Shown: one piece after another, positions 1 to 64,000 of the stretch | Layout of the letters: each line of letters begins with the position of its first letter | Position numbering within the stretch: position 1 is the stretch's first letter | NCBI GenBank assembly: GCA_021776595.1 | Contig: JAJFFP010000043.1 | Location: 1 to 64,000 of the forward strand | Source: Robiginitomaculum sp. | Lineage (GTDB): Bacteria; Pseudomonadota; Alphaproteobacteria; Caulobacterales; Maricaulaceae | Direction of reading: 5' to 3' | Length of the DNA: 64,000 bases | Program-made: the position numbers and the translations under genes | The notes under the pieces: model-generated | What the model was told of the DNA's origin: nothing | Seen by the model: only the letters and a program-made list of their open reading frames with translations | Database searches by the model: none

Positions 1-237
1 CGCCGTCAAGCGCTGTGGCGCGATCCCGGTCATTCCAAGGCGCAAGACGACTGCCCAATGGCGACATCTGGATAAAGAACTCTATCAGGAACGCAATCTG
101 ATCGAGCGTTTCTTCGGTAAAATCAAACACTTCCGCCGTATCGCCACGCGCTACGACAAGCTCGCTAGAAATTATGCAGGCTTACTAAATCTCGTTGCCG
201 CATTGAAATGGGCAAGATGAATGTCAACAGGACCTAG
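1..237 (+). mobile_element. Right end of an IS5-family insertion sequence (left part outside window)
   Basis: The first 220 bases encode the C-terminal end of a DDE transposase, and the element appears to stop just after it. Bases 221-233 (tgtcaacaggac core) look like the terminal inverted repeat, and a CTAG at 234-237 fits the short CTAR-like targets used by this family. The flanking reading frame on the minus strand (lipoate ligase) runs into the element, which marks the junction. The left end is outside the window, so the exact element and the target duplication cannot be confirmed. Confidence 0.75.
2..220 (+). CDS. IS5-family transposase, C-terminal fragment (cut by window edge)
   Basis: The frame open from base 2 gives 72 residues ending in TGA at 218-220. 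It carries the catalytic-Glu region typical of IS5/IS427-group DDE transposases (RNLIERFFGKIKHFRRIATR, followed by RYDKLARNYAGLL). In this family the Glu of ERFF-x-K-x-K completes the DDE triad. Only the 3-prime part is visible because the gene starts left of the window, so it cannot be told whether the element is intact. Confidence 0.85.
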   Translation, partial: AVKRCGAIPVIPRRKTTAQWRHLDKELYQERNLIERFFGKIKHFRRIATRYDKLARNYAGLLNLVAALKWAR

Positions 238-1293
238 GGCGTTATCAATGGCTTTGGCAAAATCTGCAGGGGCAACACTCAGCATACCGGCGTTTGCCGT
301 TTCAAAAAAAGCCAGAATATGTGCCTGTATTTCGCCAAGTGAAACCCGCCGAAGTGAGGCTTCCAGATCATAAATGATACGCGGCGGCGTTACGAAAAAA
401 TCACCGGTCAGCAAGACCTCCCGGATACGTTCATTGCTGGCGCCTTCCAGACGCACAAAGGCGTTAATGGTGCCCCCTGCGCTGATACAGGTGCCACATA
501 ACACATCGGTTTTTCTGGCCGGGTCATCAATCTCTTCAACAAAGTCATCAGTGCCGATTTCTTCATCATATAACGTGCTGGCACGGCGTTCTTCTACATC
601 TCTCACTTTGCCCCATCTGGCGGTAATGCCAAGATGGCGGGTGAAGCCGTCAATCAGTGCACTCTCCAAACTTTGCATATCAGGGGTTTGATCAGCCAGA
701 AGTGCACGTAAACATGTCACTCTATCGGCAGCACTATCCAGGCTTTTTCGCTCCAGTTTGGCCTTGGCAACATTAAGGGCAGAAAACATTTTTTCTTTGT
801 TGAGATCGACCAGAACCGTGCCCTGATAGATCAAGGTATCCCCATCAAAAAATCCACCGGTGCCGGAAATTTTACGCCCTTCAACTTCAATATCATTGCG
901 TGGACGAAAACGCGCCTCAATTCCCAGTGTCGAAAGCCCGGCGGCGGCCGCTTCGCAGATCATTTTGGCCGTATTGCCCAGATCACCAAGGTTAAGGGTG
1001 CTCCGCCGCATGACCAGCGCCCAGCCAAGTTGTCCCTCGTCCAGATAAATCGCACCACCGCCGGTAATGCGCCTCCCGATTTCAATACCTTGCATAAGAC
1101 AGGCCTGTTTCTTGATTTCCTGTGACAAAGCCTGATGGCGACCCAGCAATGCCACCGGCTTAAAATGGATAAAACGAATGGTGTCGGGTATCTCACCGCA
1201 CTGATGAGCGTCGATCATGGCCTGATCAAAAGCGATGTTTTTGCGTCCGGACCGTAAGCCGGTATCAATAACGCGAAAGAGGGGGTGGGCCAC
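172..1293 (-). CDS. sLpl(AB): Lipoate-protein ligase of the sHdr-associated type, 3-prime end replaced by IS sequence
   Basis: The 373-aa product matches LplA-type ligases that attach lipoate or octanoate to a carrier lysine via an acyl-AMP. Visible motifs are RRITGGGAIY (substrate loop), the lysine-containing GRKISGTGG, and a C-terminal accessory domain with GDFF-x-TPP. Catalytic and accessory domains lie in one chain, as in the sLpl(AB) enzymes of sHdr loci that act on LbpA. The GTG start at 1293 is the only start near the conserved N-terminus. The last 18 or so codons (172-232) lie inside the neighbouring IS and overlap the transposase antisense, so the native C-terminus has been swapped for IS-encoded residues. 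The loss looks short because the conserved domains are complete, so activity may survive. Placement beside lipS2-lipT-lipS1 supports the assignment. Confidence 0.85.
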   Translation of the reverse strand: MAHPLFRVIDTGLRSGRKNIAFDQAMIDAHQCGEIPDTIRFIHFKPVALLGRHQALSQEIKKQACLMQGIEIGRRITGGGAIYLDEGQLGWALVMRRSTLNLGDLGNTAKMICEAAAAGLSTLGIEARFRPRNDIEVEGRKISGTGGFFDGDTLIYQGTVLVDLNKEKMFSALNVAKAKLERKSLDSAADRVTCLRALLADQTPDMQSLESALIDGFTRHLGITARWGKVRDVEERRASTLYDEEIGTDDFVEEIDDPARKTDVLCGTCISAGGTINAFVRLEGASNERIREVLLTGDFFVTPPRIIYDLEASLRRVSLGEIQAHILAFFETANAGMLSVAPADFAKAIDNALGPVDIHLAHFNAATRFSKPA

Positions 1294-1311
1294 TGTGCAC
1301 CTACGGTTTTG

Positions 1312-1402
1312 GCCCTCTCCTTCGACAAGCTCAGGATGAGAACGTATTATCGGGGTAGTCGTTTGTTTCTGCCCTCATCCAGAGCTTGTCGAAGGAGAGG
1401 GC
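1312..1402. repeat. REP-like palindromic element between sLpl and lipS2
   Basis: Two 29-base arms (1312-1340 and 1374-1402) are inverted copies with a single mismatch around a 33-base loop. The arm core, ccttcgacaagctcaggatg, resembles dispersed palindromic repeats common in proteobacterial intergenic DNA. It sits between two minus-strand genes (lipS2 ends at 1410, sLpl starts at 1293), where the RNA hairpin could act as an mRNA processing or attenuation site. No second copy was noticed in this window. Confidence 0.8.
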
Positions 1403-1409
1403 AGGGCGT

Positions 1410-2699
1410 TCAATAATCTTCCAGATCATCACCTTCTTCGTAAGTTTCACCAGGCTTTTGCATGTCCAATTGCGAGCGAATGCGGCGTAAATCAACATCA
1501 ACCGGTTGGAAGGGGTAAGAGGCAATGTCTGATGGCGGGCTGTCGCCATAGGGGCGGTCACAGGCCGAAATATCTTCGGCAAATTTACCGGGGCAGCCGG
1601 AGGTGCGAAAGGCGGTTCCGGCATCTATGATGCTATCAAGCTCAGCCTTGGGCAAACCAAAATCGATTACCCGGCCTTGATCGTCAAACTTCATTTTCTC
1701 CGCGCGCACGCCATAATAGTCAATGAGATATCGGGCCAGTTGCACCCGGCGCCATTGATCCCGTGGTGTGGCCGGCAAATGATCCATCAATGAGCCTTTT
1801 TCCGGGTAGAAGCAGAACATGTGACTATGCCCGCCAAGATCAACGAGTTGTTGCACGAGCTCCAGAATTTCAGATTCGGTCTCACCCATACCAACAATGA
1901 TATGCGCACCAAATTTCTGCGGGCCAAAAATATCTCGCGCATCCATCAATATTTCCCAATACTTCTTCCAGCTATGGGGCGATTGCACACCTTTGCCACG
2001 GGTGCGGTCAAAAATTTCAGGTGTGGCAGCGTCCAGCGCTACGGTAAAAATATCAGAACCCATATCGCGCAAGGTTTGCACATCTTTGCGCTGCATGGTG
2101 GTGGGGTTTGACAATATGGAAATCGGGATGGCGTCCGGGTCCACATGATCCGTCCAGGTTTTCAAAATGCTAACCGTATCTTCATCCGAGCGTGGATGGG
2201 TAATCATGGAAATGCACATGCGGTGAAAAGGGCTGGCATCCGGGTCCTCGCCGACAATTTGGGCAATTTTGGCCATAGGCACACTTGGCCAGTCCACGCG
2301 TATGAAATTACGGTCCGCATAATCGCGGTCCGCCTCACGGTGCCGTGCCAGACCGCAATAGGCGCAATTGGCGCGGCAACCCTCTGGGTATGTGAGCAGG
2401 ATATTCAGGCACCGTGTGCAGCCACAGCGGTGCATATTGCCCGGCATGATACCCAGCGTGATGGCAGCCGCAGTGGAGAGTTGAACATATTCCGGCGAGA
2501 CCATATTGGGCGTCTGAATATTATTATTGGGAAGATACAACCCTTCCGGGCGCACATCAGCGGTCTTTACCCGGCCACCATTACGGGCTTCCTTTGATGG
2601 CAAAACCGGGGTGCGCGGTTGCATCACATCAAAGGGATTGAAATCCAGTCCGCCAGTAGGGTCAGCCGGGCTGGCATTTTCAGGTTTCAGACAGGTCAT
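1410..2699 (-). CDS. lipS2: Radical SAM lipoyl synthase subunit LipS2
   Basis: 429 aa. The radical-SAM 4Fe-4S motif CRANCAYC (CX3CX2C) is preceded by a Cys-rich segment, HRCGCTRC, that may hold an auxiliary cluster. LipS1 and LipS2 together insert two sulfurs into octanoyl chains in a two-protein alternative to LipA. The distinctive N-terminal Cys segment and the partners lipT, lipS1 and sLpl make LipS2 the best call over BioB or other radical SAM enzymes. An AAGGAG ribosome site lies just upstream of the ATG at 2699. The gene is followed by the palindromic repeat and then sLpl on the same strand, consistent with one lipoate-assembly operon for LbpA. Confidence 0.9.
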   Translation of the reverse strand: MTCLKPENASPADPTGGLDFNPFDVMQPRTPVLPSKEARNGGRVKTADVRPEGLYLPNNNIQTPNMVSPEYVQLSTAAAITLGIMPGNMHRCGCTRCLNILLTYPEGCRANCAYCGLARHREADRDYADRNFIRVDWPSVPMAKIAQIVGEDPDASPFHRMCISMITHPRSDEDTVSILKTWTDHVDPDAIPISILSNPTTMQRKDVQTLRDMGSDIFTVALDAATPEIFDRTRGKGVQSPHSWKKYWEILMDARDIFGPQKFGAHIIVGMGETESEILELVQQLVDLGGHSHMFCFYPEKGSLMDHLPATPRDQWRRVQLARYLIDYYGVRAEKMKFDDQGRVIDFGLPKAELDSIIDAGTAFRTSGCPGKFAEDISACDRPYGDSPPSDIASYPFQPVDVDLRRIRSQLDMQKPGETYEEGDDLEDY

Positions 2700-2732
2700 T
2701 GATCGCGACTCCTTAAAATCAGCAACATGTTA

Positions 2733-3800
2733 TCATGCGGCCCAGTAATCAGAATAAGCTATCCAACTGGCCCGGAGCTGGTCCGGCGTTGGGGTGTTTT
2801 CATTGGCATAGGCGTTCACAAAGGCGCGGCGGCGTTTAAGCGCGCGTTTCAGGGAGGCCCCAAATAAATCTTCTAAACCTTGCGTGTAGTTTATCGGCGA
2901 TTGTCTATCGCCCTGTAACCAGTCAATCGCGGCCTCACCAACCAGTTGGCCGGAAATGACGGCGGCATTGATCCCGGCCCCGGTGATCGGATTGGTAAGG
3001 CCCGCCGCATCACCGGCCAGCAATACCAGTGTTTTTCCCAGTATACCATAGGGTTTAATCATGCCGCCCGCCGGTATGGCACCGCCAGTGTGGCTGATAA
3101 CTTGTTCACCAACACGGCCATCTCTGACAAGTTTTTGATGTAGTTTGGCCAACAATATCTTTAGATCAGCCTTTTTTTCTGCCACCACTCCAAGGCCAAG
3201 ATTGGCGTATTTCCCTTTTGGAAACAGCCACCCATAACCACCGCAAATTTCGGCGCTAAGAAATATGTCAGTTGAGCTAAAAGGCCGGCACAAGGGCACA
3301 CATATCTGTCGGGTTTCCAGTATTTCTGTATTGACCGAACCGATGGCTTTTCCGGCTATGGAGTGTGGGCCATCCCCGCCAATAATAACTTTGGGGGTTA
3401 TGATCGTGCCATTGCCCAGACTAACGCGACCATCCGCACTAATATCCCGTATGCTCTGCCCATAACGGCATTGGGCACCAGCCTTGGCAGCCGCTTTGGC
3501 GAGGTTGGCATCAAAGGCGGCGCGGTCGATCATTTTTCCTGGAAAATCTGCCATAATGTCAGGCGGTGCATTTTCAATGCTGGTCAGCATTGAGGCTATG
3601 TTCTGCACGCTGTTGCTTGATAATTGATCTACTTCATTACCGATGAGCGCAGGCACAAATTCGGCACATTGTATCGGTGTGCCGGGTATTTTTTTACGAT
3701 CAAGCGCCAGAACAGAGCATCCGGACTTTGCGGCTTCACGGGCTGCACAGGCCCCGGCCGGGCCAAGCCCGATCACCAATATGTCCGGGTTTCTGTTCAT
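2733..3800 (-). CDS. lipT: FAD-dependent oxidoreductase LipT (geranylgeranyl-reductase-like)
   Basis: 355 aa with an N-terminal Rossmann FAD motif (VIGLGPAGACAAREAAKSG) and the distal FAD motif GDAAGLTNPITGAGI typical of geranylgeranyl-reductase-like flavoproteins. In sHdr-linked lipoate loci such a protein, LipT, is proposed to pass electrons to LipS1/LipS2; this role is from published gene linkage, not from this sequence. The ATG at 3800 is chosen over the one four codons upstream because it overlaps the lipS1 stop in a TGATG junction, which suggests translational coupling. It lies between lipS1 and lipS2 in one minus-strand operon. Confidence 0.88.
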   Translation of the reverse strand: MNRNPDILVIGLGPAGACAAREAAKSGCSVLALDRKKIPGTPIQCAEFVPALIGNEVDQLSSNSVQNIASMLTSIENAPPDIMADFPGKMIDRAAFDANLAKAAAKAGAQCRYGQSIRDISADGRVSLGNGTIITPKVIIGGDGPHSIAGKAIGSVNTEILETRQICVPLCRPFSSTDIFLSAEICGGYGWLFPKGKYANLGLGVVAEKKADLKILLAKLHQKLVRDGRVGEQVISHTGGAIPAGGMIKPYGILGKTLVLLAGDAAGLTNPITGAGINAAVISGQLVGEAAIDWLQGDRQSPINYTQGLEDLFGASLKRALKRRRAFVNAYANENTPTPDQLRASWIAYSDYWAA

Positions 3801-4837
3801 CAGGCGGCGCAAGTGGCGGAAACTTGCGCCGATTCGCTGCCGCCGATTTTAATAGCGCAGCAGGCATGTTCTTGGGTGTAGGGACGGCCAATGGCGTCCG
3901 ATACGGCCAGGGCACCGTCAGCGGGAAAGGCTATGCCATCAAGGCCGGCCATTACCGCATAAGCATCGGTGATGCGCTTGTGCATGCCGGGCGGGCGGGC
4001 GCAACCAAGCAAGACCTGCCGGTCCGGCAGACGTTTGCGGGCTTCCAGGAATATGCGTCCCACATCAGAGGTTGAAGGCGTCTTGAAGGTGCCGGGCTTG
4101 GCATAAAACGGCATGATAACCACCAGCACCAAAGCATGGCAGTCATAACGGCTGACAATATCAAGGGCATTTTCCTCGCCCAGAATTTCCCCATAATGCA
4201 GACCAATAACGATATGCGGGGTGACTTTCAGTCTGGTTGAGGTCAACGTCGCCAGCGTCGCCTCAAAATCGGCAACCGGACGGTCGAGCTTATAGACCTG
4301 TTCTATGGTTTCCTGCGCCCCGATCACATCCATCATCGCCGAATCAACCCCTGCGGATTCCATTCGTTGCGCCGCGGCTTCATCAAGAAGTGCGGTATGG
4401 ATTGCAATCTGTAGATGCGGGAAATCTCTTTTGAGCTTCTCCACTACCGGCAAATAACGTTCGTATTTGATTTCATTTCGTTTGTTTGAACCACCAGAGA
4501 GTAAAAACCCTTGCAGGTTTTGCAGGACAATCATATCGCGCACCTGCCGGTCCAGATGTTCGGGCTTAACGGCGGGGATCATAGGCTCCAGAATTTTTTT
4601 CTGGCAGTGATCGCAATTGAGCGCACAGCCACCGGCGGTAATAGAAAAAGCGGGAAAAGAATTTTTACCACATCCAGAAAGTTCAGATGATTCGTATTCC
4701 TTAAACGTAGGTGTGGAAAAGCGAATGGGTCGGGCCATAGACTGTGCTGCATTTTTCTCAAAAGTTCTGATTAAACCGGTATCCAGTTCTGCATCTTCCA
4801 GCGCTTCAATGTCCAATACGCTTTGCTGCCAGTTCAT
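3800..4837 (-). CDS. lipS1: Radical SAM lipoyl synthase subunit LipS1
   Basis: 345 aa. The radical-SAM motif is CALNCDHC (CX3CX2C), followed by FLLSGGSNKR in the SAM-binding region. Further Cys residues near the C-terminus (GCARPPG and ACCAIK) could serve an auxiliary cluster. Pairing with LipS2 in the same operon supports two-component lipoyl synthase, which installs the sulfurs on protein-bound octanoate. An AGGA ribosome site precedes the ATG at 4837. It is the first gene of the minus-strand operon, divergent from the amidotransferase-like gene. Confidence 0.88.
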   Translation of the reverse strand: MNWQQSVLDIEALEDAELDTGLIRTFEKNAAQSMARPIRFSTPTFKEYESSELSGCGKNSFPAFSITAGGCALNCDHCQKKILEPMIPAVKPEHLDRQVRDMIVLQNLQGFLLSGGSNKRNEIKYERYLPVVEKLKRDFPHLQIAIHTALLDEAAAQRMESAGVDSAMMDVIGAQETIEQVYKLDRPVADFEATLATLTSTRLKVTPHIVIGLHYGEILGEENALDIVSRYDCHALVLVVIMPFYAKPGTFKTPSTSDVGRIFLEARKRLPDRQVLLGCARPPGMHKRITDAYAVMAGLDGIAFPADGALAVSDAIGRPYTQEHACCAIKIGGSESAQVSATCAA

Positions 4838-4928
4838 TTTCTGTCCTTTGCTTGGTGGTCAATATGCGATCTTTCTAATATATAGTCTGACAGCATGTTG
4901 GTATTATCGCAAGAGGTTTGCAATTTTC
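4838..4928. promoter_or_regulatory. Divergent promoter region between lipS1 and the GATase-like gene
   Basis: This 91-base spacer must hold the promoters of both transcription units. On the plus strand TTGGTG (4852-4857) and TAATAT (4876-4881), 18 bases apart, make a weak sigma-70-like pair. No clear pair was seen on the minus strand. It is a natural site for a shared regulator, but no convincing operator repeat was seen. Confidence 0.4.
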
Positions 4929-5624
4929 ATGAAATATTTGTCCGTCATACAACATACTTCTGCAGAATATCTTGGCCTGATGGAGGACCATCTTGAAGGG
5001 CGAAAAATTCGTTTTAATTATGCGCGCCCGTTCACTGAAAAAGGCAAACCACCGAACATTAACACCATGGGAGACGGGCTGGTGCTGCTGGGCGGTGGGC
5101 CATGGGGCAGTGCAGGGGGGCGTGATGTGCCGACCCTGGCAGATGAAATCACCCTGACGCGGGCGGCCCTGATGACTGGCCTGCCAATACTGGCTTTTGG
5201 TTTGGGCGCGCAAATCCTGAGCATCGCCGCTGATGGTGGGGTAGAGTCAACGCCGCTGACATTTAAGGCTGGCTACGCACAGCGCACCGACGATACCGCC
5301 TTAAATGGCTACCTTCCCAAACGCTTTGCCCATGTGACTTATATGCGCGACCGTCCCTTGCCACCTGCCTATGCCAAAGTGTTGGCTGAGGATGAAGACG
5401 GGCATACGGCGATTTTTCAGATCGGTGAAAATGCACTCGGTTTTACCGGCCATCCGGGTTTCAAGCTGGCCATGGCCGAAGATCTGATTATGGAATTTGA
5501 AGAAGGGCCGGAAGACGATACCAAAGAGGCCTTTGCCAATCTGCGGGCCATGAAAACCGATATTGAAGATGCGCTGGTGCCGATCATGACCGGGGTGATT
5601 CAAATGACGGGCTGGATGCGGTAG
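4929..5624 (+). CDS. Class-I glutamine-amidotransferase-fold protein lacking the catalytic Cys
   Basis: The 231-aa product has the fold signatures of class-I GATase domains: a glycine loop LLGGGPWG, a nucleophile-elbow region near residues 86-95 (PILAFGLGAQ) and a late GHPG. In active enzymes the elbow reads G-x-C-x-G and the late motif is HPE. Here the Cys position is Gly91 and the Glu position is Gly177, so glutamine hydrolysis is not expected. Genes of this kind recur near sHdr and lipoate-assembly genes, so a structural or small-molecule binding role in LbpA maturation is possible, but unproven. ATG 4929 is chosen because the homologous fold begins there; the frame extends upstream only across the divergent promoter. 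Confidence 0.75.
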   Translation: MKYLSVIQHTSAEYLGLMEDHLEGRKIRFNYARPFTEKGKPPNINTMGDGLVLLGGGPWGSAGGRDVPTLADEITLTRAALMTGLPILAFGLGAQILSIAADGGVESTPLTFKAGYAQRTDDTALNGYLPKRFAHVTYMRDRPLPPAYAKVLAEDEDGHTAIFQIGENALGFTGHPGFKLAMAEDLIMEFEEGPEDDTKEAFANLRAMKTDIEDALVPIMTGVIQMTGWMR

Positions 5625-5714
5625 AACAATACCAAAGGTGTCATGACCCGGCTTGTTCGGGTGATACAGAATCTTACAAATCGACTGTCACACCAAAAAC
5701 ATGTAAAATGACGC

Positions 5715-5743
5715 TTGCATTCATTAGCACATTCTAATATTCT
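5715..5743 (+). promoter_or_regulatory. Candidate sigma-70 promoter for the dsrE3C-sHdr operon
   Basis: TTGCAT (5715-5720) and TATTCT (5738-5743) are separated by 17 bases. Transcription from here would start near 5750 and give an untranslated leader of about 90 bases that contains two hairpins. It is the best promoter-like pair between the amidotransferase-like gene and dsrE3C. Confidence 0.5.
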
Positions 5744-5754
5744 GTTTTTCAACG

Positions 5755-5830
5755 AGGCAAAGTGCCGCAGGGGAGTAGCCCCCGGAGCACCGCCCGCAAC
5801 AGATCGTGCAAATACGATCGCCGGAGGGAG
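5755..5830 (+). promoter_or_regulatory. Structured 5-prime leader of the sHdr operon (candidate cis-regulatory RNA)
   Basis: The leader folds by eye into two hairpins. The first pairs GTGC (5762-5765) with GCAC (5787-5790), has a symmetric 4x4 internal loop (CGCA and CGGA), then pairs GGGG (5770-5773) with CCCC (5779-5782) around a five-base loop. The second is a perfect 6-bp stem, GATCGT (5802-5807) with ACGATC (5814-5819), and ends just before the GGAGGG ribosome site at 5823-5828. This layout suits a translational switch. A conserved alphaproteobacterial motif named sul1 has been reported upstream of sulfur-metabolism genes; whether this is a member was not tested. Confidence 0.5.
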
Positions 5831-5838
5831 AAACAGGC

Positions 5839-6216
5839 ATGGCTGAAAAGCTGATGATTATTATGGCCAACACCGATCCACGCAATGGCGAGGAATTGGG
5901 TGCCCCGATATTTCAGGCTACCGTTGCGGCTGCTATGGAATATGAAGTGGAAGTGATTTGCACAGCGACTTCCGGACGCCTGATGAAAAAAGGTGAAGCC
6001 GAAAAAATGTTCGTCAAGGAAGGTTCACCCAAAAGCGTTTATTCATTTATCCAGGACGCCCATGAAGCCGGGGTTAAATTTTATTGCTGCTCGCCAAATC
6101 TCGACCTTTTTGATATGACTACAGATGATTTGATCCCGGAATGTGAGGGGATCGTCGGCGGGGCATACCTCATAGAAGAGGTTATGGAAGAAGATGTTAA
6201 AGTTCTGACCTACTAA
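5839..6216 (+). CDS. dsrE3C: DsrE-family sulfurtransferase, DsrE3C type
   Basis: 125 aa. Small DsrE/F-like cytoplasmic protein that carries persulfide sulfur, in sHdr organisms passing it between TusA-like donors and the sHdr complex. Two adjacent Cys at 83-84 (FYCCSPN) match the active-site pair reported for the DsrE3C subfamily. The ATG at 5839 follows GGAGGG with an ideal spacing; the frame is open eleven codons further upstream but that would place the start inside the leader hairpin. It opens the sHdr operon, 12 bases before hdrC1. A tusA gene, often next to dsrE3C in related loci, is absent here. Confidence 0.9.
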   Translation: MAEKLMIIMANTDPRNGEELGAPIFQATVAAAMEYEVEVICTATSGRLMKKGEAEKMFVKEGSPKSVYSFIQDAHEAGVKFYCCSPNLDLFDMTTDDLIPECEGIVGGAYLIEEVMEEDVKVLTY

Positions 6217-6228
6217 AAGGACGATCCG

Positions 6229-6978
6229 ATGTCTCATGCCGCCAGCACCCGCGTTCAGGAATTTATCGGCGACCCTTTTGAAAAGGAGTCGCCAGTATCG
6301 CAGGAAAAGCTGGAAGAGGTTTTTGGTGATATCCAATCGGATATGCGCTTTGACCATGAGTTAAATGGCTGTCTGAACTGTGGAATATGCACGGCTACCT
6401 GTCCGGCGGCCCATTATTACGATTTTAGCCCCCGCGAGATCGTCCAATTGTTATGGACGGAAAATCTGGATGGTATTTATGATGCCATGCAGGAAAAAAT
6501 CTGGGCCTGTGCCCAGTGTTATACCTGTGCGGCCCGGTGCCCGTTTGGCAATTCGCCCGGCGGCCTGATTATGATTATGCGTGAAACGGCTATCAAGCAT
6601 GGTATGGAAAGCGCCAAGAATGTGCTGCGCCCGTTCAGCCGCGTGATGCTAAAGCTGATTTCAACGGGAAATCAATTGTCTCCGGACATGATTAACCCCG
6701 AACACTTTGCCGACTGGGGACCGAACATTTCCAAGGTCGATGCACCGTTGAAGATTTTGCGTAAAGCCATTCCCATGGCAACCCTGAATACCACGGAAAC
6801 CGCTTGGGAGGTTAATTTGAAAACCTCGGTAGAACTTTACACCATCTGGGAAGAAACCGGGGTTCTGGACCAGTTGGAGACCGTGGATGAAAACCTGTTC
6901 GATGTGATCTTGGACATTATGGATGAGAAGCGCGAAGACTGGGCAGACTGGCAGGAAGAACAGGATGATGACGACTGA
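6229..6978 (+). CDS. hdrC1: sHdr iron-sulfur subunit HdrC1
   Basis: 249 aa with two 4Fe-4S ferredoxin motifs: CLNCGICTATCP near residue 46 and CAQCYTCAARCP near residue 92, both CX2CX2CX3CP. HdrC subunits relay electrons between the HdrB subunit and the flavoprotein HdrA. The C-terminal third is acidic and ends in EEQDDDD, without a membrane segment, so the protein is cytoplasmic. It is followed by hdrB1 after 26 bases with its own ribosome site (TAGGAG). Confidence 0.92.
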   Translation: MSHAASTRVQEFIGDPFEKESPVSQEKLEEVFGDIQSDMRFDHELNGCLNCGICTATCPAAHYYDFSPREIVQLLWTENLDGIYDAMQEKIWACAQCYTCAARCPFGNSPGGLIMIMRETAIKHGMESAKNVLRPFSRVMLKLISTGNQLSPDMINPEHFADWGPNISKVDAPLKILRKAIPMATLNTTETAWEVNLKTSVELYTIWEETGVLDQLETVDENLFDVILDIMDEKREDWADWQEEQDDDD

Positions 6979-7004
6979 TTATCATGCGAATTTAGGAGAA
7001 CACT

Positions 7005-8366
7005 ATGGCCACCAAAGATAACAATGAAGGCGAACGCTTTACCGGACATGGCTCGGAATGGCGAGACTCTGATCTAAGTCAGGAAGATGCCCTGGTCGCC
7101 ACGGCCTGGATTGAGCAAAAAATCAACAAGCGTTCCATGCTGACCAATAAAGACCGGGTCCATGACATTCGAGACGTCATGTGGGAACTGGAAAAAGACG
7201 GTGAAATTGTGGTGCACCGCGTTACTGATGAGCACGAGCCGGTCATGGCTAAAACCCTTTATGGCTGGGACAAAAAAATTCCCACCAACCAGCTTTGGCA
7301 CCATAAATCCTGCGGCCAATGTGGTAATATTCCAGGCTATCCTGCATCGCTTTTGTGGCTGATGAATATGATGGATATTCGCTACCTTGACGAAACCGAT
7401 CAGACTTCCTGCACTGCCTGGAATTATCATGGTTCCGGTATTGGCAATATAGTCAGCCTGGCCGCGGTGTTTTTGCGCAATTTCCATCAGGCCTATGTGT
7501 CGGCAAAGGCCGAAGGCAAGCCAGAGGGCTATTATTACCCGTTGGTGCATTGCGGCACCTCGTTTGGTAATTATAAGGAGGTGCGCGAATATTTGCTGCT
7601 TTCTTCCGAACTTCGCGAGCAGGTCAAAAAAATCCTGGGCAAGCTGGATCGTTTGATAGACGGCAAATTGTTGATCCCTGAAGAAGTGGTGCATTATTCA
7701 GAGTGGACCCATGTGATGCGCCATCGCATTAAAGAACATCAGGTGATTGATTGTTCCAATGTGCGCGCCACTATTCATCCGGCCTGCCATGTTTATAAAA
7801 TGGTGCCGCAGGATGTAGTTTATGATGATGATGTCTTAAACGGCGACCGGGTGGCGGTTTCCACCGGCGTTATAGAGGCCATGGGTGCACAGGTCATCGA
7901 CTATTCAACTTGGTATGATTGTTGTGGATTTGGCTTTCGCCACATTATTTCCGAACGCGAATTCACCCGTTCATTTGCCATTGACCGCAAAATCAAGGTG
8001 GCTGTGGAAGAAGCCCATTCTGATGTCATGATTGGTCATGATACCGGCTGTATTACCACATTGGACAAGAATCAGTGGATCGGTCAGGCCGAGGGTAAAA
8101 ATTACGATCTGCCGGTTTTGGCTGATGTGCAATTTGCAGCGCTGGTTTGCGGTGCGCACCCTTACAAAATAGTTCAATCGCACTGGCATGCCTCATCGAC
8201 CGAAAAACTGTTTGACAAACTGGGCATAGACTGGCGTGAAAAAAAGGTAGAATTTGAAGGCTATCTGAAACAGATCGAAGAAGGTGGAAAACAGGAAAAT
8301 CTGTATGATCCACGCCGGCGTATTACCGGTGGTCCTGGGTTTAAGAAACAAGAGCAAATCACATGA
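7005..8366 (+). CDS. hdrB1: sHdr catalytic-type subunit HdrB1 (CCG domains)
   Basis: 453 aa, longer than HdrB2. Cysteine-rich segments include KSCGQCG, ACHVYK, YDCCGFGF and GHDTGC, corresponding to CCG-domain cluster ligands; in methanogen HdrB such ligands hold noncubane 4Fe-4S clusters where the disulfide is reduced. The first CCG set is degenerate (no CCG tripeptide), which is typical of the B1 paralogue of sHdr and suggests that B1 and B2 differ in function. The stop overlaps the hdrA start (ATGA), indicating coupled translation. Confidence 0.92.
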   Translation: MATKDNNEGERFTGHGSEWRDSDLSQEDALVATAWIEQKINKRSMLTNKDRVHDIRDVMWELEKDGEIVVHRVTDEHEPVMAKTLYGWDKKIPTNQLWHHKSCGQCGNIPGYPASLLWLMNMMDIRYLDETDQTSCTAWNYHGSGIGNIVSLAAVFLRNFHQAYVSAKAEGKPEGYYYPLVHCGTSFGNYKEVREYLLLSSELREQVKKILGKLDRLIDGKLLIPEEVVHYSEWTHVMRHRIKEHQVIDCSNVRATIHPACHVYKMVPQDVVYDDDVLNGDRVAVSTGVIEAMGAQVIDYSTWYDCCGFGFRHIISEREFTRSFAIDRKIKVAVEEAHSDVMIGHDTGCITTLDKNQWIGQAEGKNYDLPVLADVQFAALVCGAHPYKIVQSHWHASSTEKLFDKLGIDWREKKVEFEGYLKQIEEGGKQENLYDPRRRITGGPGFKKQEQIT

Positions 8367-9415
8367 GCACAAAACCTGTATTGATTGTTGGCGGCGGCCC
8401 GGCCGGGCTGGCCGCTGCGCACTCACTGGCCAGTGTTGGCCAAAAATGTATTATTGTTGAGAAAAAAGACAGTCTTGGCGGCACACCCATTCATTCTGGC
8501 TATGCCAAGCTGGTGCCTTCTGGTGAGTGGGCCAAAGATGCCATTGGCGGCATGGTTGACCGGGTGACGGGCAATAAGCTGATTACCATAAAAACGGGCA
8601 ACACAGTAAAAGAATTTACCGGCAAGCCGGGCAATTTCTCGGTGAAATACTCGGAAGGCAAAGGCAATAGTGTTTCAGCAGCGGTATTGTGCACGGGCTT
8701 TACTCATTTTGACAGCATCAATAAACCGGAATGGGGCTTTGGCACTTTTCCTGATGTAGTGACGACAACACAGGTGGAGCAAATGATTTCTTCGGGGCAG
8801 GGGGTGCGCCGCCCGTCCAACGGGGAAAAGCCCAAACGGGTTGCGATTTTACTGTGCGTTGGTTCCCGTGATCGCCAGATCGGTCGTGAATGGTGCTCGA
8901 AAATCTGCTGTTCCGTGTCGGCCAACCTGGCCATGGAAATTCGCGAAGAACTGCCAGACTGTCACGTCTATGTCTATTATATGGACATTCGAACCTATGG
9001 CCTTCTGGAAACCAAATATTACTGGAGAAGCCAGGAAGAATTCAAAGTCAAATATATCAAGGCCCGTATTGCCGAGGTTACGTCTGATGGTGACAAGGTG
9101 ATCGTTAAAGGCGAGGATACGCTGGTGAAGCGCCCGATCACCATCCCCTTTGATATGGTGGTTCACGCCATCGGTATGGATCCCAATGTGGATAATATGC
9201 TGCTGTCTTCCATTTTTGACGTCAATCTGGAGCCAAACGGCTTTATTGATCGCCAAAACTCATATGGTGGCATGGGCGCCAGTTCCCGCGAGGGCGTATT
9301 TGTCGCCGGTTCAGCCACCGGGCCTGAAACCATTGATGATTCCATTGCCCAGGGACAGGCGGCCGCCTTTAGCGCGCTCGCCATAGCAAATTCTCAACTG
9401 GCCGCTGCGGAGTAA
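8363..9415 (+). CDS. hdrA: sHdr flavoprotein subunit HdrA
   Basis: 350 aa. N-terminal FAD motif VGGGPAGLAAAHSLASVG, a mid-protein Cys cluster (CVGSRDRQ and WCSKICC) that binds a 4Fe-4S centre in this family, and a C-terminal FAD motif near GVFVAGSATGPETIDDSI. The protein is much shorter than methanogen HdrA and lacks its extra ferredoxin domains, as expected of the sulfur-oxidising type, where electrons flow from the sulfur substrate to the flavin. The electron acceptor is not known from this sequence. Confidence 0.93.
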   Translation: MSTKPVLIVGGGPAGLAAAHSLASVGQKCIIVEKKDSLGGTPIHSGYAKLVPSGEWAKDAIGGMVDRVTGNKLITIKTGNTVKEFTGKPGNFSVKYSEGKGNSVSAAVLCTGFTHFDSINKPEWGFGTFPDVVTTTQVEQMISSGQGVRRPSNGEKPKRVAILLCVGSRDRQIGREWCSKICCSVSANLAMEIREELPDCHVYVYYMDIRTYGLLETKYYWRSQEEFKVKYIKARIAEVTSDGDKVIVKGEDTLVKRPITIPFDMVVHAIGMDPNVDNMLLSSIFDVNLEPNGFIDRQNSYGGMGASSREGVFVAGSATGPETIDDSIAQGQAAAFSALAIANSQLAAAE

Positions 9416-9423
9416 TTGAACCC

Positions 9424-10302
9424 ATGCTATCCTTTTTTAACATCTCAAAAAAGGATGCTGCGGCAGCAGCCAAAGAAGCGCGCCCGCAATTGGAAATCTC
9501 CGGCCCGGTTCTGCAACAAGCCCTGCGACAGGTGATCGTCGGGTGCGAGCCATTGGGCGGTATAGAGCGCTATGTCGCGGCACTGAATCTAAAATCCACC
9601 CTGTTTCAAGAAGCACTTCTCAATGATGCAATAGACGCCATGACAGCCGAAACCTTTAGCGGTCTTTGCGTATTCATGTCTACGGTGCGCCGCCGTATTG
9701 CGCCTTATCTTGATGGCGAAGCCTTTGTGGCTCTGAAAAACGCTGTGCAAACATTGTTGGACGATCGCAAAGGCACTGCCAGTATTGATGCTCGCCTTGC
9801 CGTCTTTTGCGCTGCATTCCCCCAGGATAAAAAACACCGCTGGGTGCGCGATCTGGGGGCGGAAATTCTGCACAATGTGGACCCGGAGCGCTATCCCCTG
9901 ATGACCCGATGGATGTGGGATGTCAAAGCCAATACCGGTGTATTGCGTGAAATCTGGTTTGATGACCAGATCGATCACATATCCCTTGCGGTTCCTGATA
10001 CTTATCTGACCTTCATTACCTTGCGTGAGGAACTCAGCCAGTATCTGACTGAAAATGGTATATTCCGCGACATATTGGGCTATATCGATCTATTATGTGC
10101 GCAAATTTATGCCGATTATATCTGTGCCCAAGGCGGTTCTTATTTACGCACAGATTTTTCCTCTCCCCAGGACCCGATGGAATACACGCGCAGGCTATTG
10201 GGCCTGGATGGGGTAAAAGCGCAAAGCAACAAAACCCGGCTTAAATCCATTGATGGCACCGCTTTTGTCCTTGATGATGCCGACCTTCTGCAACAAAACT
10301 GA
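9424..10302 (+). CDS. Conserved sHdr-locus protein between HdrA and HdrC2 (Hyp)
   Basis: 292 aa, soluble, with an acidic and aromatic-rich C-terminal half and no recognised catalytic motif or Cys cluster. A protein of this kind is nearly always encoded between hdrA and hdrC2 in sHdr operons and is thought to belong to the complex. Its biochemical role is not established. Spacing of 8 bases on each side shows that it is part of the operon. The N-terminal 20 residues (KKDAAAAAKEARPQ) are low complexity and probably flexible. Confidence 0.8.
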   Translation: MLSFFNISKKDAAAAAKEARPQLEISGPVLQQALRQVIVGCEPLGGIERYVAALNLKSTLFQEALLNDAIDAMTAETFSGLCVFMSTVRRRIAPYLDGEAFVALKNAVQTLLDDRKGTASIDARLAVFCAAFPQDKKHRWVRDLGAEILHNVDPERYPLMTRWMWDVKANTGVLREIWFDDQIDHISLAVPDTYLTFITLREELSQYLTENGIFRDILGYIDLLCAQIYADYICAQGGSYLRTDFSSPQDPMEYTRRLLGLDGVKAQSNKTRLKSIDGTAFVLDDADLLQQN

Positions 10303-10310
10303 GCACCTTT

Positions 10311-11051
10311 ATGGCAATTCATGAAAAACATCTGATCCGTCCGGAAAACATTAAAACCCATGACAATCTGGTCATTGACGGGGTTGATGTTTCGGGACAT
10401 TGGAGCACGTTTATCGAAACCCGCGTGGTGACGGATTATAACGAGCAATTACAGGATGAAATCGCAGCCTTGCCAGGCGGGGAATACATTCACCGGTGCT
10501 GGCAATGTGGCTCATGCACCAATTCCTGCACGGTTAATGCCATCAATCCAGACTTTAATCCACGCTACTGGATTTATTTGATCCGGGTAGGCATGGAGTC
10601 GGAGTTGTTACGCGATAAGGAAATTATCTGGCAATGCGTATCGTGCAATAAATGCACCTATGCCTGCCCGCGTGATGTGGTGCCCGAAGGGGTCATGAAA
10701 GCCACGGCCCATTGGCTGGAAATGAAGGGGCACACGGCGCCGTCCAACTCCACAATTTTCGACGAGGAATTCACCCGCCAGGTCGTGCAAACCGGAAAGA
10801 TTGAAGATGGCCGGATTTTGATGAATTTCCTGAAAAACTCCAAACAGCCATTATTTCAGGACTGGTTGATCCAGATGGTCAAACAAATGCTCTGGCATTT
10901 GCCGATCAAATATCTGATGGGCATGGGTCTGGCCACCTTATTTCAGCCAAAAACCAAAAGCTGGGGCAAAGCCCGCGCCGCCATTGAAGAACATATTGCC
11001 GAGGAAAAGGCCGCCGAACGTGCGGCCCTTGGTCTTGATGCTGCCGAATAA
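10311..11051 (+). CDS. hdrC2: sHdr iron-sulfur subunit HdrC2
   Basis: 246 aa with two 4Fe-4S motifs, CWQCGSCTNSC near residue 63 and CVSCNKCTYACP near residue 108. The spacing and the following GHT region resemble HdrC proteins that partner CCG-domain HdrB proteins. A hydrophobic patch (MLWHLPIKYLMGMGLATLF) precedes a charged C-terminus; it is short of a clear transmembrane helix but could mediate membrane or partner contact. The gene precedes hdrB2 by 11 bases. Confidence 0.92.
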   Translation: MAIHEKHLIRPENIKTHDNLVIDGVDVSGHWSTFIETRVVTDYNEQLQDEIAALPGGEYIHRCWQCGSCTNSCTVNAINPDFNPRYWIYLIRVGMESELLRDKEIIWQCVSCNKCTYACPRDVVPEGVMKATAHWLEMKGHTAPSNSTIFDEEFTRQVVQTGKIEDGRILMNFLKNSKQPLFQDWLIQMVKQMLWHLPIKYLMGMGLATLFQPKTKSWGKARAAIEEHIAEEKAAERAALGLDAAE

Positions 11052-11062
11052 GGGAAATTGTT

Positions 11063-11998
11063 ATGCCGGACCGTAAAGAGAAATACAAAAAAGTTGCCTA
11101 TTACCACGGCTGTGCGCTGGAAGGGACGGCGCAGCCCTATAACACATCCACTCGTGCGATTGCAAAAAAGCTGGATCTGGAACTTGTGGACATCAAGAAC
11201 TGGAATTGTTGCGGGGCGATGGAAGTTAAAAACGTCGATCCGGAAATTCAGACCTACCTTTCTTCGCGCGTGATGTCCCTTGCCCATAACAATATGGGCC
11301 AGGATGTGGTGATGGCGCCATGTAACGGGTGTTACCACAACCTGAAAAAGGCTGAATACGATATTTCCCATAAGGAAAAGTCCCGCGAAGTGGTCGAGAA
11401 AATTTCGGCAAAGGCTGATCATCCAGCCTATGAAGCCGGTCAGGTGGAAACCATTCATGCGCTGGACTGGATCAAATATGGCTATGGTGAGGACGAACTG
11501 AAAGCCAAGATCAAAGGCGGTCTTAAAGGATTGAAAGTTGCCAACTATTACGGCTGTATGTATACGCGCCCGCGCCATATTTTTCCCGAAAAAGATCAGG
11601 GCGGTGATAGCGAGAGCACTTCAAAGCCACATTATATGGATGACCTGTTGGCCATTGCCGGTGCGGAAAATGTAGAATTTCCGCTCAAAACCGCCTGTTG
11701 TGGTGGTGCGCATACGTTGTCGGACTCGGATACCTCGACCAGACTGGTTCTGAATATATTACTGGCCGCTGAGGCGGCTGGCGCCGAGGTCATCGCCACA
11801 GAGTGCCCGACCTGTCATAGCGGACTGGAGATGCACCAGATACGGGCCCTGAAACGCATGTCAGCAGAAACCAATGTCAAAGTGGTTTATTTTACGCAAT
11901 TACTGGGCTTGGCCCTCGGCCTAAGTCCACGTAAAGTCGGCATTCATGAAAATGTTTCCAATTCAATTCCGTTGTTAAAAGAAAAGAAAATCGCATGA
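11063..11998 (+). CDS. hdrB2: sHdr catalytic-type subunit HdrB2 (two CCG domains)
   Basis: 311 aa with two complete CCG domains: YHGCALEG, NWNCCGAMEV and PCNGCYHN in the first; YYGCMY, TACCGGAH and ECPTCHSG in the second. In methanogen HdrB each such domain binds a noncubane 4Fe-4S cluster at the disulfide site, so B2 is the likely site for sulfur chemistry on LbpA or another carrier. The last codons overlap the next gene in an ATGA junction. Confidence 0.93.
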   Translation: MPDRKEKYKKVAYYHGCALEGTAQPYNTSTRAIAKKLDLELVDIKNWNCCGAMEVKNVDPEIQTYLSSRVMSLAHNNMGQDVVMAPCNGCYHNLKKAEYDISHKEKSREVVEKISAKADHPAYEAGQVETIHALDWIKYGYGEDELKAKIKGGLKGLKVANYYGCMYTRPRHIFPEKDQGGDSESTSKPHYMDDLLAIAGAENVEFPLKTACCGGAHTLSDSDTSTRLVLNILLAAEAAGAEVIATECPTCHSGLEMHQIRALKRMSAETNVKVVYFTQLLGLALGLSPRKVGIHENVSNSIPLLKEKKIA

Positions 11999-12417
11999 GG
12001 AGTGTTGCTGACATAGGCAAGGCACTGGATTCTCCATTGCCAGAGGATGATCCGGTGGCAGCAGCGATATTTTTGTTAAATTCCGGAGAGGAAATACTCG
12101 AACACTGGTTGCTGGCCCATGACAAAACGCCATTAGATACCTTAAAAGAAGGGTTTCGTATTCTGGCTTTACACCGTCAGGGTGCCAAGGGAGATCCCAG
12201 TTTCAATGCCTGCCGTGAAACCACACGCGAACTGGTTTATCATTATAACCTGATCAAGTTGGACCCGGATCATGAAGATACGATAAAGCGACTGGCGATG
12301 ATGCGGCTCATTTCCAATCACCTCTTTTTGTTTGTCAGCGGCAAAATGGAAGTTGCCGGATTAGGAGAGTTTTGTTGCTCTTCCAAACCGATACGGCTAA
12401 ATTCTGCTTACCAATAA
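11995..12417 (+). CDS. Unknown 140-aa protein encoded between hdrB2 and lbpA
   Basis: Not recognised. The 140-aa product is largely helical by composition, with a central segment rich in His, Arg and Tyr (CRETTRELVYHYNLI) and a Cys pair near the C-terminus (EFCCSSKP). There is no signal peptide or transmembrane segment. The start overlaps the hdrB2 stop in ATGA, and lbpA follows after 21 bases, so it is translated as part of the sHdr operon. The paired Cys next to a lipoate-carrier gene make a sulfur- or metal-binding accessory role conceivable, but this is inference only. Confidence 0.75.
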   Translation: MRSVADIGKALDSPLPEDDPVAAAIFLLNSGEEILEHWLLAHDKTPLDTLKEGFRILALHRQGAKGDPSFNACRETTRELVYHYNLIKLDPDHEDTIKRLAMMRLISNHLFLFVSGKMEVAGLGEFCCSSKPIRLNSAYQ

Positions 12418-12438
12418 AATAATACAAGGAACCTTATC

Positions 12439-12876
12439 ATGCCAGACGTTCGCGGTTGTCATTTTCCCGAAGACCTTCTTTATGATGTGGGCAACCACAT
12501 TTGGGTAAAAGAAGAAGGTGACGGAAGAATAAAGCTGGGCATGACATCGGTGGCTACGGCCATGGCAGGGCAATTAGTGGCTTTTACACCCAAAAAAGTT
12601 GGCCGCAAAGTAAAGGCTGGTCGTTCCTGTGCCACTGTTGAATCTGGTAAATGGGTCGGGCCGGCCAAGTCTTTGGCAGGCGGCGAGGTGCTGGCCTCAA
12701 ATGATGCGCTTGTGGCCAAACCTGATCTGGCCAATGAAGACCCATATGCCAACTGGATGGTGGAAATTCAGGCCGAGGACTGGGACAACATTAAAGGCAA
12801 TTATGTTTCCGGTGCTGATGTCGCCGCGCCATATGAAGCAAAAATGGAAGCCGATGGCTTTGCCGGTTGCGAATAA
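12439..12876 (+). CDS. lbpA: Lipoate-binding protein LbpA (GcvH-like)
   Basis: 145 aa, GcvH-like barrel. The lipoylated lysine is predicted as Lys71 in VESGKWVGP, with the preceding Glu-Ser-Gly conserved as in H-proteins. No glycine-cleavage genes are nearby, whereas the sHdr genes and a dedicated lipoate-assembly set are, so it is the sulfur-oxidation carrier rather than GcvH. Known role: lipoyl-bound sulfur intermediates are presented to sHdr. AAGGAA forms a ribosome site before the ATG. It is the last gene of the operon; no obvious terminator was found after it. Confidence 0.93.
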   Translation: MPDVRGCHFPEDLLYDVGNHIWVKEEGDGRIKLGMTSVATAMAGQLVAFTPKKVGRKVKAGRSCATVESGKWVGPAKSLAGGEVLASNDALVAKPDLANEDPYANWMVEIQAEDWDNIKGNYVSGADVAAPYEAKMEADGFAGCE

Positions 12877-12888
12877 ATAAATTTGCGC

Positions 12889-13038
12889 TCATTTTGTGAT
12901 CGCTGATTTCAACCTGACCAGTCTGTCCAACAATTCTGCGCCAATCGATTTATCTATGTGATAAACTTTGAACTGCTCGATATAGTGATCCAGATTGATT
13001 GCCGGATTTACGGCCTTCCACCGATTGAATGCCGTCAT
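12889..13038 (-). CDS. Small 49-aa protein directly downstream of the FG-GAP gene
   Basis: The ATG at 13038 lies one base after the stop of the FG-GAP gene on the same strand. The 49-residue product begins MTAFNRW and ends KSAITK, is basic and has protein-like composition. It could be a small co-translated protein or the tail of a decayed gene. No family is recognised and no good ribosome site is visible, so the only support is the tight coupling. Confidence 0.35.
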   Translation of the reverse strand: MTAFNRWKAVNPAINLDHYIEQFKVYHIDKSIGAELLDRLVRLKSAITK

Positions 13039-13039
13039 A

Positions 13040-14302
13040 TTAGTTGCGGTTGATACCAAAGACGTAGGCCGAACCCGATTCGTTGCCTTTGTCGTCATTT
13101 CGAGTGGCCCCGATCAGTGCGGTATCGCCGAAGATCGCAACGCTCCAACCAAAGACATCATCAGCCGCGCCATCGGCAGCGGTAAGCTTGGCCTGATGGC
13201 TCCAGATATTACCGGAGCGGGTGAACACATAGGCTGAACCAGAATTGTCGCCCTTATTGTCTTGAAACATGGCGCCAATTAATGCGGTGTCACCGGCTAG
13301 GGCAACGCTGCGGCCAAACCTGTCGTCCGCTGCACCGTCATGGGCAGTGAGCTTGGCTTGCTGGTGCCAGGTTGTCCCGGTGCGGATGAATACGTAGGCC
13401 GAACCTGCATCTATGCCCATTACGTCGTCGTCGTCTCTGCGGGCCGAAATTAAGGCTGTGTCACCGGACAGGGCGACCCTAACGCCAAAGATATCAGTCT
13501 CTGCGCCATCCGCAGCGGTAAGTTTGGCCTGCTGGCTCCAACTGCTTCCAGAGCGGGTGTAGACATACACCGCGCCCGCATTAAGGGCTTTTTCATCATT
13601 CAGATCGGCTCCGACCACAATGGTGTCACCAGAAAGCGCGACGCTGATGCCGAACACGTCGCCCTGTGCGCCATCGGCGGCTGTAAGCTTGGCCTGCTGT
13701 TTCCAAACCATCCCGGACCACGTGAACACGTAGACCGAGCCAGAGTCATCGCCCTGGTCGCCATCATGCGGTGCCCCAATGACGAGGGTATCGCCGGAGA
13801 GCGCAATGCTCTGACCGAAGGCGTCGCCATGTGCGCCATCCGCAGCGGTAAGTTTGGCCTGCTGGTTCCAATCGCTCCCGGAGCGTGTGAAAACATAGGC
13901 AGATCCCGAATTATCGCCCTTATCGTCATCGCGCATGGCGCCAATTACAGCGGTATCGCCGAAAAGCGCAACATTGCCACCAAAGGTATCGTTCGCCGCT
14001 CCATCAAGGGCAGTGAGCTTGACCTGCTGGCGCCAGATATTACCGGAGCGGGTGAACACATAGGCCGAACCCGCATCAACACCCTTCACGTTGTCGTCTT
14101 TGAAGGCCCCAATCAGTGCGATATCGCCGAAGGTCGCCACACTGTAACCGAAGAAATCGCCCTGTGCACCATCATCGGTCAGAAGCTTTACCTCCGCGGA
14201 GGGCATCGCCACACAAGCCGACAAAACAACCAATAACAGCGGGCCTGCAAAAGCGGGTATGTAATGATTTCTATTCGAGGACAGACTAAAAAAGGTTTTC
14301 AT
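13040..14302 (-). CDS. FG-GAP repeat lipoprotein with seven propeller blades
   Basis: 420 aa. A hydrophobic signal ending in the lipobox LSAC (Cys30) predicts a lipoprotein. The rest is seven tandem repeats of about 55 residues, each with D-G-A-x-x-D-x-FG, a GDTALIGA-like core, and GSAYVFTRSG. Seven FG-GAP units should close into a single seven-bladed beta-propeller; acidic DDDKGD loops suit calcium binding. Repeats are highly alike at the DNA level, a sign of recent duplication or conversion. Function is unknown: such propellers often mediate adhesion or matrix binding. It points away from the sHdr operon and is probably an independent transcription unit. Confidence 0.85.
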   Translation of the reverse strand: MKTFFSLSSNRNHYIPAFAGPLLLVVLSACVAMPSAEVKLLTDDGAQGDFFGYSVATFGDIALIGAFKDDNVKGVDAGSAYVFTRSGNIWRQQVKLTALDGAANDTFGGNVALFGDTAVIGAMRDDDKGDNSGSAYVFTRSGSDWNQQAKLTAADGAHGDAFGQSIALSGDTLVIGAPHDGDQGDDSGSVYVFTWSGMVWKQQAKLTAADGAQGDVFGISVALSGDTIVVGADLNDEKALNAGAVYVYTRSGSSWSQQAKLTAADGAETDIFGVRVALSGDTALISARRDDDDVMGIDAGSAYVFIRTGTTWHQQAKLTAHDGAADDRFGRSVALAGDTALIGAMFQDNKGDNSGSAYVFTRSGNIWSHQAKLTAADGAADDVFGWSVAIFGDTALIGATRNDDKGNESGSAYVFGINRN

Positions 14303-14698
14303 GTTCCTGTCCTCGTATGAGAAATTGAAGGGCCCCTAGAAAACTGGACGGTCTACCAATATGTACCTGCACATAAATTCGGAGGCCAGTTATACCAAAT
14401 AAAAGGTTCAAAGGTAGACACTTTCTTTCCAAACACCACGACGTGTGATGCCAATTTAGAGAATTACATTATACACCCAGCATGGCGTACGTTTGTCGGT
14501 CCCTAAATTCAACTCTCAGCTTACCCAATCAATCGTCATCGTGCTCGTACTCGTACTCGATGTCACCCAACTCATCATCAAAATCCTCATCAGTGTGGTC
14601 GCCCCAATTAACTGGTTCTGCGCTTTGTTTTGTCACACCTTTGCCAAACACCGAAATTATATCTATTGAATCTGGTAGATGAGTCTAAGGGGACCGAG
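14303..14698. other. Intergenic stretch with one short acidic minus-strand frame
   Basis: This stretch separates the FG-GAP gene (minus) from the SqdB-like gene (plus), so it should hold both promoters. A perfect TATAAT is present on the minus strand near 14470 but without a well-placed -35 box. A minus-strand frame at 14529-14651 (GTG at 14651 or 14636, TGA at 14529) would encode a 35-40 residue acidic peptide ending in EYEYEHDDD. It has an in-frame stop just upstream and no clear ribosome site, so it is not called as a gene. Nothing else is recognised. Confidence 0.4.
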
Positions 14699-15871
14699 AT
14701 GGGTAAGCGTATTTGTGTGTTGGGCGGGGATGGATTTTGTGGGTGGCCAACGGCGCTGCATTTATCAAAAATGGGGCATGACGTTGTCATCGTCGATAAT
14801 CTGTCCCGACGTAATATCGATAATGAGTTGGAGGTTGGCTCGTTAACACCTATTTCGCCCATGGGTGCCCGATTGACAGCATGGAAAGACATATCTGGCA
14901 AAGACATCACATATTATAATTTCAATATAGCCAAACATTATCATCGCTTATTGTCGTTGATCAGTGAATTCAAGCCGCACACCATTATTCATTTTGCCGA
15001 ACAGCGCGCCGCGCCGTATTCAATGAAATCGTCCTACCACAAACGCTATACGGTCGACAACAATTTGAATGCCACCAACAATGTGTTGGCGGCCATGGTT
15101 GAGGCCGGTGCGCAGGATACGCACATTATCCATCTTGGCACTATGGGGGTTTATGGTTACGGCACAGCGGGGATGAAAATCCCTGAAGGCTATTTACAGG
15201 TTAAGGTCGAAACCGATGAGGGAGAACAGGTTACGCAGGAGATTCTTTATCCAGCCAATCCTGGCAGTATCTATCATCTGACCAAAACCCAGGACCAGTT
15301 GCTGTTTGCCTATTATAATAAAAATGATGGCATCAAGGTTACTGATCTGCATCAGGGCATAGTCTGGGGCACCCAGACACAGGAGACCCGGCTGGATGAA
15401 CGACTGATCAACAGGTTTGATTATGATGGTGATTATGGAACCGTGCTAAACCGGTTTCTCATGCAGGCCGCCGTTGATTATCCTTTGACCGTGCATGGAA
15501 CGGGTGGACAGACGCGCGCGTTTATCAACATTCAGGATACGGTTAAGTGTATTCATCTGGCAGTGCAAAACCCGCCGCAATCAGGGGAGCGTGTGCAGAT
15601 CATGAACCAGATGACCGAGACGCACCGCGTGCGTGATCTGGCGCAGATGATCTCCGCCATGACCGGTGCAAAAATTGCTAATGTGGATAATCCACGAAAT
15701 GAAGCGGCAGAAAACGAGCTACACGTTAAAAACGACCGTTTGCTGGGACTTGGGCTTGACCCGGTAACATTACAGGACGGATTATTGCAAGAAATAACCG
15801 AAATTGCGCGTAAATACGCGGATCGCTGTGATCTGGAGAAAATCCCTTGTGTCTCATATTGGACGAAATAG
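14699..15871 (+). CDS. sqdB: UDP-sulfoquinovose synthase-like NAD-dependent epimerase (SqdB/Agl3 family)
   Basis: 390 aa. Extended short-chain dehydrogenase fold with the NAD loop GGDGFCGWPTALHLSKMGH, characteristic of SqdB/Agl3 proteins (GYCGW region), and a catalytic YHLTK (Tyr-x3-Lys). The family makes UDP-sulfoquinovose from UDP-glucose and sulfite. The product could feed sulfolipid or, as with Agl3, a sulfonated glycan; no SqdX-like transferase is in view, and polysaccharide genes lie next to it, which favours a glycan. ATG 14699 follows AAGGGGACC and begins exactly at the Rossmann strand. Tying it to sulfite from sHdr is inference. Confidence 0.82.
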   Translation: MGKRICVLGGDGFCGWPTALHLSKMGHDVVIVDNLSRRNIDNELEVGSLTPISPMGARLTAWKDISGKDITYYNFNIAKHYHRLLSLISEFKPHTIIHFAEQRAAPYSMKSSYHKRYTVDNNLNATNNVLAAMVEAGAQDTHIIHLGTMGVYGYGTAGMKIPEGYLQVKVETDEGEQVTQEILYPANPGSIYHLTKTQDQLLFAYYNKNDGIKVTDLHQGIVWGTQTQETRLDERLINRFDYDGDYGTVLNRFLMQAAVDYPLTVHGTGGQTRAFINIQDTVKCIHLAVQNPPQSGERVQIMNQMTETHRVRDLAQMISAMTGAKIANVDNPRNEAAENELHVKNDRLLGLGLDPVTLQDGLLQEITEIARKYADRCDLEKIPCVSYWTK

Positions 15872-15946
15872 GGATGGGTCCACACTATTCCAATTTGATT
15901 TTTTACAAATACCCGGAACATGATATTAGATGGTAATCACAACGTG

Positions 15947-18190
15947 CTATTCGTTATAATATTTATGATAGCTCTTGTAATAGCTTCCATAGCCATAACC
16001 GTAGGTGTGCATGGCGGCCAAGTCGACCTGGGTTAGCACAATACCAGCCAATGGGGCATTGACCCGCACCAATGAGTCAATTGCAGACTTTGCCACTTCC
16101 CGTGGTGTCTTGCGCCACCTAACTAACAATACAACAAAGTCAACAATGGTTGCCAGAACACGGGTTTCGGCAACAGGTAATGTCGGGGCGGTATCAATAA
16201 TTACAAACTCATAACTCTCCCGCAAGGCATCTAACAGTTTTCGCATGGCAGGACGGCCAAATATATCCAAAGTCAGATTATCGTTGCGCGGAGCGAGGGG
16301 TAATATATCAAGTCCCTTTTGCTTATCTGCCATTACTACATTGCTAAACGACTCTCTGCCTTCAATCAGGTCAACCAAACCAATTTTTGGATTAATATGA
16401 GTCGCTTCGGTTAGTGTTCTGCGCCGTATGTCAGCATCAATCACCAGTGTTTTTGCCCCCATCATGGCTGAAACGCGGGCAAGCGAAAGCGCCATTGAGG
16501 TTTTACCTTCACCTGGCAAGGCTGATGTGATTGCAATTATTTTAGAATTTCCGTCCCCATCACCTGCATATAATAAGGCGGCGCGCATGGTGCGCAGTGC
16601 TTCTGAAAAACTGGATAACGGTTTATCCATAACATAACTGGCAGGGTCAACAGCACCCTTATTACGCCGCACAATGGGTAAAGACGCCAGGCAAGGAACG
16701 CCAAGAATATATTCCACATCGCTCGAAGTATGAATCCCGCGATCAAGTGCCTCAGCAGCTAATACGGCCGCACCGCCGGACGCGGCTGCCAAGACCAAGC
16801 CCAATAAAAGCATTATGCGTTTATTGGGAAAACTGGGCACCATTGAGGGTGTGGCACGGGAGATAATACGGGCATCTGCTTCCAGTAGGGATTGCTGTTG
16901 ACTGGTTTGTTTGAACCGATCAAGGAATGACTCGTACAAGGTTCTGTTTGCTGAGGCATCGCGTTCCAGTTCACGAAGACGTACCATTGCCGTGTTATTT
17001 GAAGTGAGTCTTTTCGTCAGGTTGTCTTTGTCTCTTTCCAGAGATGATAATCTCTGCCTGGCTACCGAAACTTCGCCGCGTAAACTCGAAACAATGCGTT
17101 GAATTTGCTGATTAATTTGATTTTCAACATCAGCCAGTTCGTTTTTTACTTTTAATATTTCGGGATGCCGGGCCCCATATCGGCTTTGCAACTCGCCTTG
17201 GCGACGCGTGATATCAGCTTGTCTCGATCGCAAATCTTTAATAACCGTTGAATCGAGAACAGCGGCAACATCACCGCCACTGCCAGATTTTAATTGTTGA
17301 TCGACCGTATTTAAACGTGCCTGTTTTTCGGCAAGTTCGGCACGTAAAATAATGGCTGAACCTGTTAGTTCTGCGATTTGTTTTTCAGTTAAAGATGACC
17401 CTTCAGCATTTAACAAACCTTCCTGTGCCCGGTAGATTTCTACTGCGCGCTCGGAGGCTTGCACCTCTCTGCGAAGACTGGACAGGCGGTCTTCTAGCCA
17501 CTCATTGGCGCGCTTCGTAGCGTCAAACTTGGATTCAAGTTGATCAACCATGTATTTTTCTGCGATAGTATTGGCAATCAAAGCAGCATTATGAGCATTG
17601 GTACTTTCGAATTGCAACATGATTACATAGGTCAAGCCTGATCGCCGGACAGATAACTTATTTAATAAAATTGAAACAGCCACATCTTTTGCATTATGCA
17701 GCTCGCCCTCAAAACTAGTGGTTGGGCTTTGTTTAGGTTTAGGCAATATGGCCTTTAGTGTATTGCTCAAATAAGTGCTGGCATTATGCCTCCACAAACT
17801 AAACCCAGAATACACTACTAAATCAGGATTAAACTCTGGATTGTCGATAAGGTGCAGTGCATCCACCACTTTTCCTGCAAGAGACCGGGATTTGATTATC
17901 TGCACCTCACTCAATACAACGCTAGTGTTCGGGGTGAGACCTGAGAGCACTTGATTTTGATCAATCACTTGCTCCTGCCTTGGATCAATAATGAGCTCTG
18001 TGCTGGCTTTATATCGAGGTGTTAACTGAAAAGTAATTGTGATAACCAACGCGATAGCAATGATTGCGACAGCAAAAAAAAGTGCAATTCGCCGACGGAA
18101 AACTATCAATAAGTGACGTAAATCAACTACGCCACTATCACGAGATTCCATCTGTTCACCAGACGATTGATAAGTGTCAGGGGCATTCAT
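15947..18190 (-). CDS. wzc: Polysaccharide co-polymerase with BY-kinase domain (Wzc/ExoP type)
   Basis: 747 aa. Inner-membrane protein with a first transmembrane helix near residues 36-55, a Wzz domain, a long coiled-coil periplasmic region (about 200-430) and a second helix near 470. The cytoplasmic C-terminus has Walker A PGEGKTS, Walker A-prime VIDADIRRRT and Walker B FVIIDTAP, and ends in a tyrosine cluster (YGYGYGSYYKSYHKYYNE), the autophosphorylation tail of BY-kinases. Such proteins control chain length and export of exopolysaccharide with a Wza-type porin, encoded here at 22.3 kb. AGGTAACC precedes the start. Confidence 0.92.
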   Translation of the reverse strand: MNAPDTYQSSGEQMESRDSGVVDLRHLLIVFRRRIALFFAVAIIAIALVITITFQLTPRYKASTELIIDPRQEQVIDQNQVLSGLTPNTSVVLSEVQIIKSRSLAGKVVDALHLIDNPEFNPDLVVYSGFSLWRHNASTYLSNTLKAILPKPKQSPTTSFEGELHNAKDVAVSILLNKLSVRRSGLTYVIMLQFESTNAHNAALIANTIAEKYMVDQLESKFDATKRANEWLEDRLSSLRREVQASERAVEIYRAQEGLLNAEGSSLTEKQIAELTGSAIILRAELAEKQARLNTVDQQLKSGSGGDVAAVLDSTVIKDLRSRQADITRRQGELQSRYGARHPEILKVKNELADVENQINQQIQRIVSSLRGEVSVARQRLSSLERDKDNLTKRLTSNNTAMVRLRELERDASANRTLYESFLDRFKQTSQQQSLLEADARIISRATPSMVPSFPNKRIMLLLGLVLAAASGGAAVLAAEALDRGIHTSSDVEYILGVPCLASLPIVRRNKGAVDPASYVMDKPLSSFSEALRTMRAALLYAGDGDGNSKIIAITSALPGEGKTSMALSLARVSAMMGAKTLVIDADIRRRTLTEATHINPKIGLVDLIEGRESFSNVVMADKQKGLDILPLAPRNDNLTLDIFGRPAMRKLLDALRESYEFVIIDTAPTLPVAETRVLATIVDFVVLLVRWRKTPREVAKSAIDSLVRVNAPLAGIVLTQVDLAAMHTYGYGYGSYYKSYHKYYNE

Positions 18191-18318
18191 AACTAGGTTA
18201 CCTGGACATAATTATTTGCATTACAGAATCAATGGAGCCTAGCTTGTGCCACAAAGAGTAGGTAATCCAAATCAGACATACCCAAGCAGCAAAGTTGCAA
18301 GTGAATTATTGGCCTTGA

Positions 18319-19584
18319 TTAGCGTTGAAACTTGATACTAACACCAACTCGATTATCCACATAGTCAGATCCGGAAGCGGTGCCTCTGGAATTCTGGTCA
18401 GCATGCAGAAAATATGCGGTAAGCCCAATACCGCGACGCAATAAAACGGTGCCGCTTAACGTGCCACCAAAGCGTTCATCATTCCGGTTAATGCCTTTAT
18501 ATTTGTCATATCCATAAGTGCCTTCGGCACTGACAATAAAGTTACGCAAAAGCTCATGATCAATTTTTACATACGCTTTGCTGGAGAGAAAACCTGAGGC
18601 ACCTTGTAGTCCGGAATCATCAACGGAGCGTGATATTCCGAAACTAACCGTGGTCAGTTGTGTGGGGAACCACTCAACATTACTGCGTACTGCAAAGCCA
18701 TTAATATTAGGCAGGAACGGGCTTTGGAAACTCTGATGGAGATAACCGAAAGAAACTTCACCGCGTATCAGATTGGTCAAATCAAAGTTCGTGCCGACCA
18801 GGAATTGATAACCATCAGAATCGCGATCCAATGCCACAACAGGTGGCTGCAAATCATAGGAACGGTCATTATAACTGGCTTCTAAAAATACTGAAGTGTC
18901 GGGGCTAACAGCATATTCACCGCGCGTATTGAAATCCCACACCTGTCGGTCTCGGTCATCCTGTTCAGAAATGCCGCCGCCAATAATTTGACCATCTTTA
19001 TAGTTGTAATCGCGTAATCCTGCGGATGCCTTGAGGCGAATTCTGTTTACTTCATGAGTGACATTACCGTAAAACGTGGCCAATTCATACTCAATCGGTT
19101 TGATGGTATTGATCGGCGAACTGGAACTTGACCTTGGTTCATTCAACCCTTGAAATTCACCACCAAAGCCAAACCCCATGCCGCGACCGGCATCTATAGT
19201 GGCATCAGCACCAAAACCATAATTAGTATAGCTTTCTGAACCGAGATCCAAATATTCGTTATGATCAACGTTGGCATTGAAACTAAGAGAATGTCTAGAC
19301 CATTTTGATTGAATGATTGCTGAGGGGTTGGCCCTAAGAATAAAATCATCTTGCTGGTTGGTGCGTAAAGCAAAAATGTTGTCGTCATAGCGTAAGGCTG
19401 TAACCAGTTGCGGGCTAAGAATAAATCCACCCAGATCAATACCTGAAGTTTGATATTCCGGCTTTGGACGTTCCGTTACAGATACATTTCGGCTTCTGTC
19501 AAAAGCGCCGCCGGACTGTGCGATTGCACTGCCCGCAGCCATGCTGACCAACAATGTTGAACTCAGTAAATGCGAAAACCGCAT
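18319..19584 (-). CDS. Outer-membrane beta-barrel protein of exopolysaccharide cluster
   Basis: 421 aa with a clear signal peptide ending near SAIAQS. The mature part is rich in alternating aromatic and polar segments and ends in VGVSIKFQR, a C-terminal strand as in outer-membrane barrels. It resembles the BBP2-type barrels (PF10082) found in alphaproteobacterial and exosortase-linked exopolysaccharide loci. Probable role is secretion or anchoring of the polymer; substrate is unknown. A GGAGGGG ribosome site precedes the ATG. It lies between a secreted small protein gene and wzc, all on the minus strand. Confidence 0.75.
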   Translation of the reverse strand: MRFSHLLSSTLLVSMAAGSAIAQSGGAFDRSRNVSVTERPKPEYQTSGIDLGGFILSPQLVTALRYDDNIFALRTNQQDDFILRANPSAIIQSKWSRHSLSFNANVDHNEYLDLGSESYTNYGFGADATIDAGRGMGFGFGGEFQGLNEPRSSSSSPINTIKPIEYELATFYGNVTHEVNRIRLKASAGLRDYNYKDGQIIGGGISEQDDRDRQVWDFNTRGEYAVSPDTSVFLEASYNDRSYDLQPPVVALDRDSDGYQFLVGTNFDLTNLIRGEVSFGYLHQSFQSPFLPNINGFAVRSNVEWFPTQLTTVSFGISRSVDDSGLQGASGFLSSKAYVKIDHELLRNFIVSAEGTYGYDKYKGINRNDERFGGTLSGTVLLRRGIGLTAYFLHADQNSRGTASGSDYVDNRVGVSIKFQR

Positions 19585-19635
19585 AAGTCCCCTCCAATTG
19601 GAATGCTACTGCATACCACTAAAAACTAAACAGTG

Positions 19636-19664
19636 CCTGGTCGGCAAAAGTAAAATCGACCAGG
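19636..19664 (-). terminator. Hairpin between small secreted protein gene and barrel gene
   Basis: CCTGGTCG (19636-19643) pairs with CGACCAGG (19657-19664), an 8-bp stem with a 13-base loop. On the minus strand it lies just after the stop at 19681 and is followed by a modest T-rich tract, so it may partly terminate or attenuate, giving more of the upstream small-protein mRNA than of the barrel gene. Confidence 0.5.
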
Positions 19665-19680
19665 ATTGAGGCCGTTCGGA

Positions 19681-20112
19681 TCAATTGCCGTAGTCGGAAC
19701 CGCCGCCGCCGCCGCCTGATGATGGCGGCGCACCGCCGGTGGTTGTCCCAGTAGAGCCGCCGCTAGGCGCACCGCCGGTGGTTGTCCCGGTATTGTTAAC
19801 CTGGGTTTGCACCGCCGTTGCCGCCGCCGCCACCGCAGGAGGAACGGTTGGCGAAGCCGCCACGATACCTAACGCAGCCGATGCCAAAGCGGGTGTGGCA
19901 CCAGAGCTCTGTATAACAGCATTGATTACAGCCTGGATTTCTGCGGCCGTTGCATCCGCCGGAAGCGCCGCTACAGCCGCTTCAATCTGAGCCGCCAGTT
20001 GTTCGGCAGTCATTTCTTGCGCCATAACCGGTGTTGCCAGTGAAATCACGGCCCCAGCCGAAGCAAAGCCTGCAACGCTGGCTACAAGCGCAGTCCTCAT
20101 CAGTTTTTTCAT
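19681..20112 (-). CDS. Small secreted Ala/Gly-rich protein
   Basis: 143 aa. Signal peptide with cleavage expected after VMAQ; the mature part is a helical Ala-rich segment (EQLAAQIEAAVAALPADATA) followed by a Gly/Thr-rich tail with a repeated TGTTTGGAP and a run of six Gly before SDYGN. No family is recognised. The low-complexity tail suggests an extracellular, possibly matrix-associated role with the surrounding export genes. It has its own promoter-like element and leads the minus-strand unit. Confidence 0.65.
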   Translation of the reverse strand: MKKLMRTALVASVAGFASAGAVISLATPVMAQEMTAEQLAAQIEAAVAALPADATAAEIQAVINAVIQSSGATPALASAALGIVAASPTVPPAVAAAATAVQTQVNNTGTTTGGAPSGGSTGTTTGGAPPSSGGGGGGSDYGN

Positions 20113-20155
20113 AAGCCCTTCTCCAAAGCCACAATTCTAAAACAAACCTGAAACT

Positions 20156-20184
20156 ATCATAAAAAAAAAGAATGACAAGAGCAA
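20156..20184 (-). promoter_or_regulatory. Sigma-70-like promoter for the small secreted protein gene
   Basis: On the minus strand TTGCTC (20184-20179) and TATGAT (20161-20156) are 17 bases apart. The spacer is T-rich. Transcription would start about 37 bases before the ATG at 20112. This is the cleanest promoter-like pair in this divergent region. Confidence 0.55.
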
Positions 20185-20298
20185 TATATACTTTATATTC
20201 TGTAGTAGAGCGGTATTCAATGTATTGTATGTGATTGTTTTGAAGGCCATTGGTGACAAACGCTTGTTCTGCATTGGTTTTGTGTCTCTTGGGGGTGG

Positions 20299-21662
20299 GT
20301 GGAAGTGTTCGGGAATGAGAAGTTCAAGAATGTGGCTCCAGATTTGACTGTAACACGTGTTCCTGTAAGCAACTTCTTGTTTCGCCTGAGGTATCAATTG
20401 CTTGGCGGTATATTTTTTGTTGTCATAACGCCTTTGTTGTTTCAGTTTTTATTGCAGGGTGAATTGTCCATAGATGCTGCCTTTTCTCTGCTTGGCATGA
20501 GAATCAATGTTTCCATCGCGGCGCTTGTCATATTACTGGCTGAGCTATTTGTGTTTAGGAAATTGACAATATATTCCAGCGTGCTGGGTAGTGCGTATAT
20601 TATACCGGTTTTCCTTGCTATATATGCTTTAACGCTATTTTCGTTCATTTTATTGAGACTGGATTACGGTCGATTTGTTTTGGGTATGAGCTTTGTTGCA
20701 AGCATATTTTGGTTTTATATTCTTTATTATTTTACCGTGAAACAACGCCGCAATCATTTTTCACTTGTTCCGGTTGGGCGGGCACGCACATTGCTCTCTA
20801 ATCCAGATGCCGACTGGGTGTTGCTTTGTGAACCTGTGACCAGGACAAAAGATTTTACATTAGGCTGTGATGCCGTCGTTGCAGACTTTAATGGGAAAAT
20901 GGACAAAAAATGGCAAAGGTTCTTGGCGCAGTGTGCGCTAGAAGGTATGCCTGTCTTTGATTTTGGGCAGGTTCGTGAAGCGCTTACCGGAAAAGTTCGT
21001 ATAGATCATATATCAGAAAACACACTGGGAACCCTGGTGCCGAATATATTTTATATGAAGCTGAAGGTGCTTGCCGACAGTTTAATGGCCTTAACGACCT
21101 TGTTTATTTTGGCACCGGTTTTGCTGATATGTGCGTTGCTTATTAAACTGGACAGCCCAGGCCCAGTCCTGTTCAGGCAAAAACGCATTGGATATCGGGG
21201 CAAACCGTTTGTTTGTTACAAATTCAGAACCATGGCGTCAGCCCCTGTACTGTAGAGAGTCTGAGTTCATCTCAAAGCCAGTTAGAAGCGGCAAAAACGA
21301 AAATGAATGATGAACGTATTACCAGGCTGGGGCGCCTTTTACGCCATTCCCGCATTGATGAACTGCCACAAATCATCAATATTCTTAAAGGCGAAATGAG
21401 CTGGATAGGCCCGCGCCCGGAAGCCAGTATATTGGCAGAATGGTATGAAGGCGAGCTGCCATTCTATAGCTATCGCCATGTGGTGCGGCCGGGCATTACC
21501 GGCTGGGCGCAGGTAAATCAGGGCCATGTTGTTGAAGTCGGTGATGTACACGAAAAACTTCAATACGACTTTTATTATATCAAAAATTTCTCACTTTGGT
21601 TTGATGTCAGCATTGTCTTGCTTACAGTTAAAACTATCCTGACGGGTTCCGGCGCAAAATAA
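20299..21662 (+). pseudogene. Polyprenyl-phosphate sugar phosphotransferase (WcaJ/WbaP type), frameshifted
   Basis: The gene starts at GTG 20299 after GGGGGTGG and encodes an N-terminal membrane region of several helices, a Rossmann-like mid domain and the start of the catalytic domain up to KFRTM, then stops at 21255. The rest (from about 21225, including RITRLGR, RIDELPQ with the catalytic Asp-Glu, and GPRPEAS, ending at 21662) continues in the -1 frame. A one-base deletion between 21225 and 21255 explains it, because the joined product would be a full-length initiating phosphoglycosyl transferase. There is no obvious slippery heptamer. It would load the first sugar on undecaprenyl phosphate for this cluster. 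A sequencing error is possible. Confidence 0.8.
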
Positions 21663-21692
21663 CAAAGGGGTTTTATATAAAACCCCTTTGTT
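21661..21692. terminator. Strong bidirectional terminator between glycosyltransferase and wza
   Basis: A perfect 14-bp stem (21661-21674 with 21679-21692) around the four-base loop ATAT is flanked by a T-rich run on the plus side. The A/T-rich outer part makes it work in both directions. It sits between the convergent phosphoglycosyl transferase (plus) and Wza-like (minus) genes. Confidence 0.9.
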
Positions 21693-21730
21693 TTCGTTAT
21701 AGATAAAACACCTAAGTGGTAGTGCTCTTG

Positions 21731-22312
21731 CTAAAAGAAGCGTTCACCAATGCGAATGGTATCTCCTGGCCGCACTGGCGTTTCAGTGGTCAAGGTATAA
21801 GCTCTTTCTCCCACCTCACCGGCGCGCTTGATATAGACCTTTCGGGTATCTGCGCGATAGGTGAAACCCTCGGCTGTGGCCACGGCATTCATAACGGTAA
21901 GGCCATTAAGAAAGGGGTATTCACCAGGGGCCTTGACTTCGCCCAAAATATAAAACGGGCGAAAGTTCAGCACTTCGGCGCTCACACGTGGGTCGGTAAG
22001 GTAACCTTCTTTAAGTTTTTCAGCCAAGGCGCGTTGAAATTCACGAACTGTCTTACCCTGGGCGCTGACTTCGCCTACCAGAGGCAGGGAGACTTGACCG
22101 CTGCCGTCCACGACGAACTCGCCAGAAAGGTCTTCTTCCCCAAAAACAATAACGCGCAACTGGTCACCAGAACCCAATCTGTATTCTGCACCGGTGCGTA
22201 ATTCACCAACGGAAGAGGCGGTATGGTTTGCCGCGCTTGGCGCGGGCCCTGTTGCACAGGATGCAAGCCCAATGGCGCAAATTATACCTGTTAAATAAGC
22301 TATGATCCGCAT
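21731..22312 (-). CDS. Polysaccharide export outer-membrane lipoprotein (Wza/GumB type)
   Basis: 193 aa. Lipoprotein signal (IGLASC lipobox) followed by the polysaccharide-export domain (YRLGSGDQLRVIVFGEEDLS, VDGSGQVSLPLVG) and an SLBB-like region (FYILGEVKAPGEYP). Forms the periplasmic and outer-membrane channel for exopolysaccharide with the Wzc protein encoded at 15.9-18.2 kb. The ATG at 22312 is chosen because the signal peptide starts there with GAGAAG upstream; a longer frame to 22387 adds only charged residues. The protein is short for Wza and lacks the C-terminal helix, as in many alphaproteobacterial versions. Confidence 0.88.
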   Translation of the reverse strand: MRIIAYLTGIICAIGLASCATGPAPSAANHTASSVGELRTGAEYRLGSGDQLRVIVFGEEDLSGEFVVDGSGQVSLPLVGEVSAQGKTVREFQRALAEKLKEGYLTDPRVSAEVLNFRPFYILGEVKAPGEYPFLNGLTVMNAVATAEGFTYRADTRKVYIKRAGEVGERAYTLTTETPVRPGDTIRIGERFF

Positions 22313-22413
22313 GTTTATGGCTTCTCTTCTGTTGAGGTGATTGCGAATTCGTATCAATGCCACGAGATGCCTTTTGGCGCAACCCACCCATATGGTTCAA
22401 TAGGGCATGTTTT

Positions 22414-23202
22414 TCAGCTTGTTTTGGAGCCGGTTTGTAAAAAGAAGACCTGGTTTTCTTCCAGACGAACGGCGGTCAAAACACCGGTGATATAAGCCCC
22501 GGTATCCACACCGATTCTGCGATGATCCAGGTAAGGTTTTGGTTTTGGCGTATGCCCGTGCACTATTTTTTTTTCAAATCTGGAGTTATCTTCCATAAAG
22601 TCGGTGCGAATCCAGAGCAAATCATGTTCGTCCTGGGCTTCAATGGATTTACCGGGACGTAAACCCGCATGAACAAAGATATAATCTCCAATCGTCGCAG
22701 ATAATTTTAATGTATTGAGAAAAGACAGATGCTTTTCGCCAAGTGCAGCACGAAAATCATCAGACACTTTTTGCCAAATATGATGGTCCTTGCGCGCTCT
22801 TGGTAAAAACACACCATATGAGGCCAGGGTCTCCGTGCCGCCATGGATCAGCCATTGCTCACCAAACTCCGGTTCATCCAAAAAATGCAACAGGGCTTCT
22901 TCATGATTGCCTTTGAGAAATATTACCTCAACCTTTACTCCATCCTCAGCCACGGATTGGGCCAGTAAAATCAGTGTGTCCAGAACCGATTTTGAGCCAA
23001 TGCCGCGATCAACATAGTCGCCCAGAAAAATAATGCTGACGGTTTTCCCAGCACCGGTCTTTTCCAGATCTGCTTCAATCACCTCTAGCAGTTCGGTGAG
23101 CAGGTCATCGCGTCCATGCACATCACCAATGGCATAGACAATCTGCCCGCCCGGCACCGAAATTTCACGCTTTTCACGTTTAAACCATGAAAGAATCATC
23201 AA
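22414..23202 (-). CDS. PPP-family serine/threonine (metallo)phosphatase
   Basis: 262 aa with all PPP metal-binding motifs in order: GDVHGR near residue 27, GDYVDRG near 64, GNHE near 98, and a late HGHTPK. These bind two metal ions for phosphoester hydrolysis. Bacterial members include protein phosphatases (PrpA/B) and diadenosine-tetraphosphatases; the short length fits PrpA-like. Target is unknown. The gene is separated by about 100 bases from the Wza-like gene on the same strand, so it may modulate the tyrosine-kinase-controlled export, but this is speculative. Confidence 0.85.
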   Translation of the reverse strand: MMILSWFKREKREISVPGGQIVYAIGDVHGRDDLLTELLEVIEADLEKTGAGKTVSIIFLGDYVDRGIGSKSVLDTLILLAQSVAEDGVKVEVIFLKGNHEEALLHFLDEPEFGEQWLIHGGTETLASYGVFLPRARKDHHIWQKVSDDFRAALGEKHLSFLNTLKLSATIGDYIFVHAGLRPGKSIEAQDEHDLLWIRTDFMEDNSRFEKKIVHGHTPKPKPYLDHRRIGVDTGAYITGVLTAVRLEENQVFFLQTGSKTS

Positions 23203-23488
23203 GGCACAACCTTCCTGGGGGGAATCCGGTTTCTGGTAAACTGGGCTATCAGCCCAGGAACAGCTTTACAGTCATGATCCAGCAAGGGCAATGAGCTTGG
23301 CAAGAATGCTAAACAATTAAGCCGCTTTTCTCGCCCGGCTGGTACGCAAAGTGAAAAATTATAAAGGATTGATGCAATGCCTTACAGGATAAGGTGGGGA
23401 ATAAACATCTAAATCTTTAGATTGTTCAGTGAAAGGTCCGGGCCGCCACTGCACTGATGGCTTTGTTATTTGAACGTGGGTTATACAT
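23203..23488. other. Gap with a hairpin downstream of glpV
   Basis: No gene is seen. CTGGGCT (23241-23247) pairs with AGCCCAG (23251-23257) around a three-base loop, and AATCTTTAGATT at 23412-23423 is a 12-base palindrome. Either may end glpV transcription on the minus strand, although no long T tract follows. The phosphatase promoter should also lie here. Confidence 0.4.
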
Positions 23489-25213
23489 TCACTTCCAGCT
23501 TTCGATCAGGGTATCATAATCTATGGTGACGGGTGCTGGTTTCTCATTATCCAGTTTTAATTGCGGTGCCAGTGCGCCGTGCTTTTTGGCATAGTCGTTC
23601 CACCATTTCAGGTTATGCGGTTTGGCCAGTTTTGGACCGTTATCGCCTTGAATGTCGGAACGCTCGATGCGGTGCATGATTTTTTCCTGGGCGGCGCAAA
23701 GCGAATCCATTGCCTCCTGCACGGTTTTGGCCCCCGAAGATGCATCACCGATATTTTGCCACCACAATTGCGCCAATTTTGGGTAATCTGGCACATTGGT
23801 GCCGGTTGGAGTCCATTGCACACGGGCAGGGGAGCGGTAAAATTCGATCAGGCCGCCAAGTTCTGGTGCCCGTTTGGTAAAGCTCTGGTCTTCTATGGTG
23901 CTTTGCCGAATAAAGGTCAGGCCTACATGACTTTTTTTCACATCCACCGTTTTGGAGGTCACGAACTGGGCATAGAGCCAGGCCGCTTGGGCGCGTTTGG
24001 TTGGGGTTGATTTCAGCAAGGTCCACGAGCCGGCATCCTGATAACCCAGCTTCATGCCTTTTTGCCAATAAGCGCCATGGGGTGAAGGGGCCATGCGCCA
24101 TTTGGGCATACCGTTCCCGTCTACAACCGGCAGGCCGGGTTTGACCATATCGGCGGTAAAGGCAGTGTACCAAAAAGCCTGCTGGGCGATAGCACCTTGC
24201 GCGGGGACAGGCCCGGCCTCGCCAAAGGTCATGCCTTGTGCAGCAGGGGGAGCATAATTTTTGAGCCAGTCTACATATTTGGAAACCGCATAGACAGATA
24301 CCGGTCCATTGGTGTCGCCACCACGCGTAACGCAGGAGCCGATGGGGCGATCATTCTCATCAACCCGTATACCCCACTCATCAACCGGCTTGCCATTGGG
24401 CAAACCTTTGTCTCCATTGCCGGCCATAGACAACCAGGCGTCAGTAAAGCGCCAGCCCAATGACGGATCCTTTTTGCCATAATCCATATTGCCATAGACC
24501 TTGCGGCCCTCAATGGTCTTGCCAGTAAAGAATTCGGCAATGTCTTCATAGGCCGACCAATTGACCGGTACGCCCAGATCATAGCCATATTTTTCCTTAA
24601 ACTCCGTCTTTAATTCGGGGTCAGTAAACCAGTCATAGCGAAACCAGTAGAGATTGGCGAATTGCTGGTCGGGAAGCTGGTAGAGTTTGTCATCTGGCGC
24701 GGTAGTAAAGGACTTGCCTATAAAATCATCTATATCCAGCATGGGATCGGTGACGGATTTGCCCTCACCGGCCATCCAGTCAGACAGGTTGCGGACATTG
24801 TTATAGCGCCAATGGGTACCAATCAGGTCAGAATCGTTGACATAAGCATCGAAAATGTTCTGGCCGGTCTGCATTTGTGTTTGAATTTTTTCAACAACAT
24901 CCCCCTCGCCAATAATGTCGTGAATGACCTTTATGCCGGTAATAGCGCTAAACGCCGGGGCCAGCACTTTTGATTCGTAATTATGAGTGGTCAGGGTTTC
25001 GGAAACCACATGGATTTCCAAGCCCTGAAAAGGCTTGGCCGCATCCACATACCATTGCATCTGCTTTTCCTGTTCGGTGCGGTTAAGCGTTGAAAGCGAA
25101 CCGATTTCCTTATTTAGAAAGACGCGGGCTGCTTTCATGTCAGCGCGAACAATGGTGGGCGCAAACAACAGGGTGGCGGCAAGTATGGAGGCAGGCAACA
25201 AGGTGGGTTTCAT
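23489..25213 (-). CDS. glpV: Glycerol ABC transporter substrate-binding protein GlpV
   Basis: 574 aa with a signal peptide (cleavage after TIVRA). It is unusually long for a binding protein and matches the rhizobial GlpV family, with a DAYVNDSDLIGTHWRY segment and several Trp-rich regions. It captures glycerol in the periplasm for the GlpPQ permease. The order glpS-T-P-Q-U-V is conserved here, which makes the assignment robust. No glpK, glpD or glpR is in the window, so glycerol kinase and dehydrogenase must lie elsewhere. Confidence 0.88.
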   Translation of the reverse strand: MKPTLLPASILAATLLFAPTIVRADMKAARVFLNKEIGSLSTLNRTEQEKQMQWYVDAAKPFQGLEIHVVSETLTTHNYESKVLAPAFSAITGIKVIHDIIGEGDVVEKIQTQMQTGQNIFDAYVNDSDLIGTHWRYNNVRNLSDWMAGEGKSVTDPMLDIDDFIGKSFTTAPDDKLYQLPDQQFANLYWFRYDWFTDPELKTEFKEKYGYDLGVPVNWSAYEDIAEFFTGKTIEGRKVYGNMDYGKKDPSLGWRFTDAWLSMAGNGDKGLPNGKPVDEWGIRVDENDRPIGSCVTRGGDTNGPVSVYAVSKYVDWLKNYAPPAAQGMTFGEAGPVPAQGAIAQQAFWYTAFTADMVKPGLPVVDGNGMPKWRMAPSPHGAYWQKGMKLGYQDAGSWTLLKSTPTKRAQAAWLYAQFVTSKTVDVKKSHVGLTFIRQSTIEDQSFTKRAPELGGLIEFYRSPARVQWTPTGTNVPDYPKLAQLWWQNIGDASSGAKTVQEAMDSLCAAQEKIMHRIERSDIQGDNGPKLAKPHNLKWWNDYAKKHGALAPQLKLDNEKPAPVTIDYDTLIESWK

Positions 25214-25267
25214 GGCGGGACTTTCTTACAAGGTTATCATTCAGGGTATCGTAGAGCGATCATCACT

Positions 25268-25540
25268 TCAAACCCAGCGAAAAACAGCCCCAGCATATAT
25301 AAGGCAAACGATTAGCGCCCACCAAAGCGACGCAGCCACAAGACCCAACCAGGCCATGCAGATAAAAGCCGAGCCTAACAGGCTGATGAACAGGCGATCA
25401 CCACGGGTGGTTTCAATGTGCAAAATGCCGATCCTTGGGGTCTCCGGGTAGCGCATGGCCAGCACCGTCATCAATACCAGTAACGCCCCGATAACCATGA
25501 AGAACGTTGCCGTGGGCAGTGTCCATGCCATCCATCCCAT
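25268..25540 (-). CDS. glpU: Small membrane protein GlpU (DUF2160)
   Basis: 90 aa with three predicted transmembrane segments and the DUF2160 pattern (WTLPTATFF, RGDRLFISLLGSAFI). Members are found almost only in glycerol ABC operons, and the rhizobial one is called GlpU; its role is unknown. AGGAGAT precedes the start, and glpQ ends 11 bases upstream. Confidence 0.85.
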   Translation of the reverse strand: MGWMAWTLPTATFFMVIGALLVLMTVLAMRYPETPRIGILHIETTRGDRLFISLLGSAFICMAWLGLVAASLWWALIVCLIYAGAVFRWV

Positions 25541-25551
25541 GCGAATATCTC

Positions 25552-26376
25552 CTAGACCCGGCCAAGGGCAAAACCCTTGGCGATGTAATGGCGTACAAAA
25601 TAGATTACCAATGCCCCCGGCACGATGGTCAATACACCCGCAGCGGCCAATACCCCCCAGTCCATGCCAGCGGCGGAAACGGTGCGCGTCATGACTGCCG
25701 TAATGGGCTTGGCATCAATCGAGGTCAGGGTACGTGACAGCAGCAATTCCACCCAGGAAAACATGAAACAGAAAAAGGCGGTCACGCCAATGCCACTGGC
25801 AATGAGAGGCATAAAAATCCTGACAAAGAAACGGGGGAAGGAATAGCCATCAATATAGGCTGTTTCATCGATTTCCTTGGGCACACCGCGCATGAAGCCC
25901 TCTAATATCCATACTGCCAGAGGCACGTTGAACAAGGTATGGGCCAGCGCCACGGCGATGTGTGTGTCGAACAGGCCTATGGAGCTGTAAAGCTGGAAAA
26001 ACGGCAAGGCAAAAACTGCAGGCGGGGCCATGCGGTTGCTCAGAAGCCAGAAAAATAAATGTTTGTCTCCCAAAAACCGGTACCGGCTGAAAGCATAAGC
26101 GGCTGGTAGTGCGACTATCAGTGATATAATAACGTTTTCAACAACGTATATCATGGAGTTAATGTATCCCATATACCAGGACGGGTCAGTCAAAATCGTA
26201 CGATAGTTATCAAAAGTAAGGTTTTTAGGCCAAATCGAAAAGACGCTGATGATTTCGGAGTTCTGTTTCAGGCTCATGTTTATCAGCCAATAAATCGGCA
26301 AAAGTAAAAACAGGATGTAGGCAATCATAACCAATGCTCTGCCATTAAAGTTTTTAGATTTTAATTTATCAACCAT
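25552..26376 (-). CDS. glpQ: Glycerol ABC transporter permease GlpQ
   Basis: 274 aa, six predicted membrane helices and the ABC-permease EAA-type loop near residues 175-195 (DETAYIDGYSFPRFFVRIFMP). It pairs with GlpP to form the membrane channel. The start overlaps the end of glpP by 8 bases. Confidence 0.88.
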   Translation of the reverse strand: MVDKLKSKNFNGRALVMIAYILFLLLPIYWLINMSLKQNSEIISVFSIWPKNLTFDNYRTILTDPSWYMGYINSMIYVVENVIISLIVALPAAYAFSRYRFLGDKHLFFWLLSNRMAPPAVFALPFFQLYSSIGLFDTHIAVALAHTLFNVPLAVWILEGFMRGVPKEIDETAYIDGYSFPRFFVRIFMPLIASGIGVTAFFCFMFSWVELLLSRTLTSIDAKPITAVMTRTVSAAGMDWGVLAAAGVLTIVPGALVIYFVRHYIAKGFALGRV

Positions 26377-27253
26377 GGAAGGTGTCCGCTTTTTCCATAT
26401 TGGTCATCACCGTGTAAAACACCCAGGAAACCAGCATAACGACCAGAAAGTACATCAATGAAAAGGCCGCTGCCGGGCCAAGATCAAACTGGCCTAACGC
26501 CATTTTCACCAAATCAATGGACAGGAATGTGGTTGAATTTCCCGGTCCGCCGCCTGTGATTACAAAGGGTTCGGTATAAATCATGAAGCTGTCCATAAAA
26601 CGGATCAGGATCGCGATCATCAACACCCCCTGCATTTTTGGAAGCTCAATAAAACGAAACACATCCAAACGGCTGGCCTGATCGATTTTAGCGGCTTGAT
26701 AATAAGCCTGCGGGATGGATTGCAATCCGGCATAGCTCAACAGGGCGATCAGTGAAGTCCAGTGCCATACATCCATCACAACAAGCGTAGTCCATGCGGC
26801 CAGGGGATCGCGGGTATAGTTGTAGTCAATGCCCATTGCCGCCAGTGTATGGCCCAACAGGCCAATATCGACCCGGCTGAATATTTGCCAGATGGTGCCT
26901 ACCACATTCCATGGAATAAGAAGGGGGAGTGCCATCAAGACCAGACAGACGGAGGCCCAGATGCCTTTTTTGGGCATATTAAGAGCGACAAAAACACCCA
27001 AAGGCACTTCAAGTGCAAGTATGATTGCAGAAAAGGCGATTTGCCGACCAAAGGCTGACCAAAGTCGTTCCGAGTGTAATAATTCGCTAAACCATTCCAG
27101 CCCTGCCCAGAAAAATTTGTTATTGCCAAACGTGTCCTGCACTGAATAATTGACCACCGTCATCAACGGAATTACCGCAGAGAAAGCGACCAGCAAAAAC
27201 ACTGGCAAAACCAGTAACCAGGCTCTTTGATTGACGGTTTTTTCCATTATCAC
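26369..27253 (-). CDS. glpP: Glycerol ABC transporter permease GlpP
   Basis: 294 aa, six predicted helices and an EAA-type loop around QAAKIDQASRLDVFRFIELP. Binding-protein-dependent transport permease, first of the permease pair. Its start overlaps the stop of glpT by 4 bases and its end overlaps glpQ, showing tight coupling of the importer genes. Confidence 0.88.
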   Translation of the reverse strand: MIMEKTVNQRAWLLVLPVFLLVAFSAVIPLMTVVNYSVQDTFGNNKFFWAGLEWFSELLHSERLWSAFGRQIAFSAIILALEVPLGVFVALNMPKKGIWASVCLVLMALPLLIPWNVVGTIWQIFSRVDIGLLGHTLAAMGIDYNYTRDPLAAWTTLVVMDVWHWTSLIALLSYAGLQSIPQAYYQAAKIDQASRLDVFRFIELPKMQGVLMIAILIRFMDSFMIYTEPFVITGGGPGNSTTFLSIDLVKMALGQFDLGPAAAFSLMYFLVVMLVSWVFYTVMTNMEKADTFHG

Positions 27254-28347
27254 ATCGCGCCTTCTTGTCCGTGGCTTGGAGAAAAGCGCCAGCCATCAAC
27301 AAAAACGCTGATTTTCCCCCGTTCGAAACCAAGGCTTGCCATACCAGTATTTATTGTAGTTTGATTACTTGCGATAAGGTTGAGGGTTTGCCCCATAGCT
27401 TGCGCCCGCACGATTTTATGACGTCCGACATCTTCCACCCGCAGGATTTGCGCAGGCAGACCGTTTGTAGCGTTCAGGCTGATATGCTCTGGCCGAATGC
27501 CAATTTGCACCTTTCCGGCAGGCGTGCCGTAGTGATGACCAAGCTTGATGAGGTTGCCGTCAAGATAAGCGCGGGAACCATCTACCGTCACATCAAGTAC
27601 ATTCATGCCAGGTGAGCCGATAAAATGGCCAACAAATGTATGCGCAGGGGCTTCAAACAAGGCTTCCGGTGTGCCGGTTTGCAGCACTCTGCCTTTGTCC
27701 ATCACCACCACTTCATCGGCAAAACTCAATGCTTCTGTCTGATCGTGGGTTACGTAGATCATCGTGTGCCCAAGCTCGTTATGCAGGGATTTGAGCTGGA
27801 TACGCAATTCCAATTTCATGGCCGGATCAATGACTGTCAGGGGTTCATCAAACAAAATCGCATTGACATCTTCGCGGACAAGACCCCGGCCCAGCGAAAT
27901 CTTCTGCTTGGCGTCAGCGCTGAGCGCGCGTGCTTTGCAGTCCAGCGTTTCTTCCAGACCTAGCATGACGGCAATTATATCTACCCTGCGGCTAATGCCA
28001 GCCTTGTCCATGCCACGGTTGCGCAATGCGAAAGCCAGGTTTTCGCGCACCGTCATGGTGTCATAAACTACTGGAAACTGGAAAACCTGGGCAATATTTC
28101 GCTGTGCTGTTGGTATTGAGGTGACGTCGTCATCATCAAAAAAAACCCGCCCCTGGGACGGCGTTATCAAGCCTGAAATAATATTGAGTAATGTGGTTTT
28201 GCCGCACCCCGATGGGCCAAGCAAAGCATAGGCCTTGCCATCTTCCCAGACATGACTGGTTTGCTTCAGGGCATAGTCATCTTCACTTGCCGGGTTTGGA
28301 TGATAGGCATGGGCCAGATTTGAAAGGGTGATCTTTGCCATTCTCAT
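27250..28347 (-). CDS. glpT: Glycerol ABC transporter ATPase GlpT
   Basis: 365 aa. Walker A GPSGCGKTT, Walker B AILFDEPL and a C-terminal TOBE-like regulatory domain. The ABC signature is degenerate (LSADAKQKISLGRG instead of LSGGQ), a feature of this paralogue, while the partner GlpS keeps LSGGQQQR. The ATG at 28347 overlaps the glpS stop in ATGA; a longer in-frame extension to 28527 lies inside glpS and is discarded. Confidence 0.88.
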   Translation of the reverse strand: MRMAKITLSNLAHAYHPNPASEDDYALKQTSHVWEDGKAYALLGPSGCGKTTLLNIISGLITPSQGRVFFDDDDVTSIPTAQRNIAQVFQFPVVYDTMTVRENLAFALRNRGMDKAGISRRVDIIAVMLGLEETLDCKARALSADAKQKISLGRGLVREDVNAILFDEPLTVIDPAMKLELRIQLKSLHNELGHTMIYVTHDQTEALSFADEVVVMDKGRVLQTGTPEALFEAPAHTFVGHFIGSPGMNVLDVTVDGSRAYLDGNLIKLGHHYGTPAGKVQIGIRPEHISLNATNGLPAQILRVEDVGRHKIVRAQAMGQTLNLIASNQTTINTGMASLGFERGKISVFVDGWRFSPSHGQEGAM

Positions 28348-29423
28348 GCGGCCCTGGGTTGTGCGCACAGGTCCCCTTGCGCATCGAACAAATAGAAATG
28401 CGACGGGTCGACATAAAGGTTCAACTCTTCTTGTTGTGTGTAGGGATGAACGCCTTCTAAAAGGCTGGTCCAGTGCTGATCTCCAAAGCGCAAATGCAAC
28501 AAGGTGTCCGCGCCGGTTATTTCGCAAATATCAACCCGGCATTTAAATGCCAAACGTGCTTCTTTATTACTTTTCAGTTGCAGATGATGGGAGCGAAACC
28601 CCAGTGTGTATTGCCCGTTAGGTGTGGGACTTAAACAGGGTATCTGCTGGTCGCCGGCAAATTGCAAACAGGCCCCCGCTTTGGTAACGGGCAGAGTATT
28701 CAGTGGGGGATTGGAGAATATGCGCGCAGTTGTTATGTTCAATGGTTGCCGATAAACTGCGTGGGTTGGTCCAAATTGCGTTATTTTTCCCTCCCACAGC
28801 GTAGCCGTGTTGCCACCCAGCAATAAAGCCTCTTCAGCTTCCGTGGTGGCATAGACAAAAATGGAACCCGAAGCCTCAAAAATTTTAGGAATTTCAGCAC
28901 GTAATTCCTCACGTAATTTATAATCCAGATTGGCAAGGGGTTCATCCAGCAAAACCAGCCCAGCGCCTTTGACCAGAGCACGGGCCAGTGCGCACCGTTG
29001 TTGCTGGCCACCCGAAAGGCTTAGAGGTTTGGCATCCAATTGTGCAGTCAGCTTTAACATTTCTGCGGTTTCACGCACCGCGTGGTCAATTTCAGATTTT
29101 GATTTACCCTGCAAACGCAAAGGTGAGGCGATGTTTTCATAGACGCTGAAAGCCGGATAATTGATGAATTGCTGATAGACCATGGCAATATTACGTTTCT
29201 GAACGCGCACCCCGGTTACATCTTTGCCCTGCCAGAGCACTTTTCCTGTTGTTGGCTTGTCCAGCCCGGCCATCAACCGCATGAGCGAGGTTTTACCCGC
29301 CAAAGTGGCTCCCAACAACACGTTCATAGTGCCGCGTTCAAACGCAAGATCGGTCTTGTGAAATTGTGTTATGCCCGCAATCTTTTTGCTGACGCCGATT
29401 AGTTCCAGCATTACCGATACCAT
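28344..29423 (-). CDS. glpS: Glycerol ABC transporter ATPase GlpS
   Basis: 359 aa. Walker A is the variant GATLAGKTS, the signature LSGGQQQR is canonical, and Walker B is LVLLDEPL followed by the D-loop. It pairs with GlpT to form the ATPase dimer, with complementary deviations (variant Walker A here, degenerate signature there). Start is either 29423 or 29411 (MLELIGVSKK); both ribosome sites are weak. First gene of the glpSTPQUV operon. Confidence 0.87.
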   Translation of the reverse strand: MVSVMLELIGVSKKIAGITQFHKTDLAFERGTMNVLLGATLAGKTSLMRLMAGLDKPTTGKVLWQGKDVTGVRVQKRNIAMVYQQFINYPAFSVYENIASPLRLQGKSKSEIDHAVRETAEMLKLTAQLDAKPLSLSGGQQQRCALARALVKGAGLVLLDEPLANLDYKLREELRAEIPKIFEASGSIFVYATTEAEEALLLGGNTATLWEGKITQFGPTHAVYRQPLNITTARIFSNPPLNTLPVTKAGACLQFAGDQQIPCLSPTPNGQYTLGFRSHHLQLKSNKEARLAFKCRVDICEITGADTLLHLRFGDQHWTSLLEGVHPYTQQEELNLYVDPSHFYLFDAQGDLCAQPRAA

Positions 29424-29807
29424 CCGGGTAGTGACCAGTGCAGGCCGCCTTTACTGGTGCATACCGTTTTGGATAAAGTTCTGCTCATTTTTATGTCATG
29501 TAAGGCGATAGGGAAATTTGCAAGAAAATAATTTATTCTTGTCGCTAGATCAAAGAGGTATAGAGAAAACCATCAAGTTTGGAGTCGGCATAGCTAAGGG
29601 TTGGCTATGTGATTAGCCTGCTCTTGCCACAACCTGAGCGGCGCGGCATCCAAAACTCGTTTTTTGAATAAAACCTGCCCGCACTCATTCAGCCTAAATG
29701 GCCAATTATGCGGCTGCCATCGTTATCTGGTGGCAGAAACTTTACCCTTGATGTGGAACGAGCTACGCCGCTACACTCCCTTATAAGGGAAACATCAGGG
29801 GCACATC
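29424..29807. promoter_or_regulatory. Divergent control region between glpS and the amidohydrolase gene
   Basis: CAAGAA (29521-29526) and TTCTTG (29536-29541) form an inverted repeat with a nine-base AT-rich centre, about 100 bases before glpS, and could be an operator. A perfect 14-base palindrome, TCCCTTATAAGGGA, lies at 29777-29790, 17 bases before the amidohydrolase ATG. GGCTA and TAGCC around 29603-29617 form a small hairpin. No convincing -35/-10 pair was found by eye. Confidence 0.45.
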
Positions 29808-31094
29808 ATGAAAACCAGTATCAAAGCACTTCTCATCGTTACCGTATGTATGCCAATGGCTGCATGGGCGCAGGATAAACCTGTTGAAGCGGTCACGGTC
29901 ATCAAGGCGGCCCACATGATTGACACCATTGCCGGCAAGCGCCGTGATAATGTCATGGTAGTGGTGCGTGGGACCCGTATTGAAAAAGTGGGCAAGCAAA
30001 GTGATGCCCTCCCGGAAAATGCCCATGTCATTGATCTGGGCGACAAAACGATCATGCCGGGGCTGGTGGATAGTCATACCCATATGACCGGGGCGCCGTT
30101 CCATGGTTATGAAGCCTTAAAAGTTTCCATTCCCCGTTCCGCGCTATATGGGGCTAAAAATGCGCGTATTACACTGCTTGCAGGCGTAACCACGGTGCGT
30201 GATGTGGGGGCGGAAGGTTATAGCGATGTTGCCCTGCGCGATGCCATCAATGATGGTGATGTGCCGGGCCCGCGTATGCTGGTGGCTGGAACGGCGCTGG
30301 GTATGACTGGCGGTCATTGCGATAGCAATCTGTTGCCCTATGGTTTTCATTACCGTGCAGAAGGGGTCGCCGATGGCCCATGGGCGGTGCGGGCCAAGGT
30401 GCGCGAAGTCATAAAATACGGTGCTGATGTGATCAAATTTTGTGCCACTGGCGGGGTCCTCTCCAAAGGCGACAGTCCTGGCGCGCAACAATATTCCTAT
30501 GAGGAAATGAAAGCGATTGTTGACGAGGCGCATTTGCATGGACGCCGCGTGGCAGCTCATGCCCATGGCACGGACGGGATCAAAACCGCCATACGCGCCG
30601 GGGTCGATAGCATTGAACACGCCAGCATTTTAGATGATGAAGCCATTAAAATGGCCAAGGAGCATGGCACCTATTTCTCTATGGACATTTACAATGATGA
30701 TTACATCCTCTCCGAAGGCTTAAAAAACGGCATGTTGCCCGAATCCATTGAAAAGGAAAAGGCCATTGGCCTTGTGCAGCGCCAAAGTTTTCGCCGGGCC
30801 TATAAAGCCGGGGTAAAAATGGCATTTGGTACCGATGAAGGCGTCTATCCCCACGGCGACAATGGCAAGCAAATGGCCAAGCTGGTGGAATGGGGCATGT
30901 CACCCATGGTGGCCATCCAGACCGCAACCATGGGCTCGGCTACCTTGCTTGGCATGCAAGATGATATTGGAGCGATTACGGCGGGCCGTTATGCCGATAT
31001 CATCGCCGTTGCCGGTGATCCTTTCAAAGATGCCAGCGAATATACCCGTGTGACCTTCGTTATGAAGGGCGGTGAGGTCTATAAGGGCGAGTGA
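29808..31094 (+). CDS. Secreted amidohydrolase (imidazolonepropionase-like, metal-dependent)
   Basis: 428 aa with a signal peptide ending MAAWAQ. Metal ligands of the amidohydrolase fold are visible: DSHTHM, a Lys in DVIKFCATGG likely carboxylated, HAHGTDG, SIEHAS, and the Asp in FGTDEGVY. Related exported enzymes hydrolyse Xaa-Pro or other dipeptides and organophosphate-like esters, but substrate cannot be told from sequence. GGGG precedes the ATG. It is a stand-alone gene downstream of a palindrome that may be its operator. Confidence 0.85.
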   Translation: MKTSIKALLIVTVCMPMAAWAQDKPVEAVTVIKAAHMIDTIAGKRRDNVMVVVRGTRIEKVGKQSDALPENAHVIDLGDKTIMPGLVDSHTHMTGAPFHGYEALKVSIPRSALYGAKNARITLLAGVTTVRDVGAEGYSDVALRDAINDGDVPGPRMLVAGTALGMTGGHCDSNLLPYGFHYRAEGVADGPWAVRAKVREVIKYGADVIKFCATGGVLSKGDSPGAQQYSYEEMKAIVDEAHLHGRRVAAHAHGTDGIKTAIRAGVDSIEHASILDDEAIKMAKEHGTYFSMDIYNDDYILSEGLKNGMLPESIEKEKAIGLVQRQSFRRAYKAGVKMAFGTDEGVYPHGDNGKQMAKLVEWGMSPMVAIQTATMGSATLLGMQDDIGAITAGRYADIIAVAGDPFKDASEYTRVTFVMKGGEVYKGE

Positions 31095-31510
31095 GTTTCA
31101 TTATTTTCTCTACAAGCTCTATATGAGGAGCATATAACAAACGCAGGCTACCTGTCTTGGAGCCGGGTATCCTAAGCAAGGAAGTAAAACCATCTTTCGA
31201 TGCTCGGCTCTGCCTCGCACCTCAAGATGAGGCGAAGTATGCTCTTTACTGCGTCTCAAAGCCCAGGCTCGCCTTTATGTTCGGGGCGGCAAGCGACATA
31301 ACCAGCCTTGACCTGGCGGGAGGATTTGCGCTTCAGAGTACGTCAAAAGGTCTTGAAAGTGCACCGTATTTACAGCACTCTTTTTTCCTGCTCACCGGCC
31401 ATATACTCTCCCGCAGTATGAGTAATCGAATTGGGTTCTGGCCCTAGACATACAGGCCTCCTTGCGACATTTTTATATTGCAAGGCGTTACAAATTCAGA
31501 GGCACATCAG
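31095..31510. other. Gap of about 415 bases without a convincing gene
   Basis: An open frame at 31157-31447 (96 codons, TTG start) exists but has no ribosome site, no recognised domain and poor composition, so it is not called. CCTTGC (31460-31465) pairs with GCAAGG (31480-31485) to form a hairpin about 25 bases before the epimerase start; it might act as a leader structure. Otherwise nothing is seen. Confidence 0.4.
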
Positions 31511-32524
31511 ATGCGTACAATCCTGGTTACAGGCTCCGCAGGTTTTATCGGGTTTCACCTTTGCCAATTATTGCTTGAGGAAGGTTTTCGCGTCATTGGC
31601 TTTGACGCAATGAACGACTATTACGATGTTCGCCTGAAAGAGAAACGCCACCAGATATTGCAACAACATAATGATTTTTCTTGCACGATTGCTTCATTGG
31701 AAAATTTTGACGTATTAAAAGCACTGTGTGATGAGCAAAAACCTGATGTGATCGTGCATTTGGCTGCGCAGGCCGGGGTGCGATATTCACTGGAAAACCC
31801 CCGCGCTTATGTTCAAGCCAATATTGTGGGCACATTTAATGTCATGGAATGTGCAAAAGCGCTCAAGGTTGGGCATTTGCTGATGGCATCAACTTCGTCT
31901 GTTTATGGGGCAAATGACGAAATGCCTTATCGTGAGATACATAAAGCAGATCATCCAATGAGCATTTATGCCGCGACTAAAAAAGCCGGGGAGTCTATGG
32001 GGCATTCCTATTCTCATTTATGGAATTTACCGACAACCATGTTCAGGTTTTTCTCTGTTTATGGACCTTGGGGACGTCCGGACATGGCGTATTTTAAGTT
32101 TACAGATGCCATACTGAAAGGCCGGCCAATTGATGTCTATAATCATGGGAATATGTACCGGGACTTTACCTACGTTGGGGATTTGGTGCGGGGCATTCGA
32201 CTATTGATAGAGGCGGTGCCTATAGGTCCGGATTCGAGAAAAAGCACGCCTGATGGCGATAGTATAAGCCCGGTGGCACCATACCGCATTGTTAACATAG
32301 GCAATTCTGAAAAAGTGCGCCTGATGGATTTAATCGAAACCTTGGAAAGTGCGCTGGGTAAAAAAGCTGTTTATCACTATATGGACATGCAAAAAGGAGA
32401 TGTTCCGGCCACCTGGGCAGATACATCATTACTCAAACAACTTACCGGATATCAACCGCAGACCAGTATTAAAACGGGGGTGCGTAAATTCGTTGACTGG
32501 TATCGCAGCTATTATGTCGTTTAA
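31511..32524 (+). CDS. UDP-glucuronate 4-epimerase-like NAD-dependent epimerase
   Basis: 337 aa. Extended SDR with the NAD motif GSAGFIGFHLCQLL, Ser-Ser-Val-Tyr-Gly at the active site and the catalytic YAATKK (Tyr-x3-Lys). The GMYRDFTYVGD segment matches UDP-glucuronate 4-epimerases, which make UDP-galacturonate for surface polymers. The ATG at 31511 starts at the Rossmann strand; an earlier start at 31478 only adds a non-conserved stretch. It opens the surface-glycan cluster. Confidence 0.88.
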   Translation: MRTILVTGSAGFIGFHLCQLLLEEGFRVIGFDAMNDYYDVRLKEKRHQILQQHNDFSCTIASLENFDVLKALCDEQKPDVIVHLAAQAGVRYSLENPRAYVQANIVGTFNVMECAKALKVGHLLMASTSSVYGANDEMPYREIHKADHPMSIYAATKKAGESMGHSYSHLWNLPTTMFRFFSVYGPWGRPDMAYFKFTDAILKGRPIDVYNHGNMYRDFTYVGDLVRGIRLLIEAVPIGPDSRKSTPDGDSISPVAPYRIVNIGNSEKVRLMDLIETLESALGKKAVYHYMDMQKGDVPATWADTSLLKQLTGYQPQTSIKTGVRKFVDWYRSYYVV

Positions 32525-32629
32525 CGACATGGTCCATTGCGTCAGGGATGCAAAAACCAACACACAACGAAAACTATCATTAGCGTGAGGGAAGTATGTA
32601 AAAATGAGAGTCAGTAGTTTGCCACCGGT

Positions 32630-32657
32630 TTGTGATTGTGGTCAATCTTTGTAAAAT
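32630..32657 (+). promoter_or_regulatory. Sigma-70-like promoter before the first Wzy-like gene
   Basis: TTGTGA (32630-32635) and TAAAAT (32652-32657) are 16 bases apart, about 75 bases before the TTG start at 32732. Spacer and boxes are near consensus. Confidence 0.5.
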
Positions 32658-32731
32658 GGTTTCCCAGGCTGTAAATGGCCTCAATATTGGTAAAATTCCT
32701 ATTCGAATGTAGTAATAACTGGAGTGGCTAA

Positions 32732-34087
32732 TTGTCTGGATTTTTCGGCACAAGGGGCTGGTGGTTTGCGCTTGCATGCGCCTTCTTAATTATGGGCGCG
32801 CATCTTGCCAACGGGGCCAACACCAATGCCCTTGCCATGCTGTTTGCAGTCCTGACATTTGGCATCGTCGCGTTGGGCCTGTTCTTCGTGCCGCAGACGG
32901 GCTGGGTCCTGGTATATCCACCACTGTGGTGGGTGGCCGGGCTGTTTTTTTTAACACTGCTTTATGTCGCCTTGCAGCTTACCTCCTTTTTGCCAGGTGG
33001 AGTGCATCCTTTCTGGGACTGGGTCAGTAAACCCGGAGGAGTTTCAATAGATAAGGATGCCACCTTACTGGAGCTGATTAAGCTAACAGCGCTCGGTGCA
33101 ATATTTGTGGCAGGATTAATTTTAGGTGCAGATGATCGCCGTGCATTGGTATTTGTTAAAGTGCTTTTGCTATTCGGGCTGTTCTATGCGCTTTGGGCAT
33201 TTATCATTAATATTGATGAGACCAACATAGCGACCTATGGATACACACGAAGATTCATACGTTTGCAAGCTAGTTTCCAGTCAGCCAATACCACCGCTAC
33301 AGTAATGGGCATTCAGGTGATTCTGGCGCTGGGTTACTTGTTTCGTTCCATCAAAAAAATCATGCACAAAACCAACTCTTCGGTACAGTTTCTGGAACAG
33401 TTAATTGTTCAATCTTCGATCGGGCTATCGGCACTCTTACTGTCGTTGAGCGCCCTTTTTCTAACCGCTTCAAGAGGGGGTATATCGTCCAGCCTGATTG
33501 CTATATTGGTTTTGGCTGCCTGGGAGCTGGTAGCGAGCAAGCGTCGTCGTGACAATAGCAACCGATTTGCGGTTAGCATGGTGCTGCTTTTTATGGCACT
33601 TGGCATTCTGTCCTTCATGTTCTCAGGCGAAATGATCATAAAGAGATTGTCGGGCACACATTTAATAGATGTTAACAGGGATACAGCATTCGCAATCCAT
33701 TGGCAGGCTTTCAAGGCCGTGCCGTGGACAGGTTATGGCATGGGTAGTTTTTATCAGGTCAACGATCTGCTTATGAATGTCCAGAACTGGTACGCGTTAC
33801 ACAACTTGGGCGCACTCCATAATGTATATTTACAGTGGCTTGAAGAGGCAGGTATCATTGGCACCGTCCTCATGTTTTCAACCATCACATTGGTATTATG
33901 GCATATATTTAAAGGCTTGGGTGTGCGCCAACGAATGCATACATGGATTCGCACTATATTATGTGTCAGCTTGTTTATATTGCTTCATGGAATGATGGAT
34001 TATGGTTTGCAGGTGCCATCAATTGCCATGACTTGGGCCTTGCTTTTAGGGATTGGCTTTAGCTTGGCAATGAAACGTCCGGATTAA
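32732..34087 (+). CDS. O-antigen polymerase/ligase family membrane protein
   Basis: 451 aa, about eleven predicted transmembrane segments with a large periplasmic loop near residues 300-370 (WQAFKAVPWTGYGMGSFYQV), the pattern of Wzy/WaaL proteins where this loop holds the catalytic site. It may polymerise the glycan made here or ligate it to a carrier. A TTG at 32732 is the first codon after a stop and has GGAG eight bases upstream, so the start is well fixed. A second family member is encoded at 39.6 kb. Confidence 0.8.
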   Translation: MSGFFGTRGWWFALACAFLIMGAHLANGANTNALAMLFAVLTFGIVALGLFFVPQTGWVLVYPPLWWVAGLFFLTLLYVALQLTSFLPGGVHPFWDWVSKPGGVSIDKDATLLELIKLTALGAIFVAGLILGADDRRALVFVKVLLLFGLFYALWAFIINIDETNIATYGYTRRFIRLQASFQSANTTATVMGIQVILALGYLFRSIKKIMHKTNSSVQFLEQLIVQSSIGLSALLLSLSALFLTASRGGISSSLIAILVLAAWELVASKRRRDNSNRFAVSMVLLFMALGILSFMFSGEMIIKRLSGTHLIDVNRDTAFAIHWQAFKAVPWTGYGMGSFYQVNDLLMNVQNWYALHNLGALHNVYLQWLEEAGIIGTVLMFSTITLVLWHIFKGLGVRQRMHTWIRTILCVSLFILLHGMMDYGLQVPSIAMTWALLLGIGFSLAMKRPD

Positions 34088-34370
34088 AAAAGTTGTAGTC
34101 GAGCGATTCTCAAGTTCTGCGCCATACTCTCCCGAATTTCTAGATGATAACATCCAAATTCATATGGGTGTTGATAAGTATAATTTTCCAATAAATAGAG
34201 TTGTGGAGCTAGCCATATCTGAATACAATAAAGGCCACTAAAAATTTCGTCGTATACATGCGGCAATAGGCTGGGAAAAGCTCCTCAGTATTAAAAGAAA
34301 GGTCGCATATATGGTGATCTGGAAAGGCATGGATGCCTGCCAGGTGAGCATACAGGGTAATGCACAATGA
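34074..34370 (+). pseudogene. Possible broken small gene upstream of neuB
   Basis: One frame stays open from after a TGA at 34071-34073 to 34370 except for a single TAA at 34239-34241. The text before the stop (SPEFLDDNIQIHMGVDKYNF) and after it (KFRRIHAAIGWEKLLSIKRK) has protein-like composition, and the final TGA overlaps the neuB ATG in the ATGA form seen between co-translated genes. No family is recognised. It could be a decayed gene, or a short gene with an ATG at 34164 ended by the internal stop. Confidence 0.35.
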
Positions 34371-35410
34371 GTAATATTTCACTGGCAGGCAGGACGATTG
34401 GCGATGGTCACCCTCCTTTTGTGATAGCAGAAATTGCACAGTCACATGACGGGAATTTGAATTTTGCCCATGCCTTTATCGAAGCAGTGGCCGGTGCTGG
34501 TGCTGATGCGGTTAAATTCCAGACCCATATCGCTGAGGCCGAAACTAGCCCATCAGAGCCCTGGAGAATTAAATTCAGCAGGATTGATGCGACTCGGTAT
34601 GACTATTGGAAAAGGATGGAGTTTTCTGCATCACAATGGCAGGGCTTGGCAGAACATGCCAATCAATTGGGGCTGGTGTTTCTCAGTTCACCTTTTTCAC
34701 ACGAGGCTGTTGACCTATTAAGTGAAATTGGAATGCAGGCCTGGAAAATTGCTTCAGGTGAAGTAAGTAACACACCCCTGCTTGAAAAAATAGCAGCCTT
34801 AGGCGCGCCCGTGCTTCTCTCTTCCGGTTTGAGTTCATGGAAAGAGCTTGATGAAGCCGTGCAAACGATTCGCTCTAAAGGGGCTCCTCTTGCTGTGTTC
34901 CAATGCACTAGCGCTTATCCGTGTCCCGCCGATAGAGTGGGACTAAATGTTTTACAAGAACTGTCTTCACGATATGGGTGTCCAGTGGGAATATCCGATC
35001 ATTCGGCTACAATCTTTGGATCGTTAGCTTCAGTCGCTCTGGGTGCCAGGCTGGTTGAAGTTCACGTCACATTTCATCCAAAATCTTTCGGTCCAGATGT
35101 CCCCGCCTCAATTACATTTACGGAATTAGAAAAACTCGTTCAGGGCTGCCGTTTCATTTCCTCTGCTATAGACAACCCTGTGAATAAAGAAAAAGAAGCA
35201 GAAAGTCAGGCGACGATGCGTTCCATCTTTACCAAAAGCATCATTGCACGTAAGCAGCTATCCAAGGGGCATATGCTTAACATTGAGGATGTTACCTTTA
35301 AGAAGCCAGGTACCGGTATTCCCGCTGCAGACGTGAGCAAACTATTGGGCAAAAAATTAAAAGTACGAATTGCAGCGAATACACCACTTCAATGGTCGGA
35401 TTTCGAATAA
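34367..35410 (+). CDS. neuB: N-acetylneuraminate (nonulosonate) synthase NeuB
   Basis: 347 aa. TIM-barrel with FVIAEIAQSHDGNL, AVKFQTH, QCTSAYPCP and GISDHS motifs, followed by a C-terminal SAF domain (residues about 285-345, PGTGIPAADVSKLLGKKL). It condenses phosphoenolpyruvate with an N-acetyl-hexosamine to a nine-carbon acid. Because the neighbouring neuC makes free ManNAc, Neu5Ac is the most likely product. Legionaminic-type acids are possible, but the needed amino-sugar dehydratase genes are not in the window. A shared ATGA with the upstream frame precedes it. Confidence 0.88.
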   Translation: MSNISLAGRTIGDGHPPFVIAEIAQSHDGNLNFAHAFIEAVAGAGADAVKFQTHIAEAETSPSEPWRIKFSRIDATRYDYWKRMEFSASQWQGLAEHANQLGLVFLSSPFSHEAVDLLSEIGMQAWKIASGEVSNTPLLEKIAALGAPVLLSSGLSSWKELDEAVQTIRSKGAPLAVFQCTSAYPCPADRVGLNVLQELSSRYGCPVGISDHSATIFGSLASVALGARLVEVHVTFHPKSFGPDVPASITFTELEKLVQGCRFISSAIDNPVNKEKEAESQATMRSIFTKSIIARKQLSKGHMLNIEDVTFKKPGTGIPAADVSKLLGKKLKVRIAANTPLQWSDFE

Positions 35411-35449
35411 CCCCTTTTTTGTAAATACACTTGAAGTGGCAGAGATAAA

Positions 35450-36613
35450 ATGAAAAAAAATATACGCAAAATTGCTGTTGTCGTAACGGCAAGGCCAAGT
35501 TACTCCAGAATTAAAACGGCACTTGACGCCATACGTGCGCACCCTGAACTGGAACTTCAACTGATTGTTAGCGCATCTGCGCTGCTAAGCCGGTTTGGCA
35601 ATGCCATCGAGGTTATGGAACGGGATGGTTTTGAAATTGCAGCCAAAGCATATACCGTTCTGGAGGGTGGGGAGCCGGAACTCATGGCCAAGACGACAGG
35701 ATTGGGCATGATAGAACTGGCAACCGTATTCAGCAATCTGAAACCGGATATTGTTGTCACGATCGCTGATCGCTACGAGACCATTGCAACGGCAATAACT
35801 GCAGCCTGTATGAATATCCCTCTGGCGCATGTGCAAGGGGGGGAAATTACAGGCAATATTGATGAAAAAATCCGCCATTCGATTACCAAGCTGGCTGACT
35901 ATCACTTTGTGTCATCCGAACCTGCAGCCAACCGTGTTCGCCGCCTTGGCGAATCTCCGGATTGTGTTTTCGTAACTGGTTGTCCTTCCATTGACCTGGC
36001 CCGTGAGATTATCGAGAGACCTGATCTTGATTTTAATCCCTTTGAGAAATACGGAGGGGTTGGCGTTAATGTGGACCTGGCCAATGGATACCTTGTGGTT
36101 ATGCAACATCCGGTAACCACAGATTTTGAGCATGCCCGCGAACAGGTCACCGAGACCCTGTATGCGGTCAACGATCTTGGTATTCCCTGTCTATGGTTCT
36201 GGCCAAATACTGATGCGGGAACCGATGGCACTTCGAATGGTATACGCAGTTTTCGTGAACAATTCAGGCCGACAAATATCCATTTCTTCAAAAATATGGA
36301 CCCCAAGGACTTTCTGCGGCTTTTGTATAACAGCAAAGGCATCATTGGCAATTCATCCGTCGCTGTGCGTGAGTGCGCCTATCTCGGCGTTCCGGCCATA
36401 AACATCGGCAATCGCCAGGATGGTCGGGACAGGGCAGATAACCTTGTTGATGTGCCCTATAACCGAAAACACATAAAACAAGCCATAGAACGCCATTTTC
36501 ACAATGGACGAATGGAAAGCAATGACATTTACGGCAACGGCTACGGAGGACAGGCAATCGCGGACGCACTGTCTTCCGTAGCGTTAAAGTTCCAAAAAAC
36601 ACTACCCTTTTAA
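35450..36613 (+). CDS. neuC: UDP-GlcNAc 2-epimerase, hydrolysing (NeuC type)
   Basis: 387 aa, GT-B-like fold. Motifs VVTARPSYSRIK at the N-terminus, ADRYETIATA, HVQGGEITG and NSSVAVREC with GNRQDGR fit hydrolysing UDP-N-acetylglucosamine 2-epimerases (NeuC/LegG), which release ManNAc and UDP. Placement directly after neuB supports a nonulosonate pathway. Start ATG at 35450 with GATAAAATG; a clear gap of 39 bases follows neuB. Confidence 0.87.
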   Translation: MKKNIRKIAVVVTARPSYSRIKTALDAIRAHPELELQLIVSASALLSRFGNAIEVMERDGFEIAAKAYTVLEGGEPELMAKTTGLGMIELATVFSNLKPDIVVTIADRYETIATAITAACMNIPLAHVQGGEITGNIDEKIRHSITKLADYHFVSSEPAANRVRRLGESPDCVFVTGCPSIDLAREIIERPDLDFNPFEKYGGVGVNVDLANGYLVVMQHPVTTDFEHAREQVTETLYAVNDLGIPCLWFWPNTDAGTDGTSNGIRSFREQFRPTNIHFFKNMDPKDFLRLLYNSKGIIGNSSVAVRECAYLGVPAINIGNRQDGRDRADNLVDVPYNRKHIKQAIERHFHNGRMESNDIYGNGYGGQAIADALSSVALKFQKTLPF

Positions 36614-36630
36614 TAATCGAGGTATTCTCA

Positions 36631-37572
36631 ATGTCCCAAGACAATTCAAATTCCCCACATAATCTTGCTGACCGCTCCCAGCGCATCCGTGAGCTCGGCT
36701 ATGACTATTGTGCTCAGGACAAGATTCGGGGGCTGGCCTGTAATCTTTGTGGGTCAACTCAACATACTTTACTCACCCATATAGATCGGTATGGCTACAA
36801 AGCAACTGGCGCTGCTTGTTCGGCTTGTGGACTCGTATTCCTCAATCCAGTGATGACAAGATCGGCCTATGGAGATTTCTATTCAAAGACCTACCGTCCC
36901 CTTGTCAGCGCTTACCATAACCGGTTGATTAATGGCGAGACCATTCAGGCAGAGCAGGTCGAATATGCACGATCTCTGGCGGAGTTTATCAAGCCTTGGG
37001 TAAAGGAGCGACATACCGGGACATTCCTTGATATAGGCGGGTCAACCGGGGTCGTCGCAGTGGAACTGGCCAAAATATTTTCAATAAAGGCAACGGTCCT
37101 TGATCCGGCAGCAGACGAGCTCGATTGGGCGTCAAAATTTGGCATGGAAACTATTTCCGGATTCCTTGAAGATTATAATCCGGAGGGAAGAAAATTTGAT
37201 CTGGTTATACTATGTCAGACTATTGATCATCTGCTGGATGCTTCTAACTCTTTGCATAAGATCAGGTCCTTACTAGGTCCAGATGGTTTATTTTTTGTCG
37301 ACATCGTAGATTTTCGTGCCGCCTATCTTCGCCAGGCCAGTATCGAAGGGGCGATCAAAATCGACCACCCTTATTATTTTACACAAGAGACCGTCGAGGC
37401 CATGCTGGAAAGAACTGGTTTCTCGGTGCTCCAGAAGTCCTACGCCGCTGATCATCTGCATATCGGCTATATCTGTGCAACGAAAGAAGCTGCCCCAGAG
37501 GCATTACCAAAGCCTGGGGTTGTTCGTGAGTTTTTCAGAGAAATACGTTACATACAAAATACAAAATCCTGA
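36631..37572 (+). CDS. SAM-dependent methyltransferase with N-terminal zinc-binding Cys cluster
   Basis: 313 aa. The N-terminal part has CNLCGST and CSACGLVFLNP, a Cys4 zinc-ribbon-like pair, followed by a class-I SAM fold with motif I FLDIGGSTGVV. Sugar-modifying methyltransferases with this layout occur in surface-glycan loci (compare C-methyltransferases of deoxysugars). Target is unknown; location between neuC and neuA suggests methylation of the nonulosonate or of the glycan. The ribosome site AATCGAGG precedes the ATG. Confidence 0.72.
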   Translation: MSQDNSNSPHNLADRSQRIRELGYDYCAQDKIRGLACNLCGSTQHTLLTHIDRYGYKATGAACSACGLVFLNPVMTRSAYGDFYSKTYRPLVSAYHNRLINGETIQAEQVEYARSLAEFIKPWVKERHTGTFLDIGGSTGVVAVELAKIFSIKATVLDPAADELDWASKFGMETISGFLEDYNPEGRKFDLVILCQTIDHLLDASNSLHKIRSLLGPDGLFFVDIVDFRAAYLRQASIEGAIKIDHPYYFTQETVEAMLERTGFSVLQKSYAADHLHIGYICATKEAAPEALPKPGVVREFFREIRYIQNTKS

Positions 37573-37573
37573 T

Positions 37574-38293
37574 ATGTTGGAATCCAAGCCAAACATTCTA
37601 GCACTGATCCCCGCACGGGCAGGCTCCAAAGGCATACCAGGCAAGAATTTGCGAGAATTTGCAGGACGACCGCTTCTCGCACACTCTATAGAATGCGCTC
37701 AACGGGTGCCCGCAATAAGCCGCGTTGTATTAACTACTGACAGCAAGGATATGGCGGAGGCTGGACGCTCGTTTGGAGCGGAAATCCCATTCATGCGACC
37801 GCCTGAATTGGCGATTGATACAACCCCAATGCTGGAGGTAATTCAGCATACCGCTCGGTTTTTGTCGAAAACCGGATGGGTTCCGGATGTTATTATCCTT
37901 TTACAACCCACCGCCCCATTCAGGCACGATACCGATATTTCCGCCGCGCTTTCAATGATTCTTGATAAACCCAATGCTGAATCAATTGTCAGTGTCGAGG
38001 AGGTGCCAAGTCATTTCTCGCCGCACTATGTGATGAAGATTGCCGATGGTTTTCTCACCCCGTTCCTTCCAGAGGGGGAACGGGTGACGCGCCGGCAGGA
38101 TGCCCCTCCTGCTTATACCAGAAATGGTCAGTTTTATATTATGCGACATTCCACGCTCATGGAGAAAAACTCAATCTATGGCGATCACTCAATCCCGTTC
38201 GTTACTTCCCATGAGGCGGTAAACCTCGATACGTTAGAGGACTGGGAAGCCGCTGAACAATTGGTGAAAAAGTCAGGGTTACGCTCAGGATGA
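37574..38293 (+). CDS. neuA: CMP-nonulosonate (acylneuraminate) cytidylyltransferase NeuA
   Basis: 239 aa. The nucleotide-binding N-terminus LIPARAGSKGIPGKNLREF matches NeuA. It activates the acid with CTP to the CMP form. The ATG at 37574 lies one base after the methyltransferase stop; a longer frame reaching back to 37316 is inside the methyltransferase gene and is discarded. The end overlaps the next start by 4 bases. Confidence 0.88.
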   Translation: MLESKPNILALIPARAGSKGIPGKNLREFAGRPLLAHSIECAQRVPAISRVVLTTDSKDMAEAGRSFGAEIPFMRPPELAIDTTPMLEVIQHTARFLSKTGWVPDVIILLQPTAPFRHDTDISAALSMILDKPNAESIVSVEEVPSHFSPHYVMKIADGFLTPFLPEGERVTRRQDAPPAYTRNGQFYIMRHSTLMEKNSIYGDHSIPFVTSHEAVNLDTLEDWEAAEQLVKKSGLRSG

Positions 38294-39663
38294 AACCACT
38301 GATTCTATTTTCCCTGAGCAATGGATGGGGGGTTCGCAACTTCATCCATTCGGGCCTTATCGCTGCGGTTTCACAATTTGCGGATGTTGGCGTAGCCACC
38401 CACAAGGACCTGCTGCCCTATTTTGAAGAACTTGTTGAGCAAGGGGAGATTTCTTTTGTCGTTGAGCTTTCATCTGAAGAAACCTGGACTTGGCGCAGAA
38501 TAAGACAAGCAAAAAAGCTTATTCTGCAATTACAACATGATATCAGCACGGCGCGTATCAAGCTGTTGGGCGCCGCGCGCGGGCCTCTTGCCCGTCGTGG
38601 GCTGGCGATGATCTGGCGTTTGGGAAATATACTGGCTGCCCAATGGCAACTCAAACTGCTTGATGCGCTGGAGCACGGTTTCAATTCACCCGAACCGCCT
38701 GTTCTTCCCGGAACGCCTGATGTTTTTGTCAATTGCTCTCCATTTGATTTTCGGGACAACAAGTTTCAGCGCTCGCTGCATGGCTTGGGCGTTCCCGCGA
38801 TCGTGATTATTCCAAGCTGGGACAACCCTTCAACAAAAGGCTGTCTTTCATTGAAATCCGACATCATCCTGACGTGGGGTGATCACCAAAAAGACGAATT
38901 ACAGTCCTTCTATCCTGCGATGGATCCAGCATGTATTAGAAATTCCGGAATTCCTCAGTTTGATGCCTATTATCAGACCTCATTCCACGATAACGAACGT
39001 GAAAAATTTCTTGAAAATCTTGCGATTTCCGCCAATAAGAAGGTGATCCTTTATGCCACCTGTAGTGAACAACTTTTTCATTCAGAACCAACCGTCGTCG
39101 GTGATGTCGTAGCGGCGCTAGAGGCCGGTAAATTTGGATCCGATGCCCACCTTCTTATCAGATGCCATCCTGCAGATCGGTCGACCCGTTATGAGCACCT
39201 TTGTGCGTCAGACAAGGTTTCTATTTTTCCTTCTTCGCGTATGGATACCCACAATATCTATAGTTGGGTTCCGCCACGGGAGGAGACGCTCATTCTGGCA
39301 GAAACTTTGCGCCATACAGCGCTGTGTATCAATACAGCCTCAACAATGACCCTTGATGCAATTGCGAGCCTCAAACCTGTTGTGAATGTGGCCTATGATG
39401 GCGATACAGAGCTTCCCTACGAACAATCTGTCCGTCGATTCTATGATTATCATCACTATCTGCCTATCGCCCGATCAGTTGCGGTCCCGGTAGTTCATTC
39501 AAAGAGTGAATTGCTTGCTGCGATCTGTGATGCCCTTGATGAACCGGATCGCTTGGAGCAGGATAGAAAGTTCGTCTTCGATCATTTTTGTCACTCCCCG
39601 AAACTGGGGAGTGTCTCATTCATTGTTAAAGAGATCAAAAGGTTGGCTCAATGCAGCGATTAA
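38290..39663 (+). CDS. Putative glycosyltransferase (GT-B / CDP-glycerol transferase-like)
   Basis: 457 aa. No exact family is recognised. Fold cues are IIPSWDNPSTKG, VILYATCSE, LIRCHPADRS and a late Ser/Thr-rich nucleotide-sugar site with INTASTMTLDAIASLKPVVN, as in CDP-glycerophosphotransferase-like and capsule GT-B enzymes. Directly after neuA, it could be the transferase for the CMP-activated acid. Start ATG at 38290 overlaps the neuA stop, and its end overlaps the following gene by 13 bases. Confidence 0.6.
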   Translation: MKPLILFSLSNGWGVRNFIHSGLIAAVSQFADVGVATHKDLLPYFEELVEQGEISFVVELSSEETWTWRRIRQAKKLILQLQHDISTARIKLLGAARGPLARRGLAMIWRLGNILAAQWQLKLLDALEHGFNSPEPPVLPGTPDVFVNCSPFDFRDNKFQRSLHGLGVPAIVIIPSWDNPSTKGCLSLKSDIILTWGDHQKDELQSFYPAMDPACIRNSGIPQFDAYYQTSFHDNEREKFLENLAISANKKVILYATCSEQLFHSEPTVVGDVVAALEAGKFGSDAHLLIRCHPADRSTRYEHLCASDKVSIFPSSRMDTHNIYSWVPPREETLILAETLRHTALCINTASTMTLDAIASLKPVVNVAYDGDTELPYEQSVRRFYDYHHYLPIARSVAVPVVHSKSELLAAICDALDEPDRLEQDRKFVFDHFCHSPKLGSVSFIVKEIKRLAQCSD

Positions 39664-41129
39664 ACGCATTGCCTGAAAAAACCAAGCGCCGACCAGCTAA
39701 TTCCCTTCCGCGAGATGTGCTGGAACAGTTCTTGCCAAGAGCGCTGTTCACTCTTTTTGCATCAGTTCTGTTGGCATTGCCAGGTGAATTATTGGGTTTC
39801 AATCCCATGGGCCTGGAGAGCATGATGATTACCTTGTTCTTCTGGATTGGGGCAATCATGATTGTCACGTTTCAGGGACATGCAGGGCGGATGTTTTTTT
39901 GGCTGATCATGTTGGATTCTGGCATGGCGCTTTACCAGGCTGGCATATATTCTACTCTTGCACCGGAGGATGTTTTCCTGCGTGTGGCGCCAGCAGTCCT
40001 CGCTGCCACCTTGTTTGTTTTCAATGTCAAACGAAGAGGCTTACAAAACCCTTTTTTGTATTGGGCATGGTTGCTTTGCAATTTACCTTCACTTGCATCA
40101 TCGGCATTTAATGAATTCATTAGCCTGGAAGTCGCATTAACCTTTTTCTTCCTTAATGTTATTTACCCTCTGGTGTTTTATTATGCCATAAATTGCATGC
40201 AAAAATCATCAATGCCACGCCAGTATTTACGAGCCAGCATAACTCTTGCCGTAATAGCCATGTGTGGTATTTCTATTATACTTATTCCTGTCGAGTTATC
40301 TGCCAGAAACAGCACCAGCTATAGCTCATTACAATTCGGTGGCAGGGCTTATGCCCTTGTTGGACTTTTATTATTAATTTGGCCAGTTTTGGTCAGCAAT
40401 ATTCTTGATTGGCGACTATTCCAACGATTATTCGCTTTTTTCCTGATTATGATGGTTTTTGTTACTTCATTCTCACGCGGGGCACTGCTCGCTTTGTTTC
40501 TTTTGATATTGGGGATATTTTTTGCGGGCAAGAAATATGCAATTAAACAATTAGGCGCTATAGCACTTACCGTGCTTGCCCTGGTTATGGGGGCAATCAT
40601 CTTTTTACCGCAAATGGTTGATGATCTATCCTGGTTCTGGTTGTTACGCCTAAATTTAGCCAACAATCTCACGACTGGCCTACAGGCCAACATAGGTGAT
40701 GTGCTGGGGATGAGTAACCGTTTGGACATTTGGATAATTGCTATTCAGCTATTTATTGGAAACCCTCTTTGGGGGTACGGTATTGGCTCCACACCTTTTT
40801 TGGTACCCAAACTTACATATTACCAATTTGCTTATAGCGGCATGCATAATTTGATATTAACCATTCTTGTTGAGCGTGGCATTGTAGGGCTCAGTGGTCT
40901 ATTAGTGCTCTTGGGAAGAATAGGGTATCTTATTACTAATAGTAGGACGCTATTTTTGCCACGCACTTATCTCTTTTATATGGTTGGCATATTTTTATTT
41001 TTTGCAAATACAACCGGCGTTGAAATGTTCCTCAATAGTAATCAAATTATGAATTCCTCGATCACAGTCTATATGTTTCTATTGATCGGTTTTCTGGAAT
41101 ATAAAGAACGGAAACCAAACCTGCCATGA
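39651..41129 (+). CDS. O-antigen polymerase/ligase family membrane protein (second)
   Basis: 492 aa with about twelve predicted transmembrane segments and a periplasmic loop (residues about 340-400, NPLWGYGIGSTPFLVPKL) like Wzy/WaaL proteins. As the cluster has two such proteins, one may act as polymerase and the other as ligase. Base composition is lower in G+C than upstream genes, consistent with acquired glycan genes. The end overlaps wzx by 4 bases. Confidence 0.75.
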   Translation: MQRLNALPEKTKRRPANSLPRDVLEQFLPRALFTLFASVLLALPGELLGFNPMGLESMMITLFFWIGAIMIVTFQGHAGRMFFWLIMLDSGMALYQAGIYSTLAPEDVFLRVAPAVLAATLFVFNVKRRGLQNPFLYWAWLLCNLPSLASSAFNEFISLEVALTFFFLNVIYPLVFYYAINCMQKSSMPRQYLRASITLAVIAMCGISIILIPVELSARNSTSYSSLQFGGRAYALVGLLLLIWPVLVSNILDWRLFQRLFAFFLIMMVFVTSFSRGALLALFLLILGIFFAGKKYAIKQLGAIALTVLALVMGAIIFLPQMVDDLSWFWLLRLNLANNLTTGLQANIGDVLGMSNRLDIWIIAIQLFIGNPLWGYGIGSTPFLVPKLTYYQFAYSGMHNLILTILVERGIVGLSGLLVLLGRIGYLITNSRTLFLPRTYLFYMVGIFLFFANTTGVEMFLNSNQIMNSSITVYMFLLIGFLEYKERKPNLP

Positions 41130-42445
41130 GTTTTGTTCGGCATGCCAGCTATCTCACTCTTACCCGAATTTTCACTTCAGGCCTGGGCTTTGCTATCGTT
41201 ATGCTTAGCGCACGGATACTAACGCCAGGCGAGCTTGGCTCCTTTATGGCTACGGTGGCGGGGGTTGCGTTACTTACCAGATTGTTTTCGTTCGGTCTGG
41301 GACAGTCTGCGCAATATTTCGGGGCTCAGGAAGCTGTGCAAAAGGAAGATTACGGCGCCTCACTACTGGTCGCGGCACTTTTGCTGGCATCTATTTCGTT
41401 TGTGATTCTCATGATCTTCACCCCTCAAATAGGGCAATTAAGTTTTGCTGGTAATTCAACCGCCCAGGAAGTTTTTGCTGTATTAAAGTACGGAATACCT
41501 GCCGGAATCATACATTTACTGGCATCTCTATATGTTTTGGGAAAAAGAAAAATTCTGCTGTATTTCTGGCTTGCCATTCTCCCTTTAATTTCATCCTTCA
41601 TCGTCTTGTTCTGGGGGTTGTTTACATCACAAGGCCTGAAAATTGTAATTACGGCGTGGATAGTCCAATATTCCATTTCGGCCATTATCGGGGTTCTTGT
41701 GTTCTTTAGTTTTGACCGCTTTCGCTTAAAGGGCATTGGTCAATCCCTGCGACTTCTATTTAACTACGGCAAGAAGGCCTTTGTTGTTTCCACATCCGCA
41801 TACGCGGTAAGCAGTATCGTTTTACTGACCGGAATATGGTTTAGCATCAACGAAGAAGTTGGGTTCTACACAATTGGGCAGACCTTTGCAGGAGCTTTGC
41901 TCTTGGTATACGGGGCCATTGGTCCGATGGTGTTCTCCTATGTTGGAAGCATGGATAAAGATGCCGAATATAAAAATTTTATTGCCCAAGTTTGCCGTAT
42001 TTCTTTTATTGTCTTTGCTGTCACAACCATTGCCATTGCAGCAATCGCACCGTTAGTCATTCCAGTGCTGTTTGGGGCGCAATACACTGAAGTATACCTG
42101 ATCGTTTGGATACTGTTGCCAGGACTGATTTTCAGTGCCACGCAACGTATACTGGAAAATTATCTTTATGGTCGTTCTTTGCATGGCTCAATGGTGTATA
42201 TCCATGGTTTAACTATTTTAATTATGGTTGCCACCTCTGCTTTGTTGGCACCAAAATTGGGGGCCGTTGGTTTGGCCCTGGCAAAATCAGTGGGGTTTTT
42301 TTGCTCTTTTGTATTTACCTTGTGGCTCGTCTCTCATAGAGGTGGCATCAATAAGGTGGTCGATATCCTTCCTCGACCAAGTGATATTCGGCTTATATTT
42401 GATAAGCTACAGAGCATGGCCAGGCATTTATGGAAAAAGAACTGA
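41126..42445 (+). CDS. wzx: Oligosaccharide flippase, Wzx family
   Basis: 439 aa, twelve or so predicted transmembrane segments, MATE/MVF-like pattern typical of polysaccharide flippases (N-terminal FVRHASYLTLTRIFTSGLG). It would flip the lipid-linked repeat unit across the inner membrane for the Wzy-like polymerase. AT-rich as its left neighbour. The end overlaps the methyltransferase start by 16 bases. Confidence 0.82.
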   Translation: MSFVRHASYLTLTRIFTSGLGFAIVMLSARILTPGELGSFMATVAGVALLTRLFSFGLGQSAQYFGAQEAVQKEDYGASLLVAALLLASISFVILMIFTPQIGQLSFAGNSTAQEVFAVLKYGIPAGIIHLLASLYVLGKRKILLYFWLAILPLISSFIVLFWGLFTSQGLKIVITAWIVQYSISAIIGVLVFFSFDRFRLKGIGQSLRLLFNYGKKAFVVSTSAYAVSSIVLLTGIWFSINEEVGFYTIGQTFAGALLLVYGAIGPMVFSYVGSMDKDAEYKNFIAQVCRISFIVFAVTTIAIAAIAPLVIPVLFGAQYTEVYLIVWILLPGLIFSATQRILENYLYGRSLHGSMVYIHGLTILIMVATSALLAPKLGAVGLALAKSVGFFCSFVFTLWLVSHRGGINKVVDILPRPSDIRLIFDKLQSMARHLWKKN

Positions 42446-43389
42446 TTAATGATCTCTCCTGCATTGTGTGCAAAAATGAGAGGCTAATAGAGCAAGACAA
42501 CTTTCTTATTTGTGAGGCCTGCCAAAGGCATTACCCCATCATTCAGGGGCGCCCCATACTTACAGCGGCTGCTGCCGAAAAAAATAATGATGCGGTTAAA
42601 CCACTTATAGAAGCAGCGAGCGCATTACAAAACAGGCATTTAGTACCTCAATGGGAACATGATCCCAGTTTTGATGACCTTGAAAATTATTATTTTAACA
42701 AGTTGTTTCCACACTTTAATCGCCGAGACCCTCACTGGTCCTTCCTTGGACGCAAGGTTTCTGAAATGGTCAAATCTGTGCCCAAAGGGGCAAAAGTATT
42801 GGATATTGGTGCTGGTGAATGCAAATATGGGGCTCTGTTCCAGCACTGCAAATATGTAGGGACAGACTTGGTCTATTCATCAGACCGGCACGACTTCTCC
42901 CGTATTGATTTGCTTTCAGATGCCTCCGCCTTACCCTTTTGTGAAGAAACCTTTGATGTCGCTCTTAATCTGGTCGTTATGGAACATGTTCCCGACCCTG
43001 ATCTGACAGTGCGGGAAATGGCAAGGGTGCTAAAAGTGGGAGGTCTGGCGTATGCCCTGATACCGCTTGTAAGACCTGAACATCTGCCACCATTCGATTT
43101 TCACAGATTCACCCGGTATGGCATTGAGCGAATATTTGAGAAAAATGGATTACAGATTGAGGGCATTGAAGGAAGTAATGGTGCTCTATGGACAGCCGCT
43201 TATTACCTGAACCTCATAGCCCAGACCACACCTCTTACCCGCTTTGGACGGCGCAACCTCAGAGGTGTGCTCTTGAATCGCTTCTGGCGCTTTGCGCTGT
43301 CTCCGCTGATGGCCTATGCGCGCTGGTCAAATCATAATTATGGTTCGGAATTCCCCATTTATTACTGGGTGCGGGCAAGTAAAAAGTAG
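42430..43389 (+). CDS. SAM-dependent methyltransferase with Trm112-like N-terminus
   Basis: 319 aa. A zinc-binding head CIVCKNERLI and CEACQRHYPI (CX2C pairs, like the Trm112 domain) is followed by a class-I methyltransferase with motif I VLDIGAGECKYG and motif IV-like NLVVMEHVPDP. Fused Trm112-type heads appear in glycan-cluster methyltransferases; substrate is unknown. The start overlaps wzx by 16 bases, so it is translated in the same unit. Confidence 0.75.
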   Translation: MEKELINDLSCIVCKNERLIEQDNFLICEACQRHYPIIQGRPILTAAAAEKNNDAVKPLIEAASALQNRHLVPQWEHDPSFDDLENYYFNKLFPHFNRRDPHWSFLGRKVSEMVKSVPKGAKVLDIGAGECKYGALFQHCKYVGTDLVYSSDRHDFSRIDLLSDASALPFCEETFDVALNLVVMEHVPDPDLTVREMARVLKVGGLAYALIPLVRPEHLPPFDFHRFTRYGIERIFEKNGLQIEGIEGSNGALWTAAYYLNLIAQTTPLTRFGRRNLRGVLLNRFWRFALSPLMAYARWSNHNYGSEFPIYYWVRASKK

Positions 43390-43393
43390 TTCC

Positions 43394-44476
43394 ATGAAGA
43401 AACCTGGTATTATCTTTGTCGGCCCTTTGGCCCCACCCATCGGGGGTGTCTCTAGCCATGTGGCGGGGCTTGCCGGATTGCTTTCAACAAACGGGTTTCC
43501 TTGCACCATTTTAGATGGGTATTCTGCAACACAACAAAAATACATTATACCAAACGTTGAGCACTTTGTATTCAGGAATCCGCTACGATTTTTTAAAATT
43601 CAATGGTTCCTATATTCGGAAAAAAGTAATAGCGGGGAGTCTATTCACCTGCACTTCTCGCAAATTATCGGACATGCTCTCATTTTTGCGTTTTTCTTTA
43701 AGCGAGGGCGAAAACTTTTTCTTACGCTTCATGACGGTGATCAGGCTGGGCGTTACCAGCGGGCTACCTGGCCCTTACGCCTTCTGGCCAGACTGATGTT
43801 ACGTCGAATGGATAAAATTGTAGCGCTCTCGCGCAAACAAGAGAAGTTCTATATTTCTATGGGAGTTTCTAAGCGGAAAGTTGAACGTTGGGAAACGACA
43901 GTTACGCTGCCAGTTGTTTCAGATAGCACGCTTCTGCCTTCTGACATTCGAGCGCTAAAGCCAATTGAAGATGGGGGTGAGGAGACCATTCTTGTAACTT
44001 CTGGATACCCAAATGAGAGCTATGGTATCGATGATTGCCTGGAGCTGTTGGATCGAGTTGGCGCTCACTACCCATGTCGTTTAATTGTCTGTCTTTACGG
44101 GGTATCCTCACAACCGGCATATGAGCAGAAACTTCGCGCCAGGCTCATAGCTCACCCGCGTGTTCATCTGGTAGATACACTTCCTGCTCCAGGGTTTTTT
44201 GCACTTTTATCAAAGGCCAGTCTTTACCTCCGTCCTTCCCGTATTGATAGCTATGGTCTTGCCATTACTGAAGCGCTCAATCTGGGAATTCCCAGCCTTG
44301 CATCAGATGTTTGCGGTCGAGATTCACGTTGCACCTTGTTTCCTACTGGAGATATGAAGCAATTTGTGGAAAAGGCGATCGAAATGATCGAGACTGGGCA
44401 AAAGTCCAGGAAAAGAGATGATGTAGGCCGTATTAGTGATCAGAAATTTCAAAATATTGTTGCACTCTATGAATAA
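43394..44476 (+). CDS. Glycosyltransferase, GT4-like
   Basis: 360 aa. GT-B fold with the N-terminal glycine segment GPLAPPIGGVSSHVAGLAG and the C-terminal PSRIDSYGLAITEALNLGIP (EX7E type donor site) of family-4 glycosyltransferases. It would add one residue of the repeat unit. Start ATG at 43394 is favoured over the upstream extension because the extension is out of keeping with the family and lies inside the methyltransferase gene. It is the last gene of the glycan cluster. Confidence 0.82.
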   Translation: MKKPGIIFVGPLAPPIGGVSSHVAGLAGLLSTNGFPCTILDGYSATQQKYIIPNVEHFVFRNPLRFFKIQWFLYSEKSNSGESIHLHFSQIIGHALIFAFFFKRGRKLFLTLHDGDQAGRYQRATWPLRLLARLMLRRMDKIVALSRKQEKFYISMGVSKRKVERWETTVTLPVVSDSTLLPSDIRALKPIEDGGEETILVTSGYPNESYGIDDCLELLDRVGAHYPCRLIVCLYGVSSQPAYEQKLRARLIAHPRVHLVDTLPAPGFFALLSKASLYLRPSRIDSYGLAITEALNLGIPSLASDVCGRDSRCTLFPTGDMKQFVEKAIEMIETGQKSRKRDDVGRISDQKFQNIVALYE

Positions 44477-44940
44477 TATTGGGATGCTAATGTTGTCATA
44501 AAATTGAGACCAGCATTGAGCTGTTCTTTATAATTCCCTCCAGTTGAAGGGAGGTCTGACATAATAAAGAGGGGGGCATGAATTGGAACCCCGATCCCAA
44601 CTGTTAGCATGGGGTCAATTTGCCAACCAATCCCGCAGGCAAAGTTAATTAAGATTGTGGTTTAGACGTTTTCCATGGAAAGATATCCAAGAGTAACCCT
44701 GAGGAAACGGAGCTGCCCCTTGGCGACCCTCCTGCGATCCCTTAAACGTCCCTTAATCGTCCCAATACACCCTTAAACGACCCCTTAAATAAGCCTCAAT
44801 ACCACTTACTGCCCCTAACCATTTCGGGGATAAATCAAACTTGAACACACGCTGGTTGTAATCATTATAATGGTGCAATTTGGCAGTCTGAATAGAGACT
44901 GACCCTTGCGGGACATTGGTCTGGACGCTATCAGCGCCCT
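44477..44940. other. Gap with CCCTTAA direct repeats and crcB leader
   Basis: No gene is seen. Four copies of CCCTTAA(A/T) lie at 44739, 44750, 44770 and 44782, roughly phased by 11, 20 and 12 bases, which may be a binding site array. Further on, CAGTCT (44884-44889) and AGACTG (44896-44901) form a hairpin in the crcB leader. A fluoride riboswitch pattern was looked for and not found. Confidence 0.5.
44841..44871 (+). promoter_or_regulatory. Sigma-70-like promoter for crcB-rluC
   Basis: A perfect TATAAT at 44866-44871 is preceded by TTGAAC at 44841-44846. The spacing of 19 bases is longer than ideal. It lies about 70 bases before the crcB ATG. Confidence 0.45.
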
Positions 44941-45321
44941 ATGAAAACACTTCTGCTTACAGCTGCTGGCGGTGCCGTGGGGGCCAGCGCCCGCCATTTG
45001 CTTAGTCGCTATGCCTTGCACACTTTTGGCCCTGGTATTCCCTGGGGCACACTTCTGGCCAATACTCTTGGCGGTTTTGCCATGGGATTACTGGCCGGGT
45101 GGCTGGCTTTTGGTGTCGATGGTGGTCGAAATTTGAGGCTGTTTCTGGGCGTTGGCCTGCTTGGCGGCTTTACCACATTTTCTGCGTTTTCGCTTGAGGC
45201 AGCCTTGTTGATCGAGCGCAAGGCTTGGGGCGCAGCAGCCGGTTATGTGGGGGTATCCGTGGTTTCTGCCATTGGTGCACTATTTATAGGGCTTTATATT
45301 TCCCGGCGATTATTTGCCTGA
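44941..45321 (+). CDS. crcB: Fluoride channel CrcB/FluC
   Basis: 126 aa, four predicted transmembrane helices. Motifs GGAVGASARH, WGTLLANTLGGFAMG and GLLGGFTTFSAFSLE match CrcB, a dual-topology dimeric fluoride exporter in the inner membrane. Next to rluC in a pair common in alphaproteobacteria; the stop and the rluC start overlap (TGATG). No ribosome site of note. Confidence 0.92.
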   Translation: MKTLLLTAAGGAVGASARHLLSRYALHTFGPGIPWGTLLANTLGGFAMGLLAGWLAFGVDGGRNLRLFLGVGLLGGFTTFSAFSLEAALLIERKAWGAAAGYVGVSVVSAIGALFIGLYISRRLFA

Positions 45322-46295
45322 TGAGTGGCGTTCAAACCATAGAGGTAAAAGCCGGAGAGGAAGACCAGCGACTGGACCGCTGGTTTAAGCGCCAGTTCCC
45401 CCATATCAGCCATGGGGCGCTGGAGAAATATCTTCGCAAGGGTGAAGTTCGCGTTGATGGAAAGCGTGCAAAATCTGCTTTTCGGTTGCAGGTTGGCATG
45501 ATGGTCCGCTTGCCGCCTTTACCGGAGCCAGGCGAGGAGAAGAAAACCATCAGTGTAAATGCAAAAGATGCTGCATTTATGCGCGATCTGGTCCTTTATA
45601 AGGACAACCGATTGATTGTGCTTAATAAACCGGCGGGGTTAGCGGTGCAGGGCGGCACACATACGCACCGCCATATTGATGGTATGCTGGATGCCTTGGC
45701 GAAAAAGGGAGAGCGACCCAGGCTGGTTCACCGGCTGGATCGGGATACATCCGGGGTCTTGCTGCTTGGCCGGGATGTAGCGGCAACGGCTGCATTGGCC
45801 AAAGCCTTTCAATCCCGTAAAGCGAAAAAAACTTATTGGGCACTGGTGCTGGGGGTGCCGCGACCGGAAATGGGTTTGTTAAGTGGATATATTAAAAAGG
45901 GGTTTGGCGAAAAAGGACGAGAATTGATGATCCAGGCCCGCCATGGTGACCCCGATGCCAGTTATGCACGCAGCCGTTATGTAGTGTTGGCCAGGGCCGG
46001 ACAGCGCGCCGCCTGGGTGGCCTTGCGCCCCGAAACCGGGCGCACACACCAACTGCGCTACCATATGGCGGCAATGGGCCATGCAATCGCCGGGGATCGC
46101 AAATATATCTGTGATCGTCCGGACATTGGGGGTCTGGCAGAGCAATTGCATCTGCATGCCCGTGCCATCAGCCTGCCACATCCTGATGGTGGCACGTTTT
46201 CGATTGAAGCGCCCTTGCCGGCGCATATGAAAGCAGGCTTTGATGCCCTCGGCTTCGCAGAACATGACGTAAAAGATGACCCGTTTGCTGAATAA
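45321..46295 (+). CDS. rluC: 23S rRNA pseudouridine synthase, RluC/RluD family
   Basis: 324 aa. N-terminal S4 domain (residues about 10-75, LDRWFKRQFPHISHGALEKY) and a catalytic domain with HRLDRDTSGVLLLG, in which the Asp is catalytic. RluC isomerises U955, U2504 and U2580 of 23S rRNA; the exact paralogue cannot be told from sequence alone. The ATG at 45321 overlaps the crcB stop by one base; an extended frame from 45225 is inside crcB and was discarded. Confidence 0.88.
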   Translation: MSGVQTIEVKAGEEDQRLDRWFKRQFPHISHGALEKYLRKGEVRVDGKRAKSAFRLQVGMMVRLPPLPEPGEEKKTISVNAKDAAFMRDLVLYKDNRLIVLNKPAGLAVQGGTHTHRHIDGMLDALAKKGERPRLVHRLDRDTSGVLLLGRDVAATAALAKAFQSRKAKKTYWALVLGVPRPEMGLLSGYIKKGFGEKGRELMIQARHGDPDASYARSRYVVLARAGQRAAWVALRPETGRTHQLRYHMAAMGHAIAGDRKYICDRPDIGGLAEQLHLHARAISLPHPDGGTFSIEAPLPAHMKAGFDALGFAEHDVKDDPFAE

Positions 46296-46385
46296 GCGCG
46301 GCATATCGTCTTTGTGGCGCTTGTGAGTATTTAATAATCCAGTGCGTTCGTGCATGATTGGAAAAAATCATATACGGGCAATTCT

Positions 46386-47369
46386 ATGACTAATAATTCG
46401 GCTTCAGCAAACACCACTTCCGTACCAAATCAAACGGAGGATCAGGTCAAACCGGCACCGACCAATACCAAGGGCGAGGCTTTGCATCATCTGGCAGAGA
46501 TGCGTCATGATCCAGAAGCAATACGAGATGCCTTTGAAAATGGCATTTATCCTTACAGAACCAAACTCAGTCGCAAATACTATGAAAACCATAAGGCAGA
46601 GTTGCAGGTCGAATTGTTGAAAATGCAACGCTGGGTGGAAGAAAGCGGCGAGAAGATCATCATGATTTTTGAAGGTCGCGATGCCGCCGGTAAGGGCGGA
46701 ACCATTAAACGTATCACCGAACACTTAAATCCACGCTCTGCGCGGGTGGTGGCGCTGGCCAAGCCCAGTGAGCAGGAACGCAATCAATGGTTCTTCCAGC
46801 GCTATATTCAGCATTTACCAACTGGCGGGGAAATCGTTCTGTTTGACCGTTCATGGTATAACCGTGCCGGTGTTGAGCGAGTGATGAATTTTTGCAAACC
46901 GGCAGAGTATCTTGAATTCATGCGCCAGGTGCCGGAATTGGAACGGATGTTGGGTCGGTCCGGTATTTGGATATTCAAATTTTGGTTTTCGGTAACCCAG
47001 GAGGAACAGGCAAGGAGATTTAAATCAAGGGAGCAAGACCCGTTGAAACAATGGAAGCTCTCGCCGGTTGACCGGGCCAGTTTTGATAAATGGGCAGATT
47101 ACACCGAAGCCAAGGAGGCCATGTTTTTCTATACAGATACGGCCGATGCACCCTGGACGATCGTTAAATCCAACGACAAAAAACGCGCACGACTGGAGTG
47201 CATGCAACATATTTTAGCCAGCCTGCCATATCCAAATAAAAATGAAAAACTGATCCGTGGCCCGGATCCCTTGATCGTAGGTGGAACCCACCATGTTCTC
47301 GGACGTGCAGAGCATATACTGGGGACCAGCCTGCACCCGGATTTGCGTAAAAAAACTAAAACAAAATGA
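46386..47369 (+). CDS. ppk2: Polyphosphate kinase 2
   Basis: 327 aa from ATG 46386 (an in-frame ATG at 46350 would add twelve residues; neither start has a strong ribosome site). Walker A FEGRDAAGKGGT, Walker B DRSWYNRAGVERVM and the lid region with RRFKSREQDPLKQWKLSP are those of PPK2 class I, which phosphorylates NDP from polyphosphate. The N-terminal 40 residues are Asn/Thr/Pro-rich and probably disordered. It stands alone and ends converging on the next gene. Confidence 0.9.
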   Translation: MTNNSASANTTSVPNQTEDQVKPAPTNTKGEALHHLAEMRHDPEAIRDAFENGIYPYRTKLSRKYYENHKAELQVELLKMQRWVEESGEKIIMIFEGRDAAGKGGTIKRITEHLNPRSARVVALAKPSEQERNQWFFQRYIQHLPTGGEIVLFDRSWYNRAGVERVMNFCKPAEYLEFMRQVPELERMLGRSGIWIFKFWFSVTQEEQARRFKSREQDPLKQWKLSPVDRASFDKWADYTEAKEAMFFYTDTADAPWTIVKSNDKKRARLECMQHILASLPYPNKNEKLIRGPDPLIVGGTHHVLGRAEHILGTSLHPDLRKKTKTK

Positions 47370-47383
47370 TCAGGACACTACTA

Positions 47384-47911
47384 TTAGAGTGTATCCAATT
47401 GCCGCACCCCATCAATCTCAATGCCTTTGATAACGGCACGTCCATCTTTTCCAAGGGAGACGATCAGACGCATTTTGTGTTCACGCACTTGTTTTTCAAG
47501 GCGTTTGGCGGTTTTTTTATCGGCAAAGTAGCTTTCAATATTATAGCGAACTGAAATGCGTTTGCCGGGGCGCAAAACCCGACCCTGTATAAATACAGTC
47601 TTGCCTTTTGGGGCTGAAGTTAAAAGTGAAACTGGTGACCAGCTTCCGTTTTCCCCTGACTGCAAAGTCACGTAAATTTGCTGCCCCTTAGTGAAATCAT
47701 TTTTGCCGGCAAGGCTTGTAGTATCCAGCCGTCGTAAAGGTGTGAGCACCCTGACATAATGCCCACGAAACAAAGAACGGGGGTCCACAGGCTCCATGTC
47801 CAGAATAATTTCTGTTCCGGAGCGGCGGCGGTGCTCATGGTCGATAACCATAAAGCCGAGAAAGGCAGTCATCAGCAGGGCGATTAATATAAGAAGGCGT
47901 GATTTACTCAT
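47384..47911 (-). CDS. GDYXXLXY domain membrane-anchored protein
   Basis: 175 aa. One N-terminal helix (residues about 5-24) and a soluble part with SLFRGHYVRVLTPL, the motif that names the GDYXXLXY family (here RGHYVRVL). The family is usually encoded beside DUF2157 proteins, as here: the two genes overlap by 4 bases. Function is unknown. The basic C-terminus KKTAKRLEKQVREHKMRL probably lies in the periplasm or cytoplasm depending on topology. Confidence 0.75.
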   Translation of the reverse strand: MSKSRLLILIALLMTAFLGFMVIDHEHRRRSGTEIILDMEPVDPRSLFRGHYVRVLTPLRRLDTTSLAGKNDFTKGQQIYVTLQSGENGSWSPVSLLTSAPKGKTVFIQGRVLRPGKRISVRYNIESYFADKKTAKRLEKQVREHKMRLIVSLGKDGRAVIKGIEIDGVRQLDTL

Positions 47912-49209
47912 GTCTGCCCCTCTTTGCGCACACGTTTACCAAAGCGCATGGCGAAAAGTGCAAAACCCAACAGGAGGAGACCACCAATGAAGAAGAAAAT
48001 CGATGTGCTAAGAAGGTTTTTGAAAGTTTCAAAATAAGCGTAGAGCGCCTCTGCAGTAAAGGCTAAGCCACCCAGCCAGATCAGGGTTCGGTTATGGGTT
48101 TTAGCACCCTGCACCATGGCCGCAACGGCACCAGCAAAAAAGGCGGCTCCATAAAGTAAATGCGCACCGCCTGCGCGCATCATATCATCAAGCCAGGGCA
48201 CCAGAAGAACAAGAAAAAGAAACGCAATAATGATGATGCCCGTAATCAGGTCTATTCTTTTACGCAGCCATAAAACACCAAGGCCAAACAAGACAAGAAC
48301 TGAAGTTGCACCTGCCAGAAGATACCACATCGAGGTTGGCACTTCATTGGTTCGCGACAACTGGTCAGTAAAACTGAACTGTATGGCGAAACTTGCGATC
48401 AGAAGTGCGATACTGCTCCAAAATTGTAATATACCAATGCCGCGATTTGGTGAGCTTTTGAAAAAGCCGCAAACCAATACCAGACTTAGCATAATGGCGG
48501 CATATAAGGATCCCGCTTCAATGCCATGTAAATGCTCATGTTCTACCTGAACAGACAGGACGTTAATGATCCAGACCAATGTTGCCAATATCAGAACGTG
48601 TTGACTGTCCGGCGCATGAAAACGAAGCGCCAGGACAAAGAAAGTGCCTGCAATGACAGGGTAATAGAGGATGAATGGGTTGCCAGGAAGTGGTCCCCAA
48701 TAGCTGATCAGCATCCAAAGTGCGACCAGGATGGCGCTGAGTAACAGAACGGGGCGCGAGCGTAAGGAAAGTGCCACCGCCAAGGCACCAATGGCCCAGA
48801 TCAGAATGCCATTAGGGTAGTGTGCCGAGATATTAAAAATCTGTGCGACCAGCATAATGCCACCGCCAAATAGCGCGGCACCAATCAAGGCAAAGGCATG
48901 GGCAAAGGCGGCTGCGTTTCGATTAAGCGCGTAAATGGAAATGCCAAAGGCACTCCACATCATGGCCAGAATAAAACCCAAACGCACCAATTTGGGTATG
49001 ACGCCCCAGTTCGCAGCCACAAAGCTCAACCCGGCTAATGCCATAAATATGGCCCCCAGCATGGCCAGAATACCTACCGCAGAAAGGGAATGTTTTTGAT
49101 TATTCAAATCAGCCAATATGGCATCGCGACTGGCTTGTGGCACAAGCCCGTCCTTGATCCAGCGATCCAGATCAAGCTGGACTGTTCGGCGATATAAAGG
49201 CGGTCGCAT
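47908..49209 (-). CDS. DUF2157 multi-pass membrane protein
   Basis: 433 aa. N-terminal DUF2157 head (VQLDLDRWIKDGLVPQASRD) followed by about ten to twelve predicted transmembrane helices. Linked by a 4-base overlap to the GDYXXLXY gene, an arrangement conserved in other bacteria; the pair probably forms one membrane unit of unknown role. No catalytic motif is seen. The upstream promoter region is short, as the APC permease gene ends 38 bases away on the same strand. Confidence 0.78.
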   Translation of the reverse strand: MRPPLYRRTVQLDLDRWIKDGLVPQASRDAILADLNNQKHSLSAVGILAMLGAIFMALAGLSFVAANWGVIPKLVRLGFILAMMWSAFGISIYALNRNAAAFAHAFALIGAALFGGGIMLVAQIFNISAHYPNGILIWAIGALAVALSLRSRPVLLLSAILVALWMLISYWGPLPGNPFILYYPVIAGTFFVLALRFHAPDSQHVLILATLVWIINVLSVQVEHEHLHGIEAGSLYAAIMLSLVLVCGFFKSSPNRGIGILQFWSSIALLIASFAIQFSFTDQLSRTNEVPTSMWYLLAGATSVLVLFGLGVLWLRKRIDLITGIIIIAFLFLVLLVPWLDDMMRAGGAHLLYGAAFFAGAVAAMVQGAKTHNRTLIWLGGLAFTAEALYAYFETFKNLLSTSIFFFIGGLLLLGFALFAMRFGKRVRKEGQT

Positions 49210-49247
49210 CGAAATAACGTATGCGTTTAGAAGAATAAACGCAATTC

Positions 49248-50573
49248 TTATTCAGACGGTTTCAGGTTTTGGGTGTCAATATATTTTGTTGCATAAAAAA
49301 ATGCCAAACCAGAGAGAATTATGCCTAGTGCGAACAGGGCTTCAACGGGCCTGTTAACGCCAACATACACCAGAGTAAAGCCAGTCAGCACCAGATAAAT
49401 CAAAGGCGTTGCGGGGTAGGCAAATACACGGTAGGGGCGTTCAATTTCCGGTTGTCTCCAGCGCAAAACGAAGAGACCAAGTATAGCGGCAAAACTGTTT
49501 AATGCCAATAACATACCAGAAAATACCAATATGCTTTCAAAGCTGGATGTGATTATAAAAAATAGAGTAAGAAGGGATTGTATCCAGATGGCATAAACCG
49601 GAATGCCATCCGTGTTGGTCTTGGCCAGTGCGTTGAGAACAGGAATGTCCTCGCCGATCATTTGCAGCACACGCGGTCCGGCAATAATCATGGCGCTGAC
49701 TGTAGAAACCAGTAACAAAGCCAGGACAACCCCTACCAGTCGAGCGCCATTTGGTCCAAATGCATAATCGGCAACGATAAAGCCTATATCCAGCTTGCCG
49801 ACCATGGCATCCATAGGGGCGATCTTTAAAAACATAAAATTCAGGGCCACATAAAGAACCATGACAAGAAATGTGCCGCTGAACAAAATAACGGGCAGAT
49901 TTTTTTGCGGATTTTCAACTTCACCACTAAGATAGGTTGCTGCATTCCAGCCCGTATAGGCATAGCTGACATAAATCAGCGACACGGCAAAGGTGCCAGA
50001 GAAAAACAAGTTTCCATCACCGGGTTTTGGTAAAATATTTATATTCTGGTGCGATGGCGCCAGAATTAGGGCGCCAGCGACAAATGCGCAGATCAATAGT
50101 ATTTTCAGAATCGTAAAAACAATCTGGGTTCGGCCGGAATTACGATGATTGGTGGTGTGCACCAGTGTCATCACGATAACCAGAGCGCTGGCCAGCACTT
50201 TGATGACCAGGGACTTGTTTTCCACGGCAGGAAACACGGAAGTAAAATAGGTGCCAAAGGCAATGGCCGCCAGTGCAATCGGTGCTGCAAAACCAATCAA
50301 CGCAGACATCCAGCCCGAAACAAACCCTGCGGCAGGGTGGTAGATGCGGCTTAGAAAATTATACTCGCCGCCAGAGCGGGGTAATGCGGCCCCAAGTTCG
50401 GCATAGCTCATGGCCCCGCAAAGTGCTGCAAGCCCACCAACGATCCATAACATCATCAAAACAAATGGCGAACGCATGTCCTGAAGTTGAAAGCCAAGGC
50501 TGATAAAAACGCCAGTACCAATCATATTGGCGATAACCACAGCAGTGGCAGACCAGAATCTATACTTGCTCAA
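49248..50573 (-). CDS. APC-family amino acid permease
   Basis: 441 aa with twelve predicted helices. APC superfamily signatures are ANMIGTGVFISLGF in helix 1 and AALCGAMSYAELGAALPRSGGEYNFL in helices 2-3. These are proton- or antiport-coupled amino-acid or amine transporters; substrate is not predictable. It lies upstream of the DUF2157 pair on the same strand. Confidence 0.85.
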   Translation of the reverse strand: MSKYRFWSATAVVIANMIGTGVFISLGFQLQDMRSPFVLMMLWIVGGLAALCGAMSYAELGAALPRSGGEYNFLSRIYHPAAGFVSGWMSALIGFAAPIALAAIAFGTYFTSVFPAVENKSLVIKVLASALVIVMTLVHTTNHRNSGRTQIVFTILKILLICAFVAGALILAPSHQNINILPKPGDGNLFFSGTFAVSLIYVSYAYTGWNAATYLSGEVENPQKNLPVILFSGTFLVMVLYVALNFMFLKIAPMDAMVGKLDIGFIVADYAFGPNGARLVGVVLALLLVSTVSAMIIAGPRVLQMIGEDIPVLNALAKTNTDGIPVYAIWIQSLLTLFFIITSSFESILVFSGMLLALNSFAAILGLFVLRWRQPEIERPYRVFAYPATPLIYLVLTGFTLVYVGVNRPVEALFALGIILSGLAFFYATKYIDTQNLKPSE

Positions 50574-50654
50574 ATCCGCACCCTTTGCAGTCTTTAGGCA
50601 ATGCTACGCGCAGATGGCATAGGGAAGCAAGAAAAGAGTTTGCGGGTGGATTGT

Positions 50655-51212
50655 TTAAGCGCTTTCTGTCACCGGTTTGGCGGCAGGAACATCATGGACG
50701 AAGCAGGAAACATCGCGTGCTTCTTTACCCAGTTCCACCAGTTCAGCGGGGGCATCACCGGCATTTTTCTGAATGAATGCTGATAATGATTCGGCAATGC
50801 GCAATAACCTTACGCCGTTTGCCATAATGCGTGCCTGCATTTCTATGGCCTGCGGATCGCGGTCATATTCTGCACCGGGGGTGCGCCAGCCGCCCCAGTC
50901 TTTTGAGTTGGTAACAACCACGGGAAAGGTGCCAGGAAAAGGGTGATGGGCGCATTCATCCGGGCTTTGCCATTTATTGCGCGCCCTTAATATGCGCCAG
51001 TTTTGATGCTTTACCGGGCCCGCACTTTTGTCGCGCTCCTCACCGGTAAGCTCATCGGCGGTAAACACCCGGCCAAGCCCGACTTCGTAATAAATACGAA
51101 CCGGTTCTTCAATATCTTTGACCCATTGGGGTTTGATCTGCTCTATTACAGACCAGGTGCCAACGGGTTTAACGTAAACACGCTGGTTTTTATGAAAGAC
51201 TGCTTTGGCCAT
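50655..51212 (-). CDS. Conserved hypothetical protein, divergent from mltF
   Basis: 185 aa starting MAKAVFHKNQRVYVKPVGTW. Soluble, with Trp-rich central part and a C-terminal helical segment, no recognised motif. The ATG at 51212 is chosen; a GTG at 51221 is also possible. Only 22 bases separate the start from that of mltF on the other strand, so promoters must overlap coding sequence. Confidence 0.6.
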   Translation of the reverse strand: MAKAVFHKNQRVYVKPVGTWSVIEQIKPQWVKDIEEPVRIYYEVGLGRVFTADELTGEERDKSAGPVKHQNWRILRARNKWQSPDECAHHPFPGTFPVVVTNSKDWGGWRTPGAEYDRDPQAIEMQARIMANGVRLLRIAESLSAFIQKNAGDAPAELVELGKEARDVSCFVHDVPAAKPVTESA

Positions 51213-51234
51213 GGCCTTCACTCATGCTTGTTTC

Positions 51235-52641
51235 ATGAAAGAGACTAACACAGCGCTGCTTAGCCGGGCGTTAAAGGCATTGGTTATTGCAAGCATAATG
51301 ATTATTGGTGGTTGTGATACTGGGGGCAGACACCAAGGGTCTATTCTGCGTGAAGCACAAAAAAGGGGTGCAATACGCGTGGTTACACTCAATTCTCCTA
51401 CCACATATTATCAAAGTCGCGAAGGAGGGCAGGGCTTTGAATATGATCTTGCCAAGGTCTATGCCCGGCATTTAGGGCTGGAATTACAAATAGTAACTGC
51501 CAATACCATTGAGACGGTTCTGTTAAAGGTCGGCAATGATGAAGCCGATTTTGCAGCCGCCGGCCTGACCATTACCCGCGCGCGCCAGCAGCAATTTCGT
51601 TTTAGCCCATCCTATCTGGAGGTGGAAACCAGACTAATTTGTAACCGTAAAAGCCAATTGCCTAAAACACTGGCAGAACTCAATAAAGTTGAACTGCGCG
51701 TTGCCCCCGGTTCATCCTTTATTGATGTCTTGCAGGGAATTAAAGATCAGCTCCCTTACCTGGAATACACGATAAGCGAAAATGCCACAGTTGAGACATT
51801 GTTAGCGCAGATAGGCCATGGCCAACGATTTTGCACACTGGCAGATTCGCATGTTTTTGCGTTAAACCAGCGTTATTTGCCAGAACTAACCAGCCCCATG
51901 GCGTTAAGTCCCAAACAGCCGATTGCCTGGGCGTTAGGGGGCGGCCTGACCTGGCGTTCAATCAGTTTGCAACGGGATATGAAGGCCTGGTTCAACACAC
52001 CGGAGGCGCAAGTGCTCCTGAAAACACTAAAAGAGCGTTATTTCCAGGTATCGGAAAATGAATTTGACTATGTGGACATTGCCCGTTTCAGAAGGGCCAT
52101 TCGCCAGCGTCTGCCCAAGTATGAAAGTATATTCAAACGTGCCGCGCGCCGGTATAAGGTGCCCTGGGAACTGCTGACAGCGATTTCCTGGCGCGAAAGT
52201 CATTGGCGCCCCAATGCGAAAAGCCATACCGGGGTGCGTGGCATGATGATGCTCACGCTGGCCAGTGCCAAAGAGGCCGGGGTTACCAACCGGCTGGATG
52301 CCAAGCAATCCATATTTGGTGGTGCCAGATATTTTGCACGATTGTTACGGCGTTTACCCGGTAATATTTCCACGGAGGACCGGCCCTGGTTTGCTCTTGC
52401 CGCTTATAATATGGGCTATGCTCATTTAACCGACGCCATGGCATTGGCAAAAAGTCGTGGACTTAACCCTAATTTATGGCGTGATGTGCGCACGGTGCTG
52501 CCGGACATGGAAAACCCAAAGGTTTATCAGGCATTGCCCAGGGGCTATGCAAATGGTCGTCAGGCACAGGATTACGTGGCAGCCGTGCGTAATTTTTATG
52601 ATATTTTGCGCCAGAGCACACAGAAACAAACGACACAATAA
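51235..52641 (+). CDS. mltF: Membrane-bound lytic murein transglycosylase MltF
   Basis: 468 aa lipoprotein: signal with the lipobox IGGC (Cys27). An N-terminal ligand-binding (SBP-bac 3-like) domain runs to about 280 and ends with the SLT domain, with the catalytic Glu in SWRESHW and the later AYNMGYAHL motif. It cleaves peptidoglycan and has a regulatory, ligand-sensing domain. ATG 51235 starts the signal peptide; the longer frame to 51205 adds charged residues. Confidence 0.9.
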   Translation: MKETNTALLSRALKALVIASIMIIGGCDTGGRHQGSILREAQKRGAIRVVTLNSPTTYYQSREGGQGFEYDLAKVYARHLGLELQIVTANTIETVLLKVGNDEADFAAAGLTITRARQQQFRFSPSYLEVETRLICNRKSQLPKTLAELNKVELRVAPGSSFIDVLQGIKDQLPYLEYTISENATVETLLAQIGHGQRFCTLADSHVFALNQRYLPELTSPMALSPKQPIAWALGGGLTWRSISLQRDMKAWFNTPEAQVLLKTLKERYFQVSENEFDYVDIARFRRAIRQRLPKYESIFKRAARRYKVPWELLTAISWRESHWRPNAKSHTGVRGMMMLTLASAKEAGVTNRLDAKQSIFGGARYFARLLRRLPGNISTEDRPWFALAAYNMGYAHLTDAMALAKSRGLNPNLWRDVRTVLPDMENPKVYQALPRGYANGRQAQDYVAAVRNFYDILRQSTQKQTTQ

Positions 52642-52695
52642 ACAATTATGCTTCTGGCGGTTGTGCCGGACAGTTAGCCTCGTTAAACCCGCTCC

Positions 52696-53601
52696 ATGTC
52701 CAGTAAACCAAAATATTTAAGGCAACTCGAAGCGCAAAGCATCATGATCTTGCGTGAAGTGGCGGCACAATTTGAAAAGCCGGTATTGATGTATTCCATC
52801 GGCAAGGATTCTGCCGTATTGCTGCACCTGGCTATGAAAGCCTTTGCGCCGGCAAAACCGCCGTTTGCTCTTCTGCACGTTGATACAACGTGGAAATTTC
52901 GCGAAATGATCAGTTTTCGTGATGCACTCATCAAGAAGCTGGATCTGGATCTGATTGTGCATACCAATATGGCTGGTGTTGAGGCCGGGATCAGCCCCTT
53001 CAAGCACGGCAGTTCGCGTTATACAGACGTCATGAAAACCCAGGCCTTAAAAGAGGCGCTGAGCTTGCATGGATTTGATGTAGCCATAGGTGGTGCCCGC
53101 CGTGATGAGGAAGCCTCCAGAGCCAAAGAACGGATATTTTCGTTTCGTTCGGCAAACCATCGTTGGGATGCCAAAAACCAGCGGCCTGAATTATGGAATT
53201 TACTCAATGGCCGGATCAATCCGGGCGAAAGCGTTCGCGCCTTTCCTTTATCTAATTGGACTGAACTGGATGTCTGGCAATATATACTGGCCGAAGACAT
53301 TCCGCTGGTGCCGCTTTATTTTGCCGCTAAACGACCCGTGGTCGAACGTGATGGCATGTTGGTCATGGTGGATGATGATCGTCTGGTGCTGGCACCTGAT
53401 GAAAAAGTGGAAGAACGTATGGTGCGTTTTCGCACACTCGGTTGTTACCCCCTGACAGGGGCCATTGAATCAAAGGCCAGCAATGTTGAACAGGTCATTG
53501 ATGAGTTATCCAGTTCGCGCCTGTCTGAACGGGCCAATCGGGTGATTGACCATGATGAAGCCGCTTCCATGGAAAAGAAAAAGCAAGAAGGTTACTTTTG
53601 A
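52696..53601 (+). CDS. cysD: Sulfate adenylyltransferase small subunit CysD
   Basis: 301 aa. PP-loop ATP pyrophosphatase motif [13 protein letters not shown] near residue 30 and [20 protein letters not shown]. With CysN it adenylates sulfate to APS. The stop overlaps the CysNC start (TGATG). Sits in the operon cysD-cysNC-cysQ; the upstream mltF ends 55 bases away. Confidence 0.94.
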
Positions 53602-55454
53602 TGGAAAGGCAAACGCAAAAGGACCTGTTACGGTTTTTGACCTGCGGCAGTGTTGACGATGGTAAAAGCACGTTGATTGGCAATTTGTTGTATAATTGCA
53701 ATGAAGTAAGCGAGGATGGTCTGGCCAGACTGCATGCACAAAGTCAATCCGGGGGCCGCGCCGGTGCAGACCTTGATTATTCCTTGCTGGTTGATGGCCT
53801 GATGGCGGAACGGGAACAGGGCATTACCATTGATGTGGCCTATCGGTATTTTTCTACGCCGCGCCGCAAATTTATAGTTGCCGACACCCCCGGCCATGAA
53901 CAATACACCAGAAATATGGCAACCGGTGCCTCCAATTCCGACCTGGCCATTTTGCTGGTGGACGCACGCAAAGGTGTGCAGATACAAACCAAGCGTCACA
54001 GCAAAATTGTGTCCATGATGGGCATTCGGCATTTGGTGCTGGCCGTCAATAAAATGGATATGGTCGGCTATGATCAGGAGGTGTTTGACCATATTGATCA
54101 GGACTATCGAGCATTTGCCCAAAAGTTGGGGGATTGCGAGATACAGGCCATTCCACTTTCGGCATTAAAAGGTGATAATGTCTCGAAACAGAGTGAGTGT
54201 ATGCCCTGGTATTCCGGGCCGAACTTGCAAGAACACCTTGAGACCGCAGATGTGCGTGTGCAATCGACAGGTGATGCGTTTCGTATGCCGGTGCAGTGGG
54301 TAAACCGTCCTAATGCCTCTTTTCGAGGCTATTGCGGCATGGTTTGCGCCGGTAAGGTTGGCATTGGTGATGCGGTGCGCATTACCCCTTCTGGGGAGAC
54401 TACATGTATTGCCTCCATCTTGTCACCAGATGGTGAGGTGTCTCTGGCCGAAGCAGGGGATTCCATAACGCTGACTTTCGAAGATGAGCGCGACATAAGC
54501 AGAGGTAATGTGATTGCCGCCGCCGATGATCCTCCTTCGGTAAGTGATCAGTTTGCGGCACATATCCTGTGGATGCACCAACAGCCCTTGCTGCCTGGGC
54601 GACAGTTGCAATTGCGTCTGGGGGCGCAAAGTGTAAATGCCGCCATTACCGAACTGAAATACGTCATTGATTATACTGATAACAGTCATGATGCGGGTAA
54701 GGTGCTAGGCTTTAATGAAACCGGGTATTGCAATCTGGCGCTGGACCGTCCTGTTGTCTTTGATACTTTTGAAAATAATCGTGACATGGGCAGTTTTATT
54801 CTGGTTGATAAGTTGACCAATGAAACCGTTGGCGCAGGCATGATCGCCTTTGGCCTGCGCCGGGCCGATAATGTGCACTGGCAGGCTATGGATGTAGATA
54901 AACTGGTCAGAGCCAGGCTGAAAAGCCAAAAGCCTTGCGTGCTTTGGTTTACCGGTCTTTCTGGATCAGGAAAATCCACCATTGCCAATCTGCTGGAAAA
55001 ACGCCTGCTGGCCCAGGGACATCACACCTATTTGCTGGATGGAGATAATGTGCGTCATGGCCTGAACCGGGATTTGGGCTTTACCGATGCTGATCGTGTG
55101 GAAAACATTCGCCGCATTGCAGAGGTCTCCAATTTGATGGTGGATGCCGGTTTGCTGGTATTAGTGTCATTTATTTCTCCTTTTCGTTCAGAGCGGCGTA
55201 TGGCGCGCCAAATGGTCGAAGAAGACGAGTTTATTGAAGTGTTCGTCGATACGCCGCTGGCTGTGTGTGAAGAACGCGATGTTAAAGGTCTTTATAAGAA
55301 AGCACGGGCCGGTGAGATTAAAAACTTCACCGGTATTGATAGCCCCTATGAGCCACCGGAAACCCCGGACATTCACCTTCAAGCAGATCAACAATCTCCT
55401 GAAAAGCTGGCAGAAGCCGTGTTTGCCGCTCTTGAGGAGCGGGGCATTGTCTGA
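53601..55454 (+). CDS. cysNC: Bifunctional sulfate adenylyltransferase large subunit / APS kinase CysNC
   Basis: 617 aa. N-terminal GTPase CysN (G1 [12 protein letters not shown]3 [13 protein letters not shown]4 VNKMDM) drives APS synthesis, and the C-terminal APS kinase CysC (from about 445, [16 protein letters not shown]) makes PAPS. Fusion is common in alphaproteobacteria. No PAPS reductase gene (cysH) follows, so use of PAPS for sulfation or an unlinked reductase must be assumed. Confidence 0.94.
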
Positions 55455-56259
55455 AATTGCGCTAAGCAAAAGCCAGAAGCAGGTCTTGCGTGATGCCATG
55501 CTGCGCGCTGGACGCGTAATCATGCAGGTTCGGGCAGATGGGCAAGGGCATGATATAAAAGGCGATGGATCACCGGTCACTTTGGCTGATACCCGTGCTG
55601 AAACGATCTTGTTGGCAACACTAAACGAGAACGTGCCGCACATTCCCGTTGTAGCAGAAGAGGCCGCTGAAGCAGGAGATACACCCGATACGGTGGATAC
55701 GTTTTTTCTGGTTGATCCACTGGATGGCACCAAGGAATTTATTAAGGGCGGCACAGACTTTACCGTCAATATTGGCCTCATTCACGATGGCAGACCTGTG
55801 TTTGGAATGATCTATGTGCCGGCAACCGGGCGATACTATGAAGGTATGGCAAGGGCAGGGGCCTGGTCAGCCACCATTGATTGTCAGCAATGTGAGCACT
55901 TTATAGTTCAAAAAAGATATCCAATTAAATCGCGCCGGGCAAAAAAAGATGATTTGATCGCAATCGCCTCACGTTCTCATCGCTCTGATGAAACCAATGA
56001 CTGGCTGGATGAACATAAGGTAAAAACGACAATTTCAGCGGGCAGTTCATTAAAATTTTGTCTGCTGGCCGAAGGAAAGGCAGATGTTTATCCGCGCCAT
56101 GGGCCAACCATGGAATGGGATACGGCAGCGGGTCATGCCATTTTGTCAGCCGCCGGTGGCCGGGTGGAAACCCTGGACGGAAAGTCTTTCCTATACGGCA
56201 AAAAAGACCAGAAGCGTCCGTATCTTAATCCGGGCTTTATTGCTTATGGCCAGAATTGA
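55447..56259 (+). CDS. cysQ: 3-prime(2-prime),5-prime-bisphosphate nucleotidase CysQ
   Basis: 270 aa. Lithium-sensitive phosphatase family signatures: [20 protein letters not shown] and [10 protein letters not shown]. It removes the 3-prime phosphate of PAP left after PAPS use and controls PAPS levels. The start is TTG 55447, in the end of cysNC with GAGGAG seven bases upstream; no ATG lies close, and the longer ATG frame from 55234 would overlap cysNC widely. Coupling with cysNC is by 8 overlapping bases. Confidence 0.9.
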
Positions 56260-56287
56260 CGGCAAATAATTGGATATTGTGTGGATT

Positions 56288-56758
56288 TTAATCCGGTTCA
56301 GGCGCACTAAAATGATTGGTTTGTCCAGTCTCGGATTGCCAGTTACCAATGTCTTGTGCCACCCCTATGCCGCCAGGTTTTCCATCAGAACCAAATGAAA
56401 AAACGTCATATTCATTTCGTTTGCCGGGATAATCATATTGGTATGGAGTTCCCCATGGGTCCTTAAAATAATTTGAAAACCCAGGTAGAACACGCAAACC
56501 TTCCTGAGTAGTAGGGTATCTATTATTTGCCTGTTGATATTGTTCTATCTGCGTGATGATTTGAAGAATTTCATGACGTGCCCGAACCTCTTTTGTCTGC
56601 ATTTGTTTTGGCAGGATATTCAGAGCAGCAATCAGAGCCAGCGCCCCGACAATGGCAATGGCGGTTATGATTTCGATGGAGGTATAGGGAGAGTAAATTC
56701 TCGCATATTTTGCAAAAGGCATTTTATCTTCTGAAACTGGCGTATCAAATTGAGACAA
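56288..56758 (-). CDS. Type II secretion pseudopilin-like protein, atypical leader
   Basis: 156 aa. The N-terminal segment SPYTSIEIITAIAIVGALAL has the hydrophobic helix of type IV pilin-like proteins with Glu in position +5. The residue before the expected cleavage is Pro instead of Gly, and the first residue is Tyr, so processing by a prepilin peptidase is doubtful. The C-terminal part (RYPTTQEGLRVLPGFSNYFKDPWGTPY) is typical of GspG major pseudopilins. No other secretion gene is close. Start may also be the Met at codon 13 (56722). It converges on cysQ. Confidence 0.7.
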   Translation of the reverse strand: MSQFDTPVSEDKMPFAKYARIYSPYTSIEIITAIAIVGALALIAALNILPKQMQTKEVRARHEILQIITQIEQYQQANNRYPTTQEGLRVLPGFSNYFKDPWGTPYQYDYPGKRNEYDVFSFGSDGKPGGIGVAQDIGNWQSETGQTNHFSAPEPD

Positions 56759-56883
56759 TTAGTCCCCCAAAGCTGGACACATAAGGGTTTTCACCGCATT
56801 TTAACCAGAGCTTTGCAAAATCTGCGCCATTAAAATCATGAATTTCTTTTTGAACTTACCATCAATCAAGGCCATAAGGCGTA

Positions 56884-57873
56884 ATGAATAACACTGCCAG
56901 TTATAAGCTCTCGATTGCGCCAATGATGGATTGGACAGACCGTCATTGCCGGTATTTCCATCGCCTGCTTACCAAACGCGCTCAACTTTATACGGAAATG
57001 GTCACGGCAAAGGCATTGATCCATGGTGATACCGCCAAATTACTTCGATTTGACCCTAAGGAGCACCCGGTTGTCATCCAACTTGGTGGCGCTGAACCTA
57101 AAGAACTGGCCATGGCTTCAAAAATGGCCGAAGATGCAGGCTATGATGAGATTAACCTCAATGTAGGCTGTCCTTCTGATCGTGTGCAATCCGGGGCCTT
57201 CGGTGCCGCCTTGATGGCAGATCCAAAACGCGTGGCAGAATGTATTTTTACAATGCAAAATGCCGTTAAGGTGCCCGTTAGCGTGAAATGCCGCCTGGGG
57301 ATTGATGATCAAAACCCAACCGATACCCTTCCAGAGTTTATTAAAATCGTAGCGGCCGCACCCTGTAAAACCTTCATCATTCATGCACGAAAGGCCTGGT
57401 TGCAAGGCCTTAGCCCAAAAGACAATCGCACCATTCCACCATTGGATTATGAATTAGTCCGTAAAATAAAAAAAACACACCCTGAATTAATTATTATTCT
57501 AAATGGCGGTTTGCGTGATGTTGATCATGCTCTTATGGAAAGCGCAATGCTGGATGGGGCAATGCTGGGAAGAATTGCCTATCAGCAACCATGGGTGCTT
57601 GCACAAGTGGACCGGATGGTTTTTGACGATCAACATGCTTTGCCAAAAAGGGCGGTAGTGGTCCAATCCATGATTGAGTATATTAAGCGAGAAACACGTA
57701 ATGGAACGCCTCTACATGCCATAACCCGGCATATGCTGGGACTATTTGCCGGCGAAGCCGGGGCGCGAAGCTGGCGTAGAATAATTTCTGAAAATGCGCC
57801 AAGGTCTGGTGCCGGAGCTGAGGTGGTAGCCCTTGCGGCCCAGGCGGTGCTTGGTGATGCGTGGGCGGCATGA
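56884..57873 (+). CDS. dusA: tRNA-dihydrouridine synthase A
   Basis: 329 aa TIM-barrel flavoprotein. SIAPMMDWTDRHCRYF binds FMN, and NVGCPSDRVQSG holds the catalytic Cys. The DusA group, which reduces uridines 20/20a of tRNA, fits best by the DRHCR element. It overlaps the TauE/SafE gene by ATGA. AAGG lies before the start. Confidence 0.93.
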   Translation: MNNTASYKLSIAPMMDWTDRHCRYFHRLLTKRAQLYTEMVTAKALIHGDTAKLLRFDPKEHPVVIQLGGAEPKELAMASKMAEDAGYDEINLNVGCPSDRVQSGAFGAALMADPKRVAECIFTMQNAVKVPVSVKCRLGIDDQNPTDTLPEFIKIVAAAPCKTFIIHARKAWLQGLSPKDNRTIPPLDYELVRKIKKTHPELIIILNGGLRDVDHALMESAMLDGAMLGRIAYQQPWVLAQVDRMVFDDQHALPKRAVVVQSMIEYIKRETRNGTPLHAITRHMLGLFAGEAGARSWRRIISENAPRSGAGAEVVALAAQAVLGDAWAA

Positions 57874-58697
57874 TTGATCTTTTGGTTTCGCACTGGGCAC
57901 TGATTGTTGTTCTTATTGGGGCTGGAATGTTTGCCGGACTGATTGCCGGCCTTTTTGGTGTTGGCGGCGGAATCGTGATTGTGCCGGCGCTTTATGGGGC
58001 GTTTGGTGTTTTTGGGGTAGATGATGAAGTGCGCATGAAGGTGGCGGTAGCTACGTCGCTGGCAACCATCATTACCACATCGATCCGTTCCGTGATGTCG
58101 CACTATAAGCACGGCGGCGTTGATGTGTCCTTATTAAAATTATGGGTGCCCTGGATAATGACCGGGGCGCTTATCGGAGCGTTTGCGGCCAGTGCAGCGC
58201 CCGGCAGGGCTTTAACACTGGGTTTTGGGGTGTTTCTAATTTTGATTTCTCTGCAAATGGGGTTTGGCCAGCCGGAATGGCGATTACGCGCGCAAATGCC
58301 TGGTTCATTTCCAAGCGCCATTATGGCGTTCATAGTTGGCATGTTTTCCGCCATGGCGGGCATTGGCGGCGGCGTTCTGGGCGTTATTATCATGACGCTT
58401 TGCGGCAAACCCATTCACCGTGCGGTGGGTACTTCTGCTGGGTTTGGTGCGGCCATCGGCATCCCGGCAACCCTGGGGTTTATTGTTGCTGGCTGGAATG
58501 TTGATGGATTACCGGCCTTTTCACTCGGCTATGTCAACCTTGCAGGGTTTGTGTTCATAGCCTCTCTGACAGCGCTTATGGCCCCGGTTGGCGTGAAACT
58601 GGCCCATGCGCTGCCGGTAAAACATTTGCGCAGGCTGTTTGCGGTTTTGTTGTTTATTGTCTCGGCCCTTATGCTGCACGATGGCCTAACGGCGTAG
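57870..58697 (+). CDS. TauE/SafE-family membrane exporter
   Basis: 275 aa with eight or so predicted helices and the duplicated GLFGVGGGIVIVPAL and GIGGGVLGVIIM glycine loops of the TauE/SafE family. Members export sulfite or other organosulfonate-derived anions. Given the sHdr locus in the same window, sulfite export is attractive, but the family is broad. The start at 57870 overlaps dusA in ATGA and the 3-prime end overlaps the converging protease gene by 12 bases. Confidence 0.82.
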   Translation: MIDLLVSHWALIVVLIGAGMFAGLIAGLFGVGGGIVIVPALYGAFGVFGVDDEVRMKVAVATSLATIITTSIRSVMSHYKHGGVDVSLLKLWVPWIMTGALIGAFAASAAPGRALTLGFGVFLILISLQMGFGQPEWRLRAQMPGSFPSAIMAFIVGMFSAMAGIGGGVLGVIIMTLCGKPIHRAVGTSAGFGAAIGIPATLGFIVAGWNVDGLPAFSLGYVNLAGFVFIASLTALMAPVGVKLAHALPVKHLRRLFAVLLFIVSALMLHDGLTA

Positions 58698-59402
58698 AAT
58701 GAGCTGGTTCTGGCTGGCCTCAAAGCGGGACAATCTGCCAAGGTAACTCATCCCCAACAAAGATGTATCCAGTCCCTTTTTCATGACAAGTGCCCGCACA
58801 TTTGAAATGCGCAATTCCCCAATGCTGACTTCATCGAGGGTTACAGGAGCAGCAAACACACGACCTGAAGCTGTGCTAACCGGCACCACAAAGCGTAAAT
58901 TATCAACATCCAGCCCAATGCGTTTGGCATCGTTTAACGTTAACGCCACGGTGCTGGCACCGGTATCAACCATAAAGCGCACATGAGTATTGTTTACCTT
59001 TCCCTCAGCCCAAAAATGTCCGTCAGAGGCCTTGCGCAGGGCAACGGCAGAGCCGTTTGCGCTAGTGCTATTAGCATTTGTTGAAATTTGTGGGCGTGAT
59101 GGAAAAACTTCTGCGCTCACCTTGTCGGCAATAAATGAAAATTCAGCGCGAAACGTATAAAGGGAAACCAGCAAAAGAAAGACCCCGGCCCAAACAATGG
59201 CCTGTTTGACCGCCAAACCCAGTTCCGCCTGCGAACTGCCAACAATGCCGGTACTAATCAGGGCAATCAGGATAAGAAGGTAGATAAATTGTCCTCGATC
59301 ATCAGTATTGGGAAGGAAATTTGGGGCAAGCAGTCCGATGCCAATCATTATGGCTGCAATGACCAGCGCAAAAAGAGTAAAAAATACAATGGCATTGCGC
59401 AT
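58686..59402 (-). CDS. Retroviral-type (clan AA) aspartic protease, membrane-anchored
   Basis: 238 aa. Two or three N-terminal transmembrane helices precede a small soluble domain with the active-site MVDTGASTVALT (Asp-Thr-Gly) and the hydrophobic-hydrophobic-Gly partner (TSLLGMSYLGRL), as in TIGR02281-type proteases. Substrate is unknown. AGGAG precedes the ATG. It converges on TauE/SafE. Confidence 0.85.
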   Translation of the reverse strand: MRNAIVFFTLFALVIAAIMIGIGLLAPNFLPNTDDRGQFIYLLILIALISTGIVGSSQAELGLAVKQAIVWAGVFLLLVSLYTFRAEFSFIADKVSAEVFPSRPQISTNANSTSANGSAVALRKASDGHFWAEGKVNNTHVRFMVDTGASTVALTLNDAKRIGLDVDNLRFVVPVSTASGRVFAAPVTLDEVSIGELRISNVRALVMKKGLDTSLLGMSYLGRLSRFEASQNQLILRR

Positions 59403-59522
59403 TATTTTCTCCTGGCGACCATCTTATTAGGCTGGACAGTCATTTCAAATATATGAATTCCCTGGAATCACGAAATGCCTTAGCCTGATCATCCATGGAT
59501 TCTTTATTAGGATAAGAGCGCG

Positions 59523-61370
59523 GTGCTATCTGATCCCCAAATGTTGCGCATGATTGTAGTGCTGGCCATTGTCGCTGTCATTGTTGTTTTTTATGCACTG
59601 GAAATTTTCTCGATCGAACTGGTTTCCGCCGGGGCTATTGCCACCTTTTTATTGCTGTTTCATTTCTGGCCTGTGCCGCAAAGCACATTTGGGTCAGAGA
59701 ATATTCTGGCGGGTTTTTCAAATCCGGCACTGATTGCCATTCTGGCGCTCTTGGTGGTCGGGCAGGGCATGTTCCATACGGGTGCTATGGAAGGCCCTTC
59801 AAGAGTGCTGGCGGCCTCCTATGACCGCCACCCAACGCTGACCATGGCGGCTCTATTTGGTTTCGTTATGCTGGTCAGTGCGTTTATTAACAATACCCCC
59901 GTGGTGGTAATGTTTATACCTGTGCTGGTGACGATTGCCGCGCGAGTGGGCACCTCCGCCTCGCAGGTGATGATCCCTCTATCATATGTTTCGATACTGG
60001 CCGGCATGACCACCTTGATTGGTTCTTCAACAAATATACTGGTGGCTGACGTTTTGAAACGTGAGGGGCATATCGCTCTTGGATTTTTCTCTTTGGCCCC
60101 CATGGGGCTGGTGCTGGCTTTTGTTGGGGTTGCTTACTTATTGCTGATTGGGGTCAGGTTATTGCCAAAGCGTGATGGCGCAAAAAAAGAACATGGCTCA
60201 GGACGTCAATATATTGCCCAGATTGAGATCACCGCCAAAAACCCTCATCTGGGTGAGGTTCCAGTGGCAGGTATGTATCCACAATTACAAACCGTTACGG
60301 TGCGCATGGTGCAACGCGGCGATCGCATTTTTTATCCTCCCTATGATGATGATGCCACTTTGCAAGAAGGGGACATCCTTACCGTTGCGGCTACACGTAA
60401 AGCCCTCAGTGACTTGCTGATTTCTGATCCTGGTATCCTGTCTGGCATGTTGCGGACCGGCGCGGCTGAGGAGGATGCCAATCCAGAGGGCGCTTTGGCC
60501 ATTACCGAAGCCGTTGTGGCACCTGGTTCGCGCTATATTGGCCGCACTCTTGAACAGATAGGTTTTAGAGCGCGCACAGGTTGCATTGTTCTGGGCATAC
60601 AGCGCCGCTCGCACATGATGCGGCAAAAGCTCTCGACCATACGCTTGCAGGCTGGTGATGATCTTTTGTTGTTTGGCTCCAGGGTTGGTTTGCGCGCCTT
60701 GCGTCATGATAAAGACTTGCTTGTGCTTTTATGGTCTATGGCCGATGTGCCTGACATACGCCGCTCTGGCCGGGCAAGGTTGATTTTTGGTGCCGTTATT
60801 CTGGCGACGGCCAGCGGGTTTGTTCCTATTGTCGATGCCGCTCTTGCCGGAGCCGTGGCCATGGTCGTATTTGGTTGTTTGAATTTAAGACAAGCGGCCA
60901 GATCACTGGATTTGCGCATCTATCTTCTGATCGGGGCGGCCTTTGCCATGGGCGCCAGCTTGCAGGAAAGCGGTGCTGCTGAAATGATTGCCAATGCTGC
61001 GGTGACGGCGGCCATGCCTTATGGCCCGGCTGTGCTGCTTATTGGTCTGTTTGGGTTGGTGGCGGTGTTGACCAATATATTATCAAATGCGGCCACGGCG
61101 GTTTTATTCGCCCCGATTGCGGTGAATGCCGCCATTCAATTTGCCGACACCCCTGCCATGGAAGAAAAACTGGCTATAGCGGCGGTCATGACGGTGATTT
61201 ACGCTGCTAATTGCTCATTTGCCACCCCGATTGCGTATCAGACCAATTTGCTGGTCATGGGGCCGGGACATTATAAATTCATGGACTATTTACGGGTTGG
61301 TGGGCCACTGGTCCTCTTATTGTGGCTGGTTTATGCCATCATTGCCCCTTATTATTTTGGCTTGAATTAA
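59523..61370 (+). CDS. SLC13-family permease with two RCK-C domains
   Basis: 615 aa. Divalent-anion/sodium symporter fold: N- and C-terminal membrane halves with the NNTPVVVMFIPV and SNAATAVLFAPI signatures, separated by a soluble insert of two TrkA-C domains (about residues 215-390). Members carry dicarboxylates or sulfate. Given sulfur oxidation to sulfate, anion export or exchange is an option, but the substrate is not shown by sequence. Start GTG 59523, with AGGAT upstream. Confidence 0.82.
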   Translation: MLSDPQMLRMIVVLAIVAVIVVFYALEIFSIELVSAGAIATFLLLFHFWPVPQSTFGSENILAGFSNPALIAILALLVVGQGMFHTGAMEGPSRVLAASYDRHPTLTMAALFGFVMLVSAFINNTPVVVMFIPVLVTIAARVGTSASQVMIPLSYVSILAGMTTLIGSSTNILVADVLKREGHIALGFFSLAPMGLVLAFVGVAYLLLIGVRLLPKRDGAKKEHGSGRQYIAQIEITAKNPHLGEVPVAGMYPQLQTVTVRMVQRGDRIFYPPYDDDATLQEGDILTVAATRKALSDLLISDPGILSGMLRTGAAEEDANPEGALAITEAVVAPGSRYIGRTLEQIGFRARTGCIVLGIQRRSHMMRQKLSTIRLQAGDDLLLFGSRVGLRALRHDKDLLVLLWSMADVPDIRRSGRARLIFGAVILATASGFVPIVDAALAGAVAMVVFGCLNLRQAARSLDLRIYLLIGAAFAMGASLQESGAAEMIANAAVTAAMPYGPAVLLIGLFGLVAVLTNILSNAATAVLFAPIAVNAAIQFADTPAMEEKLAIAAVMTVIYAANCSFATPIAYQTNLLVMGPGHYKFMDYLRVGGPLVLLLWLVYAIIAPYYFGLN

Positions 61371-61390
61371 AACCTGGCGAGAACTGTACA

Positions 61391-62125
61391 TTGACCCATC
61401 CGTTTCCTCTCAAACAATTACGGTTTTTTCTTACCTCACCGGCACCATGCCCGTATTTGCCTGGAAAAGTAGAGCGTAAACTATTCACACACCTGCATGC
61501 TCTTGATGGACCAGAACTGAATGACAGCCTGACACAGGCCGGGTTCAGGCGTTCACAAAACATAATCTATCGTCCGGCGTGCGAGGCCTGTTCGGCCTGC
61601 CAGTCAGTGCGAATTGTCGCGCAAGAGTTTATACCCAGCCGCACTCAAAAGCGTATCCACAATAAAAATTCCGATCTGGTTCGCCATGTAGAACCTGCCT
61701 TGGCCAGTGATGAGCATTATGCCCTGTTGTTGCGTTATTTGCGGGAAAGACACCCAAATGGCGGCATGGAGGATATCTCTTATGCCGATTATTTAAGTAT
61801 GGTCGAGGATACGGCAGCGCGAAGTCAGGTGTGCGAATACCGCGATGGAAATGGTAAATTGCTGGCCGCCGTTTTGGTGGATTTACTTTGTGACGGCCCC
61901 TCACTGGTTTACAGCTTTTATGAACCCGCCATGCGTTCACGGTCTTTGGGCACCTATATTATTCTCGATCATATAGAGCAGGCTGTGCAGAACGAAAAAC
62001 TCCATGTTTATCTTGGGTTTTGGATCAAAAACAGCAATAAAATGAGTTACAAAGCACAATACAAACCGTTAGAAGTGTTGCGTGCCAATGGTTGGACCTT
62101 AAAGGATGATGAAGATGAAACGTAG
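61391..62125 (+). CDS. bpt: Aspartate/glutamate leucyltransferase Bpt
   Basis: 244 aa. Conserved CPYLPGKVERKLFTHL and YRPACEACSACQSVRIV are those of the Bpt/ATE family, which adds leucine to N-terminal Asp/Glu of proteins for the N-end rule. TTG 61391 is the start, preceded by GGCGAG; the longer frame from 61322 lies within the SLC13 gene. The end overlaps the TRAP binding-protein start by about 11 bases. Confidence 0.9.
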   Translation: MTHPFPLKQLRFFLTSPAPCPYLPGKVERKLFTHLHALDGPELNDSLTQAGFRRSQNIIYRPACEACSACQSVRIVAQEFIPSRTQKRIHNKNSDLVRHVEPALASDEHYALLLRYLRERHPNGGMEDISYADYLSMVEDTAARSQVCEYRDGNGKLLAAVLVDLLCDGPSLVYSFYEPAMRSRSLGTYIILDHIEQAVQNEKLHVYLGFWIKNSNKMSYKAQYKPLEVLRANGWTLKDDEDET

Positions 62126-63254
62126 AACGTTGCTCACAACAGGTGGCCTTGGATTAGGGGTGGCTTTGGCCGCCTGTGGAGCGCCAAAGAGTGAGAAATC
62201 TAACGCATCAAATGGCGAAACGTCTCCGGCTGCCCCGATGGTGCAACGCAATAAGGCGCGCGTTTTAAGGTTAGTAACGTCCTGGCCAAAAAACTTTCCG
62301 GGGCTGGGAACGGTTGCCGAGCAAATTGCGCAAAATATTGGCGCATTATCAGGTGGAACTCTTGATGTTAAACTTTATGCCGCCGGGGAGTTAGTGCCAG
62401 CCCATGAAGAGTTTGATGCGGTGTCGTCCGGGGCGGCAGACCTTTATCATTCAGCAGAATATTACTGGCAGGGTAAGGCCAAGGGGTTTTCCTATTTTGC
62501 GGCAGTGCCTTTTGGCATGACTGCCATCGAAACTCTTGGCTGGATGAATGAAGGCAATGGCAATGTCTTATGGAACAAGCTCTCCGCACAATTCGGCCTG
62601 ATCGCCTTTGCCGCCGGGTCCACTGGACACCAGATGGGCGGATGGTTCAAAAAAGAAATCAAATCCATGGATGATTTCAAAGGCTTGGTCATGCGCATGC
62701 CGGGTCTTGGCGGTGATGTGCTTAGCGAAGTTGGTTCCACACCAAAATTACTGGCAGGCGGCGCTATTTATCAGGCCCTGCAATCTGGGGCGATTGACGC
62801 CACAGAATGGGTGGGACCCTGGAATGACCTGGCTTTTGGGTTTTACCGTGAAGCGCCATATTATTATGGACCGGGCTTTCATGAACCAGGCTCTATAATC
62901 TCTCTTGGCGCAAATCTTGAAATGTGGAATAGCCTTAGTCCACAAGAACAAATGGCCATCAAGGGCGCCTGCGGCTGGGCTATGGCAACTTCTCTTGCAG
63001 AGTTTAGCTGGCAAAATGCCAAGGCATTAAACACATTGATCAACGAGCACGGAGTGCAATTGCGCAGTTTTTCTGATGATATTTGGAAATCATTGGGGGC
63101 GGCATCCAAAAAAGTTCTGGTCAATGTGGCGCAATCTGATGCGCAAACCGGTGAAATTCATGACAGCTATATGGCCGCGCTCAAAGAAGCCATTTCATGG
63201 TCATCTGTTTCTGATGGACCATATCTACGCATACGCTCGCTTGCAGGCATTTAA
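62115..63254 (+). CDS. TRAP transporter substrate-binding protein (DctP/TakP type)
   Basis: 379 aa. Tat-like RR motif (MKRRTLLTTGG) followed by a lipobox LAAC, so likely a lipoprotein. The core LRLVTSWPKNFPG, MRMPGLGGDVLSEVG and TEWVGPWND fits TakP, which binds 2-oxo acids, rather than C4-dicarboxylate DctP. Start at 62115 with AAAGGA at the right distance; ATGs six and nine bases earlier are less well placed. Bpt and this gene overlap. Confidence 0.86.
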   Translation: MKRRTLLTTGGLGLGVALAACGAPKSEKSNASNGETSPAAPMVQRNKARVLRLVTSWPKNFPGLGTVAEQIAQNIGALSGGTLDVKLYAAGELVPAHEEFDAVSSGAADLYHSAEYYWQGKAKGFSYFAAVPFGMTAIETLGWMNEGNGNVLWNKLSAQFGLIAFAAGSTGHQMGGWFKKEIKSMDDFKGLVMRMPGLGGDVLSEVGSTPKLLAGGAIYQALQSGAIDATEWVGPWNDLAFGFYREAPYYYGPGFHEPGSIISLGANLEMWNSLSPQEQMAIKGACGWAMATSLAEFSWQNAKALNTLINEHGVQLRSFSDDIWKSLGAASKKVLVNVAQSDAQTGEIHDSYMAALKEAISWSSVSDGPYLRIRSLAGI

Positions 63255-63916
63255 TGGAGTTTCTGAGCGCCAACACCCCGGCTGGCTGGATTGTTTTAGG
63301 TTTGCAGCCTTTATTGCTGCTTTCCTTTGCCTTGTTGATTCAAGTCAAATTCGGACAGCCAAGCCAACGCCTCATAGACATTACTAAACAGCTCGTCTTT
63401 TGGGTGGATAAATTGAGCCTATACGTGGCAGGTGCTGTCAAATGGCTGGCATTGTTCATGGTTCTAATGGTGGCTGCACTGGTAATTACACGATACGTCT
63501 TTGGGGTTAGCGCGATTAAGGCACAAGAATCTGTCATATATATGCACGCCTTTCTCTTCTTGATGGCGGCTCCTGCTGCGCTTTTAACCAATACACATGT
63601 GCGTGTTGATATTATTTACGAAAAACTTTCCCCCAAAGGTAAAGCCTTTGTTGATTTTTTTGGCACGGTATTCTTGCTCATGCCAGTCTGTATGCTGATA
63701 TTCAAGTTTGGTGGAAGCTATGCCTTGCGCGCCTGGGCCAGTCTGGAGGGTTCTCAGGAAGCCACGGGTTTACCAGCGGTTTTTCTTCTTAAAACCGCCA
63801 TTCCGGTTTTTGCCATGTTGATGATGCTACAAGGCTCGGCAATGGCCGCCAGAGCTGCCTTGTTGCTGTGCAATTCCCCCCTGCCACCGGTGCAGGGCAA
63901 AGGAAATGCGGTGTAA
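63254..63916 (+). CDS. TRAP transporter small permease (DctQ)
   Basis: 220 aa with four predicted helices and the DctQ-type ALVITRYVFGVSAIKAQESV segment. Pairs with the large DctM subunit. The start overlaps the binding-protein stop (TAATG). Confidence 0.87.
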   Translation: MEFLSANTPAGWIVLGLQPLLLLSFALLIQVKFGQPSQRLIDITKQLVFWVDKLSLYVAGAVKWLALFMVLMVAALVITRYVFGVSAIKAQESVIYMHAFLFLMAAPAALLTNTHVRVDIIYEKLSPKGKAFVDFFGTVFLLMPVCMLIFKFGGSYALRAWASLEGSQEATGLPAVFLLKTAIPVFAMLMMLQGSAMAARAALLLCNSPLPPVQGKGNAV

Positions 63917-63919
63917 CAC

Positions 63920-64000
63920 ATGGCATTTTTTTTCCAGCACCTCGATCTGTGGATGTTTGTTGCCGCCATTGCAGTGCTGCTTTCAGGTTATCCGGTCGCT
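63920..64000 (+). CDS. TRAP transporter large permease (DctM), N-terminal fragment
   Basis: Only the first 27 codons are in the window (MAFFFQHLDLWMFVAAIAVL and onward, ending GYPVA). Position after the DctQ gene by three bases and the hydrophobic N-terminus fit DctM. The gene continues beyond the right edge. Confidence 0.75.
   Translation, partial: MAFFFQHLDLWMFVAAIAVLLSGYPVA

Follow-up and report, generated by a model that had tools for sequence, protein, structure and literature searches.

The dsrE-headed gene set of a 'Robiginitomaculum'-like alphaproteobacterium is preceded by a conserved leader that folds into two hairpins, and we moderately favour reading it as a structured 5'UTR of the dsrE-sHdr-lbpA mRNA, peculiar to this lineage, which would act in cis on translation initiation or mRNA life after derepression. 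The sHdr pathway is a cytoplasmic sulfur oxidation route found in many bacteria. In the window (the whole 64,000-nucleotide stretch of DNA analysed; the features described in it lie on its forward strand), the first gene of the operon encodes a DsrE-family sulfur carrier (5839–6216; Pfam DrsE_2 and DsrE). It is followed at 6229–12876 by open reading frames which Pfam and NCBIfam assign, in order, to HdrC1, HdrB1, HdrA, an unknown protein, HdrC2, HdrB2, a small unknown protein and the GcvH-like LbpA; the set is an sHdr sulfur-oxidation operon. The nearest relatives of the source genome are MAGs labelled Robiginitomaculum.

The leader is a noncoding structured 5'UTR of ~88 nt when counted from the putative start site (5751–5838), most of it made up by the two hairpins; a covariance model built from seven leaders (CM R1) matches it before dsrE. 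It contains the Shine-Dalgarno sequence GGAGGGAG (5823–5830), in which AGGGAG is invariant across 15 genus members. No conserved reading frame crosses the leader in the orthologues. An N-terminal extension of dsrE from a GTG at 5806 was considered and rejected: it is unconserved, with indels and stops in orthologues, and is unlikely because one orthologue (L088, an open frame of 126 aa) has an in-frame stop immediately 5' of the start.

Fold of the leader

Folding and alignment together place hairpin 1 at 5753–5796. Its basal stem, CG.GGC (5753–5758) with GCCCG (5792–5796), was absent from the original prediction; above it come an AAA/C loop, a middle stem of GUGC (5762–5765) with GCAC (5787–5790), a symmetric 4×4 internal loop (CGCA/CGGA) and a top stem of GGGG (5770–5773) with CCCC (5779–5782). 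Hairpin 2 (5802–5819), which is formed by standard pairs in 10 genus leaders, joins GAUCGU (5802–5807) to ACGAUC (5814–5819) across an A-rich loop through six Watson-Crick pairs, with a G-U pair possible in addition. The two-hairpin leader that had been proposed from the sequence is confirmed by this folding, which returns the symmetric internal loop, the GGGG/CCCC top and the 6-bp second stem. The description of hairpin 2 as a perfect 6-bp stem abutting GGAGGG (5823–5828) was right as to the stem but not as to the abutment, since 3 nt and not 0 separate the two.

The excess of structure over chance in this single sequence is modest. The segment 5740–5845 folds with z = −1.8, and 9 of 200 shuffles fold equally well or better; folding from the inferred start site gives z of −2.0 to −2.2. 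Among 36 matched upstream regions of the window, the leader is the most stable.

Partition-function folding also brings out the strand CGCCC (5791–5795) as a candidate switch strand with two alternative partners, GAGGC in the basal stem of hairpin 1 and GGGAG within the Shine-Dalgarno sequence. A pairing of CCGCCC with GGAGGG is out of register and was discarded, the workable form being CGCCC with GGGAG. When the leader is folded with 12 nt of coding sequence, the predicted ensemble leaves most of the Shine-Dalgarno open, and forcing CGCCC onto it lies ~2.4 kcal/mol over the MFE in the source sequence. Extending the coding part to 45 to 60 nt raises the probability of the CGCCC–Shine-Dalgarno pairing in most close relatives. 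Comparison with shuffled leaders gave no difference in exposure or occlusion of the Shine-Dalgarno. On these folding models, a two-state CGCCC switch is possible as a hypothesis.

Conservation and covariation within the genus

CM R1 finds the leader in 7 of 18 genus genomes (the source and 6 further), one copy in each and only ahead of dsrE; two further, weaker matches in the genus sit at this same position. A sample of 398 genomes of the order gave no credible copy outside the genus; matches in two genomes (G559 and G007) were set aside, being near threshold and having flanks that, as far as they were read, show no gene-start context. Across the seven genomes, identity is 0.76 in the leader, compared with 0.49 at four-fold sites of dsrE and 0.56 in the DNA upstream of the promoter, and GCCC is invariant in the seven leaders.

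Pairing is conserved together with sequence. Four leader pairs are altered on both sides, a number that none of 500 shuffles reaches; these double changes are few, the compared sequences are closely related, and the model-fitted alignment behind the count favours the structure. Hairpin 1 shows a double change from G-C to A-U in one leader (L014). In hairpin 2, pairs changed on both sides number four in the hand alignment and three in the model alignment. The hand alignment has this hairpin paired throughout in 10 of 15 genus leaders, with pair 3 occurring as UA, UG or CG and pair 6 as four pair types; for the repeated presence of a stem ahead of the Shine-Dalgarno, Fisher p is ~1e-4 when related sequences are counted as independent. 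These alignments suggest that hairpin 2 is the best-supported part of the leader. The leader passed the search for compensatory changes by which the original prediction was to be checked, with four pairs double-changed and hairpin 2 kept in ten. Mean folding z is −1.41 for genus leaders versus −0.67 for other taxa, and the individual z of several orthologous leaders is near zero.

The leader also turns over within the genus. Five of the 15 members (L013, L016, L022, L033 and L061) have leaders of other sequence, some of them with no hairpin near the Shine-Dalgarno; in L024 hairpin 1 is reduced to a bare stem, and L105, from another genus of the same family, has a short leader. Such turnover argues mainly for a folded 5' structure and spacing, and not for a strictly conserved aptamer. 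As a separate observation, the sister leaders L022 and L033, upstream of dsrE, have a common outer GACG/CGUC stem enclosing wholly different interiors. Judged from these comparisons, the leader is probably real, lineage-restricted and functional at the RNA level. The earlier suggestion of RNA-borne control of the sulfur operon survives to this extent: the leader is conserved, probably at the RNA level, and sited where translation could be affected.

Promoter and candidate operator

Conservation upstream of the leader points to a promoter at 5715–5743, consisting of TTGCAT (5715–5720) and TATTCT (5738–5743) separated by 17 nt, from which transcription would start near A5751. This putative promoter is 92% identical in 7 genomes and its pattern is retained in 15 of 15 genus members; it went unreported in a simple sigma-70 scan, the first hexamer scoring 3/6. 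Its spacer contains the inverted repeat ATTAG-N6-CTAAT (5723–5738), a candidate operator for a persulfide-sensing ArsR repressor of the BigR/SqrR/SoxR/sHdrR type. Similar palindromes are shared by Alpha-, Beta- and Gammaproteobacteria, upstream of dsrE in their sHdr operons, and occur there in many Gamma- and Betaproteobacteria. In its extended form the palindrome is perfect at two sites in the genome, one of which is 5723–5739, and a copy with one mismatch, ATGAGTAGTCGCTAATA, lies just before a BigR/SqrR-like gene on contig C23. One-mismatch copies are no commoner in the genome than a reversed control pattern, so the link between the palindrome and a BigR/SqrR-like repressor rests on context. 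In Hyphomicrobium denitrificans, five probes from the sulfur-oxidation region, among them one covering the sequence 5' of dsrE3C, were offered to SoxR, which bound four of them (PMC10451225). By analogy with these regulators, the sulfur switch is likely to be transcriptional, with a persulfide-sensing ArsR repressor acting on the palindrome. The visible sulfur-linked control element is this promoter palindrome, which falls outside the segment singled out by the original prediction.

Several further observations were made around these sites. The BigR/SqrR-like gene (L156; G000:C23:53914-54051), the only one found in the genome, codes for an ArsR repressor with two cysteines and is divergent from genes for a Blh-like persulfide dioxygenase and a sulfur transferase. 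The only other perfect operator-like palindrome (L137; G000:C63:40536-40568) has another, imperfect palindrome after it; the protein encoded downstream has a signal-peptide-like start and no Pfam match, and the leader of its gene likewise has two small hairpins before GGGGAAG. Alignment of the 15 genus promoters shows a further inverted repeat, ACACC-A5-(GG/CA)TGT (5690–5704), which lies just 5' of the −35 hexamer and is kept in several of the closest relatives. This element is possibly a second protein-binding site, for an activator or a repressor.

Competing readings and known systems

In the reading that we favour, transcription would probably be controlled through the promoter palindrome by a persulfide-sensing repressor of the ArsR type, and the mRNA would open with two hairpins followed by a largely exposed Shine-Dalgarno. 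The leader would then act in cis, most likely on how translation is initiated and how long the mRNA lasts: hairpin 1 would guard the 5' end, hairpin 2 would keep the sequence ahead of the Shine-Dalgarno paired with itself, and CGCCC of hairpin 1, if released, could occlude the Shine-Dalgarno. Any effect on expression, and the direction of such an effect, would be a prediction of this scheme.

We regard it as unlikely, although deserving of serious consideration, that the leader is a true sensor, whether a small riboswitch or a site bound by a regulatory protein, in which the conserved GAGGCAAAGUGCCGCA...GAGCACCGCCC core would bind a sulfur-related signal or a protein and make CGCCC change partner between hairpin 1 and the Shine-Dalgarno. 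Unpaired core positions (AAA, C.CA) are about as well conserved as the stems, and the mutually exclusive CGCCC pairings lie a few kcal/mol apart in most close leaders, both of which speak for a sensor; but the leader is known from one genus and before one operon only, only a bare stem is left of hairpin 1 in L024 and other leaders have replaced it, occlusion of the Shine-Dalgarno is not above that of shuffles, and the promoter palindrome seems to offer transcriptional sensing already. A conserved ligand-binding core whose stems covary across diverse taxa is a criterion for riboswitches, and the covarying stems here are seen within one genus only.

We also think it improbable that the leader has no RNA-level function and is a GC-rich spacer with a chance fold, kept by recent descent or by DNA-level sites. 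A single-sequence z of only about −2, the near-zero z of several orthologues and the unrelated leaders in five genus members are all consistent with this; against it stand the leader identity, well above that of four-fold sites, the compensatory changes, matched by none of the 500 shuffles, and stems that vary while their pairing persists, the opposite of how a DNA-binding site behaves. Hairpin 2 was rejected as a second DNA operator on the same ground, its stem sequence varying among species while the pairing stays.

Quite doubtful is a new small translational riboregulator of sulfur oxidation, in which a sulfur-related signal or a protein bound at hairpin 1 would set CGCCC either on GAGGC (open) or on the Shine-Dalgarno (closed); if it were true, the sHdr operon would have a second, RNA-level control under the ArsR repressor. 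A transcription attenuator was rejected for want of a U run, as the region 5600–5900 contains no terminator-like site (hairpin plus U run). No Rfam 15 family reached its gathering score in the window or in the orthologous leaders, matches below it being at chance level only, and none, including the weak ones, is credible.

Membership of the published sul1 family (RF03058), the class put forward for this leader at the outset, is ruled out by model search and gene context, and we give it almost no weight. Covariance-model searches with RF03058 gave no match in the leader segment at E≤10 and none in the source genome or the genus leaders. With the gathering score of 36.2 bits as the cut-off for membership, RF03058 is found in 8 of the 385 alphaproteobacterial genomes searched; at 7 of these 8 loci the downstream frame reads by eye as a SulP permease, two of them having been checked with Pfam. 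The leader resembles sul1 in being a short two-stem RNA of an alphaproteobacterium, 5' of a sulfur-related gene, but the sul1 consensus, UCCGGCGG...GGCCGGA-AGAGCCACCCGG..., is unlike the leader sequence, and genuine sul1 RNAs precede genes for SulP sulfate permeases whereas the leader described here precedes a dsrE-sHdr operon.

The papers searched describe transcriptional regulation of the sHdr pathway; with a conserved leader, RNA-level control of this operon would be hinted at for the first time. The leader would also be a clean case in which to test how quickly a genus acquires and discards such elements. For the present it adds one to the small candidate leaders of restricted lineage. The promoters of the BigR/SqrR/SoxR/sHdrR systems resemble the present one in general layout, an A/T-rich palindrome within a promoter for sulfur-oxidation genes; their control is exerted on the DNA, upstream of the leader, and leaves the hairpins unexplained. 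For the hairpins, a parallel in layout is offered by 5'UTR stabilisers such as the E. coli ompA leader, in which an open ribosome site comes after hairpins close to the 5' end of the mRNA.
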